DNA of 64,000 bases, from assembly GCA_015146655.1 (NCBI GenBank), contig VKHL01000056.1:1-64000 (forward strand), in the 5' to 3' direction. A program made the position numbers and the translations under genes. Within the stretch, counting starts at the first letter, position 1, and each line of letters begins with the position of its first letter. The notes under the pieces are model-generated. The model saw only the letters and a list, made by a program, of their open reading frames with translations. It ran no database searches and was not told where the DNA came from. The stretch comes from Ochromonas danica (lineage: Eukaryota; Sar; Chrysophyceae; Chromulinales; Chromulinaceae). Shown here piece after piece: positions 1-64,000 of the stretch.

Positions 1-1946
1 TTGACTGGTGGCCCCATCACCAACTTGAACCAGCTCTTCGAGGCACAGGAGAAGAGGTGAGCAAGTCAACTAGTGCCATCCTTCATTTCTCTGTGTTATC
101 TAACGCGTACCTCTTAACAGCTCCGTTACTAAGAAGGCTCGTGTCGAGGAGCCAAGCTCAGACGAGTCCTCTGATAGTGAGAGCGAGGCTGAGATGGCAG
201 TTGTGCAAGCGGCCAAACCCTCGCAGCCTTCACCGAAGAAGAAGAAAGGTATTTAAATAGACGTTCTTCGCCTTGTTTTGTTGTCTTTCCTGTCTGTTTT
301 TAATCATCTTGTTCCATCTCTTGTTGTCACTTGATATCTTCTATTATTTTCTTCAGCTGCATTAACTGGTGGAGGGCGTGGCAGAACATCTGAATCGAAG
401 AAGGAGGAGAAGAAAGGTATTTAAATAAATGCTTTTAGCTGTTTTCATTAGACTGACAGTACTTTCACTCTTTTGTCCAGTTAAAATTGTTTTCAAGGAG
501 GATGGTAACAAGTTCTTAGATCTCACTGGTGTGCCTAATTTTCTGAAGGAGCGGTCAGGCCTCAAAACATACCTCTACCTCCGCGACTGCTACGACGACT
601 TAATCGAGGACATCTCCTCATGCGTGAGTCGAGACATACCTGGTAAGAGCAAGAGGATTGCCATTCTGGGCACTGCCGGCATCGGAAAGAGCGCTCTGTT
701 CCTCGTCATCCTGAAGAGGCTGTTAAAGGACCCCAACACACTGGGCCTAACGACGCGGTCATTCTACTACCAGACTTCTCCTGCACAGATCTGGCTGTAT
801 CGTCATGTTCAGGTGGACGAATTCAGCCTACGCTTTGTGGAGAGTTGCGAGCTACTTGATGAAGGCATTCCGCTGTTTGCCGATATGGATACTGCTGATG
901 GGTCTCCTCATGGGCACCTCGGCCCGTTTATTATCTTTACCTCGTTTCGACCATCTCGTTTCAAAGAGCTGGTCAAGAACGGCTGGCGCAAGGTGATGCC
1001 CACGTGGTCGGCTGAGGAGCAAGCGTACCTCTTCAACTCCACGCAGTTCGAGAGGGAGTTTGGGAAGGAGGTGGCCCAGCGCGCCTACGACAACATGCAG
1101 TTCTTCGGTGGGGCCATTCGGAACAGTATCCAAATCGCAATCGAGAAGAAAAACCCATTGACCGTAATAGAAGCTGCCATATACGACAAGGGAGAGCTGG
1201 TGGCTGAGCGCTTCTTCAAGGCCGGTTTTGGAGGCACCGAGGATGTAATAGCTGATGTGCTCGTGCACAGAAATCCGCCTGTGGTGAATGGCAAGCACCA
1301 GTTCGGCGAGATACCCTACGCCTATTTCTTCGCTTCCCCGTTCGTACTCCGAAGTCTCCTCCAGCTGAAGAACCATATGCTCGCGGCCCAGGCGCGCAAC
1401 AAGTACAAAGCTGACACCTTCCGCGGCGGCGAAGATGGGAGCGAGTTTGAGCGCCTGTGTCTCTACGGTTTCAAGATCTCAGGTGTGGAGTTTCTCGCGA
1501 AGCCGCTCACTGAAGGTGCAAAAAAGATTAGAGTGACCTTCCCGCCAAAGGAAGTGTTGGCGCCCAACTGGCGAGAGCAGAAGAAGTACTTGAAGCAAGA
1601 AGTGTTGTACATCCCTCCCTACGATAATCTGGAGTCCGGTGACGCTTTCTGCTTGATCAAGATCGACGAGAGGTGGACGCTGGTCATATTGCAGTGCACA
1701 ATCAGTAAGACGCATCCAGTGAAGCAGAACGGGGTGAAGATCATCCGCGATTGCTACAGCAAGAACTCCGAGCTCGCGGTGGAGGAGACGGTGATCATGT
1801 TCATGACCCCGGCCAATGGCAAGCTGGAAACCGAGCAGCCGCTGGTGACGAAAAATGGAACAGTAGTTCAGCATCCTTCAGTCAAAGTCGAGGCGCAGTA
1901 CAAGATCGAGAACAAGCTGGTCTCCGTTGATGACATTGTAGCATGA
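1..1946 (+). CDS. Crinkler/RHS-like (CR) P-loop NTPase-nuclease, copy 1, 5' end outside window
   Basis: Exons 1-56, 121-248, 357-416 and 481-1946 join in one frame through GT-AG introns; the first exon runs off the left edge. The visible N-terminal part is Lys/Ser/acidic and disordered-looking, with SSDESSDSESEAE and PKKKK tracts. Then comes a CR-type core: YLYLRDCYDDL just before a Walker A loop (GTAGIGKSAL), and near the C-terminus a segment with D in DAFCLI and the QCTISKTHPVK motif, as in the restriction-enzyme-fold nuclease of Crinkler and retrotransposon-hot-spot proteins. In that family NTPase plus nuclease modules act as effectors or as anti-element/host-conflict proteins; the target here is unknown. 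The usual ubiquitin-like header would lie upstream and cannot be seen. A Tc1/mariner fragment follows 75 bp after the stop. Family call fairly sure; function inferred. Confidence 0.7.
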
Positions 1947-2450
1947 TGAAGTTATGACTCAAGTTTATGAAGTGATGACTCAGAGCTCGTCAAGCACCAA
2001 ACTAAGACATAATAGGCAATATGGTCAGCGATATTTACCTCGAAATGCTCGAGGACCAGCAATTCCGACCTTTTCGGCATTAAAGAGTACGCCTTTCAAC
2101 AGGATAACGATCCTAAACATACAGCTAAAGTTGTTCAGAAGTGGTTTACCAACAACGGTGTTAAATTGTTACCTTGGCCTGCTTATTCTCCAGACTTGAA
2201 TCCCATCGAGAACTTGTGGTTCATTCTTGACAGCATGTGCTCCCGAAGAATGGTAAAAACGAAGAGGAACTGTTTGTTTGCTTGAAAGAAACTTGGAAAA
2301 CACTTCCTACAGACCTATTGGAACGTTTGGCTGACAGCATGCCAAGGAGAGTTCAAGCTGTTATTGAAGCAAATGGAGGTCCAACCAAGTACTATTTTTT
2401 TTTCTCAAAAATGCTTCTTTTCTTTCCACTATAAATTAATGATTAATTGT
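304..2450. repeat. Direct repeat, left copy (2147 bp)
   Basis: Bases 304-2450 recur at 4323-6469 with a constant offset of 4019. The 505-codon reading frame translates identically in both. By eye I found only two base differences, near position 324 and near 2412. The unit starts inside an intron of the CR gene and ends just after the Tc1 transposase fragment. No terminal inverted repeats or target duplications are visible at its ends, so it looks like a recent segmental duplication rather than a transposon copy. Confidence 0.9.
2021..2396 (+). mobile_element. Tc1/mariner transposase remnant, C-terminal half (copy 1)
   Basis: Reading across two frames shows Tc1-type signatures in order: VSDIYLEMLED, then QQDNDPKHTA with the second catalytic Asp, then WPAYSPDLNPIENLW carrying the third acidic residue, then ADSMPRRVQAVIEANGG near the C-terminus. 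The reading frame shifts at least twice and the N-terminal half with the first Asp is absent, so this is a dead fragment. It lies directly behind the CR gene and was duplicated with it. Confidence 0.85.
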
Positions 2451-2911
2451 CTTCATTCAATAAGCTTTGCACCATTCGATAGCAAATTGTCTCAGCTATC
2501 TATTCTAGCGTGGGTCAAAAGTCGCGTCCGCGTTTCTGCACTGTGGTCGTTGACTTGTCGTTGACAAACGACCACGGACGTCCATTGTTGATCTTTTGTC
2601 CTTAATGACGATTTCTTTGACATGGAGCACTCAATCTCCACTCCGAGCAGCAATATGATAATTCTATGCATTTCCTATCTAAATATTATGAATTCATGCA
2701 AATCGGATGAGTATCAAAGCCATTCCAGGCAAACAACGTCTTGTGGTTGGTGTCGCTCCACCTTTCAGAGAGAGAATGGTCAAGATTCTTTGCCTTCTTA
2801 TCCATGAAATCGTCTTCTTTTGATTAAAAGTTCATTTGGTAGATAATTATTTGCAGTATCACCATCCAATTGTGATATTTTAGTGGTATACAATGCTCTC
2901 CACGTCCTCCA

Positions 2912-3081
2912 CGTGTGAAGAACGGTCGAAGTCCTAATGGATAATGCAAACCTGAGTGTGTTACACTCACATCTTGCATCTTGTTTGTATTGCAAGCTAG
3001 AAATACAAACTAGATGCAAGATGTGAGTGTAATACACTCAGGTTTGCATTATCCATTAGGACTTCGACCGTTCTTCACACG
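2912..3081. repeat. Near-perfect 170-bp palindrome
   Basis: The left arm starting CGTGTGAAGAACGGTCGAAG at 2912 is mirrored by the right arm ending at 3081. The arms are about 80 bp with one or two mismatches and a centre of about 10 bp near 2992-3001. The shape fits a foldback element or MITE, or a cruciform left by inverted duplication. No coding content. Confidence 0.85.
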
Positions 3082-3172
3082 ATGCGTTGGGCCACTGCCA
3101 TTGGTCGCACACAAGACTTGTGGGCATCATTCCTCTACAAGTCTTGTGTATGACCATAATGCATCGTGTGAA
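3074..3172. repeat. Second, overlapping imperfect inverted repeat
   Basis: TTCACACGATGC (3074-3085) pairs with GCATCGTGTGAA (3161-3172), and inside it ACACAAGACTTGT pairs with ACAAGTCTTGTGT around a 15-nt loop. It shares its left edge with the right arm of the preceding palindrome, so the two inverted repeats are chained. Confidence 0.75.
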
Positions 3173-4059
3173 GATGATGGGTGGTCCGCTTGCTTGACAG
3201 GAGAAAGCACTGAACGCTGCAACCCAAGGGGAAAAGGGGTGTTGCTTTCTCCTGCTCACGGCTTGCTTTTGCTTATTGTTCCTGTCTCCTCAGCTTCGAC
3301 TATTGCGCTCATGTTGGTGGTTGGTCTGGACGAAGCAAACGACAGATTGGGAGCCGATGAATATAAGACATGATTCCAGTGACTGCGGCATAGTTGGCCT
3401 GCGAAAATGTGCTTAATTGTTGCTAATTTGCTTCTCTAACCTATTTGGGGGTAATTTCATGCACGAGTCTTGACAGGTTTTGCCTTGAAATGGGTTTTTT
3501 TACAGAAGCAGCATCGCCTATTGACTCGTTCACTTCTTCTCACCGAATTTCTTGGATCCGCAACCCTAGAGTCTGCTGAGTGAGCCAAGATTTGCTTAAA
3601 TCTTTGTAATTCGCTTCTTCTCGGATCTTAACTGGGTCTTGGATCTGAAGGATTGGGTCTTGATTGAGTTGGTCATTTCTTGACAGGTTAGTAGTATAAC
3701 AGAAGTATATCTTACGCTCTAAGCGCCGTTCTGGTGCACCCATAGCATTGGATAGCGTCGGTCATCAAGATTCGCCCCGCCACGATCTCTTCGGCTACTT
3801 CATCTTCGGATGGAACAGCTCGTTCTTCCTCCTGGATTGGCCTCACATCACAAGTGGGAGATGTCAGCCCTAGGAAGGAACCGATATTGCGTAAAAGATT
3901 GATGATTTGTGCGAAATCCGATTGGAAATCAAAAGAACAATTTTGAGTGAAACAAGATGACGACTGCCAAAACCCCACACAGCAGCGGTTTTGACCCACG
4001 CCAGTATTGATCTAACCCGTCAATATTGAATGAGAAATGAAAGAGAAACGCTAAAAAAC

Positions 4060-4165
4060 CTGAAAAAAACGGACCCGCGCGCTTTTTTGGCCGACACTGT
4101 GTTACCTCCGACCTACTTTTGCAACCCAGACCCCCGCTGGCAATGGGAATGAAGGCTGCAAGCTT
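4060..4165. repeat. Dispersed repeat R, copy 1 (uninterrupted)
   Basis: Begins CTGAAAAAAACGGACCCGCG and ends GGCTGCAAGCTT. The same left part is found at 6485 and the same right part ends at 7674, with a hAT element in between. This copy therefore serves as the empty-site relative of the hAT insertion. Its right end supplies ATGGGAATGAAGGCTGC, an in-frame start for the exon that follows. Confidence 0.85.
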
Positions 4166-5965
4166 ATTCTTGGAAAGAAGTCTTTTCTCCTACTTCATCT
4201 ATTTGATAGTGATATCTGTGGCTGTGATCTGGATATGGCATTTGTATTTGCAACTTCCCTTGCCGGGTGAGTGTCGCCTGGAGTGGTTGTGGCTGTCTGT
4301 GCTGGGCCTTGTTTTGTGTTACTCATCTTGTTCCATCTCTTATTGTCACTTGATATCTTCTATTATTTTCTTCAGCTGCATTAACTGGTGGAGGGCGTGG
4401 CAGAACATCTGAATCGAAGAAGGAGGAGAAGAAAGGTATTTAAATAAATGCTTTTAGCTGTTTTCATTAGACTGACAGTACTTTCACTCTTTTGTCCAGT
4501 TAAAATTGTTTTCAAGGAGGATGGTAACAAGTTCTTAGATCTCACTGGTGTGCCTAATTTTCTGAAGGAGCGGTCAGGCCTCAAAACATACCTCTACCTC
4601 CGCGACTGCTACGACGACTTAATCGAGGACATCTCCTCATGCGTGAGTCGAGACATACCTGGTAAGAGCAAGAGGATTGCCATTCTGGGCACTGCCGGCA
4701 TCGGAAAGAGCGCTCTGTTCCTCGTCATCCTGAAGAGGCTGTTAAAGGACCCCAACACACTGGGCCTAACGACGCGGTCATTCTACTACCAGACTTCTCC
4801 TGCACAGATCTGGCTGTATCGTCATGTTCAGGTGGACGAATTCAGCCTACGCTTTGTGGAGAGTTGCGAGCTACTTGATGAAGGCATTCCGCTGTTTGCC
4901 GATATGGATACTGCTGATGGGTCTCCTCATGGGCACCTCGGCCCGTTTATTATCTTTACCTCGTTTCGACCATCTCGTTTCAAAGAGCTGGTCAAGAACG
5001 GCTGGCGCAAGGTGATGCCCACGTGGTCGGCTGAGGAGCAAGCGTACCTCTTCAACTCCACGCAGTTCGAGAGGGAGTTTGGGAAGGAGGTGGCCCAGCG
5101 CGCCTACGACAACATGCAGTTCTTCGGTGGGGCCATTCGGAACAGTATCCAAATCGCAATCGAGAAGAAAAACCCATTGACCGTAATAGAAGCTGCCATA
5201 TACGACAAGGGAGAGCTGGTGGCTGAGCGCTTCTTCAAGGCCGGTTTTGGAGGCACCGAGGATGTAATAGCTGATGTGCTCGTGCACAGAAATCCGCCTG
5301 TGGTGAATGGCAAGCACCAGTTCGGCGAGATACCCTACGCCTATTTCTTCGCTTCCCCGTTCGTACTCCGAAGTCTCCTCCAGCTGAAGAACCATATGCT
5401 CGCGGCCCAGGCGCGCAACAAGTACAAAGCTGACACCTTCCGCGGCGGCGAAGATGGGAGCGAGTTTGAGCGCCTGTGTCTCTACGGTTTCAAGATCTCA
5501 GGTGTGGAGTTTCTCGCGAAGCCGCTCACTGAAGGTGCAAAAAAGATTAGAGTGACCTTCCCGCCAAAGGAAGTGTTGGCGCCCAACTGGCGAGAGCAGA
5601 AGAAGTACTTGAAGCAAGAAGTGTTGTACATCCCTCCCTACGATAATCTGGAGTCCGGTGACGCTTTCTGCTTGATCAAGATCGACGAGAGGTGGACGCT
5701 GGTCATATTGCAGTGCACAATCAGTAAGACGCATCCAGTGAAGCAGAACGGGGTGAAGATCATCCGCGATTGCTACAGCAAGAACTCCGAGCTCGCGGTG
5801 GAGGAGACGGTGATCATGTTCATGACCCCGGCCAATGGCAAGCTGGAAACCGAGCAGCCGCTGGTGACGAAAAATGGAACAGTAGTTCAGCATCCTTCAG
5901 TCAAAGTCGAGGCGCAGTACAAGATCGAGAACAAGCTGGTCTCCGTTGATGACATTGTAGCATGA
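4143..5965 (+). CDS. CR NTPase-nuclease, copy 2, with a different possible first exon
   Basis: Exons 4376-4435 and 4500-5965 are the duplicate of copy 1 and translate identically, with the same Walker A (GTAGIGKSAL) and QCTISKTHPVK nuclease motif. The two upstream exons of copy 1 are not present here. Instead, an open stretch at 4143-4266 starts with ATG inside repeat R, encodes a strongly hydrophobic segment (FIYLIVISVAVIWIWHLYL) and ends at a GTGAGT donor in phase 1. That is the phase required by the acceptor before 4376, so a chimeric, membrane-anchored form is possible. The link is my inference; alternatively the copy is silent or begins elsewhere. The NTPase-nuclease part looks whole. 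Confidence 0.55.
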
Positions 5966-6469
5966 TGAAGTTATGACTCAAGTTTATGAAGTGATGACTC
6001 AGAGCTCGTCAAGCACCAAACTAAGACATAATAGGCAATATGGTCAGCGATATTTACCTCGAAATGCTCGAGGACCAGCAATTCCGACCTTTTCGGCATT
6101 AAAGAGTACGCCTTTCAACAGGATAACGATCCTAAACATACAGCTAAAGTTGTTCAGAAGTGGTTTACCAACAACGGTGTTAAATTGTTACCTTGGCCTG
6201 CTTATTCTCCAGACTTGAATCCCATCGAGAACTTGTGGTTCATTCTTGACAGCATGTGCTCCCGAAGAATGGTAAAAACGAAGAGGAACTGTTTGTTTGC
6301 TTGAAAGAAACTTGGAAAACACTTCCTACAGACCTATTGGAACGTTTGGCTGACAGCATGCCAAGGAGAGTTCAAGCTGTTATTGAAGCAAATGGAGGTC
6401 CAACCAAGTACTATTTTTTTTTCTCAAAATTGCTTCTTTTCTTTCCACTATAAATTAATGATTAATTGT
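4323..6469. repeat. Direct repeat, right copy (2147 bp)
   Basis: Partner of the repeat at 304-2450. It begins in the CR intron at TCATCTTGTTCCATC and ends at GATTAATTGT, 15 bp before repeat R copy 2. Confidence 0.9.
6040..6415 (+). mobile_element. Tc1/mariner transposase remnant (copy 2)
   Basis: Duplicate of the fragment at 2021-2396, with the same QQDNDPKHTA and SPDLNPIENLW signatures and the same frame breaks. Both copies therefore descend from one already damaged fragment. Confidence 0.85.
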
Positions 6470-6536
6470 TATTATAATAAAATACTGAAAAAAACGGACC
6501 CGCGCGCTATTTTTGGCCGACACTGTGTGGTTTTGT

Positions 6537-7600
6537 TGGGGCCTTGCATCGGTTTTTTGGGGTCGATCGATACTTTGGCCGAAAAAGCCGATATTCGATA
6601 CGATACCCGATACTTCACTTCTTAAGTTAATGTCTACAAAGTCAAATGTAATTATCAAGATTTCAAGCTTTAACAGGTGGACCCAAGCATTAATTAATCT
6701 CAACAATAGTAGACTCGTTTTCTTCCACATGAGGTCTTTTCAAAATCCTGGAACGCAGAGGATAGCGAACATCGGTTGACACCCAATTAGCACGGAGATA
6801 GATCAAATTTCTTGCCAAGCTACTACCAAGAGTGCTCCTTTCGTCAGTAATTGTTCTTCCAGCCAAGGAAAACAATCTCTCCGATGAAGCAGAAGTTGCA
6901 GGAACGCACAATACTTACGAGCAATCATACTCAGACACAGGTATTATGTAAGCATTCTCTCCCCACCACAATAGTGGTTCCTGCTCATACAACTGCGTAG
7001 TAGGCAGCTTAGGAATAGACAAATAGCGAGACGCTTCATCTATAACTTCAGTTAGAGCAGAGTCCGCCACCGGCAGAGATTCAAACATGTCGTCAAACAA
7101 CTCCGAACCCGTTTTGGATTTAGTCACAGCAGGAATAGGTGTACTCGGAGTGGCGGTGGCAGTGAAAGGTGTCACAGGCTTCTCGACGGCTGCTAACATT
7201 TCCTTCAGCTTCTCAGCAATGCTGAGATTTCCTCGTCCACCATCATATGACCTTTGTAGTACGGGTCCAACACGTAAGCCAGCCAAATGTTGTCAGGCAA
7301 ATGCAAAACCGCATCTTGCAAAGTCTTCTGAAGATGAGCAAGAACGAAGGGAATCGGAGAAATTGTGATACATTTCTCTGATTCAAGGAAGACCAAGCAT
7401 TCTGAAACCTCTTCAAAGAGGGGCGGAGCTATTATATAGTCTAATTTCATGATTTTAAAGTCTAATTACTTGCATTCCCAAAAGGTTGAAGAGCAAAAAT
7501 CCATGTTTTTCTCCAAAAGGAAAGTACAAAAGTCAACTTTAGTATCGGTCGGTTTTTGGGGGGGGTGCCGAGGTCAAAAACGATACGATACAAGGCCCTA
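6537..7600 (-). mobile_element. hAT-superfamily DNA transposon, internally degraded, with TIRs and 8-bp target duplication
   Basis: Left end TGGGGCCTTGCATCG and the reverse complement of the right end, TAGGGCCTTGTATCG, match at 13 of 15 bases. The element is flanked by GGTTTTGT at 6529-6536 and again at 7601-7608, a perfect 8-bp duplication as expected for hAT. Minus-strand frames inside (7450 to 6690) carry the C-terminal part of a hAT transposase: LDPYYKG, DEASRYLSIPKL and the dimerisation signature PATSASSERLFSLAGR. At 1064 bp with a fragmentary transposase it cannot be autonomous. Confidence 0.9.
6690..7450 (-). pseudogene. hAT transposase remnant, C-terminal part
   Basis: Three overlapping minus-strand frames (7205-7450, 6915-7286, 6690-6911) together cover the end of the hAT catalytic region and the hATC dimerisation domain (SERLFSLAG, RSTLGSSLARNLIYL). 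The frame is broken between segments, and the N-terminal BED finger and most of the catalytic core are absent. Confidence 0.8.
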
Positions 7601-7744
7601 GGTTTTGTCGACCTCCGACCTCCAGTTTCCCAGACTTTTGCACCACTGGCAATGGGAATGAAGGCTGCAAGCTTGCCTTTCGTTCGAGTGTTGCTTCGAG
7701 CTTGGACTATTCTCTGGTTCGTGTCGATTTTAGGGGAGAAAGGG

Positions 7745-9259
7745 ATGTCTTTTTCGTTCGTCAAGAGTCGGCTGATCAACTTCTCTGCTCATGCTGTGCG
7801 AAGCCTTCGCATGCTCAGCTCCGCCGACTCTGTTACAGGTCTATCTAGATGGAAAGTGAAGAAAATCTTTGAAGGCAAAGAAGTGAAGGTGGGGGATGTA
7901 GTTAAAGTGCAAGGATGGGTTCGTACTGTTCGTGATCAGAAGAAGTTCGCTTTCATTGAAGTCAATGATGGCTCTTCCTTGCAGAGCCTGCAAGTTGTGG
8001 CTGATGCAGTCATTCCAAGTTATGCGGAAGTCAGCAAGCTATCAACTGGTTCAGCCGTAGAGGTTGAAGGAGATATCGTGGCCTCAACGGGTAAGGGTCA
8101 AGCTGTGGAGCTGCAGGCACGTGCGGTGCGACTAGTGGGTCCTTGTCCCGCTGATTCCTACCCTCTACAAAAGAAGCGTCACTCGCAGGAATTCCTACGA
8201 GGAATCGCTCACCTCCGTGCACGGACGAATATGATTTCCGCCGTAGCACGCGTACGCTCGGCTTTAGCCTTTGCTGCCCACGACTTTTTTCAGTCACAAG
8301 GGTTCGTATATCTCCAATCACCTCTAATTACCTCGTCAGACTGTGAAGGTGCTGGGGAAATGTTTCGTGTGACAACATTACCATTGGATCGTCCTGAAAC
8401 GATCAAGCGCTTGCCTGATGGTGCGGTGGATTTTAGTGAAGATTTCTTTGGCAAAGCTGCCTATCTGACTGTTTCTGGTCAACTGTCGGGCGAAACTTAC
8501 GCTTGTGCCTTGGGAGACATCTATACTTTTGGGCCGACATTTCGCGCAGAACACAGCCAAACGACTCGCCATCTTGCCGAATTTCATATGATTGAGCCAG
8601 AATTGGCCTTCGCAGATCTGCAGGCTGCCATGGACAACGCTGAAAGCTTCGTAAAACATGTCGTGCGTTATGTATTAGAAAATTGCGAAGCGGACCTTGA
8701 TTTTTTTGCCAAGTTTGTCGACAAAAGCTTGTTTGAACGACTGCAAAAAGTCGCGAACCAGCCGTTTGTTCGTATGCCCTACTCAAAGGCTGTCGAACTG
8801 CTCCGTGAGGAGATTGCTCGTGATCCTTCCAAGTGGACCTATCCTGAAGTATCCTTCGGTTCGGACCTACAAACTGAGCACGAGCGCTGGCTAGCAGAGA
8901 AACACTGCGAAGCATGTGTTTTTCTTCATAATTATCCTCGTGCAATCAAAGCGTTCTACATGCGCGATAATAGTGATGGTCGCACTGTGGACTCTTTCGA
9001 TCTGCTCGTGCCAGGAGTTGGAGAGTTAATTGGTGGTTCACAACGCGAGGAGCGCTATGACGTCTTGGTAAAGAAGATGCAGGAGTTCCATCTTAACCCA
9101 GAGGCCTATGACTGGTACCTCGATCTGCGACGCTATGGCAGCGTGCCCCATGCGGGTTACGGCTTGGGCTTTGAGCGGTTAGTTTGCTACGTCACAGGCA
9201 TTGATAACATCCGTGAAGCCATCGCCTATCCGCGTTATCTCGGCCATGCAGATTTCTGA
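7745..9259 (+). CDS. NARS2: Asparaginyl-tRNA synthetase, organellar type
   Basis: Charges tRNA-Asn, here most likely in mitochondria and perhaps plastids. The 504-residue frame has an N-terminal OB-fold anticodon-binding domain ([20 protein letters not shown]), the AsnRS signature DCEGAGEMF, class II motif 2 ([19 protein letters not shown]) and motif 3 ([15 protein letters not shown]). The organellar assignment rests on the Arg/Ser-rich presequence from Met 7745 ([20 protein letters not shown]). The frame stays open upstream, and an in-frame ATG at 7652 would add 31 residues with a hydrophobic core ([16 protein letters not shown]). The first eight of those codons come from repeat R. No intron seen. 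Function certain; start uncertain. Confidence 0.93.
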
Positions 9260-9406
9260 TTAATAATTGGCAGATGAGATGAATGTCGCCAGACTTTGCC
9301 GGCTTGAATTTTGGTGTGTGTGGGGGGTGCTATGTATGGTTAACTTAACTTAGACCAGTCAATCTTGATTCAATTGCTGCGGATTGGCCATTTTGGTTCC
9401 TCTCCC

Positions 9407-10309
9407 ATGAACAGCAACAAGTCCCATGATGATGACGCCTATTTTGGTGCAATTGTTCCCTATAGCTTGTATAATCCTTTTGCCAACACTTTGAGCTTGC
9501 CAGAAAGGCTCTTCTCTATTCATGGCTCCACAATCCGCCTGGCACAGCGATACTGCTCAGATGGCAAGGGTGGCACGGAGTTGGGCTTCGGAGCCTCAGT
9601 CTACAACTGTTCTATTGTGCTCTCTAAGTATTTGGAGCAGATAGGTGAGCAGGTGCAAGGGAAAGCCGTGCTTGAAATCGGCTGTGGTCCTGCTCTGGTC
9701 TCGGTGACGGCAGCTTGTCTTGGTATGCCTCGTTCTTTATCTCCTTGCCATCTCAGCCTGTCTGTAAGCCTGTCCATTACCATTCCTTCTAGGAGCTGCG
9801 GCTGTAGTAGCAACAGATGGAGACGAGTTGTCAGTAAGTCTCGCTGCAGAGAACCTACAGAACAATCGCGCTGCCTACGATGCCACCTTGTCTTCTTGTC
9901 AGGCAGTGCGCTTGCTATGGGCCGATGAAGGAGACATCAGCAGGGCCAGTGGATTGTTTGCCAGCTATGATGGACCTCATTGGGTCGTTGCGTCGGATGT
10001 TGGTGCCTTTTCTTTCTCTTTGTGTTCCTCCTCTCGGAACAATTAATTGCTGTCGATTGCTGTCGTTCCTCTAGGTCGTGGCGGTGCCTTATGAGACGTC
10101 ATACTCCGATCTAATTTCCACACTCGTATCTCTTTGTCGGCCTCAAACCACTTTGTTGCTCTGCTACCAGGTACCCTCTCGCTCTTTTCCTGTCTTCTGA
10201 CTGTCATCTTAGTGTGTATCAGAGGAGGCATAGCAGCGAACAAAGCTTCTTTCATGCTCTTGAGAAGTATTTCCAGATAGAGAGGTCCAGTGAATCTTCT
10301 GATATGTGA
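9407..10309 (+). CDS. METTL21-type protein methyltransferase
   Basis: Four exons (9407-9722, 9793-9998, 10075-10170, 10223-10309) keep one frame; ATG 9407 is the first start in it. The sequence follows the family-16 lysine methyltransferase plan: LGFGASVYNCSIVLSKYL, SAM-binding motif I (VLEIGCGPALVSV), acidic loop (VATDGD), SDVVAVPYE in place of the DxxY motif, and a C-terminal FFHALEKYF helix. These enzymes trimethylate Lys on chaperones or translation factors, or act on N-termini; the substrate cannot be told. The second donor (GAT|GTTGGT) is weak, but the join restores the conserved DVVAVPYE. Confidence 0.75.
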
Positions 10310-10563
10310 CTGTTATTTCTCTTCATCACTCACTGTCTTCTACTCTTCTCAGACTGCCTCGGCAGCAAAGTATTCATAGTGATTTTCTCAACTTGCCCAT
10401 CTGGATCTACTCCTGTAAGCTACGCCCTTGAGCTAGACAAAATCTCTGCAAAATATTCGGGATAAACAAGAAGGACAGAGTCAGGACAAACGACTGCTTT
10501 TGACTTAACAGCTTGGCAGAGGAAGTTCTGTCAAGCTCTCCCCTTAACACAACTACTAGACCT

Positions 10564-12050
10564 CTACTCCTTCTCCTTGCGAGACTTCTTTTGAACCGGT
10601 GAATCACCACTGCGCTCCTCATCACGATCCTTGGACTTCTTCTTCTTTTTCTTCTCCTTTTCTTCACCAGCGGACTTGTCCTCTTGTTCAGCCTTATCTT
10701 CTTCCTGGTATTGAGGCTGCTGCTTCGGAGCGACAGGGACGGTGTTATCCTTGACTAGCGTAAGATAGTCTGCTGGGGTTTGATCGTTCTTGCGGCCATA
10801 TTTGTCGAGCTTGCCCTCCTTGATGAGTGCCTTCTTGCGTTGAGCGACAGGGCCGAGACCCCAGCGACGTGGGTAAGTGTCCCTCTCCATAATGACACGC
10901 TTAATTTTGGCCACAACGCCATGATCCACGGTGGCCATTACAGATGTCGTCATTTGAGCGATTCCCACAGCAATAGCCTCACCTTTCGTCGTGACCATGA
11001 CGACCTCGTCTCCGCTCTCAATATCATCAGCAAAGCGCAAGAGACCAGGAATCATCAACTTAGCACCATAACAAATTGCATTGATGGCGCTGTCTTTGAC
11101 AACGAGACGCTTATAGTTGGTGAGCAGCACCTCGAGAGGCATGACCACGCGGCGCAAGTAGGATTCGTCTTTGCTTTGGTCGTAAACGTACTGTGCATCT
11201 AGGAGATCGTGCATTGTCACCAGATTTTGATTTTCGGAGAGAATACCAGAGCGTACACGTCTAAGCTCTTGCATATGACCCCCAGTGCCCACAAGGAGAC
11301 CGAGGTGAACACAAAGAGTACGCACGTAAGTACCCGCTTCGCAAGAGACCCAGAAGACGCCTAAATGACGCTGGGCATCATAATCACACAGTTTCGACTC
11401 ATAGATGGTGCGGATGCGTAGCTGTCTCTTCACAGCCGCGATAAGAGGTGGACGCTGAAACTGTGCGCCAGTCAGCGTCTCGAGAGCTTTGGTGAGCGCT
11501 GTCTCGTTCGGAATGGCACTGTGCAGACGCACGATGCCCACATACTCCTTACCAGCACTTTGTTGGGCCTTGACAAGACGAGTTGCACGATCAATGCAGA
11601 CAATGAGGCATCCGGTGACCTTGGGGTCAAGAGTGCCCGAGTGACCTGTCTTCTCAACGCGAAGCATTCGCTTGATCCACGCCACTACCTCGTGCGAGGA
11701 GGGGTTGGAAGGCTTGTCAAGATTGATGACACCGTAGTGCATGTACTCCTTGAGAGTTCTCTTGAGCGGGGACATGCCGCAGGGAATGGGCGTGTAATGC
11801 GCGGAGCGAACATGCAGCTGGTCGTAATTTTTCAGAAGCAAAGGCCATCTAGTCAAAGGGAGGAGAAAATCAGCAAGATAAAAAGAAAATATACTCAGAA
11901 ATGCTCTCACTTGGAAGTGTCGATTTTGGGCGCGACCTTCTCCGGTTGGATAACGTGCGCTTGGTCAACTGTGGCAGCAGCGACAGAAGAACCATTCGCC
12001 ACCCCTTCAGTCTTGTCCTTCTTCTCCTTTTTCTCTTTCTTTTCCTTCAT
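10564..12050 (-). CDS. CBF5: Dyskerin/CBF5, H/ACA snoRNP pseudouridine synthase
   Basis: Catalytic subunit of nucleolar H/ACA particles that convert uridine to pseudouridine in rRNA and snRNA. Exons 11911-12050 and 10564-11848 are joined across a 62-bp intron. The protein (474 aa) has a Lys-rich N-terminus, [13 protein letters not shown] (dyskerin-like domain), the TruB catalytic loop [12 protein letters not shown] with the active Asp, [13 protein letters not shown], a PUA domain ([18 protein letters not shown]) and a Lys/Glu-rich nuclear-localisation tail. Near full-length compared with animal dyskerin. The start is set at 12050, before [10 protein letters not shown]; an in-frame Met further upstream is possible but less like the family. 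Confidence 0.97.
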
Positions 12051-12227
12051 TGGTAGTTGTATGAATTGTTTAGCTGGAGAAAGGATTTTTTCCAGCAAAA
12101 TTCGAGCGTCGAGGTCCTGCACCAAGAGTTTGGATGGTTGATGCGGCCTTCACCCAAGGAAAAACTGCTTTTGAAGTGACTTTTCTGCACCATCGCCAAA
12201 AAGCAACGCAAAAAACAACCGTCATTA

Positions 12228-12299
12228 GGTCCTACTGGGACTCGAACCCAGGTCGCGGGAATCAGAACCCCGAGTGATAACCATCTACACTATAGGACC
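12228..12299 (-). tRNA. tRNA-Gln (CUG anticodon)
   Basis: Minus-strand 72-nt cloverleaf. Acceptor GGTCCTA pairs with TAGGACC; the D arm GTGT...TCAC carries a loop with GG; anticodon stem CGGGG/TCCCG encloses TTCTGAT (anticodon CTG); the T arm is CTGGG-TTCGAGT-CCCAG. No intron. It sits between the divergent dyskerin and DUF1118-like genes. Confidence 0.93.
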
Positions 12300-12408
12300 A
12301 TGTTTTTCGTTGGAAAATATAAAATTTAAAGTCAAATAATCTCAGCATTCTGTGTTGCGTCAGTTCCAACTTCGTTCCCAAACATTGTTGCCCTTGTATC
12401 TTTGCATC

Positions 12409-13100
12409 ATGAGTCCTGTGTTGTTTCTTTTAGTTGCCTTTTTTGCCATCTTTGCAAATGGTTCGTGTTTTCATTGTATTTCAATGGCTTGTATTGACTA
12501 TGGCCACATTTCTTTCGTCTGTAGGGTTCTATTTGACTCCTTCCCTCAAGGCTCGAGTGGCTGCACCCTCTATGGCCTTTGACCTGGACAAAGCAGCGGC
12601 CGTTCTAGCCCAAAACAAGATCTTGACGAAGGTGAATTACATTACATTTCACTGCTCTTTTCTCATCAAGCTCCTCGATTGATTGTGTTTCTATTGACTT
12701 GTCTGTCTCGTCTCAGACTGCCAGGCTTGGTTTGCTGACCAAACTTGAGAAGGCGGGCTTCACTCTGTCCTCTGCGGCTCCTTTACTCAAGTTGGTGGAC
12801 AAGTATGACTTGCTAGGTGTGCTTGAGGCTTCTAATGAGAAGGTGTTGCCTCTTCTGGCGAAGGCCATCGATCTGACTCCTTCGCTGCTCCCTCTGGCAG
12901 ACCAAGCACTCAAGGCTCCACCCTCTGCGTTGGCTGGCGGAGCTTTAGCCTCCCTTGCCTTAGCTTTGGGCGAAGTTGCTTTGATCCCCGACGACTCCGT
13001 TGGCAGCATAGCCCTTCAAACCCTTCTCTTCGTGCCTCTGGGCGTCGTGTTGCCACCTGTACTGGGTCTTTCTTGTTTGCTGCTTAATAAGGTCAAGTAA
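12409..13100 (+). CDS. Plastid-targeted DUF1118-like protein (RIQ-type), putative
   Basis: Exons 12409-12460, 12525-12631 and 12717-13100 give 180 aa. The N-terminus (SPVLFLLVAFFAIFANG then FYLTPSLKARVAA) reads as a signal peptide with an aromatic residue after the cut, plus a basic transit stretch. The mature part has KLEKAGFTLSSAAPLL and a hydrophobic C-terminal half with LIPDDS and two membrane-like segments, resembling DUF1118 proteins. The plant members RIQ1/RIQ2 affect grana stacking and light-harvesting complex organisation. The family call rests on short motifs, so the thylakoid role is tentative; plastid targeting is better supported. Confidence 0.5.
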
Positions 13101-13240
13101 ACAAGCTGAACAGAAGCGAGCCTGGGGATTGGTTTAGAGTACATAAATGAAGAACACAGCACTTCCAGGGGAGGTCAATATAGTGGAGGAAAGAAGTGAT
13201 GAAAGCTGTAAACAAAGACTGTTTTGTCCACGGAAGACTA

Positions 13241-14246
13241 TCAATCAGCTTTCTTTTGTGTAACAGCAGCTCCAAGTAGGCCAGCCTCGACGAGTGTTTG
13301 AGAAGGATCGGAGAGGTCAGCTGGGGGATAGCCTGCGCTGAGGACAAAGCTGTGGCCTCCGCTAGCTTGACTTTGAATCAACGCTGCAAGCTGCAAGACG
13401 GTCGCTTGCGTTGAAACCCTAAACACAATGAAGGAAAGTGGGCTGTGGTTGAGTGAAGCAGTAAAGAGGGACCATCCTGTCGTACCTCAGCTTCAACCGC
13501 TTGCCGTCCAGTGTGCGCACTTGCACCGTGGTCTCCTCTCCTGCGCTGGCGGGCGGCGATACATTGACAAGTGTAGCGGGAGAGAAAATGGCTCCTCCAG
13601 ATGTCGAGCGACCTAAAGTAGCTCCTGCGCCTCCAAAGGCAACGAATGGCGCCACGTAGTCCTCGCCACGCTTATCCAACAATCGCACATCGACCTCGTT
13701 GCTCGCCGCAGCCAGCTCTATCACGTCATAAATGTCAGAAACCACCCGAAGTGAAGTGAGAGAAACTAACTCACCGCGCGGCACTTCGCCAACCTCCATG
13801 GCGCGCAGGAATTCTCTGTTTTCAGGGGCGTTGAGGTCGCGCAGAGGCCCTCCGTCCACAGTAAATCCGTTCCGGTAGAATATCACCTCTACTGATGTAA
13901 CTTCTCCACCAGAAGCCGCCTGACCTTCCTGTTGCTGCTGCTGCGCTCTTTGGGCAAGACGGTCATAGAGGTTGGCGCTGCCTGCAGTGGGAGGACCAAC
14001 CACTGACAGCCCCGACCCTCCTCTAGTCAGATGCCATGAAAGTTCCAGTCAGATGGACCTCGAGGAAACATCACGTTAGATGGAAGAAGGCCTACCCTCG
14101 CTGGTCCAGTCCTCCTGCGAAGTACTCATTGCGCTTTCCTTCTTCTTCCTGAAACACTCCCAAATATTAGCTCAAGCTCCCAATTCAAGCAGGAAAGTGC
14201 TCACTTCTTTCTTGTTCAAGTCTTCCAAGGTTCGAAAGTTGCTCAT
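13241..14246 (-). CDS. p47/NSFL1C-type Cdc48 cofactor (SEP and UBX domains)
   Basis: Four exons (14205-14246, 14096-14148, 13486-14022, 13241-13418) give 269 aa. The N-terminus carries the p47 motif YFAGGLDQRG. A SEP domain follows (VEVIFYRNGFTVDGGPLR ... FLRAMEVGEVPRGEL), then a C-terminal UBX domain beginning TTVQVRTLDGKRLKLR and ending in LVEAGLLGAAV. Such proteins recruit the Cdc48/p97 ATPase to membrane-fusion and ubiquitin substrates. No UBA domain is visible, so it is shorter than animal p47. Head-to-head with the gene at 14401 (154 bp between starts). Confidence 0.92.
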
Positions 14247-14300
14247 GTTGCTTCGGAGAGACGATTCTCAATTCTCAACACATCCAAAGCAACCCGAGGA

Positions 14301-14370
14301 CTTCTTAAGTTAACCAGCTAGTGTTGACTTCTAAAGTTAACCAGCTGCACAAAGGACTTCTTAAGTTAAC
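14301..14370. promoter_or_regulatory. Triple CTTCTTAAGTTAACC-type element in a divergent promoter
   Basis: Three copies of a CTTCTTAAGTTAAC-like word lie at 14301-14315, 14329-14343 (variant CTTCTAAAGTTAACC) and 14357-14370. Each is about 14 bp and spacing is about 28 bp. They sit in the gap between p47 (start 14246) and the gene at 14401. The same core appears in several other intergenic gaps of the window. A role in transcription is inferred from position and recurrence only. Confidence 0.45.
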
Positions 14371-14400
14371 TGTTAGGTGCTTTGTCTGTTTAAAAAGGAA

Positions 14401-15369
14401 ATGGGGATAGCGGTGGCGTTAAATGCACTGGCAGCAAGTACTTTTTTGATTCTCTTCTTCTTGGTATTTGCTGGTCTTTGTGAGAAGGCGGAAGAGTCAT
14501 GGCTGCCCGGATTGAACTACCAGATCTTTCCCTCATCGCAAGAGCTGCCGTGTCAGAAAGACGAGGAAATCGAGCGCCTCGTACACACGAAAGGCACTCG
14601 CACGCGTATTTTCATCTTCTATCATGACAATCGGACCTCCGCTATCGTGCATCATTTTGCGCAGTGCAAGGACTGGATCACTCCTTTCCGCCTGGAGAAG
14701 TCTCCGTTCATGGAGAGCCAGGTCTACCGCGATCTCTTCTTGCCCTCTGTGGCCAGTCTCACCCAGGAGGTTGACTTCGTGCTGACCTGCACTTATCGCC
14801 ATGTCCTCAAGTCTGTCGCGGCTGATGGCCACGTCACCACCACATTGACCTGGAAGCGCCTGCAACTTCTGCTGGACAGAGCTGTGAGGGAGAGACTGGA
14901 TGCCATCCCCATCGAAACTGTTCCTCGAAGCTTCATCATCTCCTCCTTGATGTCGTCGCATGGGATAGGAGCGATCAAGGCCTGGAACGTGTTGCTCGTC
15001 CGCATGGGATTCTCCGTCGCCGCGGTGGACAGTGGACAGCATATCTACGGCTTCTGGCGGTCCTCTTACCTCATCCGCCCCGCTGTCTTACAGCAATTAA
15101 CAAAGCTAATGGTTGAGGCGATGGGTATTGTGGAACGTGACGAGGCATGCAAAGGCTACTTTAAGAAGAACGCCAAGTACATGGGCGACCCGATCGTGGC
15201 CTACACGGTCTTCGGAACGCCGTACTATCAAATGCATCCTTTCATCTTCGAGAGGCTCCCAGCCTTCTTCTTGGCTATGATGGGAGCCTCTGTACCAGGT
15301 CTATTGGGGCACCGATTCCGCCGCCCAGCTCAAGTGCGCATTTCAACGAACAACGCGACAGCTAGCTGA
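14401..15369 (+). CDS. Type II membrane protein, glycan-enzyme-like, unrecognised
   Basis: 322 aa, single exon. One hydrophobic segment near the N-terminus (FLILFFLVFAGL) follows a short cytoplasmic tail, as in Golgi type II proteins. The lumenal part holds FIFYHDNRTSAIV, FMESQVYRDLFLPS and DFVLTCTYRHVLKS, an order I associate with uncharacterised algal and giant-virus glycosyltransferase-like proteins; I cannot name the family. ATG 14401 is the first in frame. Confidence 0.5.
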   Translation: MGIAVALNALAASTFLILFFLVFAGLCEKAEESWLPGLNYQIFPSSQELPCQKDEEIERLVHTKGTRTRIFIFYHDNRTSAIVHHFAQCKDWITPFRLEKSPFMESQVYRDLFLPSVASLTQEVDFVLTCTYRHVLKSVAADGHVTTTLTWKRLQLLLDRAVRERLDAIPIETVPRSFIISSLMSSHGIGAIKAWNVLLVRMGFSVAAVDSGQHIYGFWRSSYLIRPAVLQQLTKLMVEAMGIVERDEACKGYFKKNAKYMGDPIVAYTVFGTPYYQMHPFIFERLPAFFLAMMGASVPGLLGHRFRRPAQVRISTNNATAS

Positions 15370-15572
15370 CGACCCTATAGTGCACTTGTACTATAGCCCT
15401 TTTCTTTGTGTGTAGCTTATCTCTTTCTCTTCCAATAAGACGAAGCCATGGTGTTTTGTGTGCGTTGATAACCCAGGAATAGAATTAACAAATAGCTGTA
15501 TAATGTGTAATATGCGACACTAATATTTACAAGCGATTCATTCTGAATAAGATAAGCCAGAGTAAACAGTTA

Positions 15573-17098
15573 CTACACCGATGCACGCGAAGGAAGCAGA
15601 GAAACGGTAGCAGTCTCCAATTCTGTGTCCACGATACTGCTGCCCCGCTGGTAGTAGCCGGCCGTTAGCTGCTCCTCCGACCTTGGTGCCGCGGAAGAAG
15701 AGTAGTAAACCTCGCGGGTAATTTGAGGAGAAGCTGTGGCGTGAACTACTTGTGGGCTTTGGGCGGCGACTTCGGCGAGGGCAGAGTAGAGCGCTGCAGC
15801 TGCACGAGGAGGAGGTACAGGAGCACTGCTGCACAAGCCAAGGATGTGTTCAGCTCGTAGCGGGCGGCCATAGAAGCGCTCGTTGGTCTCAGCGCGCACA
15901 CACAGCCCAATGCCTTCAAGCGAAATGCCTGCGAACACTCCGCGGCTCTGCCCATAGCTGGACAGGGGAGTCACGACGTCTTGAGTGAGCAAGGCCGAAA
16001 GGCCCCCGCCCCGCCCCAATCCTCCCACAGAGAATGCTATCGAGGCGCCCAGCGACAATGATACAGCAGGACCCAGACAAGATGGTCGAACTAGTGCCTG
16101 AAGCGCTTCATCGGACCGCAGCACGAGGAGAACATCGCTCACCTCCACACCAGCGGAGAATCCATAGCCTTCCACAACAAGAAGACAAACGATTACATTC
16201 AACAAAATAAATAAAAATAATCAGCACGTCTATCACCTAATCCCATAGAGCCTACAGCACACGGTGCGGACCAACCGCCTCCTTGAGACATCGGCAGCCG
16301 TCGAATAATCAAACCAGATCCTGCTCAACAACAGCATTAGACGAGACTCGATCATGACTGGAACATATCGACCTTACCAACAGAGCCTGAGAAGAAGAAA
16401 GCTGCTCTCGCCACAGAGAGGAAGACGATCGCTTTGGCTGTCTGCAGCAGTCCCAGAGGAATGGCTTGGTCGCGCAGGAAGCGCACCTGCAGAAGGTTGT
16501 GCACAGCATAGGCAGCGTTGACCAGGTCGCCATTGAGCGAGCCGGGAAAAGGCAAGTTTCTATATCGTCGAAGAGCGCAGCCTTCCGTGGCCACGTCGAT
16601 TTGACTGACGCACATGTGGTTGGCGACTGTCTGAGAGAGATCTTCCTGCTGGGCCTGCAAGAAGGCGTTACAGGCTCGACACACACGCTGAGGGTCACGA
16701 AACCCGAACTCCAGAGGGAGAAGGCAAGTCTGGGAAGAGCAAGGCAGGCAGAAGACCTTCCCGCAGTGTCTGCAATGGTGCCTGCGGTTCCACAAATCAA
16801 ACTCACAAGAACAGCCTTGGCAGCGATCGTTCTCCTGGTCTGGCACCCAACGGGGAGGAATAAATTGTCCTGATGGGATTCGCGAGCGAGAGCCATTCCA
16901 TTTGTAATCCAGTTCAGCGAGCTTCGCTGCCTTCACTGTTTCGTTGTCTTGCCCCTTTAGAGGAGACAAGGCAGCGATGTCAACGGCGCGAGTTTTTGAA
17001 GGAGTGCACATCGCACCTTCATTAGGCGACATGGAAGACGACAGAAGAGCCCTTTGCTCTGCCTCGACCCTCAGGTCCATTTCTTTCTCCCAATACAT
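15573..17098 (-). CDS. FYVE zinc-finger plus SYLF (Ysc84) domain protein
   Basis: Exons 16378-17098, 16237-16320 and 15573-16168 give 466 aa. The FYVE finger shows WVPDQENDRC, RRHHCRHCG and RVCRAC, the ligands and basic patch that bind PtdIns3P on endosomes. It is followed by a SYLF domain: LGLLQTAKAIVFLS, SGLIIRRLP, GGGWSAPCAVGSMGLG, GFSAGVEVSDVLLVL and YGQSRGVFAGISLEG. SYLF domains bind lipids and actin in Ysc84/SH3YL1 proteins. A role in endosomal membrane-actin traffic is inferred. The last 100 residues are low-complexity. The intron phases inside SYLF all agree, so the model is firm. Confidence 0.9.
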
Positions 17099-17163
17099 TT
17101 TTGAGCAAGAGGAGCAGTTGTTTTACCATAGTGCGCTATTTTACCATATTTTACCCGTTTAGA

Positions 17164-18753
17164 CTACACACGGTGATTAATGACAGCCTCGTCGATCCAC
17201 TGTTTAATGACTCGAGCAGCCGCTCCCCATTTTGGACCTAACATGACATCATGGTAGAGACCAGGAAGCACCACAGGGCCCTTCTCAACGCCAAAATAGC
17301 GAGCGGTTTCCTGAAGTCCTTCTAGATCCACAATAACATCATTCTCTGCGCCAACAACTAGACGCGCAGGGACTACTCCATCATCAGTCACTAGCTGTGT
17401 CTCACCATAAAGAGGCTTTCGGCGCGTCTCTACTGATGAGTTAGGCTTTGAATCGGCGATAGAGAGCTCGCCGTCTCCATCGCTTACAGCCGACTCGAAA
17501 TCTCTTTTCACTTTGATCGTAACGTCTCTTTCGAACCTACCACCAGGTAGCAAAGGAAGGGCCTTGGGCTGGAAGAGATGGGCCCAGAAGTTACTGGCCT
17601 CCTCAACAATCGGGAGATATCCCAGGTTATAGGCTTCCTTCCTCTTTCGAGGAACATTCTTAGTGTCTTGCAAGGGAGAGGGAGCTGAAAGAGGCAATGG
17701 CTGGTCAGCATCTGGCAGCCAGCTCGCTTTGCCTGTCTCTGTAACCATGGAGGTCAAAGAGGGCAGATGGCGGTTAGCGTCGATCACGTCAAGTCCGATG
17801 TGGCTGTCCGCAGCGAAGCGCTTCATGTAAAGGCGCAAATCGTGGAGTGGCACTGTTGCATCAAAGAAAGTCTCACGACACAGCGCTTCATTTGCACAAA
17901 CTCCCTTGAACACGAAGGCATAGGTAATGCGAAGAGATTTCCAAAAGTCCTTGACCAGCAAGCGCTTCACCATGGCTTGATTGCCTGAGGGCGGCACACT
18001 ACAGAGCAAGGCCAAGCCCGAGATCTTATTGCGCAAAATGCGATTCTCTAACAGCTTTTGTGCATAGAGACCGCCCACGCTATGGCTCACGATGACAGGC
18101 AGCGGCACATCGAGGCCTTCCTCCTGGTACTTGGAGATGATGGTGTCCAGTATGAAGGACAAGTCCGACACATGCTGGGCGACTGTCACCTTTTCGCGCT
18201 GCTGATCGTCTGGAGGCAAGCCAGTGCTGGCTGTACCGCGCAGACTGACAGCATAGCAGTCGTGGCCGATGGCTGTAAAGTAAGGCATGAAGTTCTCGGC
18301 AAAGCACCACGCCGAGTGGTAAGACCCATGCACAAAGAGCAAGGGAGGCTTGAGTACTCTCACTGAGGTCTTGGTTGGAATGTTTCTCTTGTATCCAAGC
18401 AGATCCAGAAATCTGTTGGCGATGGCAGTCCAATTCAACCAAGACGATCGCCTCTTCGCGTCGGTCTCTCTCTCGGCTGTCGAGATCAACACCTCCATGC
18501 TCAAACTCTCCGGAGTCACCCAAAATAGCTCTTGTAGATTAAAGTTGCTTTTGGCAAACTGCATCTCTTGGTCGTAGTCGCTGATGGACATGGAGCAAAG
18601 GAGAGGCTGCCGCAGTAGTTTGGCGCGACGAGCATGATGCAACAAGGAACTGCCTCTAGAATAGGCACACAATATATTGATGTGGCACAGCACAAGCAAA
18701 TGCACTAGTGCCCAGGAGAAGCGAGTGGCAGAGAAGATGGTGATGCATGCCAT
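17164..18753 (-). CDS. Alpha/beta hydrolase with N-terminal signal sequence
   Basis: 529 aa, single exon. N-terminal hydrophobic segment (FSWALVHLLVLCHINILCA) followed by Ser/Arg-rich sequence suggests ER entry and possibly plastid import. The hydrolase core has the oxyanion motif LLFVHGSYHSAWCF, LRGTASTGLPPDDQ, nucleophile elbow VSHSVGGLYAQK with Ser, and a C-terminal VVLPGLYHDVMLG carrying the His; the Asp is probably in VVGAENDVIVDLEG. A long low-complexity insert lies between core strands. Substrate unknown; lipase or esterase-type activity likely. Confidence 0.75.
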   Translation of the reverse strand: MACITIFSATRFSWALVHLLVLCHINILCAYSRGSSLLHHARRAKLLRQPLLCSMSISDYDQEMQFAKSNFNLQELFWVTPESLSMEVLISTAERETDAKRRSSWLNWTAIANRFLDLLGYKRNIPTKTSVRVLKPPLLFVHGSYHSAWCFAENFMPYFTAIGHDCYAVSLRGTASTGLPPDDQQREKVTVAQHVSDLSFILDTIISKYQEEGLDVPLPVIVSHSVGGLYAQKLLENRILRNKISGLALLCSVPPSGNQAMVKRLLVKDFWKSLRITYAFVFKGVCANEALCRETFFDATVPLHDLRLYMKRFAADSHIGLDVIDANRHLPSLTSMVTETGKASWLPDADQPLPLSAPSPLQDTKNVPRKRKEAYNLGYLPIVEEASNFWAHLFQPKALPLLPGGRFERDVTIKVKRDFESAVSDGDGELSIADSKPNSSVETRRKPLYGETQLVTDDGVVPARLVVGAENDVIVDLEGLQETARYFGVEKGPVVLPGLYHDVMLGPKWGAAARVIKQWIDEAVINHRV

Positions 18754-19057
18754 CGTTTTCCTTCTCTTCTTATGCCCCTGCCCTCCTCCCCGCGCATTTA
18801 CACTGCCATCACACTAACTGTAAATTAGTCTACTGTACTGTACCTTGTAGGATAGTCTAGAAGATCTACATTACAGTATACAGTATCTACTGCAACTAGT
18901 CTATATCTACAGTACAGAGTGGCAGACCACACCACTAGACTAGACTAGACTAAGTTAAAGCTTCGTCAATACTATTCACCGCTTTTACACACTAGACTAG
19001 GCTAGACTATCTACACAATCTGTACAATCCAACAACACTCATCTTCTCGAATATCAT
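18754..19057. other. Intergenic, CTAGACTAG-rich
   Basis: About 300 bp with repeated short words: CTAGACTAGACTAGACTAAG near 18940, ACTAGACTAGGCTAGACTA near 18992, TACAGTATACAGTA near 18873 and CTACTGCAACTAG near 18888. It lies between the start of the hydrolase gene and the end of the EGF-like gene. No gene or RNA recognised. Confidence 0.6.
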
Positions 19058-21525
19058 CTACACAGACTTAGCGTTATCTTGCAACTCACAAGCTTGGCCA
19101 ACAAAGCCAGGAAAGCAATCACACAGCCCTGTTGATCGGTCACAATAGCCGCGGTTGGCACACTCCGTGGTCACAGGGTAGACATTCTTCCCAGGGCGAA
19201 GGTTTACGAGGGTGGGGTGCTGCATGGGGGTGCGACCAACACAAAGCACTTCTGGCGCATAGTCAATTGATGGCAGAGCAGGCGAGAGTCGATATAGTCG
19301 AGCCGGTCGCGAGCTTGTCCATATGTTGGGCACGGCCATGTCCACAGTTATCAGATTGCTTGTCCCATTCAATAAAGGATCGCCTGAGCCTATCCGCACA
19401 ATAGTAAACAAAGTGATCGCATGGCTACGAGAAGCATCGCCATTGTCCTCCCAACCCAGCGACATGTCGATAGGGAAAACTCTATCGCCTTTCTCAAGAC
19501 AATGAAATAAACCCGGTGACGGTCCAACTCGCTCTAAATACTCACAAGAGAGATCGGGTGTTGGTACTTCTTCTTCGTCCACCACTCCAAGCACAGATGA
19601 AGCGTACGCAGAGAGAGTGGAGAGTGTGGCAGGCGCTATATTGATGTCTGTCAGAAGAGACGGAAATATTGATGCCAAAGGGTTGGTTGCATTCGCTAAT
19701 CCACACGTCTGCGTTGATAGGAAGGGACTGTACAATTGGTCATGACGAGTGAGAGCACAAACACGATCACTGACGAGCTCTGCGACTGCCGACAGAGACA
19801 CTCGGACGGAGAAAGTTGTATCTGAGCCAAAATCTCGACCAGCGCGAGTGAAAAGAACAAATCGCGCACTAATTGGATCGTAAGCAAGCGCAGCCACGAG
19901 GCCGACACTTGGCGAAGTTCCAGGATTACTGTGCATGTGCATGTAGGGGAAGGGAGAAGGAGGACGGCAGAAGGAGCCTGAACCTCGAACACTATCTTGC
20001 TCTCCAGGGCAGAGATCTGTTAGCGCTTCTCCATCAACCTCGTCGACCTCAGGGGTGAGCAGGAGGAGGTGCGGGTGATTGACACTGCCATAGTCCCAAA
20101 CAAAGCGCTCACCCGCAACGACTTCCTCGGCAGAATAGGTGCTGCTATCACCATCTGCATCGCCTAGACAACGCGCTAACAGCCTCTTCTCGATGGGAGT
20201 TAGACCGTCGAGGTAGTAATACTCTACTCCTTCGCTAGCATTCAAATGCCGGCTGATCCGCACTCCCACGCCTTCACAAAGCACAGGGAAGTAGTCCAAA
20301 CTCTCTCCCCAAAAGCCATCACCGTAAACCTTTGTGATTACCCTGCCACTGGCGCCTCCTTCAGAAGACGTCAGCGTGGCTCGGCGGCCATCCAAGAATC
20401 TCTCGACCTGGAACTGTCTCAAGTAGCCTGGACTGCGAGGAAAGGTTAGAGTGTATTTGATGCCATATCGATCAGGGTCATGGATAGGATCATCTCCAAG
20501 GGTCAGATTCCTGATACTGATCCAGCGCAGGCAGCGCATACTGTCAGCAGGCAGGAAGGCACTGCTTCCCTGCACCTCAAATGCTTGGACGACCTCGCGA
20601 CAAGAAGCATTGAAGGAGATGGGATGGGTCAGGTGCGACTGGCCTGATACATCGTACCAGCGAAGTGCAAAGTATCCAGAGATAACGGCGGTGGATGATC
20701 GCGTGTAAATACTGAAGGACACATTGGCATACCGCAGATTCAACTTGTGCGGATAGAGTGGATCAACTCCAATGGGACACACTCTCTGAGAGCAATCAGC
20801 TCCACTGTATCCACTGTCACACACACAGCCCATTGTGATATCTTCGTCCCACAGACGGTAAATGTTGTCGAAGTCTTGCGCAGCAATCTCAGAGATTGTC
20901 TCACAAGTGCCATGACCAGAGCACACGCCATTAGGGCCTGAAGGACACGAAGCACGCTGACAAGCAGAGCCTTCGTAGCCTTCGAAGCAAGAACAGGTGC
21001 CCGTGGAGCGATCGCACAGACCCTTGTTGCTGCACTCACGATACTCGTGTGCAGTGTTCGTGAGAACATTCCCAGCGATATCCGTTGTGGCGGGGTAGAG
21101 CTCCGTCGTGCCAAAGCGATAGATGAAGTCATTCACAACCACAATCTCGCTAGCATTGGACAGAGCACCCGAGGAAGCGTCCAAATCGCCCTTCGGAGAG
21201 TCCACGTGTGCCAAACCAAACTGACAGATTCCTGACACCCAGCAACACACACACATCATCAATACACGGTGAAGAGGAAATCAATTAAACGGCCAGAGTC
21301 TCCCGAATAACAACAACAATAATAACAAAATAATAGCAATTAATTGCTCGCGGAAACAGACTTACTTTCTGAGCAGTCGTTGGCCATCCAGTTGCGGAAG
21401 CAGGTGCACATGTCATAGGCCCCGCACTTGCCATGGGCGCTGCAAGCATTGGGACATTCACCCCCTGTTAGAGCGAGGACGATGAAACAGATGGCAAGTG
21501 ACAGACCAAGCCTCCAGTCCTTCAT
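19058..21525 (-). CDS. Secreted EGF-like protein, SIG/Ocm mastigoneme type (minus member of pair)
   Basis: Exons 21366-21525 and 19058-21231 give 777 aa. Signal peptide LGLSLAICFIVLALTGG, then EGF-like units CSAHGKCGAYDMCTCF, CSNKGLCDRSTGTCSCF and CSGHGTC followed by YRLWDEDITMGCVCDSGYSG, then CPIGVDPLYP, a long Cys-poor region with N-glycosylation sites, and a closing EGF unit [17 protein letters not shown]. This order matches stramenopile SIG and Ocm proteins, which have been placed in mastigonemes, the stiff flagellar hairs. The role is inferred by family. The 5' third is an inverted copy of the gene at 21746; past the shared block the two proteins differ widely. Confidence 0.7.
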
Positions 21526-22486
21526 CTCCTTTTCATTGCCTTGCCTTGAAGAAGCGCGTTTTCCCAAGAAACGACGAAACCGTTTTGGAAGCGGAAATAC
21601 GAAAAACTTGTTGCGCGGAGAAAAGACTCTGTCCCCCAAAGATTGTGAAACCGCTGGGCCCCAAACCGGGACGCCTCTGCTGGCAGCGGTTGCACTGCTG
21701 CGGTCCGTTCTCACAGTCAAATTTGTTCGAGCATCTCACTCGATTATGACGAAGACCCTCCCTGTCTTAACCTTATTATTACTCGGCATTGCCGGGCTGA
21801 TTAATGCCGAATGTCCCAATGCTTGCAGCGCCCATGGCAAGTGCGGGGCCTATGACATGTGCACCTGCTTCCGCAACTGGATGGCCAACGACTGCTCAGA
21901 AAGTAAGTCTGTTTCCGCGAGCAATTAATTGCTATTATTTTGTTATTATTGTTGTTGTTATTCGGGAGACTCTGGCCGTTTAATTGATTTCCTCTTCACC
22001 GTGTATTGATGATGTGTGTGTGTTGCTGGGTGTCAGGAATCTGTCAGTTTGGTTTGGCACACGTGGACTCTCCGAAGGGCGATTTGGACGCTTCCTCGGG
22101 TGCTCTGTCCAATGCTAGCGAGATTGTGGTTGTGAATGACTTCATCTATCGCTTTGGCACGACGGAGCTCTACCCCGCCACAACGGATATCGCTGGGAAT
22201 GTTCTCACGAACACTGCACACGAGTATCGTGAGTGCAGCAACAAGGGTCTGTGCGATCGCTCCACGGGCACCTGTTCTTGCTTCGAAGGCTACGAAGGCT
22301 CTGCTTGTCAGCGTGCTTCGTGTCCTTCAGGCCCTAATGGCGTGTGCTCTGGTCATGGCACTTGTGAGACAATCTCTGAGATTGCTGCGCAAGACTTCGA
22401 CAACATTTACCGTCTGTGGGACGAAGATATCACAATGGGCTGTGTGTGTGACAGTGGATACAGTGGAGCTGATTGCTCTCAGAGAG
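20782..22486. repeat. Inverted repeat, two 678-bp arms around a 349-bp spacer
   Basis: Arm 20782-21459 (minus) and arm 21809-22486 (plus) appear base-identical wherever compared, including the 134-bp intron. They satisfy x + y = 43268. Identity starts exactly after the two different signal peptides and stops after ...DCSQR. The spacer 21460-21808 holds both signal peptides and the shared divergent promoter. Flanking coding regions are diverged, so the identical block was probably homogenised recently by gene conversion. Confidence 0.92.
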
Positions 22487-24051
22487 ATTGTCCTGTGGGC
22501 ACTGACCCCCTCTACTTCGATAACAACGCGACTATTCGCTACTCGAACTTCACCTACCAGTTCTTCTCGGACAGCAGCAGTAATGTCGTGACGGGTAATT
22601 ATTCGATCATATTTACTGATGTCTATGGTGAGGATTGGAACACTGTCCCTATTGATATTGCGGCGACTTGTGCGACCATCCAAGCCGCTCTTGAAACTTT
22701 GCCCAACAACGTCATCGACGCCGGCTCTGTGCGTTGCTACAAGTGGAACGCTGCTCAGAGTGGTCCTATCGTTGACGGTAATATGTTCATCCACGCTAGA
22801 TACACTCTGGCTTTCCCCAGAAATCCTGGAAAGCTCAAGCAAATTGCTATCGATCGATTCCTTGATGGCTCCCGAGCCACTCTCTACACAAATGAGCCCG
22901 TCTCAAGTTTGGGTTGGCATGTATACCCCAACGGCTTTACGGGTGAGTTTGTGGATTTAGTGCCTAATCGTTGCTTTGGCGTCATCGCCAATCTTGCCGC
23001 CGGAGCCACCTTGGAAGGCGGTGTAACAGGCGATATTGGCACTCATTATCTTGCCGGACTGGATGCAACTGAACAGAGTCTGCTCAAAACATGTCTGGGT
23101 GGCTCTGACAATAACACTGCGAACAATGTCGAGGTGTATAACTGGGATTATGGTAGTTTTAATAATCCTCACTTGATCAAGCTGCAGGATGCCACTCAGT
23201 ACACCTATGTTTACGAAGTGAATAGCAATGGAGACATCATCTATGATCCCCAAATCCAATATCGTCCTGCTTCTAGCCTCTGTGATTCAACATCTCCTAA
23301 TGCTGCCCGTTTTGGCGATGATGCGTACGGCAACCCAATGTGCTGGAACAAGCAGGCTCCCGGATTCTATGCTGTTCTCGTCTATGTCTCTTCCTTGGCC
23401 AATCCTTTCCGCTTGTGGACACGTGCAGCTACCGACTTCGGCTCCACCACCCCATTCTATGTCTACACCACTAACGGATTCCTAAATTTGGTTTCCTCCG
23501 ATGCTGGTGTTTACACTTATCGCAATTACTACAGCAACTGGGAAAAGGTTGTATCTCATCACAGCAATGTAGTTCATAGCACAAATATCGGCACCACTCC
23601 CGGGTATTATGGTGATATGTCGTGCGAAACTCACCCTGTGGGATCGACATATGCCCTTGATTGCTTGAACAAAGGAGACTTAGTGATGACGTTATTACAG
23701 CCTGACGGGAGTAGTGCTACTTTGGCTAATAACCCTATCTATCCTAATGTGTACACTACTGAGAAGATTTACCGCGCTCGCCGCAACAACATCACTGATG
23801 TGACCTACAACGAGGAAGAGAGATTGAACATCATCTTCGACTACTCTCTGAACTCTGCCTTCTCAAACCGCGCTCCAGCCTATGTTTACAAGTTTTATCC
23901 CGACACCAGCTCTGCTGACGGAGGATATTTGCACACCGGAGCCTGCGGTACCCGTGGTATCTGCAACTCTGACACTGGATTGTGTGAGTGCTTCAGTGGC
24001 TACGGCAAAGCCGATTGCTCTTGCAACACCTGCAACCTCTTGTCTTTCTAG
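21746..24051 (+). CDS. Secreted EGF-like protein, SIG/Ocm mastigoneme type (plus member of pair)
   Basis: Exons 21746-21902 and 22037-24051 give 723 aa. Signal peptide TLPVLTLLLLGIAGLINA differs from that of its partner. The next part (from ECPNACSAHGKC to GYSGADCSQR) is identical to the minus-strand gene. After that come CPVGTDPLYF, a long region of aromatic, Asn/Thr-rich sequence with few Cys, and a final EGF unit CGTRGICNSDTGLCECF ending CSCNTCNLLSF. Likely secreted and part of a flagellar-hair or surface fibre; inferred from family resemblance and the signal peptide. The starts of the two genes are 220 bp apart, so co-expression is likely. Confidence 0.7.
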
Positions 24052-24211
24052 ACGACCAATCCAAGCTGTATTTCTTCTGGTCTACTCTGGGTAGATTTCT
24101 TCTGACATCACGTGCTTAGTTTGAGTATCTTAGTTTAGTTTGAGAACTCGAATCAATGACTAAAGCAATGGGTCAATTTAATAATAACAAATGGCTAAAG
24201 TATTCTCTGTT

Positions 24212-25290
24212 CTAATTATACCAGTGTCTTACATCGTCTGGGCGATTGAGATAAGAGGCACGGAAGTATCGCGTACCAGGGAATTCATCCAAAATGTCTT
24301 GCACAGGCAAAGAAGTCTCCGAGGAGGTGAGCGCGAAGACTGAGGTACCAGACCCAGACATCATCGCCCCAAGCACACCCTCGCAGTGCTCAAGGCGATC
24401 CTTGAGAAGACTGAGAAGAGGACACAGGGAGAAAGCTGGAGGCTCGAGGTCGTTGATCAGTCGCAATTGAGGAGGTTGACTTTGAAAACCTCTCAGCAGA
24501 TCGCTGGGGGAGAGAGAAGAGGTGGCAGCGAGGTCCAGGGCCTTGAAGACCAGAGGCGTTGACAAGCCTTCAGCGGGCTTGAAGACATGCACGGCAACTG
24601 TTTTCCGATCTGGCAAAGGCGGCAGCGTCTGGACAATCTCTCCCCTGCCAGTGCAGAAGGCCGTGCCCGAGGAGAAGAAGAAGGAGATGTCCGACCCGAT
24701 CTCTCCAGACCAACGCACCAGATCCTCCGTCGTCGCGGGGTAAGCACTCAGAGCATTGAATGCAAACATGGCAGTGGCCGCATTGGCGCTGCCGCCGCCC
24801 AGGCCAGCCTGCATGGGCACGTGCTTGTCGAGGTGCACGGAGAAGAAGCGCGGCTGCCCAGTCTTCCTCCTCATCAAATCGAGTGCGCGCAGCACAAGAT
24901 TGCTTCCGTCCACACTTAGACTGGCGTCACTGCAAGTCATCTCATCCGCAGCGGCTCCTGGGGGCAGCGCCTCGAAGCGCAGCTCGTCGTAGAGGGAAAT
25001 GGTCTGAAACAGCGAGGCCAGCTCATCTGATCACGGCACAGCATGGCATGAGACACCAGACCAGACAGGGGGAAGCTAGGAGAAAGCTCACGGTATCCAT
25101 TTGGCATTCTGGCCATGACTCGCAGGAAGAGGTTGAGCTTGCAGGGTGACTTGAGAGTCAATGCCCCCTCTGACCCTTTCACACCCGCTGTAGCCTCCAG
25201 CATGGATCTTGCGGCCCTAGTTGATCTAAGAAGAATATAGGACTGAGCAAACAGGAAAGAGCTGACTAGTAAAAGTGCAAGAGTCTTCAT
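24212..25290 (-). CDS. ispE: 4-diphosphocytidyl-2-C-methyl-D-erythritol kinase, plastid-targeted
   Basis: Phosphorylates CDP-ME in the plastid MEP route to isoprenoids. Exons 25092-25290 and 24212-25026 give 337 aa; the splice restores the GHMP-kinase motif NGYHELASLFQ. Further motifs: SPCKLNLFLRV (substrate site), PMQAGLGGGSANAA (ATP-binding glycine loop), GSDISFFF and the C-terminal GAMMSGSGTSVFA. The first 17 residues (TLALLLVSSFLFAQS) form a signal peptide, followed by Arg/Ser-rich transit-like sequence. Shares a 129-bp divergent promoter with DHQ synthase. Confidence 0.95.
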
Positions 25291-25419
25291 GGCTATTCTC
25301 TGGCACCAAAAAGCTCAACAATCTTCTTAACTTAAAGACAGAAAGAAAACAGCTTTTCTCATTTCAGAAACGCTTTCAATAAACGACATGCGAGTGCAAA
25401 GTTGGAGGAGAAAGAGAAG
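25291..25419. promoter_or_regulatory. Short bidirectional promoter between ispE and DHQ synthase
   Basis: Only 129 bp separate two divergent start codons of plastid enzymes. It includes CTTCTTAACTTAAAG at 25323-25337, one of the recurring TTAACTTAA elements. Co-regulation is inferred. Confidence 0.5.
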
Positions 25420-26741
25420 ATGACGGCGATGGTGACGGTGACGGGGGTGTCGCTCGCATTGCTGGCATGCTTGCTGATCCAAGTCCGAGCCTTTCAGTGG
25501 CCTGTGATTCTCAGCAGCCGAACCACTGTGAGCGTGTCTCTGGCGAAAGACGTCGTCTCCGTGAACTTGGCCGAGCGCTCCTATCCCATTTACATCGACG
25601 AGGGTCTGCTGGACCGCTCGGACATCTTCGCTCGACACGTCAAGAGCAAGAAAGCGCTAATCGTCACTAACACGATCGTTGGGCCTCTCTACTTGTCGCG
25701 GGTGCGTCAGAGCCTGGAGAGCGCCGGCGTGCAGACCTTTGCGGTCACGCTGCCTGACGGAGAAGAGCACAAGGACATGGCGACGCTGATGACCATCCTT
25801 GACGCCGCCATGGAGCACCGTCTTGATCGGAAGAGCACTCTGGTGGCGCTGGGCGGGGGAGTGGTGGGCGACATGACGGGCTTCGCCGCGGCCATTTTCC
25901 AGCGAGGGATTCGCTTCGTGCAGGTGCCCACCACTGTCATGGCCATGGTGGACTCTGCTGTGGTGAGTGCTTGCCTAGTTTACACGTATTTATCTGTTAA
26001 ATCCTCGTGTTTCAGGGCGGAAAGACTGCCGTGAACCATCCGAAAGGCAAGAACATGATCGGAGCCTTTCTGCAGCCCGAGGCAGTCATCGTGGACACGA
26101 AGGCCTTGGACACTCTGCCGCATAGAGAGTTCATCTCGGGAGTCGCCGAGGCCATCAAGTATGGTCTAATCCAGGACGATTCCTTCTTCCTGTGGCTGGA
26201 GGAGGAGATGGACAACGTCCTGGCCAGACAGCCGCACGCTCTGAGAGAGTTGGTGTGCCGCTCGGTGACAGCCAAGGCCTCTCTCGTGGCTCGCGACGAG
26301 CGAGAGAGTGGTCCTCGCGCACTCTTAAACCTCGGCCACACCTTCGGTCACGCGATCGAGGCAGGCTTTGGCTATGGCGTCTGGTTGCATGGCGAGGCAG
26401 TCTCTGCTGGGATGATTATGGCTGCTGAGCTGTCCGTGCGGCTTGGCCTTCTGCAACCACAGACTGCGCTTCGCTTGCGGTCATTAATCAGCAGAGCTGG
26501 CCTGCCTCTAGACCTTCACAATCATTTCGCTGCGGAGAAGTTGGGTAAGGATAAGTTCAACGAGCTTCGCAAAGCCTTGGATACCGATCGCTTCCTGGAT
26601 CTGATGGCTGTCGACAAGAAGGTGGCAGATGGCCAACTGAATCTTGTGCTAGTGCGGGAGCCACTTGGTCAAGCCATTGTCACTGATCAGTATGATCGTC
26701 AAATCCTCAGAGACACGGTGAATAGCTTCTGTAACAACTAG
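25420..26741 (+). CDS. aroB: 3-dehydroquinate synthase, plastid-targeted
   Basis: Second step of the shikimate pathway: converts DAHP to 3-dehydroquinate with NAD and a divalent metal. Exons 25420-25962 and 26016-26741 give 422 aa. The presequence VSLALLACLLIQVRA is cut before FQWP, matching the A^F rule for secondary red plastids. Enzyme motifs: LPDGEEHKD, ALGGGVVGDMTGFAAA, VPTTVMAMVDSAV joined to GGKTAVNHP, the metal-ligand region EAIKYGLI, and two His motifs in LGHTFGHAIE and WLHGEAVSAGM. Monofunctional, unlike the fungal AROM fusion. ATG 25420 is the first usable start. Confidence 0.95.
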
Positions 26742-26951
26742 TAGTGCACGATATTAACAATAAAATGTGTGTTTTGTGAACTCTGGAAGTCATACAAGTG
26801 TTCAACAAACCTGTCTGAGAAACGGACTTTTACGACGTCAAGTTTACAAAAACGTGCATACGAAATTCCGAAAAGCGAAAACGTGCATCATCTTGTCTGT
26901 CTTGTTGATCTGCACTGCTCGAGCTGTCTCGCAGGATGAACACGATGCGAG

Positions 26952-29179
26952 ATGAAGTGCGATCTCCCATTAGGGAGGTGAGATTGAGAGTGGCAACATG
27001 TTTCGCTTTGATAATGCTTTCTTTTGATGCGATAAAGTGAGCTCTCTGTATCTTTCTCTTTGCCACCCTTGCCTCATCACTTATTCCTCCTGCCTCTTAG
27101 CCCTGTCAAAGTGATATGCAGTATTGTGGGTATTCCCACTTTCTACGCTTCTATCGCCTTCACAATTGCCTTCATTGTTATCGTCTCAGCCAACGTGCAG
27201 GAGTTGGCCTATTTCTCAGTCAAGGTGCGGCACTCCCTCTTCCTCGACCTTTTCCCTTTCGCTTTCCTCACGCCCTGCTTCTCCGCTGTCTTGTAGGTCT
27301 TCTTTCACTCTATCATGTCCATCTTCTTCTCCTCCATGGAGGTGCTAGGCCGGGAGAACATTCCCGAGCACGGCCCAGTCATTTTCACGGGCAATCACAT
27401 GAACCAGTTCGTGGACGGAGCAGTGGTTTTGGTGACCAATCCGCGCAGAGTTGGCTTTCTAGTGGCTGAAAAGTCCTACAACAGCCGAGTGGTGGGCGAT
27501 TTTTGCAAAGCCGCGGGATCCATTCCTGTCAGCCGCCCACAAGATTGTGCCAAGGCCGGCCCCGGGAAGATTAAGTTCGATGGAAACAAGATATATGGAG
27601 AGGGAACCCAGTTTACTGCATTGACCAAGGGCGAGAAGATCCGTCCGGGACGATCTCCCGACAGCTACCGTGTAGTGGATGTAGTGAACGACTGCGAAGC
27701 TTCGCTTGCCGAGGATTATGGCGAAGCCTCGCCTCGTCATGAAGTGCAGGCTCAGGGCAAGTGGGTGTCTTATGATATCTTGAAGGCAGTGGATCAGAGT
27801 CAGATGTTCAGCGCCGTGCAGCGAGCGCTCGCAGACGGACAATGTCTCGGCATATTTCCTGAGGTTAGTTCACCCTTTCTGTCAGCTTTAATGGTCTAAT
27901 TGTGTTGTCCTTGTGATTGTAGGGAGGATCTCATGATCGTACAGACTTGTTGCCCCTCAAAGCAGGCGTGGCAGCTATCGCTTTGGGCGTGTTGGAGCAG
28001 TTCGATGTCTCTGTGCCGATTGTACCTGTGGGCTTGAACTACTTCCGTGGGCATCGTTTCCGTGGACGTGTAGTTGTTGAATTTGGCCAACCTATTCACA
28101 TTCAGAAGGAGGTGGTGAGCATCTATAAGGAGAGCAAGCGACGTGGATATCAGGCACTGCTGCGCGAGATTGAAGATGGCATGCGCTCCGTGATTGTCAC
28201 CGCCACCGATTACACAGAGTTGAAGCTGATCCACACTGCCCGCAGACTCTATCCGCGCACACCAACTCGTCTCAGTACGAAAGTGAAGCAAGATCTTGCT
28301 CGCCGTTTTTCTGTCGGCTACAAGCTCTTACGGGAACGCTATCCCGTCTTGCCGGACGATCTGCAACAACTTAATCAACGACTGAATGACTATCAAGATC
28401 AGCTGGATCACTGGGGACTGAAAGACTATCAGCTTCTCTCGAATCAGTTGGACCAGAGCTTTCCCAAACTTCTCTACACTTTTCTTCATGGATTGGTGAT
28501 AATATCTTTGGCATCTATCCCCTCCCTTTTACTCAATTTCCCAGTGGGTGTTGCGGCTCATTATTGGGCTGAAAAGGAAGCCAAAAAGGATCTCAAGGCC
28601 TCGCGCGTCAAGTTATCCGCTCGAGATGTGTTGCTGAGCAAGAAGATCGTTTTCTCTCTCATGGCTGTCCCTACTTTGTGGGTTGTCTATGGCTTGCTCA
28701 TGGCTCTTTTCACCACGTGGGAGATGCGCACAATCATCGTCATTATCATCTGCTGTCCCGTTTTCTCCTATCTGGGAGTGATGGCTGTGGAGGCCAGCAT
28801 GGTGGACCTCAAAGACCTTCGCCCGGCTTTCTTGCGCCTGTTTCCCGAATATCAACAACGAGGCCCCGAGCTGCATGCTTTGCGCCAGCAACTGCAGAAA
28901 GAAGTGCGTGCTATGGTCAAGAAGTATGGACCTCAGCTTGGGCCAGTCTTTGAGGACCGCTCCTTTCAGTGGGAGCAAGCCATGAAGAGACGCGAGTTGA
29001 GTCAAGACAGCCCCAACGCCCAATCTGGACCTGCTGCACCTGTCCTTGCCTCCGATGCTTTAGAAAGCTCCAGCGTTAGGATTGACACTTCCGTGGCTGT
29101 GATGACTGTCGAGGAAGACGAGGCGGAGGCTTCAAATGACGAGCACTCGGGCGAGTCGTGGGACAAAAAGAAGAATTGA
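26952..29179 (+). CDS. Glycerol-3-phosphate/DHAP acyltransferase, GPT2/SCT1 type
   Basis: Makes lysophosphatidate at the ER, the first step of glycerolipid synthesis. Exons 26952-26977, 27101-27224, 27297-27863 and 27923-29179 give 657 aa; the 26-bp first exon was chosen because only that ATG gives the right phase. Membrane segments: GIPTFYASIAFTIAFIVIV near the N-terminus and a cluster in the C-terminal half (FLHGLVIISLASIP, TIIVIIICCPVFSYLGV). The acyltransferase core has NHMNQFVD (catalytic NHx4D) and GIFPEGGSHDRTDLLPLK, the long form typical of fungal Gpt2/Sct1. Acidic tail. Substrate choice (G3P or DHAP) cannot be read from sequence. Confidence 0.9.
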
Positions 29180-29430
29180 ATGGATTCTAAGCGAATGGAA
29201 CGTGGAACTTGCAAATTGCGAGGAAGTTTTTAAAAATGAGAAAGAACAAACGAATCTCTTTCTGTCTCTCTGCAGTCTCTCTGTTGAGACAATACAAGAC
29301 AAGACTAACTCACTCACTTTCACTTACACACACTTTCTCAGTCACTCTCAATCACTTTAACTTACTCTCTCAGTCACTCAATTTCACTTACTCTCTCTGA
29401 TTCGCTTACTCACTTTCAGTCACTTTCACT

Positions 29431-29467
<37 letters not shown>

Positions 29468-29502
29468 AGCCAGTCAGTCCTTCCCGCTGTCTTCTCCTTC
29501 TG
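29180..29502. repeat. Low-complexity CACTCTCT/(TC)n tract in the gap after the acyltransferase gene
   Basis: Degenerate ACTCACTTTCACTTACTCTC-like repeats from about 29305, ending in a pure (CT)n microsatellite at about 29432-29463. No gene seen in this 320-bp gap between two converging genes. Confidence 0.85.
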
Positions 29503-29944
29503 TCAAATGTAAATGAGACCTCGCTTGGGGTGAGAGGTCACAGGATGACGAACTTCCTTGCAAAAGTCAGAGTTAATGGAATGCACTTTGTGGCAAATGC
29601 GCTTGTCCTCTGCCCCAAGGCGCATCAATCGCTCGATCTCCCCCTTGGCCGAGGCGATGTTGTAGCAGAACTGCTGCGCCTCGCTGCTGATCGATTGCAG
29701 CGCGCAGTATCGCATCAGAGCAGCGAACAAGTCTTCTTTGCCGCCATCCCTCGACAACTCTCGCACCGCTCGAAGAGTTCTCATACACACTGCGGCACAG
29801 TCAGTCAGCTCGAAGTTCAGCAATTCTGAGGGGAAACACTCTACCTGGACACTTGCTCGACGAAGCTTCTCCTCTCTCTTTTGTACTTAGTGCAGCGACA
29901 ACATGCAATAGAACAGCGACGATGAGCATTGACCGTAAAATCAT
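29503..29944 (-). CDS. Secreted MANF/ARMET-like saposin-fold protein, N-domain only
   Basis: Exons 29887-29944 and 29503-29825 (61-bp intron) give 126 aa. Signal peptide RSMLIVAVLLHVVAA. The mature part matches the N-terminal domain of MANF/CDNF: DCAAVC opening pair, YC and QFCYNI in the middle, ERLMRLGAEDKRICHKV and SDFCKEV at the end, with the last Cys pair 11 residues apart as in human MANF. The C-terminal SAP-like domain of animal MANF is absent; the protein stops soon after. Probably an ER-resident or secreted lipid-binding or proteostasis factor; function inferred. No KDEL-like tail. Confidence 0.6.
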
Positions 29945-30020
29945 CTTTTCGCTAAAGAAGAAAATAAAGAATGAAACTGGACATCTGGAGATTTGGCTGT
30001 TTGGCAATCGACCCACCTGG

Positions 30021-30064
30021 CGGGTTCAGGTTGGGTTCGGGTTTGGGTTCGGGCTCGGGTTGGA
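30021..30064. repeat. Degenerate GGGTTC-rich tract
   Basis: Plus-strand run of GGGTTC, GGGTTT and GGGCTC units just upstream of the histidine kinase gene. It is G-rich enough to form a quadruplex. Too degenerate to call telomeric. Confidence 0.6.
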
Positions 30065-30202
30065 TCTTGGAAGTAAATCAAGGGTGAGTCAACTGGACAA
30101 AGGGACAGAGAAAAAAGAATGTTGTGATCCCGCTTGAGAAAGTGCTTTAAAAAGAGAATATTACGAAAGTCTTGATAGAGAGCTAAGATAAAATATTTGA
30201 TT

Positions 30203-32530
30203 ATGATCATTCCGAGCAGCTCCGCAGTGGAGGAAGAGGAGGAAGCCACGCAGTCCCTCGAGGTCGACGTCAAGCTGGCTGAGGCCATGGACTTCCTTCT
30301 GCGCTTCAAACGGTCTGAGGAAGGGCAGGCCTACGATCTCTTCAGCATCCACAACCAAAGCCTGTACTCGCTTCTCATGCTGGCGGGCTGCACGACAATC
30401 ATGGCGATGGGCAGTCTGTGCTGCTTCGTGCTCTCCGTGCTCTACGGCCACCTCTCCTTCTTCGAGCTTGCCCACTTCACCGTCTTAGTGACCGTCCCCA
30501 TTCTGCTCAGCCTGGTCAACTGGACCGTCTACTGCCTGGCGCGGCGGAAGCTGAACGCGTTCGGCGCCTTGTCCCTCGCGGCCAAGAAGCTCTTGCGAAT
30601 CTACCAGCAAGGAATCTTCTTCATCTTGGAGGCCTTGCTCTGCTTCCATCTGATCTTCAAAGTCTATCAAGGGTCGTGCGAGTCGGACTCGATGTCTCTC
30701 GCCAATCTCTCCTGCAACGCCGTGGCCAATATCAAGGCGCTTCCCGCCGATGCCTCTCTATGCATCATGTTGCTCCCTCTAATTTACTCCATCACTGTGA
30801 GAGGTGCAGATTTTGTGTTCTCGCTGGGCTTGTGGTTGATGTCTGTGGGCTGCTTGGCTGGCTGCGTGGCCTTCGCAGATCTGCGGCGGTCCATCCTCTT
30901 CGTGCTCTACTACTTCCTGGCCAGCCTCTTTGTGCTCTTCGAGTCTAGGAGGAGGAGCTGCTGTCTCTTCTTTATGCAGCGGCGTTTGATTACTCTTCAG
31001 AAGGAAAAGGCGCGGGTGGCGGTGGAGGCCAAGGCCATGGAGATGAAACACATGATCGCCAATGTCGCACACGACCTCAAAACTGTAAGCTCACCCTCCC
31101 TATTCACTTGCAATTCAATCAAAAACTGACTGACAGCCTCTTCACAGCCATTGGCAGCCTTTCAGACTGGCGTGGAGCTGATGGCCCAGGCAGTGCAGAG
31201 CATTGGACAAGGCAGCCCTCGCTCTGATGCCAACGTGCGCAGCTTGGGGAACATCCTCTCAACCATGAGAGACAATGTATCCTTCATGCTAATGGCAATT
31301 AATCGCTGCATCGACTACACAAAGGCTTCACAAGGCATGCAACTGGTTCCGCAGCAGGAGACTATCGACTTGGTGAAGACTTTGCTGTTGCCGATTCGGT
31401 GTCTGCTGAACGCACAGAGTCGCATAGACATCTGTCTTGAACCTGTACCTTCAGAGGTCTGCAGCCACGTGATCACAGACGGTCAGTGGCTGCAGGAGAA
31501 CGTCTTGTGTCTCTTGAGCAACGCCGTCAAATACTCCAACGAAGGGCTGGTCACTGTGCGCGTGCTCCTAACCGAACCCGATCTTCTCCATGAAGATAAC
31601 AACGAACGAAGCGTTGTCTCCACAGGATCTTTCGGATCGTTTGTTGGCTTGCGGCGGCTGCTGCGGGTGGAGGTGGAGGACCGCGGCATCGGCCTCACCG
31701 AAGAGTCCATGGCTGCCCTCTTCACTCCCTTTCGGCAAGCACAGCGTCTTGCCGGTGGAACAGGTCTAGGCCTTTTTAGTTTGTCAAAGCGCATCGATGC
31801 CTTGGGTGGCCATTGCGGTGTGGATCGTCGGAAAGACGGCCTGGAGGGATCGCTCTTCTGGTTCGACTTTCCCTACCGCCCCGACACTCTCGCTGCAGCC
31901 AATGCTGCGGCCTCCGCTATCGCTGCAGCCAACGCGACGAGTACAGCGCTCTCGTCTTCTCCGAACTCTTCCAAACAATCCTCGTTTGGTTGCCCACGAA
32001 GTAGCCTGGCCTTGTCTCCCTCGGATCGCGCAGGTTTGGACATTTTGCTAGTTGACGACTCTCCCTCCATTCTCAAGCTCAGCACCATGATGCTCAAGAA
32101 AAGGTCGCACCGTGTGGTTACGGCCTCTAATGGTGCGGAGGCCGTCAAAGTTTTCTTTGAGCGCCTGAGGACGGGGCAGCTCTTCGATGTCATCTTGATG
32201 GACCTGCAAATGCCTATCATGGATGGCCTCGAGGCCAGCAGGAGAATTCGTGAGCTCGAAGGGCAGCAATCGTTCGCTGAGCCGTCGACCTCTATCTTCC
32301 ACTCCTCCTCCTCCTCGACAGCAGCGTTGCAATACTTGCCTTCCCTCGCTCTGGTCCATTCCTGCGTCATTATTGGCGTGTCTGCCAACACAGACTTGAC
32401 CGAGATCAACAACTCTGGAATGGACGCACTGATTGGCAAGCCGTTGAATGTGGAGTATTTCGAGCAAGTTTTCGAGGAGGTGAAAGCTCGAAATGGCTTA
32501 ACGACCTCTTTGCTGCACTCCAGCCTCTGA
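30203..32530 (+). CDS. Membrane-bound hybrid histidine kinase
   Basis: Exons 30203-31084 and 31148-32530 give 754 aa. The N-terminal half has about six membrane-spanning segments (LMLAGCTTIMAMGSLCCFVL, FTVLVTVPILLSLVNW and others) with no known sensor domain. Then the phospho-accepting H box ANVAHDLKTPLAAF (split by the intron), N box LLSNAVKYSN, G1 VEDRGIGLTEES, G2 GGTGLGLFSLSK, and after a Ser/Ala linker a receiver domain LDILLVDDSPS ... VILMDLQMPIMDG with the phosphorylatable Asp, then GVSAN and the Lys in IGKPLN. Signal and downstream phosphotransfer protein unknown. Confidence 0.93.
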
Positions 32531-33197
32531 CCATCGCCTCGCCTCTCGCGATAGCTCTTTGCCAACCTCCCACTATTTGTTTCGAAGAATATTTCGATGG
32601 TTTGGCCTTGTGGTTTTTATGTGCCAGATACTGTTCCGCACTTTGAGTGCAAATTTCTGTCTTGTTTTCTCTTCTGTGACGCTTTTTCTCATTGCTCTAT
32701 CGTTTTGCTTTCAAGTTCTCTGTATGGGCTCCAAGCTGTCATTTGCTTTTGTTTTCTGAGCTTTTCGATTCCTTGCTAATGCCGCTTATTGTCAGAAAGT
32801 GCTGCGCGGCTTATTCTTTTAATCTGGTTTGCAGTTAAACTCCTGCTCTCTCTCTCATACTCGTGGCCATTGTCATGGTCATTGTCAGGGACTTTGACCT
32901 TGAGGTGAGCAGGTTAGAAGTTGTTTTTGGTTTTGGACGGCTCGGCGTCGCCTTCTTTGTGTATATATAATATATATTGTGTAGTGTATGATCGATCCGG
33001 TGGTGAAGCAAACAAACGAATTCCTTTCCTCCATGCTAGACTATGCGCTGAACTCATAGCATGCGCTCAACTGAAGCTGTCCTCGTTTTCTTCCTTCCCC
33101 TGGAAGAGGAGGCTGATTATCATTATCATTATTATTATACAACTAGTCGTAGCATTCCTTCACTATTAATTCTGTAACATAAAGAGAACACCTTCTA
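32531..33197. other. Intergenic gap with AT-rich runs, no gene seen
   Basis: 667 bp between the converging histidine kinase and PLP-protein genes. Holds a TATATATAATATATATTG run near 32960 and an ATTATCATTATCATTATTATT run near 33117. Probably 3' untranslated sequence of both genes. Confidence 0.6.
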
Positions 33198-34127
33198 TTA
33201 CTTGTCGTTCTTGTAGAGTCGCGGGCCGAAGATTGTGCTGCCCACGCGCACGACATCAGCACCGCGACGGATGGCCTCCTCGAAGTCTGCCGACATGCCC
33301 ATGGACAGACGCAAATCTTCCTTCTTGAGGCCGCATTGCGCCGCGACCAGATCGCGAGAATGATGCAGACGGTCGAAACAAGAAAAGTCGCCCGGCGCGC
33401 CGATTGTCATCAAACCCGCCACTTGCAGACGAGGACAGTTTGCCATCAAGAAGCTCACCAAGACAGGAGCTTCTTCTGGGAGAACGCCACTCTTGGTTTC
33501 TTCCTCACTCGTCCGCACTTGGATCATGACCTGCAGAGATGACTCGCGCAGCTCTTTCTGGCTCTCCAGCGCGGCCTGCAGCTTGACGGCGAGCTTCTCG
33601 CTGTCTAACGTCTGCAGGCAGAAGAGGTGCGGAACTTCGCGCACCAACTTGCTGGCCTTAGAGGACTGGAGATGGCCGATGAAGTGCCAGTGGATGTCTT
33701 TGGGCAGGACCGCGGCCTTCTCTGTTAGCTCCTGGAAGTAATTCTCTCCGAAGTGTCTGTAGCCTGCGTCATAGAGAGCTTGGATGTCTTGGACGGTCTT
33801 CGTCTTGGACACGGCGACCAATAAGGCTGAGTCAGCGGGTCTGCCGGCAGCCTCACAGGCTTGTCTCACGCGGTCGCTGACGACGAGGGCGTTGTGGACG
33901 AGGTCTTCAGAAGAGATGGTGCTCATAGAGAAGCGAAAAGAGGAAGAGACGCTGGGGCAGCTTGACAAAGTTTTCCTTCTAACGTGCAGAGAGAAAGGTC
34001 GCGCACAGAGCATGAAGGAGAGGCAGAGCAAGAGGGTCAGAAGCCTGCTGGGAAACCTGTAATAGCAGCAGTAGGAGTGACAGCGACAATAGCAGCAGCT
34101 GCGACTATTCCCACAGTGAGGACTCAT
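33198..34127 (-). CDS. PLPBP: PLP homeostasis protein (YggS/PROSC family)
   Basis: Binds pyridoxal phosphate and buffers it in the cell; no enzyme activity is known for the family. The core begins MSTISSEDLVHNALVV and shows LLVAVSKTKTVQDIQALYDAG with the PLP Lys, HFGENYFQEL, WHFIGHLQSSKASKL, GLMTIGAP, LSMGMSADFEEAI and VRVGSTIFGPR. The frame extends upstream through LLTLLLCLSFMLCARPFS, a possible organelle-targeting leader. ATG 34127 is the first in this frame; Met at 34013 or 33926 are alternatives, and an acceptor-like ATTACAG near 34060 leaves room for an upstream exon. Confidence 0.9.
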   Translation of the reverse strand: MSPHCGNSRSCCYCRCHSYCCYYRFPSRLLTLLLCLSFMLCARPFSLHVRRKTLSSCPSVSSSFRFSMSTISSEDLVHNALVVSDRVRQACEAAGRPADSALLVAVSKTKTVQDIQALYDAGYRHFGENYFQELTEKAAVLPKDIHWHFIGHLQSSKASKLVREVPHLFCLQTLDSEKLAVKLQAALESQKELRESSLQVMIQVRTSEEETKSGVLPEEAPVLVSFLMANCPRLQVAGLMTIGAPGDFSCFDRLHHSRDLVAAQCGLKKEDLRLSMGMSADFEEAIRRGADVVRVGSTIFGPRLYKNDK

Positions 34128-34469
34128 TCCCCATGAGGTCTGCTCTTCTGAGAGGGACAAAAGACCGTTTCTCACATTCAAAAGTAGTTTTCTGACCTGA
34201 ACAGCATGACAGTGTAGGCCACAGTTGGTACGGTATGGTGAGTTACGAAGACAAACTACTGAAATAGATACTTGTAGCTATTATCTATTGCAGTCAAAGA
34301 CTAACTACTTTGCTTGAATCAAACGAAGATTGACAGTTGGAAGGAGGAGGATGGAGATTAAACACAAAACACACAAACACTGTATATATATATACACAAG
34401 CTCTCATACATAGTCTAGCTAGCTATATCTTGTAGCTATAGTCTATATACAGTATGCTCTCATCTGGTG
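34128..34469. other. Intergenic, TATA-rich palindromic stretch
   Basis: Contains TGTATATATATATACA near 34381 and alternating TAGCTA and TATATACAGTAT words. No gene recognised. Confidence 0.6.
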
Positions 34470-36931
34470 TTAGTCACAAATCTGGAAGCAAGTGCGATTA
34501 CCAGTTGGCGGGTCGAAGATTTTCTTGCAAGTGCGCAATCCCTCCAACAAGTCTGCAGCCAAGCCTCGCAGCTTCTCTCCGTCCTCTTCCTCAGAAGAGA
34601 TCTGCCGCACAGCTCGAATAGTTGGAAGACCAACATATCGACGCAATAAGTTGTCAAAGGATTCCGCAAACACGCCTATGCTGTCTTCTGCCCAGGAGGC
34701 TGTATGCTGTTCACAGAGCTCGTCGCAAGGCCCCCCATGCAGGACTAGCCGCGGAGTAGAAGCTACCTCTGGGACTTGCAGGGCACGATAAACATCTATG
34801 AGACTATCTTGCTTCCCAAAGACCACAGTCTTCGGGGAGGGAGGATCTGAGTAGTCTCTGCGCACTCTCCAATAAAAAGCAGGCTCCAAAACTTGCGGCA
34901 AAGGTGGGAGATCTGTTTCACTTGGCCTTTTAGCATCTTCTCCACCCCATTCTTCCTCAAAACGATGCTTGAATCGTTGTGCGGGCTTCTTGATGAGCAG
35001 AACACGATATCCAGGCCACATGTGCTGACCCTGATACTGAATTTTATAGTTGGGCTGTGTGGCACGACCTAAAAGGTTCGGTAAGATTACAGCTCGTTCA
35101 GTGAGAGCTCCGAGAAAGAGCAACGATCGCACTTCTTCCAGCAGCTGCCGATCATTGACATAGAGTATCTGCTTCGTTAGAGTTCGACGACTCGCTTGAT
35201 AATAGAATGGATTCCAATACGCATTGTTAGCTTTGAGTCCCATCACTTTCGTGCTCTTCTCATAGCATGTGGTGTGCACGAGAAGCGACTGTCGTTGATG
35301 TAGGAGGTCTTGCATGAGTGAGCCACCCAGTTCAAAGAGATTACTGTTGAACAGCACTAGCTTGTCAAGCAAAGGCGCAGTATTGTTTGTGAGGTAGGCA
35401 TACTTAAGGCCAAATGTGCCTCGACCAATACGCATGGCCTCCAAGACATGGTTTTGATCCTTGCCTGGATGCGCCTTAGACTCCTCATCGGACATGCCAA
35501 GATACTTCTCGAGGGCAATCTCGAACACCTTTCATAAACACATCACGACGTTAACGTAGCACACGGGATAATAAACGGAAATCACCAAATTACCCGATAA
35601 GTTCGGTTGTTTCCGCGACAAAGAAATGCACCAATATTTGGCAGAGGCTCGGTAAACCAGGACTTCCAACCAGCCTGGCTGCGATTCATAATAAAGATGT
35701 AATCTTCCTAGAAAACAATGTATATCAGTCGAGAGATTGGCAGTCTCAGCCGCTAACCTACCTGCACCAGTATATCGACCACTGGGGTTGCCCTGTACGC
35801 TTGGAGAATGTTAGCAGGATCAGCGAGAAAGCCAACATCCAGGTCTAGCATGAAAACATCCACACCGAGCAACAATGCCTGAGGAATGAGCTTCAGCTTT
35901 AGCATAGCAATTTGCTCCATAACGGAAGGATAAGCTCGGTCAGAGAAGTCGTAACAAGGGAAGGAAGCTTGGTCACATAGACGCACACAGCGAGGATCGG
36001 ACACACAGATGACTAAACTGCACGACTCAAGATGGAACTTCGTCATAGTGTAGACGAAGTTTTCGATCAACTGCCAATAGAGTTCATCTCCCACGGTGGC
36101 CATCGTCAGAAATATGGGCGTATCCACGCAGCGCGGATCTGTCTTGAGTGCCAGCATGACCTCGGTGAGGTTGTGTCGGGTGCTAGACCGATAAGCTGGT
36201 TGTTTGAACAGCAAGTGACCTTGCAGAGCGTGTACAGCCACTCGTGCAGGAATAGCATCAGCTTCCACCCCGTTCATAGCCGAGCCATAGCTATTATCCC
36301 GACTCGGGAGAGGAATGGAAATGTTGGGGAAGACCACTTTGCGGTTCTGTTTGATGAGAATCTTGCGGGGCGTGGGCATCACTTCAATGTAAGGCAGCTC
36401 GCCGCGGCTGCCCCAGTCAGCTTGGAAGTCATAGACATCTGGTGTCCAGTACTTATTTCGACTGCCTCGCTTCTTGGTTGGCTTCTGTTGAGGACTAGGC
36501 CTTGGGCTTGACTGCGGCTTGGGCTCTTGAGAGGACGTCTTCTTGGGGCGAACGACTTCGTCGATGAACTTTGGCCGCCGCTTCAAGGGAGCTTTTCTCT
36601 CTTCAACAACAGACCGATCCACATCGACTCTTGCGAGCGGCGGTCGGGAAGGCTTCGCAATGGTTGTTGGAATGGTCGTTGGAATGGTTGTTGGAATGGT
36701 CGTTGGAATGGTTGTTGGTGTCATAGTGGGTAGAGATATCAGAATAGGAGTCAAGGTTCGGTCAGGTTGTGATGCTCGCAGCTTGGGCGCCTTCTCCGGA
36801 GGCTGGACATAGTGCTCGTGGATGAGGGCTGGGCGGTGGCGGAACTCCAAGCGATAGAAAGTGACGAGGAAGAGGACGAGCACGGCCAGCGCGATGGCAG
36901 AGAGAGGGAAGAGCAGACGAGACCAGGCCAT
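34470..36931 (-). CDS. Type II Golgi glycosyltransferase, GT77-like nucleotide-diphosphosugar transferase
   Basis: Exons 35762-36931, 35594-35707 and 34470-35528 give 780 aa. N-terminal anchor LLFPLSAIALAVLVLFLVTF after a 5-residue tail, then a Pro/Thr-rich stem with PTTI repeats. The catalytic domain has LLLGVDVFMLDLDVGFLADP (the LDLD acidic motif expected to bind the metal and sugar nucleotide), IFIMNRSQAGW and NIGAFLCRG, the layout of the Nucleotid_trans domain. It continues into a long C-terminal region that I do not recognise. Probably adds a sugar to secreted or surface glycoproteins; donor and linkage unknown. ATG 36931 chosen because it sits just before the anchor. Confidence 0.75.
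36659..36718. repeat. 12-bp tandem repeat coding for PTTI units
   Basis: About five copies of AATGGTTGTTGG alternating with AATGGTCGTTGG, in frame in the stem of the glycosyltransferase, where they encode PTTI repeats likely to be O-glycosylated. Confidence 0.9.
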
Positions 36932-37147
36932 AGCCACCCATGCGCCACAACTGAAAGATACGGGCTGACGGACTGCTGACACTGAAAGACGAAGAACCTT
37001 TTCAGTGTTGCTGCTGTTGAGAAAACAAAACCACCCCCAGAATAGAAACGCGTTTGTTCGCTATCCGTTGTTCCCACCACCGCTGTCATCTGTCATCACT
37101 CATTGAAGAAGGCAACAGAGCTCTCAAGAAGAATCACTTCATCTGAC

Positions 37148-38317
37148 ATGGTGACCACTAGATCCGGTAAGACGATTTCATTTCGAGAGAAAGATGTGGT
37201 GCGATCCCTTGGAGGAAGACAGGCTCTGAAGCCCTCCAAGCTGGCGATCAACTGCAAGCGCCAGGCCCCAGCCTTTGTCATCCTAGAAGACTCCTCCTCC
37301 TCCTCCTCCTCCTCCTCCTGCACCACCAGCGACCATCCTGCACCTCCGCAGACGCTGCTTCCTACAGAGAAGCCAGCTCCTCTGAAGGAGAAAGCACTCG
37401 CTTTGCCCATTGCGTCTCGTCAGGAGGACCAGGAGAACGTGAACTCCATCAATCGAATGGTCTCGTGCGGCGAGTCCAAGACAGTCAAGCTGATCGGCAT
37501 CTCCGAGAAGGAGAAGGCCATGAACGGAGCTCCCGAGGGGGCGCTGTACGAAGTGAGCGTGACGGAGAGGGACGAGGAGCTGCCCGCCCTCGCCTCTGAG
37601 AGTGACGCGCTGGCCTCGCTGAGAGAGGCGCTGCTGGCCTACCCTTCCTCGCAGGTCTGGGCAGACAAATTCGAGGCCGTGGTCACCATCAGACGCTGCC
37701 AGCACTACTTTCCTGGCGTCTTCCAGGACAGTTCTCTCCTCTACGGCAGCGTGGAGGCGATCTTGGACAGTCTGGCAGCCTTGCGGTCCACCAGCGCCAA
37801 GAACGCTCTGCTGGGGCTCAAGACTCTCGTACGCCAGCCTGCCATGCAAGAAGAGGCTTTGGTCGATCGTGTTGCGTCTTCCTTGGGAAACAGATTGGCC
37901 AGCGCGGGGCCACGATTCCTGCAAGACTTCGCCTTGGCGGTGGCAGAGGAGGCGGCCAAGCGATTAGCAATGGCGCCTTTCGTCACGGCTCTGACGAAGT
38001 TCTTGGCTCATCGCAGTGGCGAGGTTGTCAGGAAAGCCGCTTCTCTGATCGTTTCTAGCATCACACAGGAGATCAGCAAGCATCCATCTGAGCGATCGCT
38101 GGAGGCTGTTTTGTCGTCGGGCTTTAGAGCTCTTGCCGATTGTCTGACTACTGTGGTACACCCTCCCACACTGCAGTCGGCATGCCTTGCCATGCGGAAG
38201 CTAAGAGACCTTCTCGGAGAGGACAAGGAAGCAGCATTTAGCAGACTCTGCCAAGAAGAAGTGCCAGACGAGTCAAAGAGGAAGACTGTGCTTCGACTAA
38301 TGGGACAGAATAGCTAG
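37148..38317 (+). CDS. TOG/CLASP-type HEAT-repeat protein
   Basis: 389 aa, single exon. The first 160 residues are disordered with a nine-Ser run encoded by (TCC)n. The C-terminal half is helical and fits a CLASP/TOGARAM-type TOG domain: WADKFEAVVTIRRC, LDSLAALRSTSAKNALLGLK, LRDLLGEDKEAAF. TOG domains bind tubulin, so a microtubule role (spindle or axoneme) is likely, but only one domain is present. Head-to-head with the GT77-like gene (216 bp). Confidence 0.65.
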   Translation: MVTTRSGKTISFREKDVVRSLGGRQALKPSKLAINCKRQAPAFVILEDSSSSSSSSSCTTSDHPAPPQTLLPTEKPAPLKEKALALPIASRQEDQENVNSINRMVSCGESKTVKLIGISEKEKAMNGAPEGALYEVSVTERDEELPALASESDALASLREALLAYPSSQVWADKFEAVVTIRRCQHYFPGVFQDSSLLYGSVEAILDSLAALRSTSAKNALLGLKTLVRQPAMQEEALVDRVASSLGNRLASAGPRFLQDFALAVAEEAAKRLAMAPFVTALTKFLAHRSGEVVRKAASLIVSSITQEISKHPSERSLEAVLSSGFRALADCLTTVVHPPTLQSACLAMRKLRDLLGEDKEAAFSRLCQEEVPDESKRKTVLRLMGQNS

Positions 38318-38549
38318 GAGACATTCCTTAGGCATTAGGTGCTAGTTGTTGTAGATAGATACAATGTAAAAGATCTTTGTAGCGAAAGTGTAATGAGTTT
38401 TGATCGAAGTCGAGGTTCCGCCACTGACTTAACAGACTTTTTATCGCGTTTTTCCTGTTTTTGCCTGTGCTGTGCCACGGCGGGGTCATTCCTGCTGAGC
38501 GAAGCAAAAGCTGCTGAGCAAGGGATTGATTGAATGGAAGCCTGCTGCC

Positions 38550-40898
38550 ATGGAACAGGTCCTTTTCCGCCTCCATGTTCGCTTGCTCACTGTTACGAAC
38601 AAGTTCTTGGGCTATAGGTCGAGGAGATCCTTGGAGTGCGTGACTTTGATTTCCTCCTTCTTGAGCCTCGCCGCGCTCTTCTTCCTGCACGTCACCTACG
38701 TCACCAACTCCTCGCACACACACCTTAACTGTATCATGAATGGCCTGGACAGAGCTGGGCTGATGGGGAGGAGCGTGTCAGTCAACGAGTCCGTGGACCT
38801 CATCGCCCTGCACCTGCTGGACCCCGACCCTGGCCTCAGCCTGCTGGCCAAGCTGTTCAAGCCCTTGGAAGAAGACGCCCAGCTGCACCCCTATGTCTTC
38901 CAATACGACTACCTGCCTGCTCTCCCAGCCAACGAGTCCATCTCTCGCCTGCAGATCTTGGCGGGGGGGCAGTCCCCGTCAGCCAATTTGGACGAGAACG
39001 CCCTCCACCTCCTCCTGCTACCCTCTCTGGCCAAGAGGCCCTATGGAGACTACTTGTTCTCCTTCCACCGCGGCGTCCTCATGCTGACCCAAGAAGCTGA
39101 TCTGCACCGCAGCTTCTCGATGGTGGCGCTGGTGATCCGCAAGGACGCGGACTGCCTCGGCCCGGTCTCCATGAAGAGACTGCTGCACCTCGTGGGCTAC
39201 GACATCGTCATCATGAACTGGATCATCAGCGCCTTTGGCGGCGTAGGCCATCTGTACAACGTGAAGACCAAGGAGCTGTTCAATCTGAACTTCGCGGCGG
39301 ACTTCGTGGCCAAGAAGGGCGTGGACATGATGCAGTCTGTGGGCAGACGAGTGAGATACAACAGCAACACTGTGCCCAGACATGTCAAGGGACTGCTCAC
39401 GCCTCTCATGCTGGCCTTTCAGAACACCTTCGGCGAGGTCTTCTGGAATGTCTTGGAGGCCGTGAGGATGATTGTCATTGAACAAGGACAGAGACAGAGC
39501 GGAGGAGGAGGAGGAGGGCAGGAGACAAAGCCTACCGGCCTCTCCTTCGACTCTCCCTCCCTTCACTCTGTGCTAGTGGGGCGCTTGTTGCAGCTGCAGC
39601 AGTTCACAGCCTTCCGCCTGGGCGTGGTCTTCTCTACCTGCTTCCTCTTCTTCGTCTGCACCACCTTGGTCTCCTACATCTTGAGGCAGACACAGGAGCG
39701 CATGTTGCGCTTCACCTATCTGCTGCAGTACCAAGTGGCGCACAACCTTCCCTATGGCAGTCTGGTGGTGTCTCACCTCAGCGAGAGCCTCGTCTTCGTG
39801 CCCATTATGATTGGCATCTACTTCTTCCTCTTCGAGTTCTTCTCTGACCAGCTGGTAAGTCATACCCCCTCCCCACCTCCTCCTCTTTAGCATGGTAGAT
39901 AATATGATAACATATGGTAATAATGGTAATGTGATTAGCTGGCCTTCCTGGTGCTGCTTGTGGTGTGGATGGGCGAAGTCTTCTCAATTCTCAGGTGACT
40001 GACTGACTGACTCACTATCAATCAATACTTACCTTATCTTGTCTTGACTCGTGGTCACAGTCTGCGAAGTCGAGTGTCCATCGCCTACTTCCCGCGCTTC
40101 TTCCTCGCGTTTTTCTTTCTCTTCCACATCTATTTCTTTTGTTACCCTTTCGGCTTCGCTTACCTCGCGCTGCTGACTCACGCGCTCTTCGTCTTGTTCA
40201 CCATGATGCACTTCTGGAATGTCTACGAGGTGCCAGTCTATGAGTCTGGCAGGTTGACTCCAGCGAGACCTCGTCTGAGTCTGTCAGCGCCTACAGAAGA
40301 GACTTTGGCCTTCTTGCACAACAATTCTCTCCGAGGTGTTGGCATGCACTCCAGCCCGCCAGGCACGCCCCAGCGCTCCAGGAATGGTTCGCTAAGCGGT
40401 GTGGGCGTCATTTCCTCTTTGGAACGCACCCGTTTGAGGACTCGCAGCGGAGATTCTCCTTCACTGCCCCTCCCTCTCCCCTTGCCAAGCCCTTTACCCT
40501 CCAGTACCAATGGAGTGGCGGTGCCCCCTGTGTCTCAGCACAGCGGGGGCCCACAAAAAGGTCCTGTGGTCAGCCGCCACCACGTGGTGCTGTCTAACAT
40601 CTACGAGAGCGTGGAGGCTCGCAGGTTGCGTCTGCAGCACCAGCACAGCGCTGCTCACCAGAGAACCCCCGCTACCACACCCAGTAGCCCGCCAGCCTTC
40701 TCCCAAATACCGTTGACCTCTTTTCCTTTGGAAGCAGAGGGAGTTGAGGAGCGAAAGGCGGGCGACGACGAGGATGACTTTGGCCTGTTCCTGGAGGAGG
40801 AGCAGGGGGAGGAGGAGGAGGAGGAGCAGTCTGGTCTGCGCCACCGCCACAGAGACGCGGCGGGGTCTGTTGGACTGCCGGGGAGGACCTCGGGCTAG
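38550..40898 (+). CDS. Membralin (TMEM259) family ER membrane protein
   Basis: Exons 38550-39854, 39939-39994 and 40061-40898 give 732 aa. Membrane segment near the N-terminus (LISSFLSLAALFFLHVTYV), a large lumenal domain with YLFSFHRGVLMLTQEA and LVGYDIVIMNWI, then a membrane bundle: VVFSTCFLFFVCTTLVSYIL, FVPIMIGIYFFLFEFFSDQ, LAFLVLLVVWMGEVFSIL, RFFLAFFFLFHIYFF. The order and the FFSDQ...WMGEVFS signature fit membralin, which in animals belongs to an ER-associated degradation complex. The C-terminal tail is long, Ser/Pro-rich and then acidic. ATG 38550 gives the shortest cytosolic tail before the first membrane segment. Confidence 0.85.
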
Positions 40899-41116
40899 TC
40901 TAGATGTACTGTATATATATGGATGATATGGATAGGGTGGCAACGATTGCAAGCAAGGAGGAGGCAGAAGGGCAGGCCTTTGTATTATGAGAGAGTAACA
41001 GTAAGCGAATATACAAGACACAACATAGACACCCTCTAATCCATGTTAGCACTAGAAGAGGCGCAGGAGAGGCCAGAAGGGGCACTAGTCTAGTCTAGTT
41101 GGCTAGATCTGGCTGG

Positions 41117-41530
41117 CTAGGCCTGTTGCTGCTGGTCCTTCTTGGGGGAAGGGGCCTTGTTGGGGTCTTGCTCTTCGGGTCGAGGGATCCTCGACAAGGT
41201 GAAGTTGTCGATGTCCAGATTCTTCATGAGCTTTCGATGTTCCTCTTCCAAGTTGAACTGGCGCACCGAGGAAGACCTAGCCTGCTTGTCTCGAAACTCA
41301 ACTTGGGTGGCGGTGAACTGGGAGAGGAAGAAGCTTCCGCCCACGACAAGGAAGAGAAGAGGCAGCCCCGCTTGAGCGAAACGATTAGCCTTGAGCCTCT
41401 GAGCGAAGGTCTTCGGCTTGGTGGACATCTGGAGAGCACTTGCTTGGCTGTATTGGATGACTTCTTTCCTCAGCACTGCTTGCCACCTCCGCGGAGAAGC
41501 CAAACCTCCCCACTCTGGCTTTCTGGCCAT
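41117..41530 (-). CDS. COX16: Cytochrome c oxidase assembly protein COX16
   Basis: 137 aa, single exon. One membrane segment AGLPLLFLVVGGSFFLSQF followed by TQVEFRDKQ and the C-terminal LSRIPRPEE, the compact COX16 layout; the family acts in the mitochondrial inner membrane during COX1/COX2 assembly. The N-terminal extension from Met 41530 is basic (RKPEWGGLASPRRWQAVLRK), suitable as a targeting sequence; a shorter form from MSTKPKTFAQRL is possible. Its start lies only 66 bp from the divergent EGF-like gene. Confidence 0.8.
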   Translation of the reverse strand: MARKPEWGGLASPRRWQAVLRKEVIQYSQASALQMSTKPKTFAQRLKANRFAQAGLPLLFLVVGGSFFLSQFTATQVEFRDKQARSSSVRQFNLEEEHRKLMKNLDIDNFTLSRIPRPEEQDPNKAPSPKKDQQQQA

Positions 41531-41596
41531 CTGATCCGGTAGATGGAGAAACTGAAAGCAAGCTGAAGAAAACTGAAATCATCATCGTATCTTAGG
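41531..41596. promoter_or_regulatory. 66-bp divergent intergenic region
   Basis: The whole space between two opposite start codons (COX16 and the ten-exon EGF-like gene). Contains repeated CTGAAA words and no TATA box. If both starts are right, the promoters and 5' UTRs must overlap or be very short. Confidence 0.4.
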
Positions 41597-44498
41597 ATGG
41601 CGAGGCGGGGACTGCTGCTCGCTGTTCTTCTTCTCTCTGGTCTGGGAGGCGACTGGGCGCTTGTCGAGGAGATCTGCCCCAACTCCTGCAGCGGCCACGG
41701 AGTCTGTCGACCCACAGTCGCAGGCTCCTGTCAATGCGTGCCAGGCTTCATCGGAGTGGACTGCTCGCAAAGACTCTGTCCCGCGGGAAGGGCATGGGTG
41801 GACTTCCCCTCTGCCAACAACGTTGCTCACGACGACTGGACTGAGTGCTCTAATATGGTAGACTTCCTTCCCCTTTTCCTCTTCTCTCCCCCACGATGAC
41901 TCACGACTAATGACTCTCATTAGGGCATTTGCGATCGAAGCACAGGGCTGTGCAGCTGCTATTCGGGCTTCTCAGGCGCTGCCTGCGAGATGAGTGAGTG
42001 GCCACCGACTATTCCTCTTCCTTCGCTAGACTCTCTCAACTTTCAACTGTGCTTGACGAACAGGTCTGTGCACCGTCGGCATCACCCCGGACTCCAACGG
42101 CACGACCACTTCGCGCTACCAGATCTGCTCTGGGCGCGGCCGCTGCCTCTCCTTGCGCCAAGCCTCGCTCTTCCAGGACTTCCACACTGCTTTTGGCGGT
42201 GAAGAGTACAGCGGGTGGGACGCGGACAAGGTCTATGGCTGTGTCTGTGACGAGGGCTATGAGGGCCCTGCGTGCCAATTCCGCTCTTGTCCCCTGGGAG
42301 ACGACCCCACGACTGTCGCCTATCCAGCCACCCAGCTTATCGACTGCCAGTGCACTACTTGTCTGGGCACTGTGCAGCTCAGTTACCGCGGACAAGTTGC
42401 CGCGCCTTTGCCGTACGATGCCATGCCCGCCTTGGTGCAGAGCCGTCTACGCGTGAGTCTATCCTCAACACCTCCTCCTCCTCCGCCTCTTCATAGTTTA
42501 CTGTCTTCTTCAGACATTGAAAGGCTTGGAGAACGTCCAAGTCAAGGCCATTCTGGGAGAAGAGCTCTGCTCTTCTGATGGCTCTGTGCTGCAAGTGACT
42601 TTTCCTCGTCTCAAGCAGCCGTCTGCGCTCTCCATCGTGGCCGCGACGGGTCTGCGCACCTCCTACCTCGCTGTGAGAACCGGTGGCTTCTCCTCGCAGA
42701 TTCTCCCATCCGCTAAGTCTTACTTGGCTGCAGGCATCGAGCAGGCGGTGTGTAGCAATCACGGCATCTGCGACACATCCTCGGGCACTTGCGCTTGCTT
42801 TAACGGCTTTTCTTCGTCTGACGGACTCGGCGGTCCAGGCAATCGAGGCGACTGCGGCTATATCTCCGCTGTCTCCATCACGTGCCCCTACCGAAACGGA
42901 GAGATCTGCTCTGGTCATGGCAGCTGCTACTCGGCCTGGGGGATATGCCAATGTGATAATGGCTATGGTTTGTTCTCTGCTGCCCTCTACTAGTGCGATC
43001 TTCTTCGACTAAATCTCTGCCGTTACCTGCCTTAGATGGACCGGACTGCTCTCGCCAGGCGTGTGGATGGGCGCAGAAGTGGTTCGGCACCGATATCTCG
43101 CAAGGGCACCAAGGATCCGCTGTTTGCGCTAACGTTGGCGTCTGCGATGTCTCAAGCGGCCTATGCGGGTATCTTCTCCTCCTCCTTCTACTTCGTTTCC
43201 GCTCTAATCTTTGTTGTTTCTTGCTGCAGGAGCTGTGGCATCTTTGGAGGGGACAGCTGCGAGTATCTTGCCTGCCCTGTGGACAGCCTCTCCAGACCTT
43301 GCGGGTATGCTTGTCCTTCTCCTCCTCCTCCTCCTCTTATTTTGAACTCTTCCCTGCTTGCGTAGTGGAAATGGTACTTGTCTGACTCTTCGCCAGCTCG
43401 CCTCCTATTCCTACAGAGACGATGGAGTGCTGCGCGATATTGCCTACGATCTGTGGGATGCTGAGTGAGCGCCTTCCCCTCCTCCTGTTCTCCTCCTTCT
43501 CCTTTATACTCATGCTTGCATCGTCTGTGCTGTCATTCTTTAGCATGGTGCAAGGATGTGCTTGTGCGCGAGCAATCAGTGTGGATAACCAGTACAACAT
43601 GGCCCTCTCTTCCTCCTCCTTCCTGGCGAACGTTACCTTAGTTGCCTCAGCGAACATGCTCAATCTCTCGCGCATCGCCACTTCCTACGAAGAGATCTCG
43701 CGCTACTACCGAGGCCCTTACGCCTTCTCAGCCACAGATTTCGTTGGCTTCGATTGCTCGCAGATGCGCTGCCCCACTGGAGATGACCCGCGCACCTATG
43801 GAGGTTAGTCTTCTTCCTCCGCCACCAATGAGGTCTGTTCTCACAATGAAATGCGAATATGCTGCGTAGTGAATGACGTGCAGGTCTTGCATTGCACGGC
43901 CACGTCATCCGATATCTCGCAGGGAGAGACACTGAGCCTGCTCTTTCGAGAGAACGTCTCGCTGCCTGTGGCAGTCAACGCCTCGCTGTCAGACCTTTCC
44001 ACCGCCCTCGAAGCGACTTTCACCATATCTGCTCTACACATCTGGGCCACGGCCAGCGGACCCGACGACGTCGCCTTGACCAATGCCACCTTCTGCTCGC
44101 CCACTGCCAATATATGTATCACCCCCCTTAACCTCTTCTTGTCTTTATCCCCTTCGTGTCGTTTACCTCCATCTCTTGTTCTTGTCTCTTGCTCTGTTTC
44201 ATGTTATGCAGCGATCTTTGTGGAGTTCTTGGGCCAACATGGCGACCTGCCGCTGCTCTCCCTGGCCACTGCCTCCTCCCCATCCATCGCTCTGCGTGTT
44301 GATAAAGTTCAATCGGGTACCACTGAGGAGGTGGAGTGCAGCCGCACTGGCCTCTGCGACTACTCCACGGGTCGCTGTCGGTGTCTTCAAGGCTTCCAGT
44401 CGAGCAACGGCTATGGCGGACCCGGTGAGACAGGCGACTGCTCCTTCTCGAGCCCTTTTACTGCCTCATCCTCTTATGCTGTGGTACCTCCCAGATGA
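41597..44498 (+). CDS. Secreted EGF-like protein, SIG/Ocm mastigoneme type, ten exons
   Basis: Exons 41597-41857, 41924-41993, 42064-42452, 42514-42967, 43036-43168, 43230-43304, 43366-43464, 43544-43803, 43870-44115 and 44212-44498; all phases agree, giving 757 aa. Signal peptide [17 protein letters not shown], then EGF-like units [35 protein letters not shown] with [16 protein letters not shown], and CPLGDDP; a second series [76 protein letters not shown]; and a last [16 protein letters not shown]. The whole module is thus present twice. Probably a flagellar-hair or surface fibre protein, by family. Confidence 0.75.
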
Positions 44499-44607
44499 TT
44501 TCCTCGTCTCTTGTAAATTACAGAAACGCATTGTGGTGATGTTTCTCGTAAAGTCCGTTTCTTCGCTTTAACTTAAGAGGAGTGGGTGGAGGTGTTGGGA
44601 GAGGGTG

Positions 44608-45219
44608 ATGGGCGAGCCAAAGCCAGAGAAGCGGAAGAATGAGGCCTCGCCTGTAGCAGAGCCGCCGCCGAAGATCGCCAAAGGTAGTGAGAGTGAAGGC
44701 AGAGAGGAGGAGGAGGGCGACCTCTCCAGCGGCACCTTCGTCTTCTCCTGCCGACACTGCGGGACGATCGTGGGCGACTCGCTCTCCTTCCGACACATCG
44801 ACAGAGAGATGCAGTCCATCTCTTTGTGCCGCGCCTCCAACATCGTGCGACGTGACAGCCTGTGCACGAGCAGCGCGGAGAGAGACTGCGGCACTTTCTT
44901 CTCGCTGTGCTGCGAGCGCTGCGACAAGGTCATCGGGCGGTACTACCTCTACACGCCGCGCAGCCTCGACGAGTTGAGAGAACGATTCACATTTCTCTTG
45001 AGTGAGATTTCCACCTATGTCTTGGGCAGGGGCACTATGGTGGCGAGGGAGGTGGAGCAGGAGGAGAAGGAAGCTGAGGAAGCTGTAGACAAAGAAGAAG
45101 AAGACAAAGAAGAAGATGATGGGAGAGAGAGCTTGGTGGAGGAGATTCGCAAAGTACAGGCAGTCATGCTAGACATGCAGGAGCGACTACATCGACTAGA
45201 AGCCAAGCAGAGGAAGTAG
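44608..45219 (+). CDS. Mis18-domain protein, centromere CENP-A loading type
   Basis: 203 aa, single exon. After a short charged tail there is a Mis18/Yippee-like zinc fold: FSCRHCGTIVGDSLSF, then CCERCDKVIGRYYLYTP, two CxxC pairs with the GDSLSF signature of Mis18 proteins, and the C-terminal strand STYVLGRG. An acidic linker and a coiled coil (VEEIRKVQAVMLDMQERL) end the protein, as in Mis18-alpha/beta. In fungi and animals Mis18 primes centromeres for CENP-A deposition; a single gene may form the homo-oligomer as in yeast. A TTTAACTTAAG element lies about 35 bp upstream of ATG 44608. Confidence 0.8.
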   Translation: MGEPKPEKRKNEASPVAEPPPKIAKGSESEGREEEEGDLSSGTFVFSCRHCGTIVGDSLSFRHIDREMQSISLCRASNIVRRDSLCTSSAERDCGTFFSLCCERCDKVIGRYYLYTPRSLDELRERFTFLLSEISTYVLGRGTMVAREVEQEEKEAEEAVDKEEEDKEEDDGRESLVEEIRKVQAVMLDMQERLHRLEAKQRK

Positions 45220-45565
45220 CCACAGTACACAGTACCCTATTGACAAGTTAAGACCCACTGACAAGTTAACCACTAGACTGGACTAGTTAACTTAACTAGT
45301 TAGCTGGGTGATAATTCGCTTTCTTTCTCTCACACTTACAGTACAGCAGCAGCTGGTCCCTAACAATCACTAAGACATCCTCCTCCTCCTCCTAGTCATA
45401 ATAACTTCTTCCTCCCTGCTTCTTCTCGTCACGAAGCTTGCTTGACCCACAGCACAACAATACCCACCTACCTACTGCTGATGGCATTTACATGTAGCTG
45501 ATAGCACAAGACAAGGCAAGTTGTTAACAGAAAGGAGAGAAGAGGCCACGTGGGAGTGGAAAGAC
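45220..45565. other. Intergenic with clustered CAAGTTAA/ACTAGTTAACTTAAC words
   Basis: 346 bp between two converging genes. Words of the TTAACTTAA family are clustered at 45245-45300 and a (TCC)n run lies near 45378. No gene or RNA recognised; probably 3' untranslated sequence. Confidence 0.6.
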
Positions 45566-47377
<1,812 letters not shown>

Positions 47378-47691
47378 GGTGTGGAATCCAGCGATGCAAA
47401 AGGTCGCGATGCTTGTTGCAGCAATAGACTGGCAGTGGCAGTGCTAGTGCTGGCCCACCCCACAGACATCACACGCCAGAGACAGCCCTGTCAGACCAAC
47501 TCGCACTTTTAACCCTCAAAATAAGACTTTTGGCAAGAACTTTCGATGACGCACGCTTTTCTAGAAAAAAGCGGATCGATCCAACGCGTTCTTCCAAAGG
47601 CGCGTTTGTTCGCGCGCAATAAGACTATCTGTGCTGTTCTCTCTGAGCTGAGAGCAAGCAGTACATGTACCATAGAGAGATCCTGTGAGGG
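47378..47691. promoter_or_regulatory. Divergent promoter region between Cpn60 and a GT11-like gene
   Basis: 314 bp between opposite start codons. No TATA box or known element recognised. The sequence GAACTTTCGATGACGCACGC near 47538 and the GC-rich AGGCGCGTTTGTTCGCGCGC near 47597 are the most structured parts. Confidence 0.4.
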
Positions 47692-49176
47692 ATGGCCGTG
47701 TCCGTGAGAAATATGGGATCGGCTCTCTTATTTCTTCTCACTCTCTCTGGCCTGGTGAGCGGCTTGGCCGCAGCCAGTCTGGAGTCACTGATTCCGGAGA
47801 TCGGAGGAACCTTCTGCAAGTACTTGGCGTACAAGGGACAGATCCACCGCCGATACCTGCGAGACTGCCCCGAGCAGAGCTGTGTCTGGCACGACTGGCA
47901 GTCTGCACTGAGCAGTAACACCTCCTCCTCCTCCTCATCGCAGAGGAAGGAGCGAGTGGTGCTGAGCTACGGCCACAACGGCTTCGGCAATCAGCTTTGG
48001 GAGCACTCGGTGGCCTTCATGATCGCAGAGAGCCTCAACGCGAAGCTGCTGGTGGGCACGATCCCCGACCAGCTGTCTCCCGGGGGCTTCCTGCCTCCTA
48101 ACACCTGGGCAGGCATGACGGCCATGGAGGCGCTGCTGCCCCGCGACAGCCTCTTCGACCGCCTGCCCGCCAACGACAGCGCGCGCCTCCTGTGCGAACA
48201 AGAGACCTTCTACATCTCCGACAGGCCCATCGACTGGAAGAACCGCAACTACACCTCGACCTTCAGGGAGCGCCTCGTGGACCTTCTGACTGACCCGCGG
48301 CCGCGCTGCCTGCGCCTGCTGGGGTACTTCCAGAACCTTCCGCTCTGCGCCAACGATGCGAGAAGGCTCTGGACGTCTCGCCTCCTCACTAACGTGACGA
48401 CTTTCCCCGGCGAGGACGACCTCAGCGTCTACCTGCGCTGTGTGCCTCGCCACTACCACTTCAACTCCAAAGCCTTCTACGAGGCCGTGCTCACGAGAGT
48501 TTCCTACAAGCGCCTCTGGCTCTTCCTCGCCCCGGAGTGTCCCTCAAAGCTGGGGGATAATCCTGCTCGCGACGGGCCCACCTCTGCAGTGCTGCGCCTG
48601 CTGTACTCGCAGTACAACGCCACCAGGTAGTCCCCCTTTCCCCTGCACACACTACCCTTCTGAACACTTTACCTATGGCTGCTCCATTAGATGGCCTCAG
48701 ACTCAGAGCTCCGATGAGAACGCCGCGCTGCTGCACGACCTCGGCGGACTGATTCTCTCGAAGAAGGTCTACCCCTCCTCCTCCTCCTCCCCCCTCTGCT
48801 CTCTCACTGATAGCCTGTGTGTCTCCAGCTGATTCTTCCCGTATCTTCCTGGGCGTTTTGGGCGGGATTCTTGTCCAACGCCTCGGAGATCCACGTCAAC
48901 GCGCCTCCCCTTCACGCTGTCATGGCGCAGGGGGACGACCCCGGCCGCTACATCTACCACAGCGAGAGAGCGCGGCTCTACCATGGACGCTATAACACCT
49001 CCTCTGGAGACATCGACTACGGACTGGATCTCAGCAAGGAAGCCAGCCCTGCCACTGCCCGGCGCCTCGTGACCACACTCTCGTCTGCTACACCCCCATC
49101 TGCTACCCTTGACGACTACCAACTCTACACACTCCATCTTCAGAAGCAACGTCTCCGCGAAATGGTGAACCGGTAA
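47692..49176 (+). CDS. Secretory-pathway glycosyltransferase, GT11-fucosyltransferase-like
   Basis: Exons 47692-48626, 48691-48766 and 48829-49176 give 452 aa. Signal peptide or anchor GSALLFLLTLSGLVSGLAAA. The motif SYGHNGFGNQLWEHSVAF resembles the GGLGNQMFQYA opening of GT11 alpha-1,2-fucosyltransferases, and LILPVSSWAFWAGFLSNAS resembles their late SNSTFSWWAAWL motif. Sugar donor is inferred as GDP-fucose only by this resemblance. Many N-glycosylation sites support a lumenal location. Confidence 0.55.
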
Positions 49177-49381
49177 CTGGTTTAGACTGACTCACTTTAG
49201 AGTCAGTTGGTCTTGTACTGTATATAGTGCATAGAGTCAGTCAGCACTACTGCAACTGTAATCTGGACTTTAGCATTCTGGCTATTTGAACTTCTGAAGC
49301 AAGTCCTTCATTTCACTTTTTTCGTTTAATTTCATTTTCAGAACTGAAAGATCCTCCAGAGTCTTCAGTGTGGCTGCCTGG

Positions 49382-50488
49382 ATGTTGTCCCTCGCTCTCT
49401 GTCTCCTCTGTCTCGTCGCCATCGCCTGGCAGGGGCAGAACTCGCCGTGCCCTTCGCCTTCCCTGCTGGCTTCCTCCTCCACCGCCAGCAGGCTGTCCTA
49501 CTCCCTCGCTGACAGCTATCAGTCTGCAGACCGCCTCTTCTCTGACGCAAAGAGCTACCTCCTGGCTTTGAAAGCAGAGGAGACCTCCTTTCAGTTCTGC
49601 GACAACTTGCAGACTGTCCCTGTGGACTGGCACTTCTCCTCCCACAGTCCCACCCTGCACTCCTCCTTCCAGCCCCACCACTTCCTCAGAGCGAACAAGA
49701 ATGCCAACATTTTCATTGTCGGAGATTCTCTGGGGCGTCAACTCTTCGCCGAGTTGAGGACCGCTTTGACCCACTCAGAGCAGAAGTGTGCCCCTCCTCC
49801 GCCAGGACAGAATTGCAGCAATTCCTTCACTGCTGCTTGCTATGGTGACTGGAACGTCACCGTGGTCTTCATGTTCGATCGCTTCATGCGCGCCTTCTAC
49901 AAGGGCAGCGACCTCTCGCGGTGTGGCTATCCCTTAGAGAGCATGACCCACACTGTCGTGGCGGCTGGCCATTGGTTCAAGCCCTACCACCCGCCTCTAA
50001 GCCGAGCCCCGAATAATATGACATACTCCGAGCTTGTGGCCACTCTCGCAGAAAGACTGCGCGCGACCCTGAAGGAGGCACGCAGAGCATTGCAGAGGGC
50101 GAATGAGAAGATTAACGTCATCTGGAGAACCATTGCCCATGTGGGCATGTGTGCCGAATGGGATGTCTTTCCCTCTGCATTTGAGCATCTGTCGAGTCAT
50201 CGCAATCAGTCTTTTCAGCGGGCGATGTATCGTGACGGCCTCTTCTGGTCCAACCTCTCTCTGGAGGCTCCCTGGGTGTTGCCCTTCAATGACGTCATAA
50301 GGTCCTTGGCAGAGGAACACTGCGGTGATGCGGTGCTAGATAGCTATAGCCTCTCTCATCGCTTCCTCAGGCTTTACGAAGGGCAGCCAGTCGCTGTGCA
50401 CTTCGACTGCATCCACAATTGCCCGGGAGGGGTACCACGCGGAGAGATCTTGTTGCTGCAGGCTCTGATGGAAGAGTTCGCTCGATAG
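49382..50488 (+). CDS. PC-esterase/TBL-like glycan O-acyltransferase
   Basis: 368 aa. N-terminal signal anchor SLALCLLCLVAIAW. The SGNH-type catalytic motifs are visible: NIFIVGDSLGRQLFAEL with the nucleophile Ser in GDS, and the C-terminal DxxH motif in VHFDCIHNCPGGVP. This matches PMR5/TBL and Cas1p-type enzymes that O-acetylate polysaccharides or sialoglycans. The actual polymer is unknown. An upstream non-coding exon is possible, since acceptor-like sequence precedes ATG 49382. Confidence 0.7.
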   Translation: MLSLALCLLCLVAIAWQGQNSPCPSPSLLASSSTASRLSYSLADSYQSADRLFSDAKSYLLALKAEETSFQFCDNLQTVPVDWHFSSHSPTLHSSFQPHHFLRANKNANIFIVGDSLGRQLFAELRTALTHSEQKCAPPPPGQNCSNSFTAACYGDWNVTVVFMFDRFMRAFYKGSDLSRCGYPLESMTHTVVAAGHWFKPYHPPLSRAPNNMTYSELVATLAERLRATLKEARRALQRANEKINVIWRTIAHVGMCAEWDVFPSAFEHLSSHRNQSFQRAMYRDGLFWSNLSLEAPWVLPFNDVIRSLAEEHCGDAVLDSYSLSHRFLRLYEGQPVAVHFDCIHNCPGGVPRGEILLLQALMEEFAR

Positions 50489-50678
50489 CAGAGGAGTTGT
50501 AGGGTAGGTTTAGGGTTAGAAGACAATCAGATGCTGGCCTCTAGACCAGTGAGCATAGACTATACTGGCTACTGCAACTGCTGTAGACTCACGCTAGATA
50601 TCCAAATTAGAGGTCCAGATCTCCAGATCCTCTTGATTGGAAAGGCGTTGAGAAGGCGTTGAGAAGGTTTGGCTGGAC

Positions 50679-51896
50679 ATGAGCTTATTGGTTTATTCCC
50701 TTCTGTTGTCCTCTCTTGGGGCTTTCTTGGCGGCTGATCTGCAGCCTTTGCCTATTGTCTTCGTTTACACTGTGGTGTCGGCGGTCTGCCAGCACGGCCT
50801 GCCTGACTACATCCGCGTCTCTCTGGAGCACACCATCTACACGCAGCCTGACTGCCACGTCGTCCTATTGGCTAATGTAGGCGAGTGTCCTCAGATCGCG
50901 CAGTCGGTGAAGAATGTGGCAGGGCTGACGGTGGAGGACTGCACGGCGCTGACCTCCAACCGCACCACCACATTCCTCAACGCCTCTGCGGACATCTTCC
51001 AGACAGACAACTCAGGCGAGCTCTGGATCACCTCTGCCTTGAGGTTCTTCCTTCTCGAGGACCTCATGCTTCGCAGGGGCTACAGTGAGGTTCTGCACGT
51101 TGAGGCGGACAATCTGCTCTACGGCCGCGTCACCTCGCTGCTGCCCACACTGCGCAAGCACTTCCTCATGGCAGTCACGCCCATGAACACAAGAAAGTCC
51201 TTCCTCACCGCCTCTGTCTTCTGGGTCTCTCGCCCCAAGATGCTGGTGCAGTTCAACGACTTCCTCCTCTACTTGTCAGGCAATCACGCCGGATTCTACG
51301 ATGGCTACCTCGACTGGCTGCGGCCGCTGGCTTGCTGTAAGCCTGGAGGAGTTAGGCCAGGTCCTGATGGCAATGGCATCAAACCTTTCGCCATCAACGA
51401 GATGAGCATGCTGGCCTACTTCCATGAGCTGCGGCCAGAAGTGCTGCGGCTGCTGCCCGTGGTGCCCGCCATCAAGTACTTCCACAATCGAAACATTCCC
51501 GATGCCGGACCCTTCAGCCCGGGTGGTTCCGAGATTGTGAGTGCCACTGGAAAGGGTATTTGGGACCCAGGTTCATGGGGGCAGTACCTCGGGGGAACAC
51601 CCAACAAGAAGGGACGCAACAAGGGCTTCACAGACGCCACTCACATTGCTGGCATTGCTATGCGAGTATCTCCTTGTAGACCAACCATGCTTTGCGGGAA
51701 TGTGTCGGAGTTTGATTACGTCGCTGGCTCAGCGCGAGCTGGCGTGGAGAGCAGGTGCTACACTCTTCCTGTGGTGTCTTGCGGAGAGGGACAGCCGCTC
51801 TACCCACTTTGGAACCTTCACGTTCATAGTAAACACACCTCTGATTATCGCAGCGTCCCCTGTGCCTGTAGCAATGCCAGCACACTAATGTTATAA
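50679..51896 (+). CDS. Secreted glycosyltransferase-like protein
   Basis: 405 aa, single exon. Signal peptide SLLVYSLLLSSLGAFLAA. The core has VVLLANVGECPQIAQ, EVLHVEADNLLYG (an acidic ExD-type motif at the position of the metal-binding DxD) and the C-terminal GIWDPGSWGQYLGGT, a combination I have seen in uncharacterised marine microbial glycosyltransferase-like proteins. Not assignable to a named family from sequence alone. Third glycan-type gene in a row on this strand. Confidence 0.5.
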   Translation: MSLLVYSLLLSSLGAFLAADLQPLPIVFVYTVVSAVCQHGLPDYIRVSLEHTIYTQPDCHVVLLANVGECPQIAQSVKNVAGLTVEDCTALTSNRTTTFLNASADIFQTDNSGELWITSALRFFLLEDLMLRRGYSEVLHVEADNLLYGRVTSLLPTLRKHFLMAVTPMNTRKSFLTASVFWVSRPKMLVQFNDFLLYLSGNHAGFYDGYLDWLRPLACCKPGGVRPGPDGNGIKPFAINEMSMLAYFHELRPEVLRLLPVVPAIKYFHNRNIPDAGPFSPGGSEIVSATGKGIWDPGSWGQYLGGTPNKKGRNKGFTDATHIAGIAMRVSPCRPTMLCGNVSEFDYVAGSARAGVESRCYTLPVVSCGEGQPLYPLWNLHVHSKHTSDYRSVPCACSNASTLML

Positions 51897-52086
51897 GCTG
51901 CAACACAGTGCGCCACCTTCCAACTCGTTACAGTGATGGATAGACACAAAATAGTTTTACAGTTGGGAAGGGAATGAAAGACAAACGCTGTCGAGGTTAG
52001 GCAAACCTTCTTTGCCACGAGAAATGAATCTGAACACGTCCTGGTCTTCGAGCACATTAAGGCAATCCACGATTAACAACATGCAA

Positions 52087-53670
52087 TTAAATCAATTCAA
52101 AGCACGAGCAAATCGTTGGAGGACAGCTTGAATGCAACAGGAAGAGGCAGCGAGACACTATCAACGCATACATGGGCAGGGTTAGATTGTCATTGCCCTG
52201 CAAGAACACTTCAGCTGCCGCGGAGAGAATCAATGAGACGACAGCGAGACAGAGAACAGCGCGAGGCATGGGCACGACTGCTGACCAGAGAGAGAGGGCG
52301 ACCAGCATGGCTACCAGCCCCGCCGCGCTTCCTTCCAAGGTCTTAGCACTGCCTGGCCATCTATTCCTCCCAAACCTCCGCCCCACTATGGCAGCGACAG
52401 CGTCTCCTATCCCAACAGTCAGCAGGCCGAGCTGCTGGGCGAGAGGGTCGAAGTCAGACATTGCCCCTCCCTGCCAGATGAGCACCGCGACATAGGTCCA
52501 AGGCAGAGCGACTGCAAGGAGAAGAGTGAGATGTGCCGTCACGATGCCGCCTCTCGAGTGGGAGAGGAAGCGCTGGAAGTAGACCTGCACGCCAGGCGCC
52601 AAGCCAGGCAATGCTTCGAGCCGCAGAAACTCCACCAACAGAAAGAGACAGACGGCTCCGCACAAAGCCAAAGTAATGAAAGTAGCATCCCCTCCGATCA
52701 GAGGAATGGCGGGGTAGAACATCGCGACGACGAGGAAGTGGAAGAGTTTGCGCCGACTGACTCTCTCCCAGCTGCGCAGACCCGTCGCCTCCATCCACAC
52801 AGTGACCGCGATGGCGGCTATCCAGCCCACTACGAGGTGAAGGCAGTGGGGAGCAGTGAGAAGGAGGTCGAGCAGCCACTGCAGAGGGTTGGCAGCGGGA
52901 AGGCCTTTGAGCAGCAACGGCCAGGAGAAGCAGCGCAAGACTGCCGCCCCGACTAGGCCGAGGGTCCAGAGCCGCCAACCAGCGCTGAGCGCCTCCCTCT
53001 TCACGCCTCCAATCTGTCTGCTTGCCTCAATAGAAGGGCAAAGCAGAAAGTCGAGCAGGCGCAGGGAGGCAGTCGTCAGCGCGGCCACGGCCAGCAGCGA
53101 CCCCAGCGCCACTTCCCCCACCCACAGAGCTGCCCGAGGCGTGACTTCTTCGATAAGAAGCACTTCCGAGGCGAGCAGATCGTGCAGAAGCAGTCCCACG
53201 GAGGCGTGATAGAAGAGGCTCTCCTGCATGGCCATGGCCGCGCAGACCCACCCGCCCAGCGCCGACCACGTCACCAGCGCCACGGAGAAGGCCAAGCCTT
53301 TCCCCGCACACAGCGCGATCTCCAAGAGACAGACCGCCAGCGCTGCGTCCCACAGGCTGAGGAAAGGTCTTCTTCCTGGGCGATGGCCGCACAGGAATAG
53401 CGGCGCAGAGACGATCACACAGAACACCGTGACCTCGCTGCCCTGCCCGGCGGTCAGAGTGCAAAGCGAGAGAGGCGAGAGGACGAAGTCGAGTGGGCGC
53501 GGCGAGGAGGACAGACTCAACGAGAAGCACAGCAGCTGGGCGAGACAGAATGCCGCGATGAGCAAGCAAAGCTCATCTGCCCCTCCTCTCGAGACAAGCA
53601 CAGCTGCTAAGAGAAGGACTGGCAGGTAGCAGACGAAGAAGTCCACGAGGCGGAGCAGCGAAGACCTCAT
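52087..53670 (-). CDS. DOLK: Dolichol kinase
   Basis: Makes dolichyl phosphate with CTP at the ER, the lipid carrier for N-glycans, GPI anchors and mannosylation. 527 aa, single exon, more than ten hydrophobic segments. The C-terminal catalytic third shows SRRKLFHFLVVAMFYPAIP, TLALCGAVCLFLLVEFLRL, TVGIGDAVAAIVGRRFG and NRWPGSAKTLEGS, the conserved CTP-binding loops of Sec59/DOLK. N-terminal half is divergent, as usual in protists. Head-to-head with the thioredoxin gene (224 bp), with a CTCTTAAGTTAATCC element between. Confidence 0.93.
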   Translation of the reverse strand: MRSSLLRLVDFFVCYLPVLLLAAVLVSRGGADELCLLIAAFCLAQLLCFSLSLSSSPRPLDFVLSPLSLCTLTAGQGSEVTVFCVIVSAPLFLCGHRPGRRPFLSLWDAALAVCLLEIALCAGKGLAFSVALVTWSALGGWVCAAMAMQESLFYHASVGLLLHDLLASEVLLIEEVTPRAALWVGEVALGSLLAVAALTTASLRLLDFLLCPSIEASRQIGGVKREALSAGWRLWTLGLVGAAVLRCFSWPLLLKGLPAANPLQWLLDLLLTAPHCLHLVVGWIAAIAVTVWMEATGLRSWERVSRRKLFHFLVVAMFYPAIPLIGGDATFITLALCGAVCLFLLVEFLRLEALPGLAPGVQVYFQRFLSHSRGGIVTAHLTLLLAVALPWTYVAVLIWQGGAMSDFDPLAQQLGLLTVGIGDAVAAIVGRRFGRNRWPGSAKTLEGSAAGLVAMLVALSLWSAVVPMPRAVLCLAVVSLILSAAAEVFLQGNDNLTLPMYALIVSRCLFLLHSSCPPTICSCFELI

Positions 53671-53894
53671 TTCATCATTTCACCTCTTGGCTCCAGCACT
53701 GCACTTATGGCTAGAAGATTGAGAGTTAAAACTCCTGGTTTGCGACTTTTCCCTCTCCACCATTGCTAAGATTCCAGGATTGTCAGATAGCCAGACTCTC
53801 TTAAGTTAATCCTCACTGTAACTATCCACCAGACTGGTAAAGGCAATCTAAACTAATCTAATCTAAACTAGCTAAGAAGTCAACAACAAGGAGG

Positions 53895-54464
53895 ATGGCG
53901 ATGCTTTGTATTGGTGGGGTTTGTATCCCTTACTCGATGATCTGGCCTCTCATCGTGCTGGCTCTGAGAGAAGTCTACGTTTACTTCTTTGGCAAGCCCA
54001 AGGCAGGCCCAGGCGATGCGCTCCCCCAAGAAGCAGCAGCAGGAGGAGTAGGAGGAGGAGTAGGAGGAGGAGGAGACGAGAAGGCAGTCTCTGTGCGTGA
54101 TGCCTACGAAGAGCCCATCGCGATCTCCTCCGAGGCGCATTGGCAAGAGGCGGTCGTCTGCAGCCAGTGGGGCCGGCCAGTCTTCGCGCGCTTCACTGCC
54201 ACGTGGTGCCGCCCCTGCCGCGCAGTGCAGCCGCTCTTCCAGAAACTCTGCGCAGATCACTCAGGCGAGGCGGACTTCGTCAGCGTTGATGTGGACGACT
54301 TGGACGAGATCGCCACCGCCCACCAGGCCGTGCCCATCCCCACCATCATCTGCTTCTTCGGAGGCGTCGCTTACGATCGAATGGCCGGCAGCGATGGCGA
54401 CAAGATTCGTCGCTTTGTGCAGCGCTGCCTGGAGGAGTTGCGGCCACAGACACTAACACAGTGA
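53895..54464 (+). CDS. Membrane-anchored thioredoxin-like protein
   Basis: 189 aa. A hydrophobic N-terminal segment (YSMIWPLIVLALREVYVYFF), a Gly/Glu linker (GGVGGGVGGGG), then a thioredoxin domain: VFARFTATWCRPCRAVQPLF with active-site WCRPC, VDVDDLDEIA, and the cis-Pro motif VPIPTIICF. Likely reduces disulfides at an organelle or ER membrane; location not clear. Confidence 0.85.
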   Translation: MAMLCIGGVCIPYSMIWPLIVLALREVYVYFFGKPKAGPGDALPQEAAAGGVGGGVGGGGDEKAVSVRDAYEEPIAISSEAHWQEAVVCSQWGRPVFARFTATWCRPCRAVQPLFQKLCADHSGEADFVSVDVDDLDEIATAHQAVPIPTIICFFGGVAYDRMAGSDGDKIRRFVQRCLEELRPQTLTQ

Positions 54465-54791
54465 GGAAGTGCACAGTGAGGCAGTCTACAGTATGAGATG
54501 TAATGTAATGTGATGTAATGCTAAGAAAAGAGAGAGAAAGGGAGAGAGAAGGTGCAGAAAGGAGGAGGAGGTTAATATGCTATTAATCACTCCAGCCAGT
54601 GGACCTAACGTAAGAGAGAGAGAGCAGCTAACAGAGAGGAAGATCTATGAAGGACTCAAGTCAAGTCAATCAAATCACACCCTCCACAGCCCCTGCACTT
54701 CCTCCAGCAACAGGAAAGAAGAGGGGGACGAAGAGGACATGACATGACATGGTATGATATGGGCAGGGGAAGCTATAGACTATCAAAGGTC
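54465..54791. other. Intergenic with short tandem words
   Basis: 327 bp between two converging genes. Holds GATGTAATGTAATGTGATG near 54498 and ACATGACATGACATGG near 54738, with GAGAGA-rich stretches between. No gene recognised. Confidence 0.6.
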
Positions 54792-57700
54792 TCATAGGTC
54801 GGGGTCGTCTTCCAGCTCGCTGGGGCGCAGCAGACCCGGCACAGACGCCATGTATTCCCATTCAGCTTCCTTCTGCATGGCTTGGCGCGCTTCCATTTCC
54901 TCCAGGAAGAGGTCGGAGTTGTCTTCCGAAGCAAATTCTTTGATAGTGACGAGGAAGTCTCGCAAGTGCTGTTTGAAGGTGTTGAGATCGAGAGAGAGAT
55001 CGAAGAGATTGTTCACGAAGGCGACGATCTGGGACTTGGTCAGGTTGGGGAAGGCCTTGGCCAGCAGGCCGGAGACGTGGTCCCTCAAGAAGGTCGCATT
55101 GTCCAGGCCGGGGATGGAGTGCAACGGCGCCGTGACGAGACCTGCTTGTGTCGCGTGGAACAAATGCTTCAGAATGCTGGCTTGCAGCTTGAAGCCCGAC
55201 TTGTGCGAGCGATCTGTCAGCACCGAGAAGACGTCTTGAATCAACGGCAGCATGAAGGCGACGTAAAAAGGCTGAGCGATCTGGGGATTCGAAGAGACAT
55301 TCTGCAAGAGTTCCAGCAATATCTCCAGACCAGTCTCCGATATATTCCTTTCTGTGTGGTTGAACGCCCAGACAATGGAGTCGATGACCAGCTTTTGGTG
55401 ATGCGAGGGAATTGAAAAGAGGCCATAGAAACAGTGTTGGTTGGCTTCTCGTAAGAAGCGGAAGAAGGCAATACGATGCTCGGGGTAGTCTAACATGTTG
55501 GTGGTGATCATCTCCAAGGTTTTCTCGAAAACGGCGTCCATAATGCGGGGAATATCCCCTGAGAGCAGTTCCTTTAGAACAGAAACAGCTGTGGCGAACA
55601 TGCTCAGCACGCCGGCATCGCGTGCAGGGGCAGGAGAGGTTCGATAGTCATTCAACACCTCCGCCATTATGCTGGGCATGAAAGTGGTGGCGAAGACTTC
55701 TGGGCCCTTCGCTCCCATGTCAACATTCTCTGTGCACACCTCCAGGCAAGCAGTGAAGACGCCGAGGATCTCGCTCTTTAACCCGCGCATGGCCTTGTAG
55801 TTCGTCATCCGCACTGCAATAGCACCCTGTGACGCACAAGCGGAAGTGATTTGCTCTCCGTAGAGGCGGTAGAGGTTGAGCATGTCGCTGAAGATGACTG
55901 ACAGTTGGTGCAGATATACTGCTCCAGCCGAGGAGCAAACCTTCGCGTTGATGCGCAGCACTTTGCTCAGCTCTCGGATAGTCTCCACTTGCAAGAGATT
56001 TTGTACATTAACTGATCCCTCGCTCATGCGCACTTTCCAAACATTGTTTTGAAGCTCCATCAGTCGGAGCATAACTTCTTCGCGAGGCAAGAGAATCGCG
56101 GGGCCCTGGTCAGACAGCATGGTGCCCACAGACTCATAGAACGAAACAACCTGGTGAGGCTCCAGGTCTGCTATGTGGCGCTGCAGGTCTCCAATGAGAG
56201 TGAGGATAAACGGCTGCGGATCTTCAGGCTGCGGTGTCATGAACTTACGCTTGCATTTCTGAGCTATCTTGAGGAAAGTGTCACAGGCCATGTCTTGAAC
56301 GCCAGGATGGTGTTCGTGCATGAACTCGAAGAGCTTATTGACAACTGTCTTGAGGAACTTCCAGTGCGCCCGCAAGAAACGCGGATATTGACCAACAATG
56401 TACATGATATTCGAGGCTACGACTGCTTTGTTGTCTTTGCCCTTCTGCTCTTCGCACAGTCGGAGGAGATCTTTGATGACCGTGACGAGGAAGCGCTTCT
56501 CATCGAGCTCGCCCATGGCTCCAGAAATCGATCCTATCGCCCAGCAGAGTGTGTTGAGGCCATTCCACGAGAACATTCCTCCTTCAACTTGCAGGTTAAG
56601 CTTCTCAAGCATGATGGTCTCAGTCTCTTCATAGTTCAGGTTGGTCAGATAGACCATGGTCTCTCGCATTGTCTTGTATTGAGCAATCACTTCCGTATCC
56701 TTCGTCTGCTCGCGCACGATCTCTCCGTTGTCATCCTCAACGATGATCACCTCTTCGGGCTTAGCCATGCGATCAATCATAATGTTACGAAGCAGTCTCA
56801 GCACGCTATCGAAGATGAGGTGCTTTGCACGAGGCTGGCTAGGCGTGTGGAGAGCGGGAAAGCCATTATTGCCGGAAGAAGTCGCCGAGGCCGCGGCCGC
56901 AGAGGAGGAAGACGTCTTGAACTGCACATCCGCCGTATAAAGGTCCTTAGAGAAGTGAGACCAGAACTCTAGACAAGTCTTGAAGATCTCTTCGTCCTCC
57001 ACTTCCGACACTCGCACCATGTAGAAGAGCGCTTCGATGACGATTGCCTCTTGGGCGATGGACCCGTCGGAATTGTCAAAGAAGGGCAAGAAAGACTTCA
57101 AATAGGTGCCAAGAAAGAGAGACAGTCGAGAGATAAAGAGGCAGACCTCATCACTTCCTTCTTCGTACCCTTTCTTCAGATCCACTGAGCGAGGGATGAT
57201 AGTGGCCAGGGCCTGGATGAGGAGAACCAGAAGGTTCTGCACTGCTGGCCGATAGGCGGGAGGGATTTCAGTTGGTGACAAGGAAGCAATCTCCGTTAGA
57301 CAGTCTATTGTCACGACTCTATACTGTGGGACTACAAGAAACTTGGAGATGAGGCCGGCGATGAGGTTGGTCTCGAAGATGTACCCCAGAGGGATCCAAG
57401 ACAGGAAGCGCTGCAAAGTCGTGAGCGTGCTTCTTATAAGAGACACTTTTCGCGATGCATCCAGAATAAACTCGCATAATTGGAAGATCTGAGAAAACTC
57501 TTCGTTCAACGACTCTTTCATCGTGCGCATCTTGCTGAGCGTCATGGTGTCCTTCGAGAAGTCGAACACTTCCTCAGAGAGCAACTGCAGCACCTTCATA
57601 TTGTTCTCACAAAGAGACTCTGAAGTCTTGGAAGAGGCCACAATGTCTGAGATAAAGGTGGGCCAGTTGTGCGGCCAATCCTGCTTGAGGATCTGCACGA

Positions 57701-58076
57701 GCACGAGGTTGAGGCGAGACAGGAAGTCTCGATTGCTTCGCATGCTCTCCTCGCTACCAGCCAGAGCGATGATCTTTGATACGACATATGACCGTATGCC
57801 TTCCCTCTGGTCTTGCGGAATGACCTTCCAGTGAGTGTTGATGGCCTCGGTCAGCACCTGCAGGCCGAAGAAGCGAGTGGCCGGCTGCTTGGAGACCTCC
57901 AGAATAGCGTCGGCTCGCCTCCACATGTCTGGGTGATCTTTCATTCGAACTAAGAACTCATTAGCTGCACTGCGCTGGGGATGGCTGCCATCCATGGCAA
58001 TTAAAACAATTTGATCAAGTAGTTCGCAATCGAAGGGCTGAGAGAAATTCAATAAATGAGTTGCTGCGGCCTCCAT
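54792..58076 (-). CDS. XPO1: Exportin-1 (CRM1)
   Basis: Nuclear export receptor for leucine-rich NES cargo, working with Ran-GTP. 1094 aa in one exon, full family length. N-terminal LLDQIVLIAMDGSHPQR-type importin-beta N domain start, conserved QDWPHNWPTFI, and the NES-groove region GLNTLCWAIGSISGAMGE followed by VASNIMYIVGQYPRFLRAH. Cys511 in TLCWAIG is the residue equivalent to human Cys528, the target of leptomycin B. An Ala/Ser-rich insert (residues about 388-404) is a local feature. C-terminus is acidic (LEDDPDL) as usual. Confidence 0.98.
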   Translation of the reverse strand: MEAAATHLLNFSQPFDCELLDQIVLIAMDGSHPQRSAANEFLVRMKDHPDMWRRADAILEVSKQPATRFFGLQVLTEAINTHWKVIPQDQREGIRSYVVSKIIALAGSEESMRSNRDFLSRLNLVLVQILKQDWPHNWPTFISDIVASSKTSESLCENNMKVLQLLSEEVFDFSKDTMTLSKMRTMKESLNEEFSQIFQLCEFILDASRKVSLIRSTLTTLQRFLSWIPLGYIFETNLIAGLISKFLVVPQYRVVTIDCLTEIASLSPTEIPPAYRPAVQNLLVLLIQALATIIPRSVDLKKGYEEGSDEVCLFISRLSLFLGTYLKSFLPFFDNSDGSIAQEAIVIEALFYMVRVSEVEDEEIFKTCLEFWSHFSKDLYTADVQFKTSSSSAAAASATSSGNNGFPALHTPSQPRAKHLIFDSVLRLLRNIMIDRMAKPEEVIIVEDDNGEIVREQTKDTEVIAQYKTMRETMVYLTNLNYEETETIMLEKLNLQVEGGMFSWNGLNTLCWAIGSISGAMGELDEKRFLVTVIKDLLRLCEEQKGKDNKAVVASNIMYIVGQYPRFLRAHWKFLKTVVNKLFEFMHEHHPGVQDMACDTFLKIAQKCKRKFMTPQPEDPQPFILTLIGDLQRHIADLEPHQVVSFYESVGTMLSDQGPAILLPREEVMLRLMELQNNVWKVRMSEGSVNVQNLLQVETIRELSKVLRINAKVCSSAGAVYLHQLSVIFSDMLNLYRLYGEQITSACASQGAIAVRMTNYKAMRGLKSEILGVFTACLEVCTENVDMGAKGPEVFATTFMPSIMAEVLNDYRTSPAPARDAGVLSMFATAVSVLKELLSGDIPRIMDAVFEKTLEMITTNMLDYPEHRIAFFRFLREANQHCFYGLFSIPSHHQKLVIDSIVWAFNHTERNISETGLEILLELLQNVSSNPQIAQPFYVAFMLPLIQDVFSVLTDRSHKSGFKLQASILKHLFHATQAGLVTAPLHSIPGLDNATFLRDHVSGLLAKAFPNLTKSQIVAFVNNLFDLSLDLNTFKQHLRDFLVTIKEFASEDNSDLFLEEMEARQAMQKEAEWEYMASVPGLLRPSELEDDPDL

Positions 58077-59146
58077 CTTGATTGACTGGATGGACTATCT
58101 AGCAGAACTGCAATGCTGAGAGGAAGAGAGAGTGTGTTCTCGAAAGGTCACAACTATTCCTTTTTGCTGATTTTCTCTGCCACTCAAAAAGTGATACTTG
58201 GACCACGTCAAGATAGCTTGGAAAAAGGAGATAAGATAGAAGAAGAAGAAAGTCTAGACGAGTAGACAATGGTTCTCCTCCTGACGAAGATAGCGAGGTG
58301 ACCAGGAAGTCGAAGAAGTCGAAGAAGGCTAAGGAAGGCCAATGAGTGCAGAGCGAGACAGACAGACAGCAGCGGAGGTGATCGTTAGCACAGCCCCGCC
58401 CCGCCCACACTGCACAGCCAGCACCCACTGCTGACAGACAAACAGTCACTTTCCCGCGCAAGACAAGTCGGTTTCGAAGAAAACCGCGTTTGTTCTGTTC
58501 TCTCAGCAAGTGTGGGAGAGAGGACGTTGTCTGTCTTTCAATTGAAGTGAACAAGCCCCAGAGAGCAGTCGTTCGCACTTCTCAACACGGAATGAGAGCA
58601 ATTTGGGAGTTGAACGTCATATACTCTTCTTAGCTGACCCTTGGCGGCTGAATCTGCTAGTGTGTGCTGATGGCGTGAAATTCTGTTTCGATTCACCTTG
58701 GCCTTCCTGGTGATGGGCCAATCCTATGGTTGATAAAGAAGACCAACTGCTTTGCTGGCGCGAAGATGGCATGCTCTACAAGTCCTTTGTGGGTTAGTTG
58801 TAGAGCATGCAAGATCACATCACCATGCTCCATCCTATCACTCGATAAAGCAGACAACACTCCAATAAGGAATGTGATGGAATCATAACCAAATATTGAA
58901 GACTCACAGCAGCGCTCGATTCCATTCATTTGTCTTTTCCTCTTAACATACAACAAAACCAGTAGTGCAAAAACACTAACTCATCCATAGTTTACAGTCA
59001 TTTCCCAAGAGGTCGCGAGACAGACAGGTTTGTAAAAGCTACCTACACAGGCTAACGATCATCTTCACCAATTGTCTTTACACACAAGCGATCACCAAAA
59101 CTCCCCGTCCACACACTGCGAACTATTTATCATCTATACAGCCCCT
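58077..59146. other. 1.07-kb intergenic region, no gene recognised
   Basis: Lies between the start of exportin-1 and the end of the E2 gene. Includes GAAGTCGAAGAAGTCGAAG near 58309, C-rich sequence near 58400 and a perfect 13-bp hairpin at 58769-58810. Open frames on either strand are short and unlike known proteins. The exportin-1 promoter and 5' UTR must be here. An RNA gene could be hidden, but I see no tRNA or U-snRNA. Confidence 0.5.
58769..58810. repeat. Perfect 13-bp inverted repeat (hairpin)
   Basis: GCATGCTCTACAA (58769-58781) and TTGTAGAGCATGC (58798-58810) are exact reverse complements around a 16-nt loop. Could fold in RNA or bind a dimeric protein; function unknown. Confidence 0.8.
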
Positions 59147-60982
59147 TTAGAGCACCAAAAGTAACCGGCTGGGATCCTCAATCTTATTGGCAATAGACTT
59201 GAGGAAGGTGACAGCCTCTCTTCCATCGATGAGGCGATGGTCATATGTCAAGGCGAGATACATCATTGGCCGAGCTTCGATCTTTCCGTTCACAACAACA
59301 GGTCTCAGCTTGGTGGCATGCATGCCCAAAATTGCGGACTGGGGAGGGTTAATGATAGGAGTACCGAAAAGAGAACCAAAAACACCACCGTTGGAGATGG
59401 TGAAAGTGCCTCCAACCATATCCTCCAAAGCTAAGGTGCCTTCCTTGGCCTTCTTTCCATAGAGGCCAATGGTCTTCTCCACATCGGCGAAATTCATCTT
59501 CTCAGTGTTTCTCAGCACAGGAACAACCAAGCCAGTAGGAGAAGCCACAGCCACGGAAATGTCACAATAATTGTGGTAGACAATTTCCTGAGTGGCATCG
59601 TCGATGACTGCATTAACAGCAGGGATCTCCTGCAGAGCCACAGTAGCAGCGCGTACGAAGGCAGACATAAATCCGAGCTTCACTCCATGGCTCTTCTCAA
59701 AATCTTCCTTGTATTTGTTGCGCATTTCAATAAGATTGGACATGTCAACTTCTTGGAAAGTGGTGAGCATGGCAGCAGTGTTCTGGGACTCCTTCAAGCG
59801 TGCAGCGATACGAGTACGCATGCGAGTCATCTTAACTCTAGTCTCCGTTCGCTCCCCAGTGAAAGTAGGACCAGAGGTGGCAGCTTTCTCCTTCTTAGCT
59901 TCGGTCTTTGCAGGGGCAGCAGCAGCCTTTGCAGGAGCCGCGGCAGCCTTGGGGGCAGCTTGGACGGGAGCGGCAGCTGCAGGCTTCTCCTCCTTAGCGG
60001 CAGCCTTAGGAGCAGCGGGAGCACTGCCGGCGGCGCCTTCCAGGATGACAAAGAGAGGTGCACCAACAGTGACCTCACTTCCCTCAGCGGCCAAAACCTT
60101 GGCCAATACACCCGCATGGGGGCTGCGCACATCAACAGTGACCTTATCCGTTTCAATACTTCCAATGATGTCATCGACGCGGACGGAGGATCCAGGCTGA
60201 ATGTGCCATTGGCTCAAGACACCAGTGGTAATGGATTCACCCATGATAGGGACAGGCACAGTGACCTCCTTTGCGGCAGCAGCAGCGGCAGGGGCGGCAC
60301 TTGCAGCAGGTGAAGCAGCTTCTTCCTTCTTAGCCGCGGGAGCTGCAGAAGCCTTAGCAGCGGTATCCAACTTATACAAAGGAGCGCCAACGTTGATCTC
60401 GCCCTTCGCAGGCACTAATCCCTCCACGAAGACGCCCGCCTTCTTGGCACGGATGTCCATAGTAACCTTATCGGTCTCCACGACAGTAATCACATCATCC
60501 TCCTTGACAGCATCTCCAGGCTCCTTGTTCCAGGAAACAATGACGGCGGATGTGATGGAGTCGCCCAAACTCTCCAAATTCTCAGTAATCACGCCTAATT
60601 AAATCCTCTTATTAGCTGTCATTACTCACAGGATGGACACAAAAGATGTTTCTTACTTGCAACCAAGCGTGTGGCCATGTAGGATCTGGTCTGGGTCATC
60701 AAACTGCGAAATGCAATGCAGACAGCGACCGTCAGAACTTGAAGACAATAGCAGGTAAAATTAGGGGCTAACCTGTTGAAAGAAACTTGACTGCCAATCA
60801 TGTGGGCACGAGGAATCACTACTTGAGCCATACGAGCCATCTAAGTAGGGAAAATCAGGATTTTTCGCCGTTATTCCGAGAACACCCAAGTTCCCATGAA
60901 CAACTTCATCCCTTACCTTGTTGGCTTCACCGCTCACCACTCGGGCAAGTGGGCGAATAGTTCTAACTGATCTTCGGAACAT
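59147..60982 (-). CDS. DLST: 2-oxoglutarate dehydrogenase E2 (dihydrolipoyl succinyltransferase) with two lipoyl domains
   Basis: Core of the mitochondrial TCA-cycle complex that transfers succinyl groups to CoA. Exons 60917-60982, 60773-60840, 60657-60703 and 59147-60594 give 542 aa. Mitochondrial presequence [17 protein letters not shown]. First lipoyl domain from [15 protein letters not shown] with lipoyl-Lys motif [11 protein letters not shown]; second from [16 protein letters not shown] with [11 protein letters not shown]. Ala/Pro/Lys linkers follow with no clear E3-binding domain, then the catalytic domain with [30 protein letters not shown] and [13 protein letters not shown] (catalytic His and Asp). 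Most eukaryotic DLST has one lipoyl domain, so the duplication is unusual. Confidence 0.95.
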
Positions 60983-61738
60983 CCTTCTTTAATGAAAATC
61001 TCCCGGGAGTACCAAGAAGGTCTACTAGCTAGGAATATGAAGAAGAAGACCAGACCAGCGGCGAGGCGGCGAGAGCAGGCCAGGCGATGGAGAGGCGCTG
61101 CTGATTGAAGTGACGGACAAGTTAACGCCGCCATGCAGACAGACGCCCCGCGCCAAAGCACTACACACCACCCTGAAGAATCACGAAAAGAATTCATTGC
61201 CTGCTCTGCGGTCTATAGCAGTAGAAGTAGATTTACAGTACAAGTAGCTGCGTTAGTCTAAAGGACTAGGGCAACCGATGAAACCAAAGGATGTAACACC
61301 CCCTTGCAATTTCAATGGCCATACTTGTAATGTTCTGAATCAAAGATATTTAATACATCAAACCACATGCTACCCCAAGCACAGGGTCTGGATAATCTAT
61401 AGTAGCACTTCTTTCCATGGGTGAAGACACAACTCGTCAACACCCAAAGGCACTTCTGTGGGAAAGCAAACACCAGCAACACTACAAATCTAGTTGCCTT
61501 CTGTTAAATTAGGATATACATATTTATCTCTTTCAAGCTAAAATATAGTCTAATGCCTAAGTATGCTATGCTATACAAGGGAGCCAGAATGGTGCTCTAT
61601 ACCGGATGCTGTCTCTTCTAAAGGAAGATTCTCTCCGCTGAGCTCTTCAATACAATCGCATAATACGTAAAAGTCAGGTATTATTATATTGTTATATGTT
61701 ATTATATTTCATTCGAGTATCTTGATCCATAAATAGAA
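60983..61738. other. Intergenic region upstream of the E2 gene, no gene seen
   Basis: About 750 bp, AT-rich towards 61500-61730 (TATTATATTGTTATATGTTA). It must hold the promoter of the E2 gene and the 3' end of the small secreted-protein gene. A CAAGTTAACG word lies at 61119. No RNA gene recognised. Confidence 0.55.
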
Positions 61739-62060
61739 TTAATAGCAACGAAAGTAGGTGTCGTCGCGGCTGTAAGCGTAGGCTGGAGGAAGGCAGAGGA
61801 AGGCAGGGATGTTGTAGGAATCCGGAAAACTGCCGCCACAATTAGTACCAGGAAAGTTCATGTAAATGACGGAGGATTGCACGCAGTCATACATGGTGGC
61901 ACCGTAGCATTGGTTCAGTCTCATTCTTCAGCAGGTTGGACTTATCGCACTTCGAATTGGGTGGATAGTACGTCACCTCCAAATATTTATAGTCATAGGC
62001 ATGAATAGTGGAGGCAATAGCAAAGAGCATCACACCGAGCAGCACAGTCGACATCATCAT
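61739..62060 (-). CDS. Small secreted Cys-rich protein, apparent frame change
   Basis: The plus-strand sequence CATCATCAT at 62052-62060 gives a minus-strand ATG run opening MMMSTVLLGVMLFAIAS, a clear signal peptide ending TIHA before YDYKYLEV. The frame continues with PPNSKCDKSNLLKNE to about 61925, then closes. A second frame, from about 61925 to 61739, carries NQCYGATMYDC, FPGTNCGGSF and ends FRCY, and reads as the rest of the same Cys-rich protein. Either a small intron (GTACTA...GAAG, 46 bp) joins them, or there is a real or assembly frameshift. Family not recognised. Total about 90-106 residues. Confidence 0.45.
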
Positions 62061-62239
62061 TCACCACTTGTTGGTCTGAACTTGTTGAAAGATCTCTCCC
62101 ACAGACATGCCGCAACACAGCATGTCAAAAAGAGCTTTACAATTCCAAATTTGAGAGTTTTGGTCGCTGCGCTCGACCCCAAACACCAACAAAACAGTCA
62201 AGAGTCAAGACCATTGCTTGAAATTGCTGGAGAGGAGAA

Positions 62240-63574
62240 ATGGACTTTGTTGAGGACGAAGCAGATTCGAGTCTTTCCACTGTGAGCAATCGAGCTCGCA
62301 AGCTGATCAACAAAACCCCCTTTCCTTACATCGAAGCAGTTATCTCTTCCATAGCCAACCAGTGGGATGCTGTAGAGCGTCCAGGCGGAGACATTCTACT
62401 AGCAGTGGCAGAGAATAAACTGTGCGTTGATCTATTGCGCGACAAGCTCTTCAGTACTCTCCAAGAGGACAGCGTGAAGTCACGAAAGGAGGTGATGAAC
62501 TACACCTCCTCCTTTGGCCTGCCCTCCTTCCGCTCTTCGCTCTCCCGCTTCCTGGGAAAACATATTTTCAACGGTCATGTTCCCAACCCTGACCATTTAA
62601 TAGTTGGCGCTGGATGTGTCTCTGGACTGGTCACGCTGAGCCTTTTGCTGTTTGATGACCACGACAGCGTCCTCATCCCGGCACCTTACTACCCCGCCTT
62701 CGACCACGACTTTATGAACTTTGGACACGTCCATGTGCAAGCGATCCATGGAATCCCCTCGGAGCTGCATCCTTTCGGGCAGTTAAGTGTTGACGCGCTA
62801 CAAGCCGCCTATTCCACCGCGCTGGCTGGCCTGCGACCTCCCAAAGCAGTTCTGCTGTCCAACCCTTGCAACCCTCTTGCCAGTCTCTACAGCCAAGAAG
62901 AACTGCTCATGGTTTCAAACTGGTGTCGCGAGAAGAACTTGCACTTGATTATGGACGAGATTTATGCATTATCACTCTTCCCCAATCAGGCAAACACAAC
63001 GAGCAACGAGAAGGACTTTGTTAGCATTGTCACTTTGCTTCAGAATGTCTTGGGAGATCACGTGCATTGGTTATGGAGTTTTAGCAAAGACTTTGGAGGC
63101 AGTGGTCTGCGCGCTGGAGTGCTCTACACTCAAAACAGATCCTTGCTCAAGGCAGCATCCTCCACAAATGATGCCATGATGATGTCCAATCTCACTCAAC
63201 TCGCATTTCAATCAATAATCGATGATGATGAATTTGTTACGAATTATCTTCGCACTAACTCAGAGCGTCTGTTTTCGTCGTATTCTTTGTTGCAGTCGAC
63301 CTTGCAGTCACTGAATGTTCATGTTTTACCCGCCCAAGGTGGAATCTTTGCATTCGCAGATTTTTCTTTGTACTTAGACGAGAATAGCTATGAAGGAGAG
63401 AGAAAGCTATTTGATCATTTGCGCAAGCATGGCGTTATTCTGACTCCCGGAGAGAGTTGTCGCTGTCCCTGCCCTGGTTACTTTCGAATCTGTTATGCCT
63501 TTGTTCAGGAAGGAGGTTTGAAAGAGGGGCTGAGAAGACTTGCGACAGCGCTCGAGGCCGTAAGAACATCCTAA
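62240..63574 (+). CDS. PLP-dependent aminotransferase, ACC-synthase-like (class I/II)
   Basis: 444 aa, single exon. Fold-type I aminotransferase motifs: NYTSSFGLPSFRSSLSRFL, VGAGCVSGLVTL, PAPYYPAFDHDF, LLSNPCNPLASLYS, LIMDEIYALSLF and the PLP Lys in WSFSKDFGGSGLRAGVLY, with RICYAF carrying the substrate Arg. The order and the SKDFGGSG loop resemble 1-aminocyclopropane-1-carboxylate synthase and related alanine-type aminotransferases. True ACC synthesis cannot be claimed. Head-to-head with the small secreted protein (179 bp). Confidence 0.85.
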   Translation: MDFVEDEADSSLSTVSNRARKLINKTPFPYIEAVISSIANQWDAVERPGGDILLAVAENKLCVDLLRDKLFSTLQEDSVKSRKEVMNYTSSFGLPSFRSSLSRFLGKHIFNGHVPNPDHLIVGAGCVSGLVTLSLLLFDDHDSVLIPAPYYPAFDHDFMNFGHVHVQAIHGIPSELHPFGQLSVDALQAAYSTALAGLRPPKAVLLSNPCNPLASLYSQEELLMVSNWCREKNLHLIMDEIYALSLFPNQANTTSNEKDFVSIVTLLQNVLGDHVHWLWSFSKDFGGSGLRAGVLYTQNRSLLKAASSTNDAMMMSNLTQLAFQSIIDDDEFVTNYLRTNSERLFSSYSLLQSTLQSLNVHVLPAQGGIFAFADFSLYLDENSYEGERKLFDHLRKHGVILTPGESCRCPCPGYFRICYAFVQEGGLKEGLRRLATALEAVRTS

Positions 63575-63791
63575 TTTGTGGGTATAGTAGAAACCGTATT
63601 GCGTGTTTGTAAAGCGTAGCAATGCACGAATTGGCGAAATTCACAATTTAAATCACAGAAGAACCAAGCAGAAGTACAAACATTTAGCAGACCCGATCTA
63701 ATTCCTCCTCCTCTTCCCTTTACACAACCATTACCAATAAGCAGCACCCCATGACCCCACGTCTTGCTCTTCTTCTATATGCGTTGAGCTT

Positions 63792-64000
63792 CTATTTCTC
63801 GTTGTTGAGCACGACAGCAGAGAGTTTGACATTCCTGGCAATCTGCTCTTGTTGCTTAGCCAGCTGCTTGCTCAAGACATACTCACGCTTGCGATTGTCT
63901 TCGCGCATTTGTTCGACTTGTTGCAACTTGCGATCATACTCCGCGAATTGGTTCTCTTGCATTTCGGCGATTTTGGCTTCTTCTGACTGGATCAAATCCA
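63792..64000 (-). CDS. C-terminal end of a coiled-coil protein, runs off the right edge
   Basis: The last about 69 residues are visible (SEEAKIAEMQENQFAEYD ... VLNNEK), rich in Glu, Gln, Lys and Arg with heptad-like spacing. The frame is open to the window edge. This could be a flagellar or cytoskeletal coiled coil, but no family can be named. Confidence 0.6.
   Translation of the reverse strand, partial: DLIQSEEAKIAEMQENQFAEYDRKLQQVEQMREDNRKREYVLSKQLAKQQEQIARNVKLSAVVLNNEK

Follow-up and report, generated by a model that had tools for sequence, protein, structure and literature searches.

Gene conversion between adjacent, inverted duplicate genes is known from Caenorhabditis elegans, and the tracts can reach into introns (PMC3966223, in the parts cited here). 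According to the same parts of that review, conversion tracts in Caenorhabditis span 12-2,958 bp, and the spacer of the inverted hsp16-48 module measures 416 bp (PMC3966223); same-orientation pairs are in excess among the converted C. elegans neighbours, with proximity as a confounder of this excess, and the review also cites a study in humans in which proximity had no effect (PMC3966223). In the literature searched, the terms 'mastigoneme' and 'gene conversion' co-occur in one paper, with one mention each (PMC6043606). In the window (the whole stretch of 64,000 nucleotides that was analysed), two head-to-head genes of the mastigoneme type share an inverted block that is identical in every base. 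We conclude that this block was very probably copied recently between two old paralogues, that is, by interlocus gene conversion. The genes are referred to as P and M, and their parts are as follows.

21746-21902 and 22037-24051, plus strand: exons of gene P (OCM6, 723 aa); open spliced frame, 723/723 residues to PDB 9UFE chain FA
21525-21366 and 21231-19058, minus strand: exons of gene M (OCM6 paralogue, 777 aa); open spliced frame
21903-22036, plus strand: intron of P, 134 bp, inside the block; GT-AG, frame kept
21232-21365, minus strand: intron of M, 134 bp, the same as that of P by identity of the arms; GT-AG
20782-21459, minus strand: left arm of the inverted block, within gene M; agrees with the right arm at 678/678 positions
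21809-22486, plus strand: right arm of the inverted block, within gene P; agrees with the left arm at 678/678 positions
21460-21808, no strand: spacer between the arms, 349 bp, which holds the start of each signal peptide and the 5' region common to the two genes
22487-24048, plus strand: diverged C-terminal part of P; 34.0% amino acid identity to M, pS 0.796
19061-20781, minus strand: diverged C-terminal part of M, from the protein and codon comparison with P

Both introns are predicted from open frames in the genome sequence alone, with no transcript seen. The two ATGs are separated by 220 bp (21526-21745), which form the shared 5' region. Pfam searches with P and M identify EGF-type domains only (E up to 1), and an AlphaFold2 model of the second exon of M, built on a 4-row alignment, is unusable (mean pLDDT 33.1).

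The product of P is OCM6, where we take OCM to stand for Ochromonas mastigoneme proteins. By identity over its full length with a chain of the solved structure, P is one of the OCM/tubular mastigoneme proteins; PDB 9UFE also contains chains under the names 'Tubular mastigoneme protein', OCM3 and OCM5. The best-matching gene on another contig is a long relative on C18, and its product agrees with chain AA of this structure across all 682 residues given (1615.6 bits). M carries the N-terminal module of OCM6, yet it is absent from the six distinct 9UFE sequences matched, among which OCM6 is its best match; its assignment to the mastigoneme family is by homology only. The product of a second long relative (C72) is likewise absent from these six sequences and is related only. 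No paper describing PDB 9UFE was found among the matches listed in the literature search.

After one arm is reverse-complemented, the two agree at all 678 positions, the intron included (0/134 bases differ); by the rule of three, zero differences in 678 positions place the 95% upper bound on the true divergence of the arms at ~0.44%. The sequence-only reading had described an apparently base-identical inverted block of this length containing the 134-bp intron, and its outer coordinates, 20782 and 22486, are exact. Outside the arms identity is lost quickly: compared without alignment, the next 28 bases on the outer side match at 18/28, followed by 9/54 and 11/50 (approximately chance level beyond the 28), and on the inner side 13/41 bases match (again approximately chance). 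The block is sharply bounded, by the signal-peptide end on one side and by ...DCSQR on the other. Signal peptides that differ between the genes had also been noted, and only 3/21 residues are alike. The arms occur in one place and one orientation in the single assembly; no third copy of the block was found in the genome (31,187,593 bases in 337 contigs searched, only the best candidates scored).

Other features of the window were recorded alongside. No inverted repeat of at least 50 nt (seed of 14) was found in it except a near-perfect palindrome at 2912-3081 (two 85-nt arms, no spacer, 95% complementary). Positions 300-2450 and 4319-6469 form a direct repeat with a 505-aa open frame in each copy, and the first of these frames has no Pfam match at 1e-5. 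Pieces of a third member of the EGF-type family lie on the plus strand at 41915-44444, ~18 kb from P.

The sequence-only reading called the C-terminal two thirds of P and M clearly different; this is correct in that they have diverged, but they are still homologous, and it is the combination of divergence and homology in the flanks that makes the case informative. We compared P and M with the genes on C18 and C72, using protein and codon alignments. After the block, protein identities are 167/491 for P and M (34.0%), 166/447 for P and C18 (37.1%), 140/443 for P and C72, 137/449 for M and C18, 116/442 for M and C72, and 197/507 for C18 and C72. In the block the corresponding values are 181/181 for P and M, 118/179 for P and C18, 94/180 for P and C72, and 110/179 for C18 and C72; no other part of the four proteins compared is as well conserved as the block.

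This conservation would fit a rival reading in which the EGF module is under extreme purifying selection and no copying took place. Silent sites decide against it. Between P and M the block has no differences at 118.3 synonymous and 424.7 non-synonymous sites, and none in the intron; after the block, pS is 0.796 (saturated) and pN is 0.488. In the other five pairs among the four genes (three independent ones, P and M being equal in the block), the same block is synonymously saturated (pS 0.82-0.93) at protein identities of 52-66%. Thus, the block is conserved as protein in all four genes and, save between P and M, not at silent sites. Synonymous and intron sites that are equal are something constraint cannot produce, so the block was very probably copied recently; constraint alone is rejected, and we regard it as barely conceivable. 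With a block far more alike than its homologous flanks and with its neutral sites identical too, gene conversion is well supported within this genome, in agreement with the earlier proposal.

The age of the duplication is indicated by likelihood trees of the four sequences (LG+G4; 423 columns for the C-terminal part). The raw identities after the block would place P with C18 instead of M (37.1% versus 34.0%), but this arrangement is ruled out by likelihood: P and M are sisters in both the block tree and the C-terminal tree, and for the latter both alternative topologies are rejected (p-AU 0.00017 and 0.00013). Since likelihood pairs P with M throughout, there is no topological incongruence, and the contrast is one of distance only; the maximum-likelihood distance between P and M is ~0 in the block and 1.90 substitutions per site in the C-terminal part, compared with 0.67 and 1.48 for C18 and C72. 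We also considered GC-biased conversion and rejected it: third-position GC is 0.59 in the block and falls to 0.54 in P and 0.50 in M after it, but C18 shows a similar step (0.50 versus 0.45), which leaves no signal. Separately, the gene on C72 has a third-position GC of only 0.16, compared with 0.45-0.59 in P, M and C18 (block and C-terminal part), and the stretch that carries it (L035) has an overall GC of 38.5%.

The sharp edges might also be expected from a recent insertion or exon shuffling, that is, from a copy of the block being put into a gene that previously had none. The C18 and C72 genes, however, have a homologous block in the same place (without an intron at the P/M intron position), and beyond the block the register runs straight into a C...DP.Y stretch that is common to all four. 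Given this shared position and register, homologous replacement takes fewer steps than loss followed by insertion, and we consider an insertion very unlikely.

An error of assembly or polishing, in which arms that are merely similar came out as equal or one of the arms is spurious, is a little less improbable, although we still think it unlikely. The assembly contains other near-identical repeats, of whatever origin: the direct repeat in the window (2151 bp at 99.86%) and a 501-bp direct repeat at 100% in the stretch L047. Against an artefact, both arms run in frame into their own C-terminal part and their own signal peptide, and the frames are open; arms with the block divergence found between the other paralogues (pS at least 0.82) would hardly have been merged; and the assembled P equals the OCM6 of the solved structure, a match that is no independent proof of the block because the sequence in 9UFE may itself derive from this assembly.

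We infer the molecular mechanism of the conversion, the role of the inverted layout and any recurrence at the P/M locus. P and M are old head-to-head duplicates, saturated with changes in the signal peptides and the C-terminal two thirds; the N-terminal EGF module and its intron would recently have been copied as DNA, non-reciprocally, from one gene onto the other, or an equivalent template switch would have joined inverted copies with only 349 bp between them. The copied stretch lies on the best-conserved part of the gene, where homology would suffice for copying, and every conversion would restore homology in the block while the flanks drift out of reach. The intron within the tract argues against copying via a mature mRNA. 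With identical copies, either direction of copying (P to M or M to P) would fit.

The family to which P and M belong is large, with at least 49 matches on 19 contigs (E up to 0.01), and contig C3 contains a second inverted pair, in which the neighbouring genes are arranged tail to tail and enclose another open frame, which we take to be a ubiquitin fusion. This pair shares a 334-bp inverted block that is 98.8% alike (1 mismatch, 1 gap):

C3:146218-146551: first copy of the inverted block
C3:148314-148644: second copy of the inverted block

The C3 block covers a Pfam Peptidase_S74 domain (endosialidase-type chaperone, E 2.6e-15). In a codon alignment with the block ends included, its pS is 0.031 and its pN 0.029, versus a flanking pS of 0.75 in the 606 codons before the block and 0.93 in the 53 codons after it; in a third paralogue (on C220) the domain has just 56% identity across 88 residues. 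Near their 5' ends, the C3 genes are also 82.6% alike along a 535-bp stretch. The C3 pair thus shows the same pattern as P and M, so the process seems to recur in the family. Both inverted family pairs less than 10 kb apart among the matches listed have such a block, these two being the only inverted pairs examined.

We scanned 20 family stretches and the window (228,519 bases) for near-identical blocks. No block of at least 85% identity over 60 bp was found between different stretches (comparisons solely of the repeat-rich L040 and L053 being left out), and the stretches with two matches in the same orientation (C220 and C48), which are few, have no such block internally. A tandem pair on C118 was considered as a third case of conversion and is not counted: a recent gene duplication in tandem, with a repeat tract that is hypervariable, explains its near-identical blocks better, so not every such pattern is conversion. 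Tandem duplicate EGF genes lie at L053:3172-9370; parts of them are near-identical (1217 bp at 99.1% and 776 bp at 97.3%), while their Pro-Ser-Gln repeat tract is hypervariable.

The best-known carriers of Peptidase_S74-type chaperone domains are phage tail fibres. The EGF-family genes at L049:3777-6263 and L046:2075-5737 have such a domain near the C-terminus, and in the C3 genes it comes after a long glycine-rich repetitive stretch. By analogy, the EGF-family proteins that bear it may form trimeric fibres in the hairs.

With both pairs in hand, a broader reading can be formulated, namely that concerted evolution in neighbouring inverted paralogues is limited to domains that govern assembly, the filament-specific parts being free to vary. 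The domains would be the N-terminal EGF module in P and M and the S74 chaperone domain in C3, each of which may have a putative role in assembly; we hold this reading only tentatively and think it rather doubtful. A corollary of it is that crossing over between the arms of P and M would flip the 349-bp spacer and exchange the promoters and signal peptides of OCM6 and M, and so would change which hair protein gets made. The sequence-only reading had further described the conversion as ongoing, as taking place between palindrome arms and as a process that could hold the assembly domain constant. The first description gains indirect support from the C3 pair, with its near-identical block and its 82.6% block, but the P/M locus itself shows one recent state. 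For the second, the arms are close and inverted; either property may be the one that matters, and the excess among converted C. elegans neighbours is of same-orientation pairs, with proximity as a confounder (PMC3966223). The third concerns a protein, OCM6, that is part of a solved mastigoneme and whose block may be such a domain.

The locus offers a case of sub-gene conversion that is clean and can be put into numbers, and it does so in a gene for a protein of solved structure. There is a practical consequence, too: peptides, antibodies and RNA probes from OCM6 residues 22-202 cannot separate OCM6 from M, and an OCM6 assignment that rests on these residues alone is ambiguous. If the block is an assembly interface, copying at the level of DNA would be tied to compatibility between hair subunits. 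We consider the locus worth following mainly because it connects to a solved mastigoneme and because the pattern is domain-limited and repeated.

Interlocus gene conversion is an already known kind of event that here touches a protein of a solved flagellar-hair structure. As far as the cited parts of the sources describe them, the closest systems are the hsp16-48 modules and the hsp70 pair of Caenorhabditis, which are also adjacent inverted genes with a short unique spacer (416 bp for hsp16-48 versus 349 bp here); the P/M tract of 678 bp falls within the 12-2,958 bp range, and introns are reached in both (PMC3966223). They differ in organism and gene family, and the flanks of P and M, known from one genome, are synonymously saturated. 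The palindromes of sex chromosomes are likewise inverted duplicates kept alike through intrachromosomal copying (PMC3403216); P and M, however, have no known sex-chromosome context, and they are alike in a sub-gene block only and not over whole genes and their flanks.
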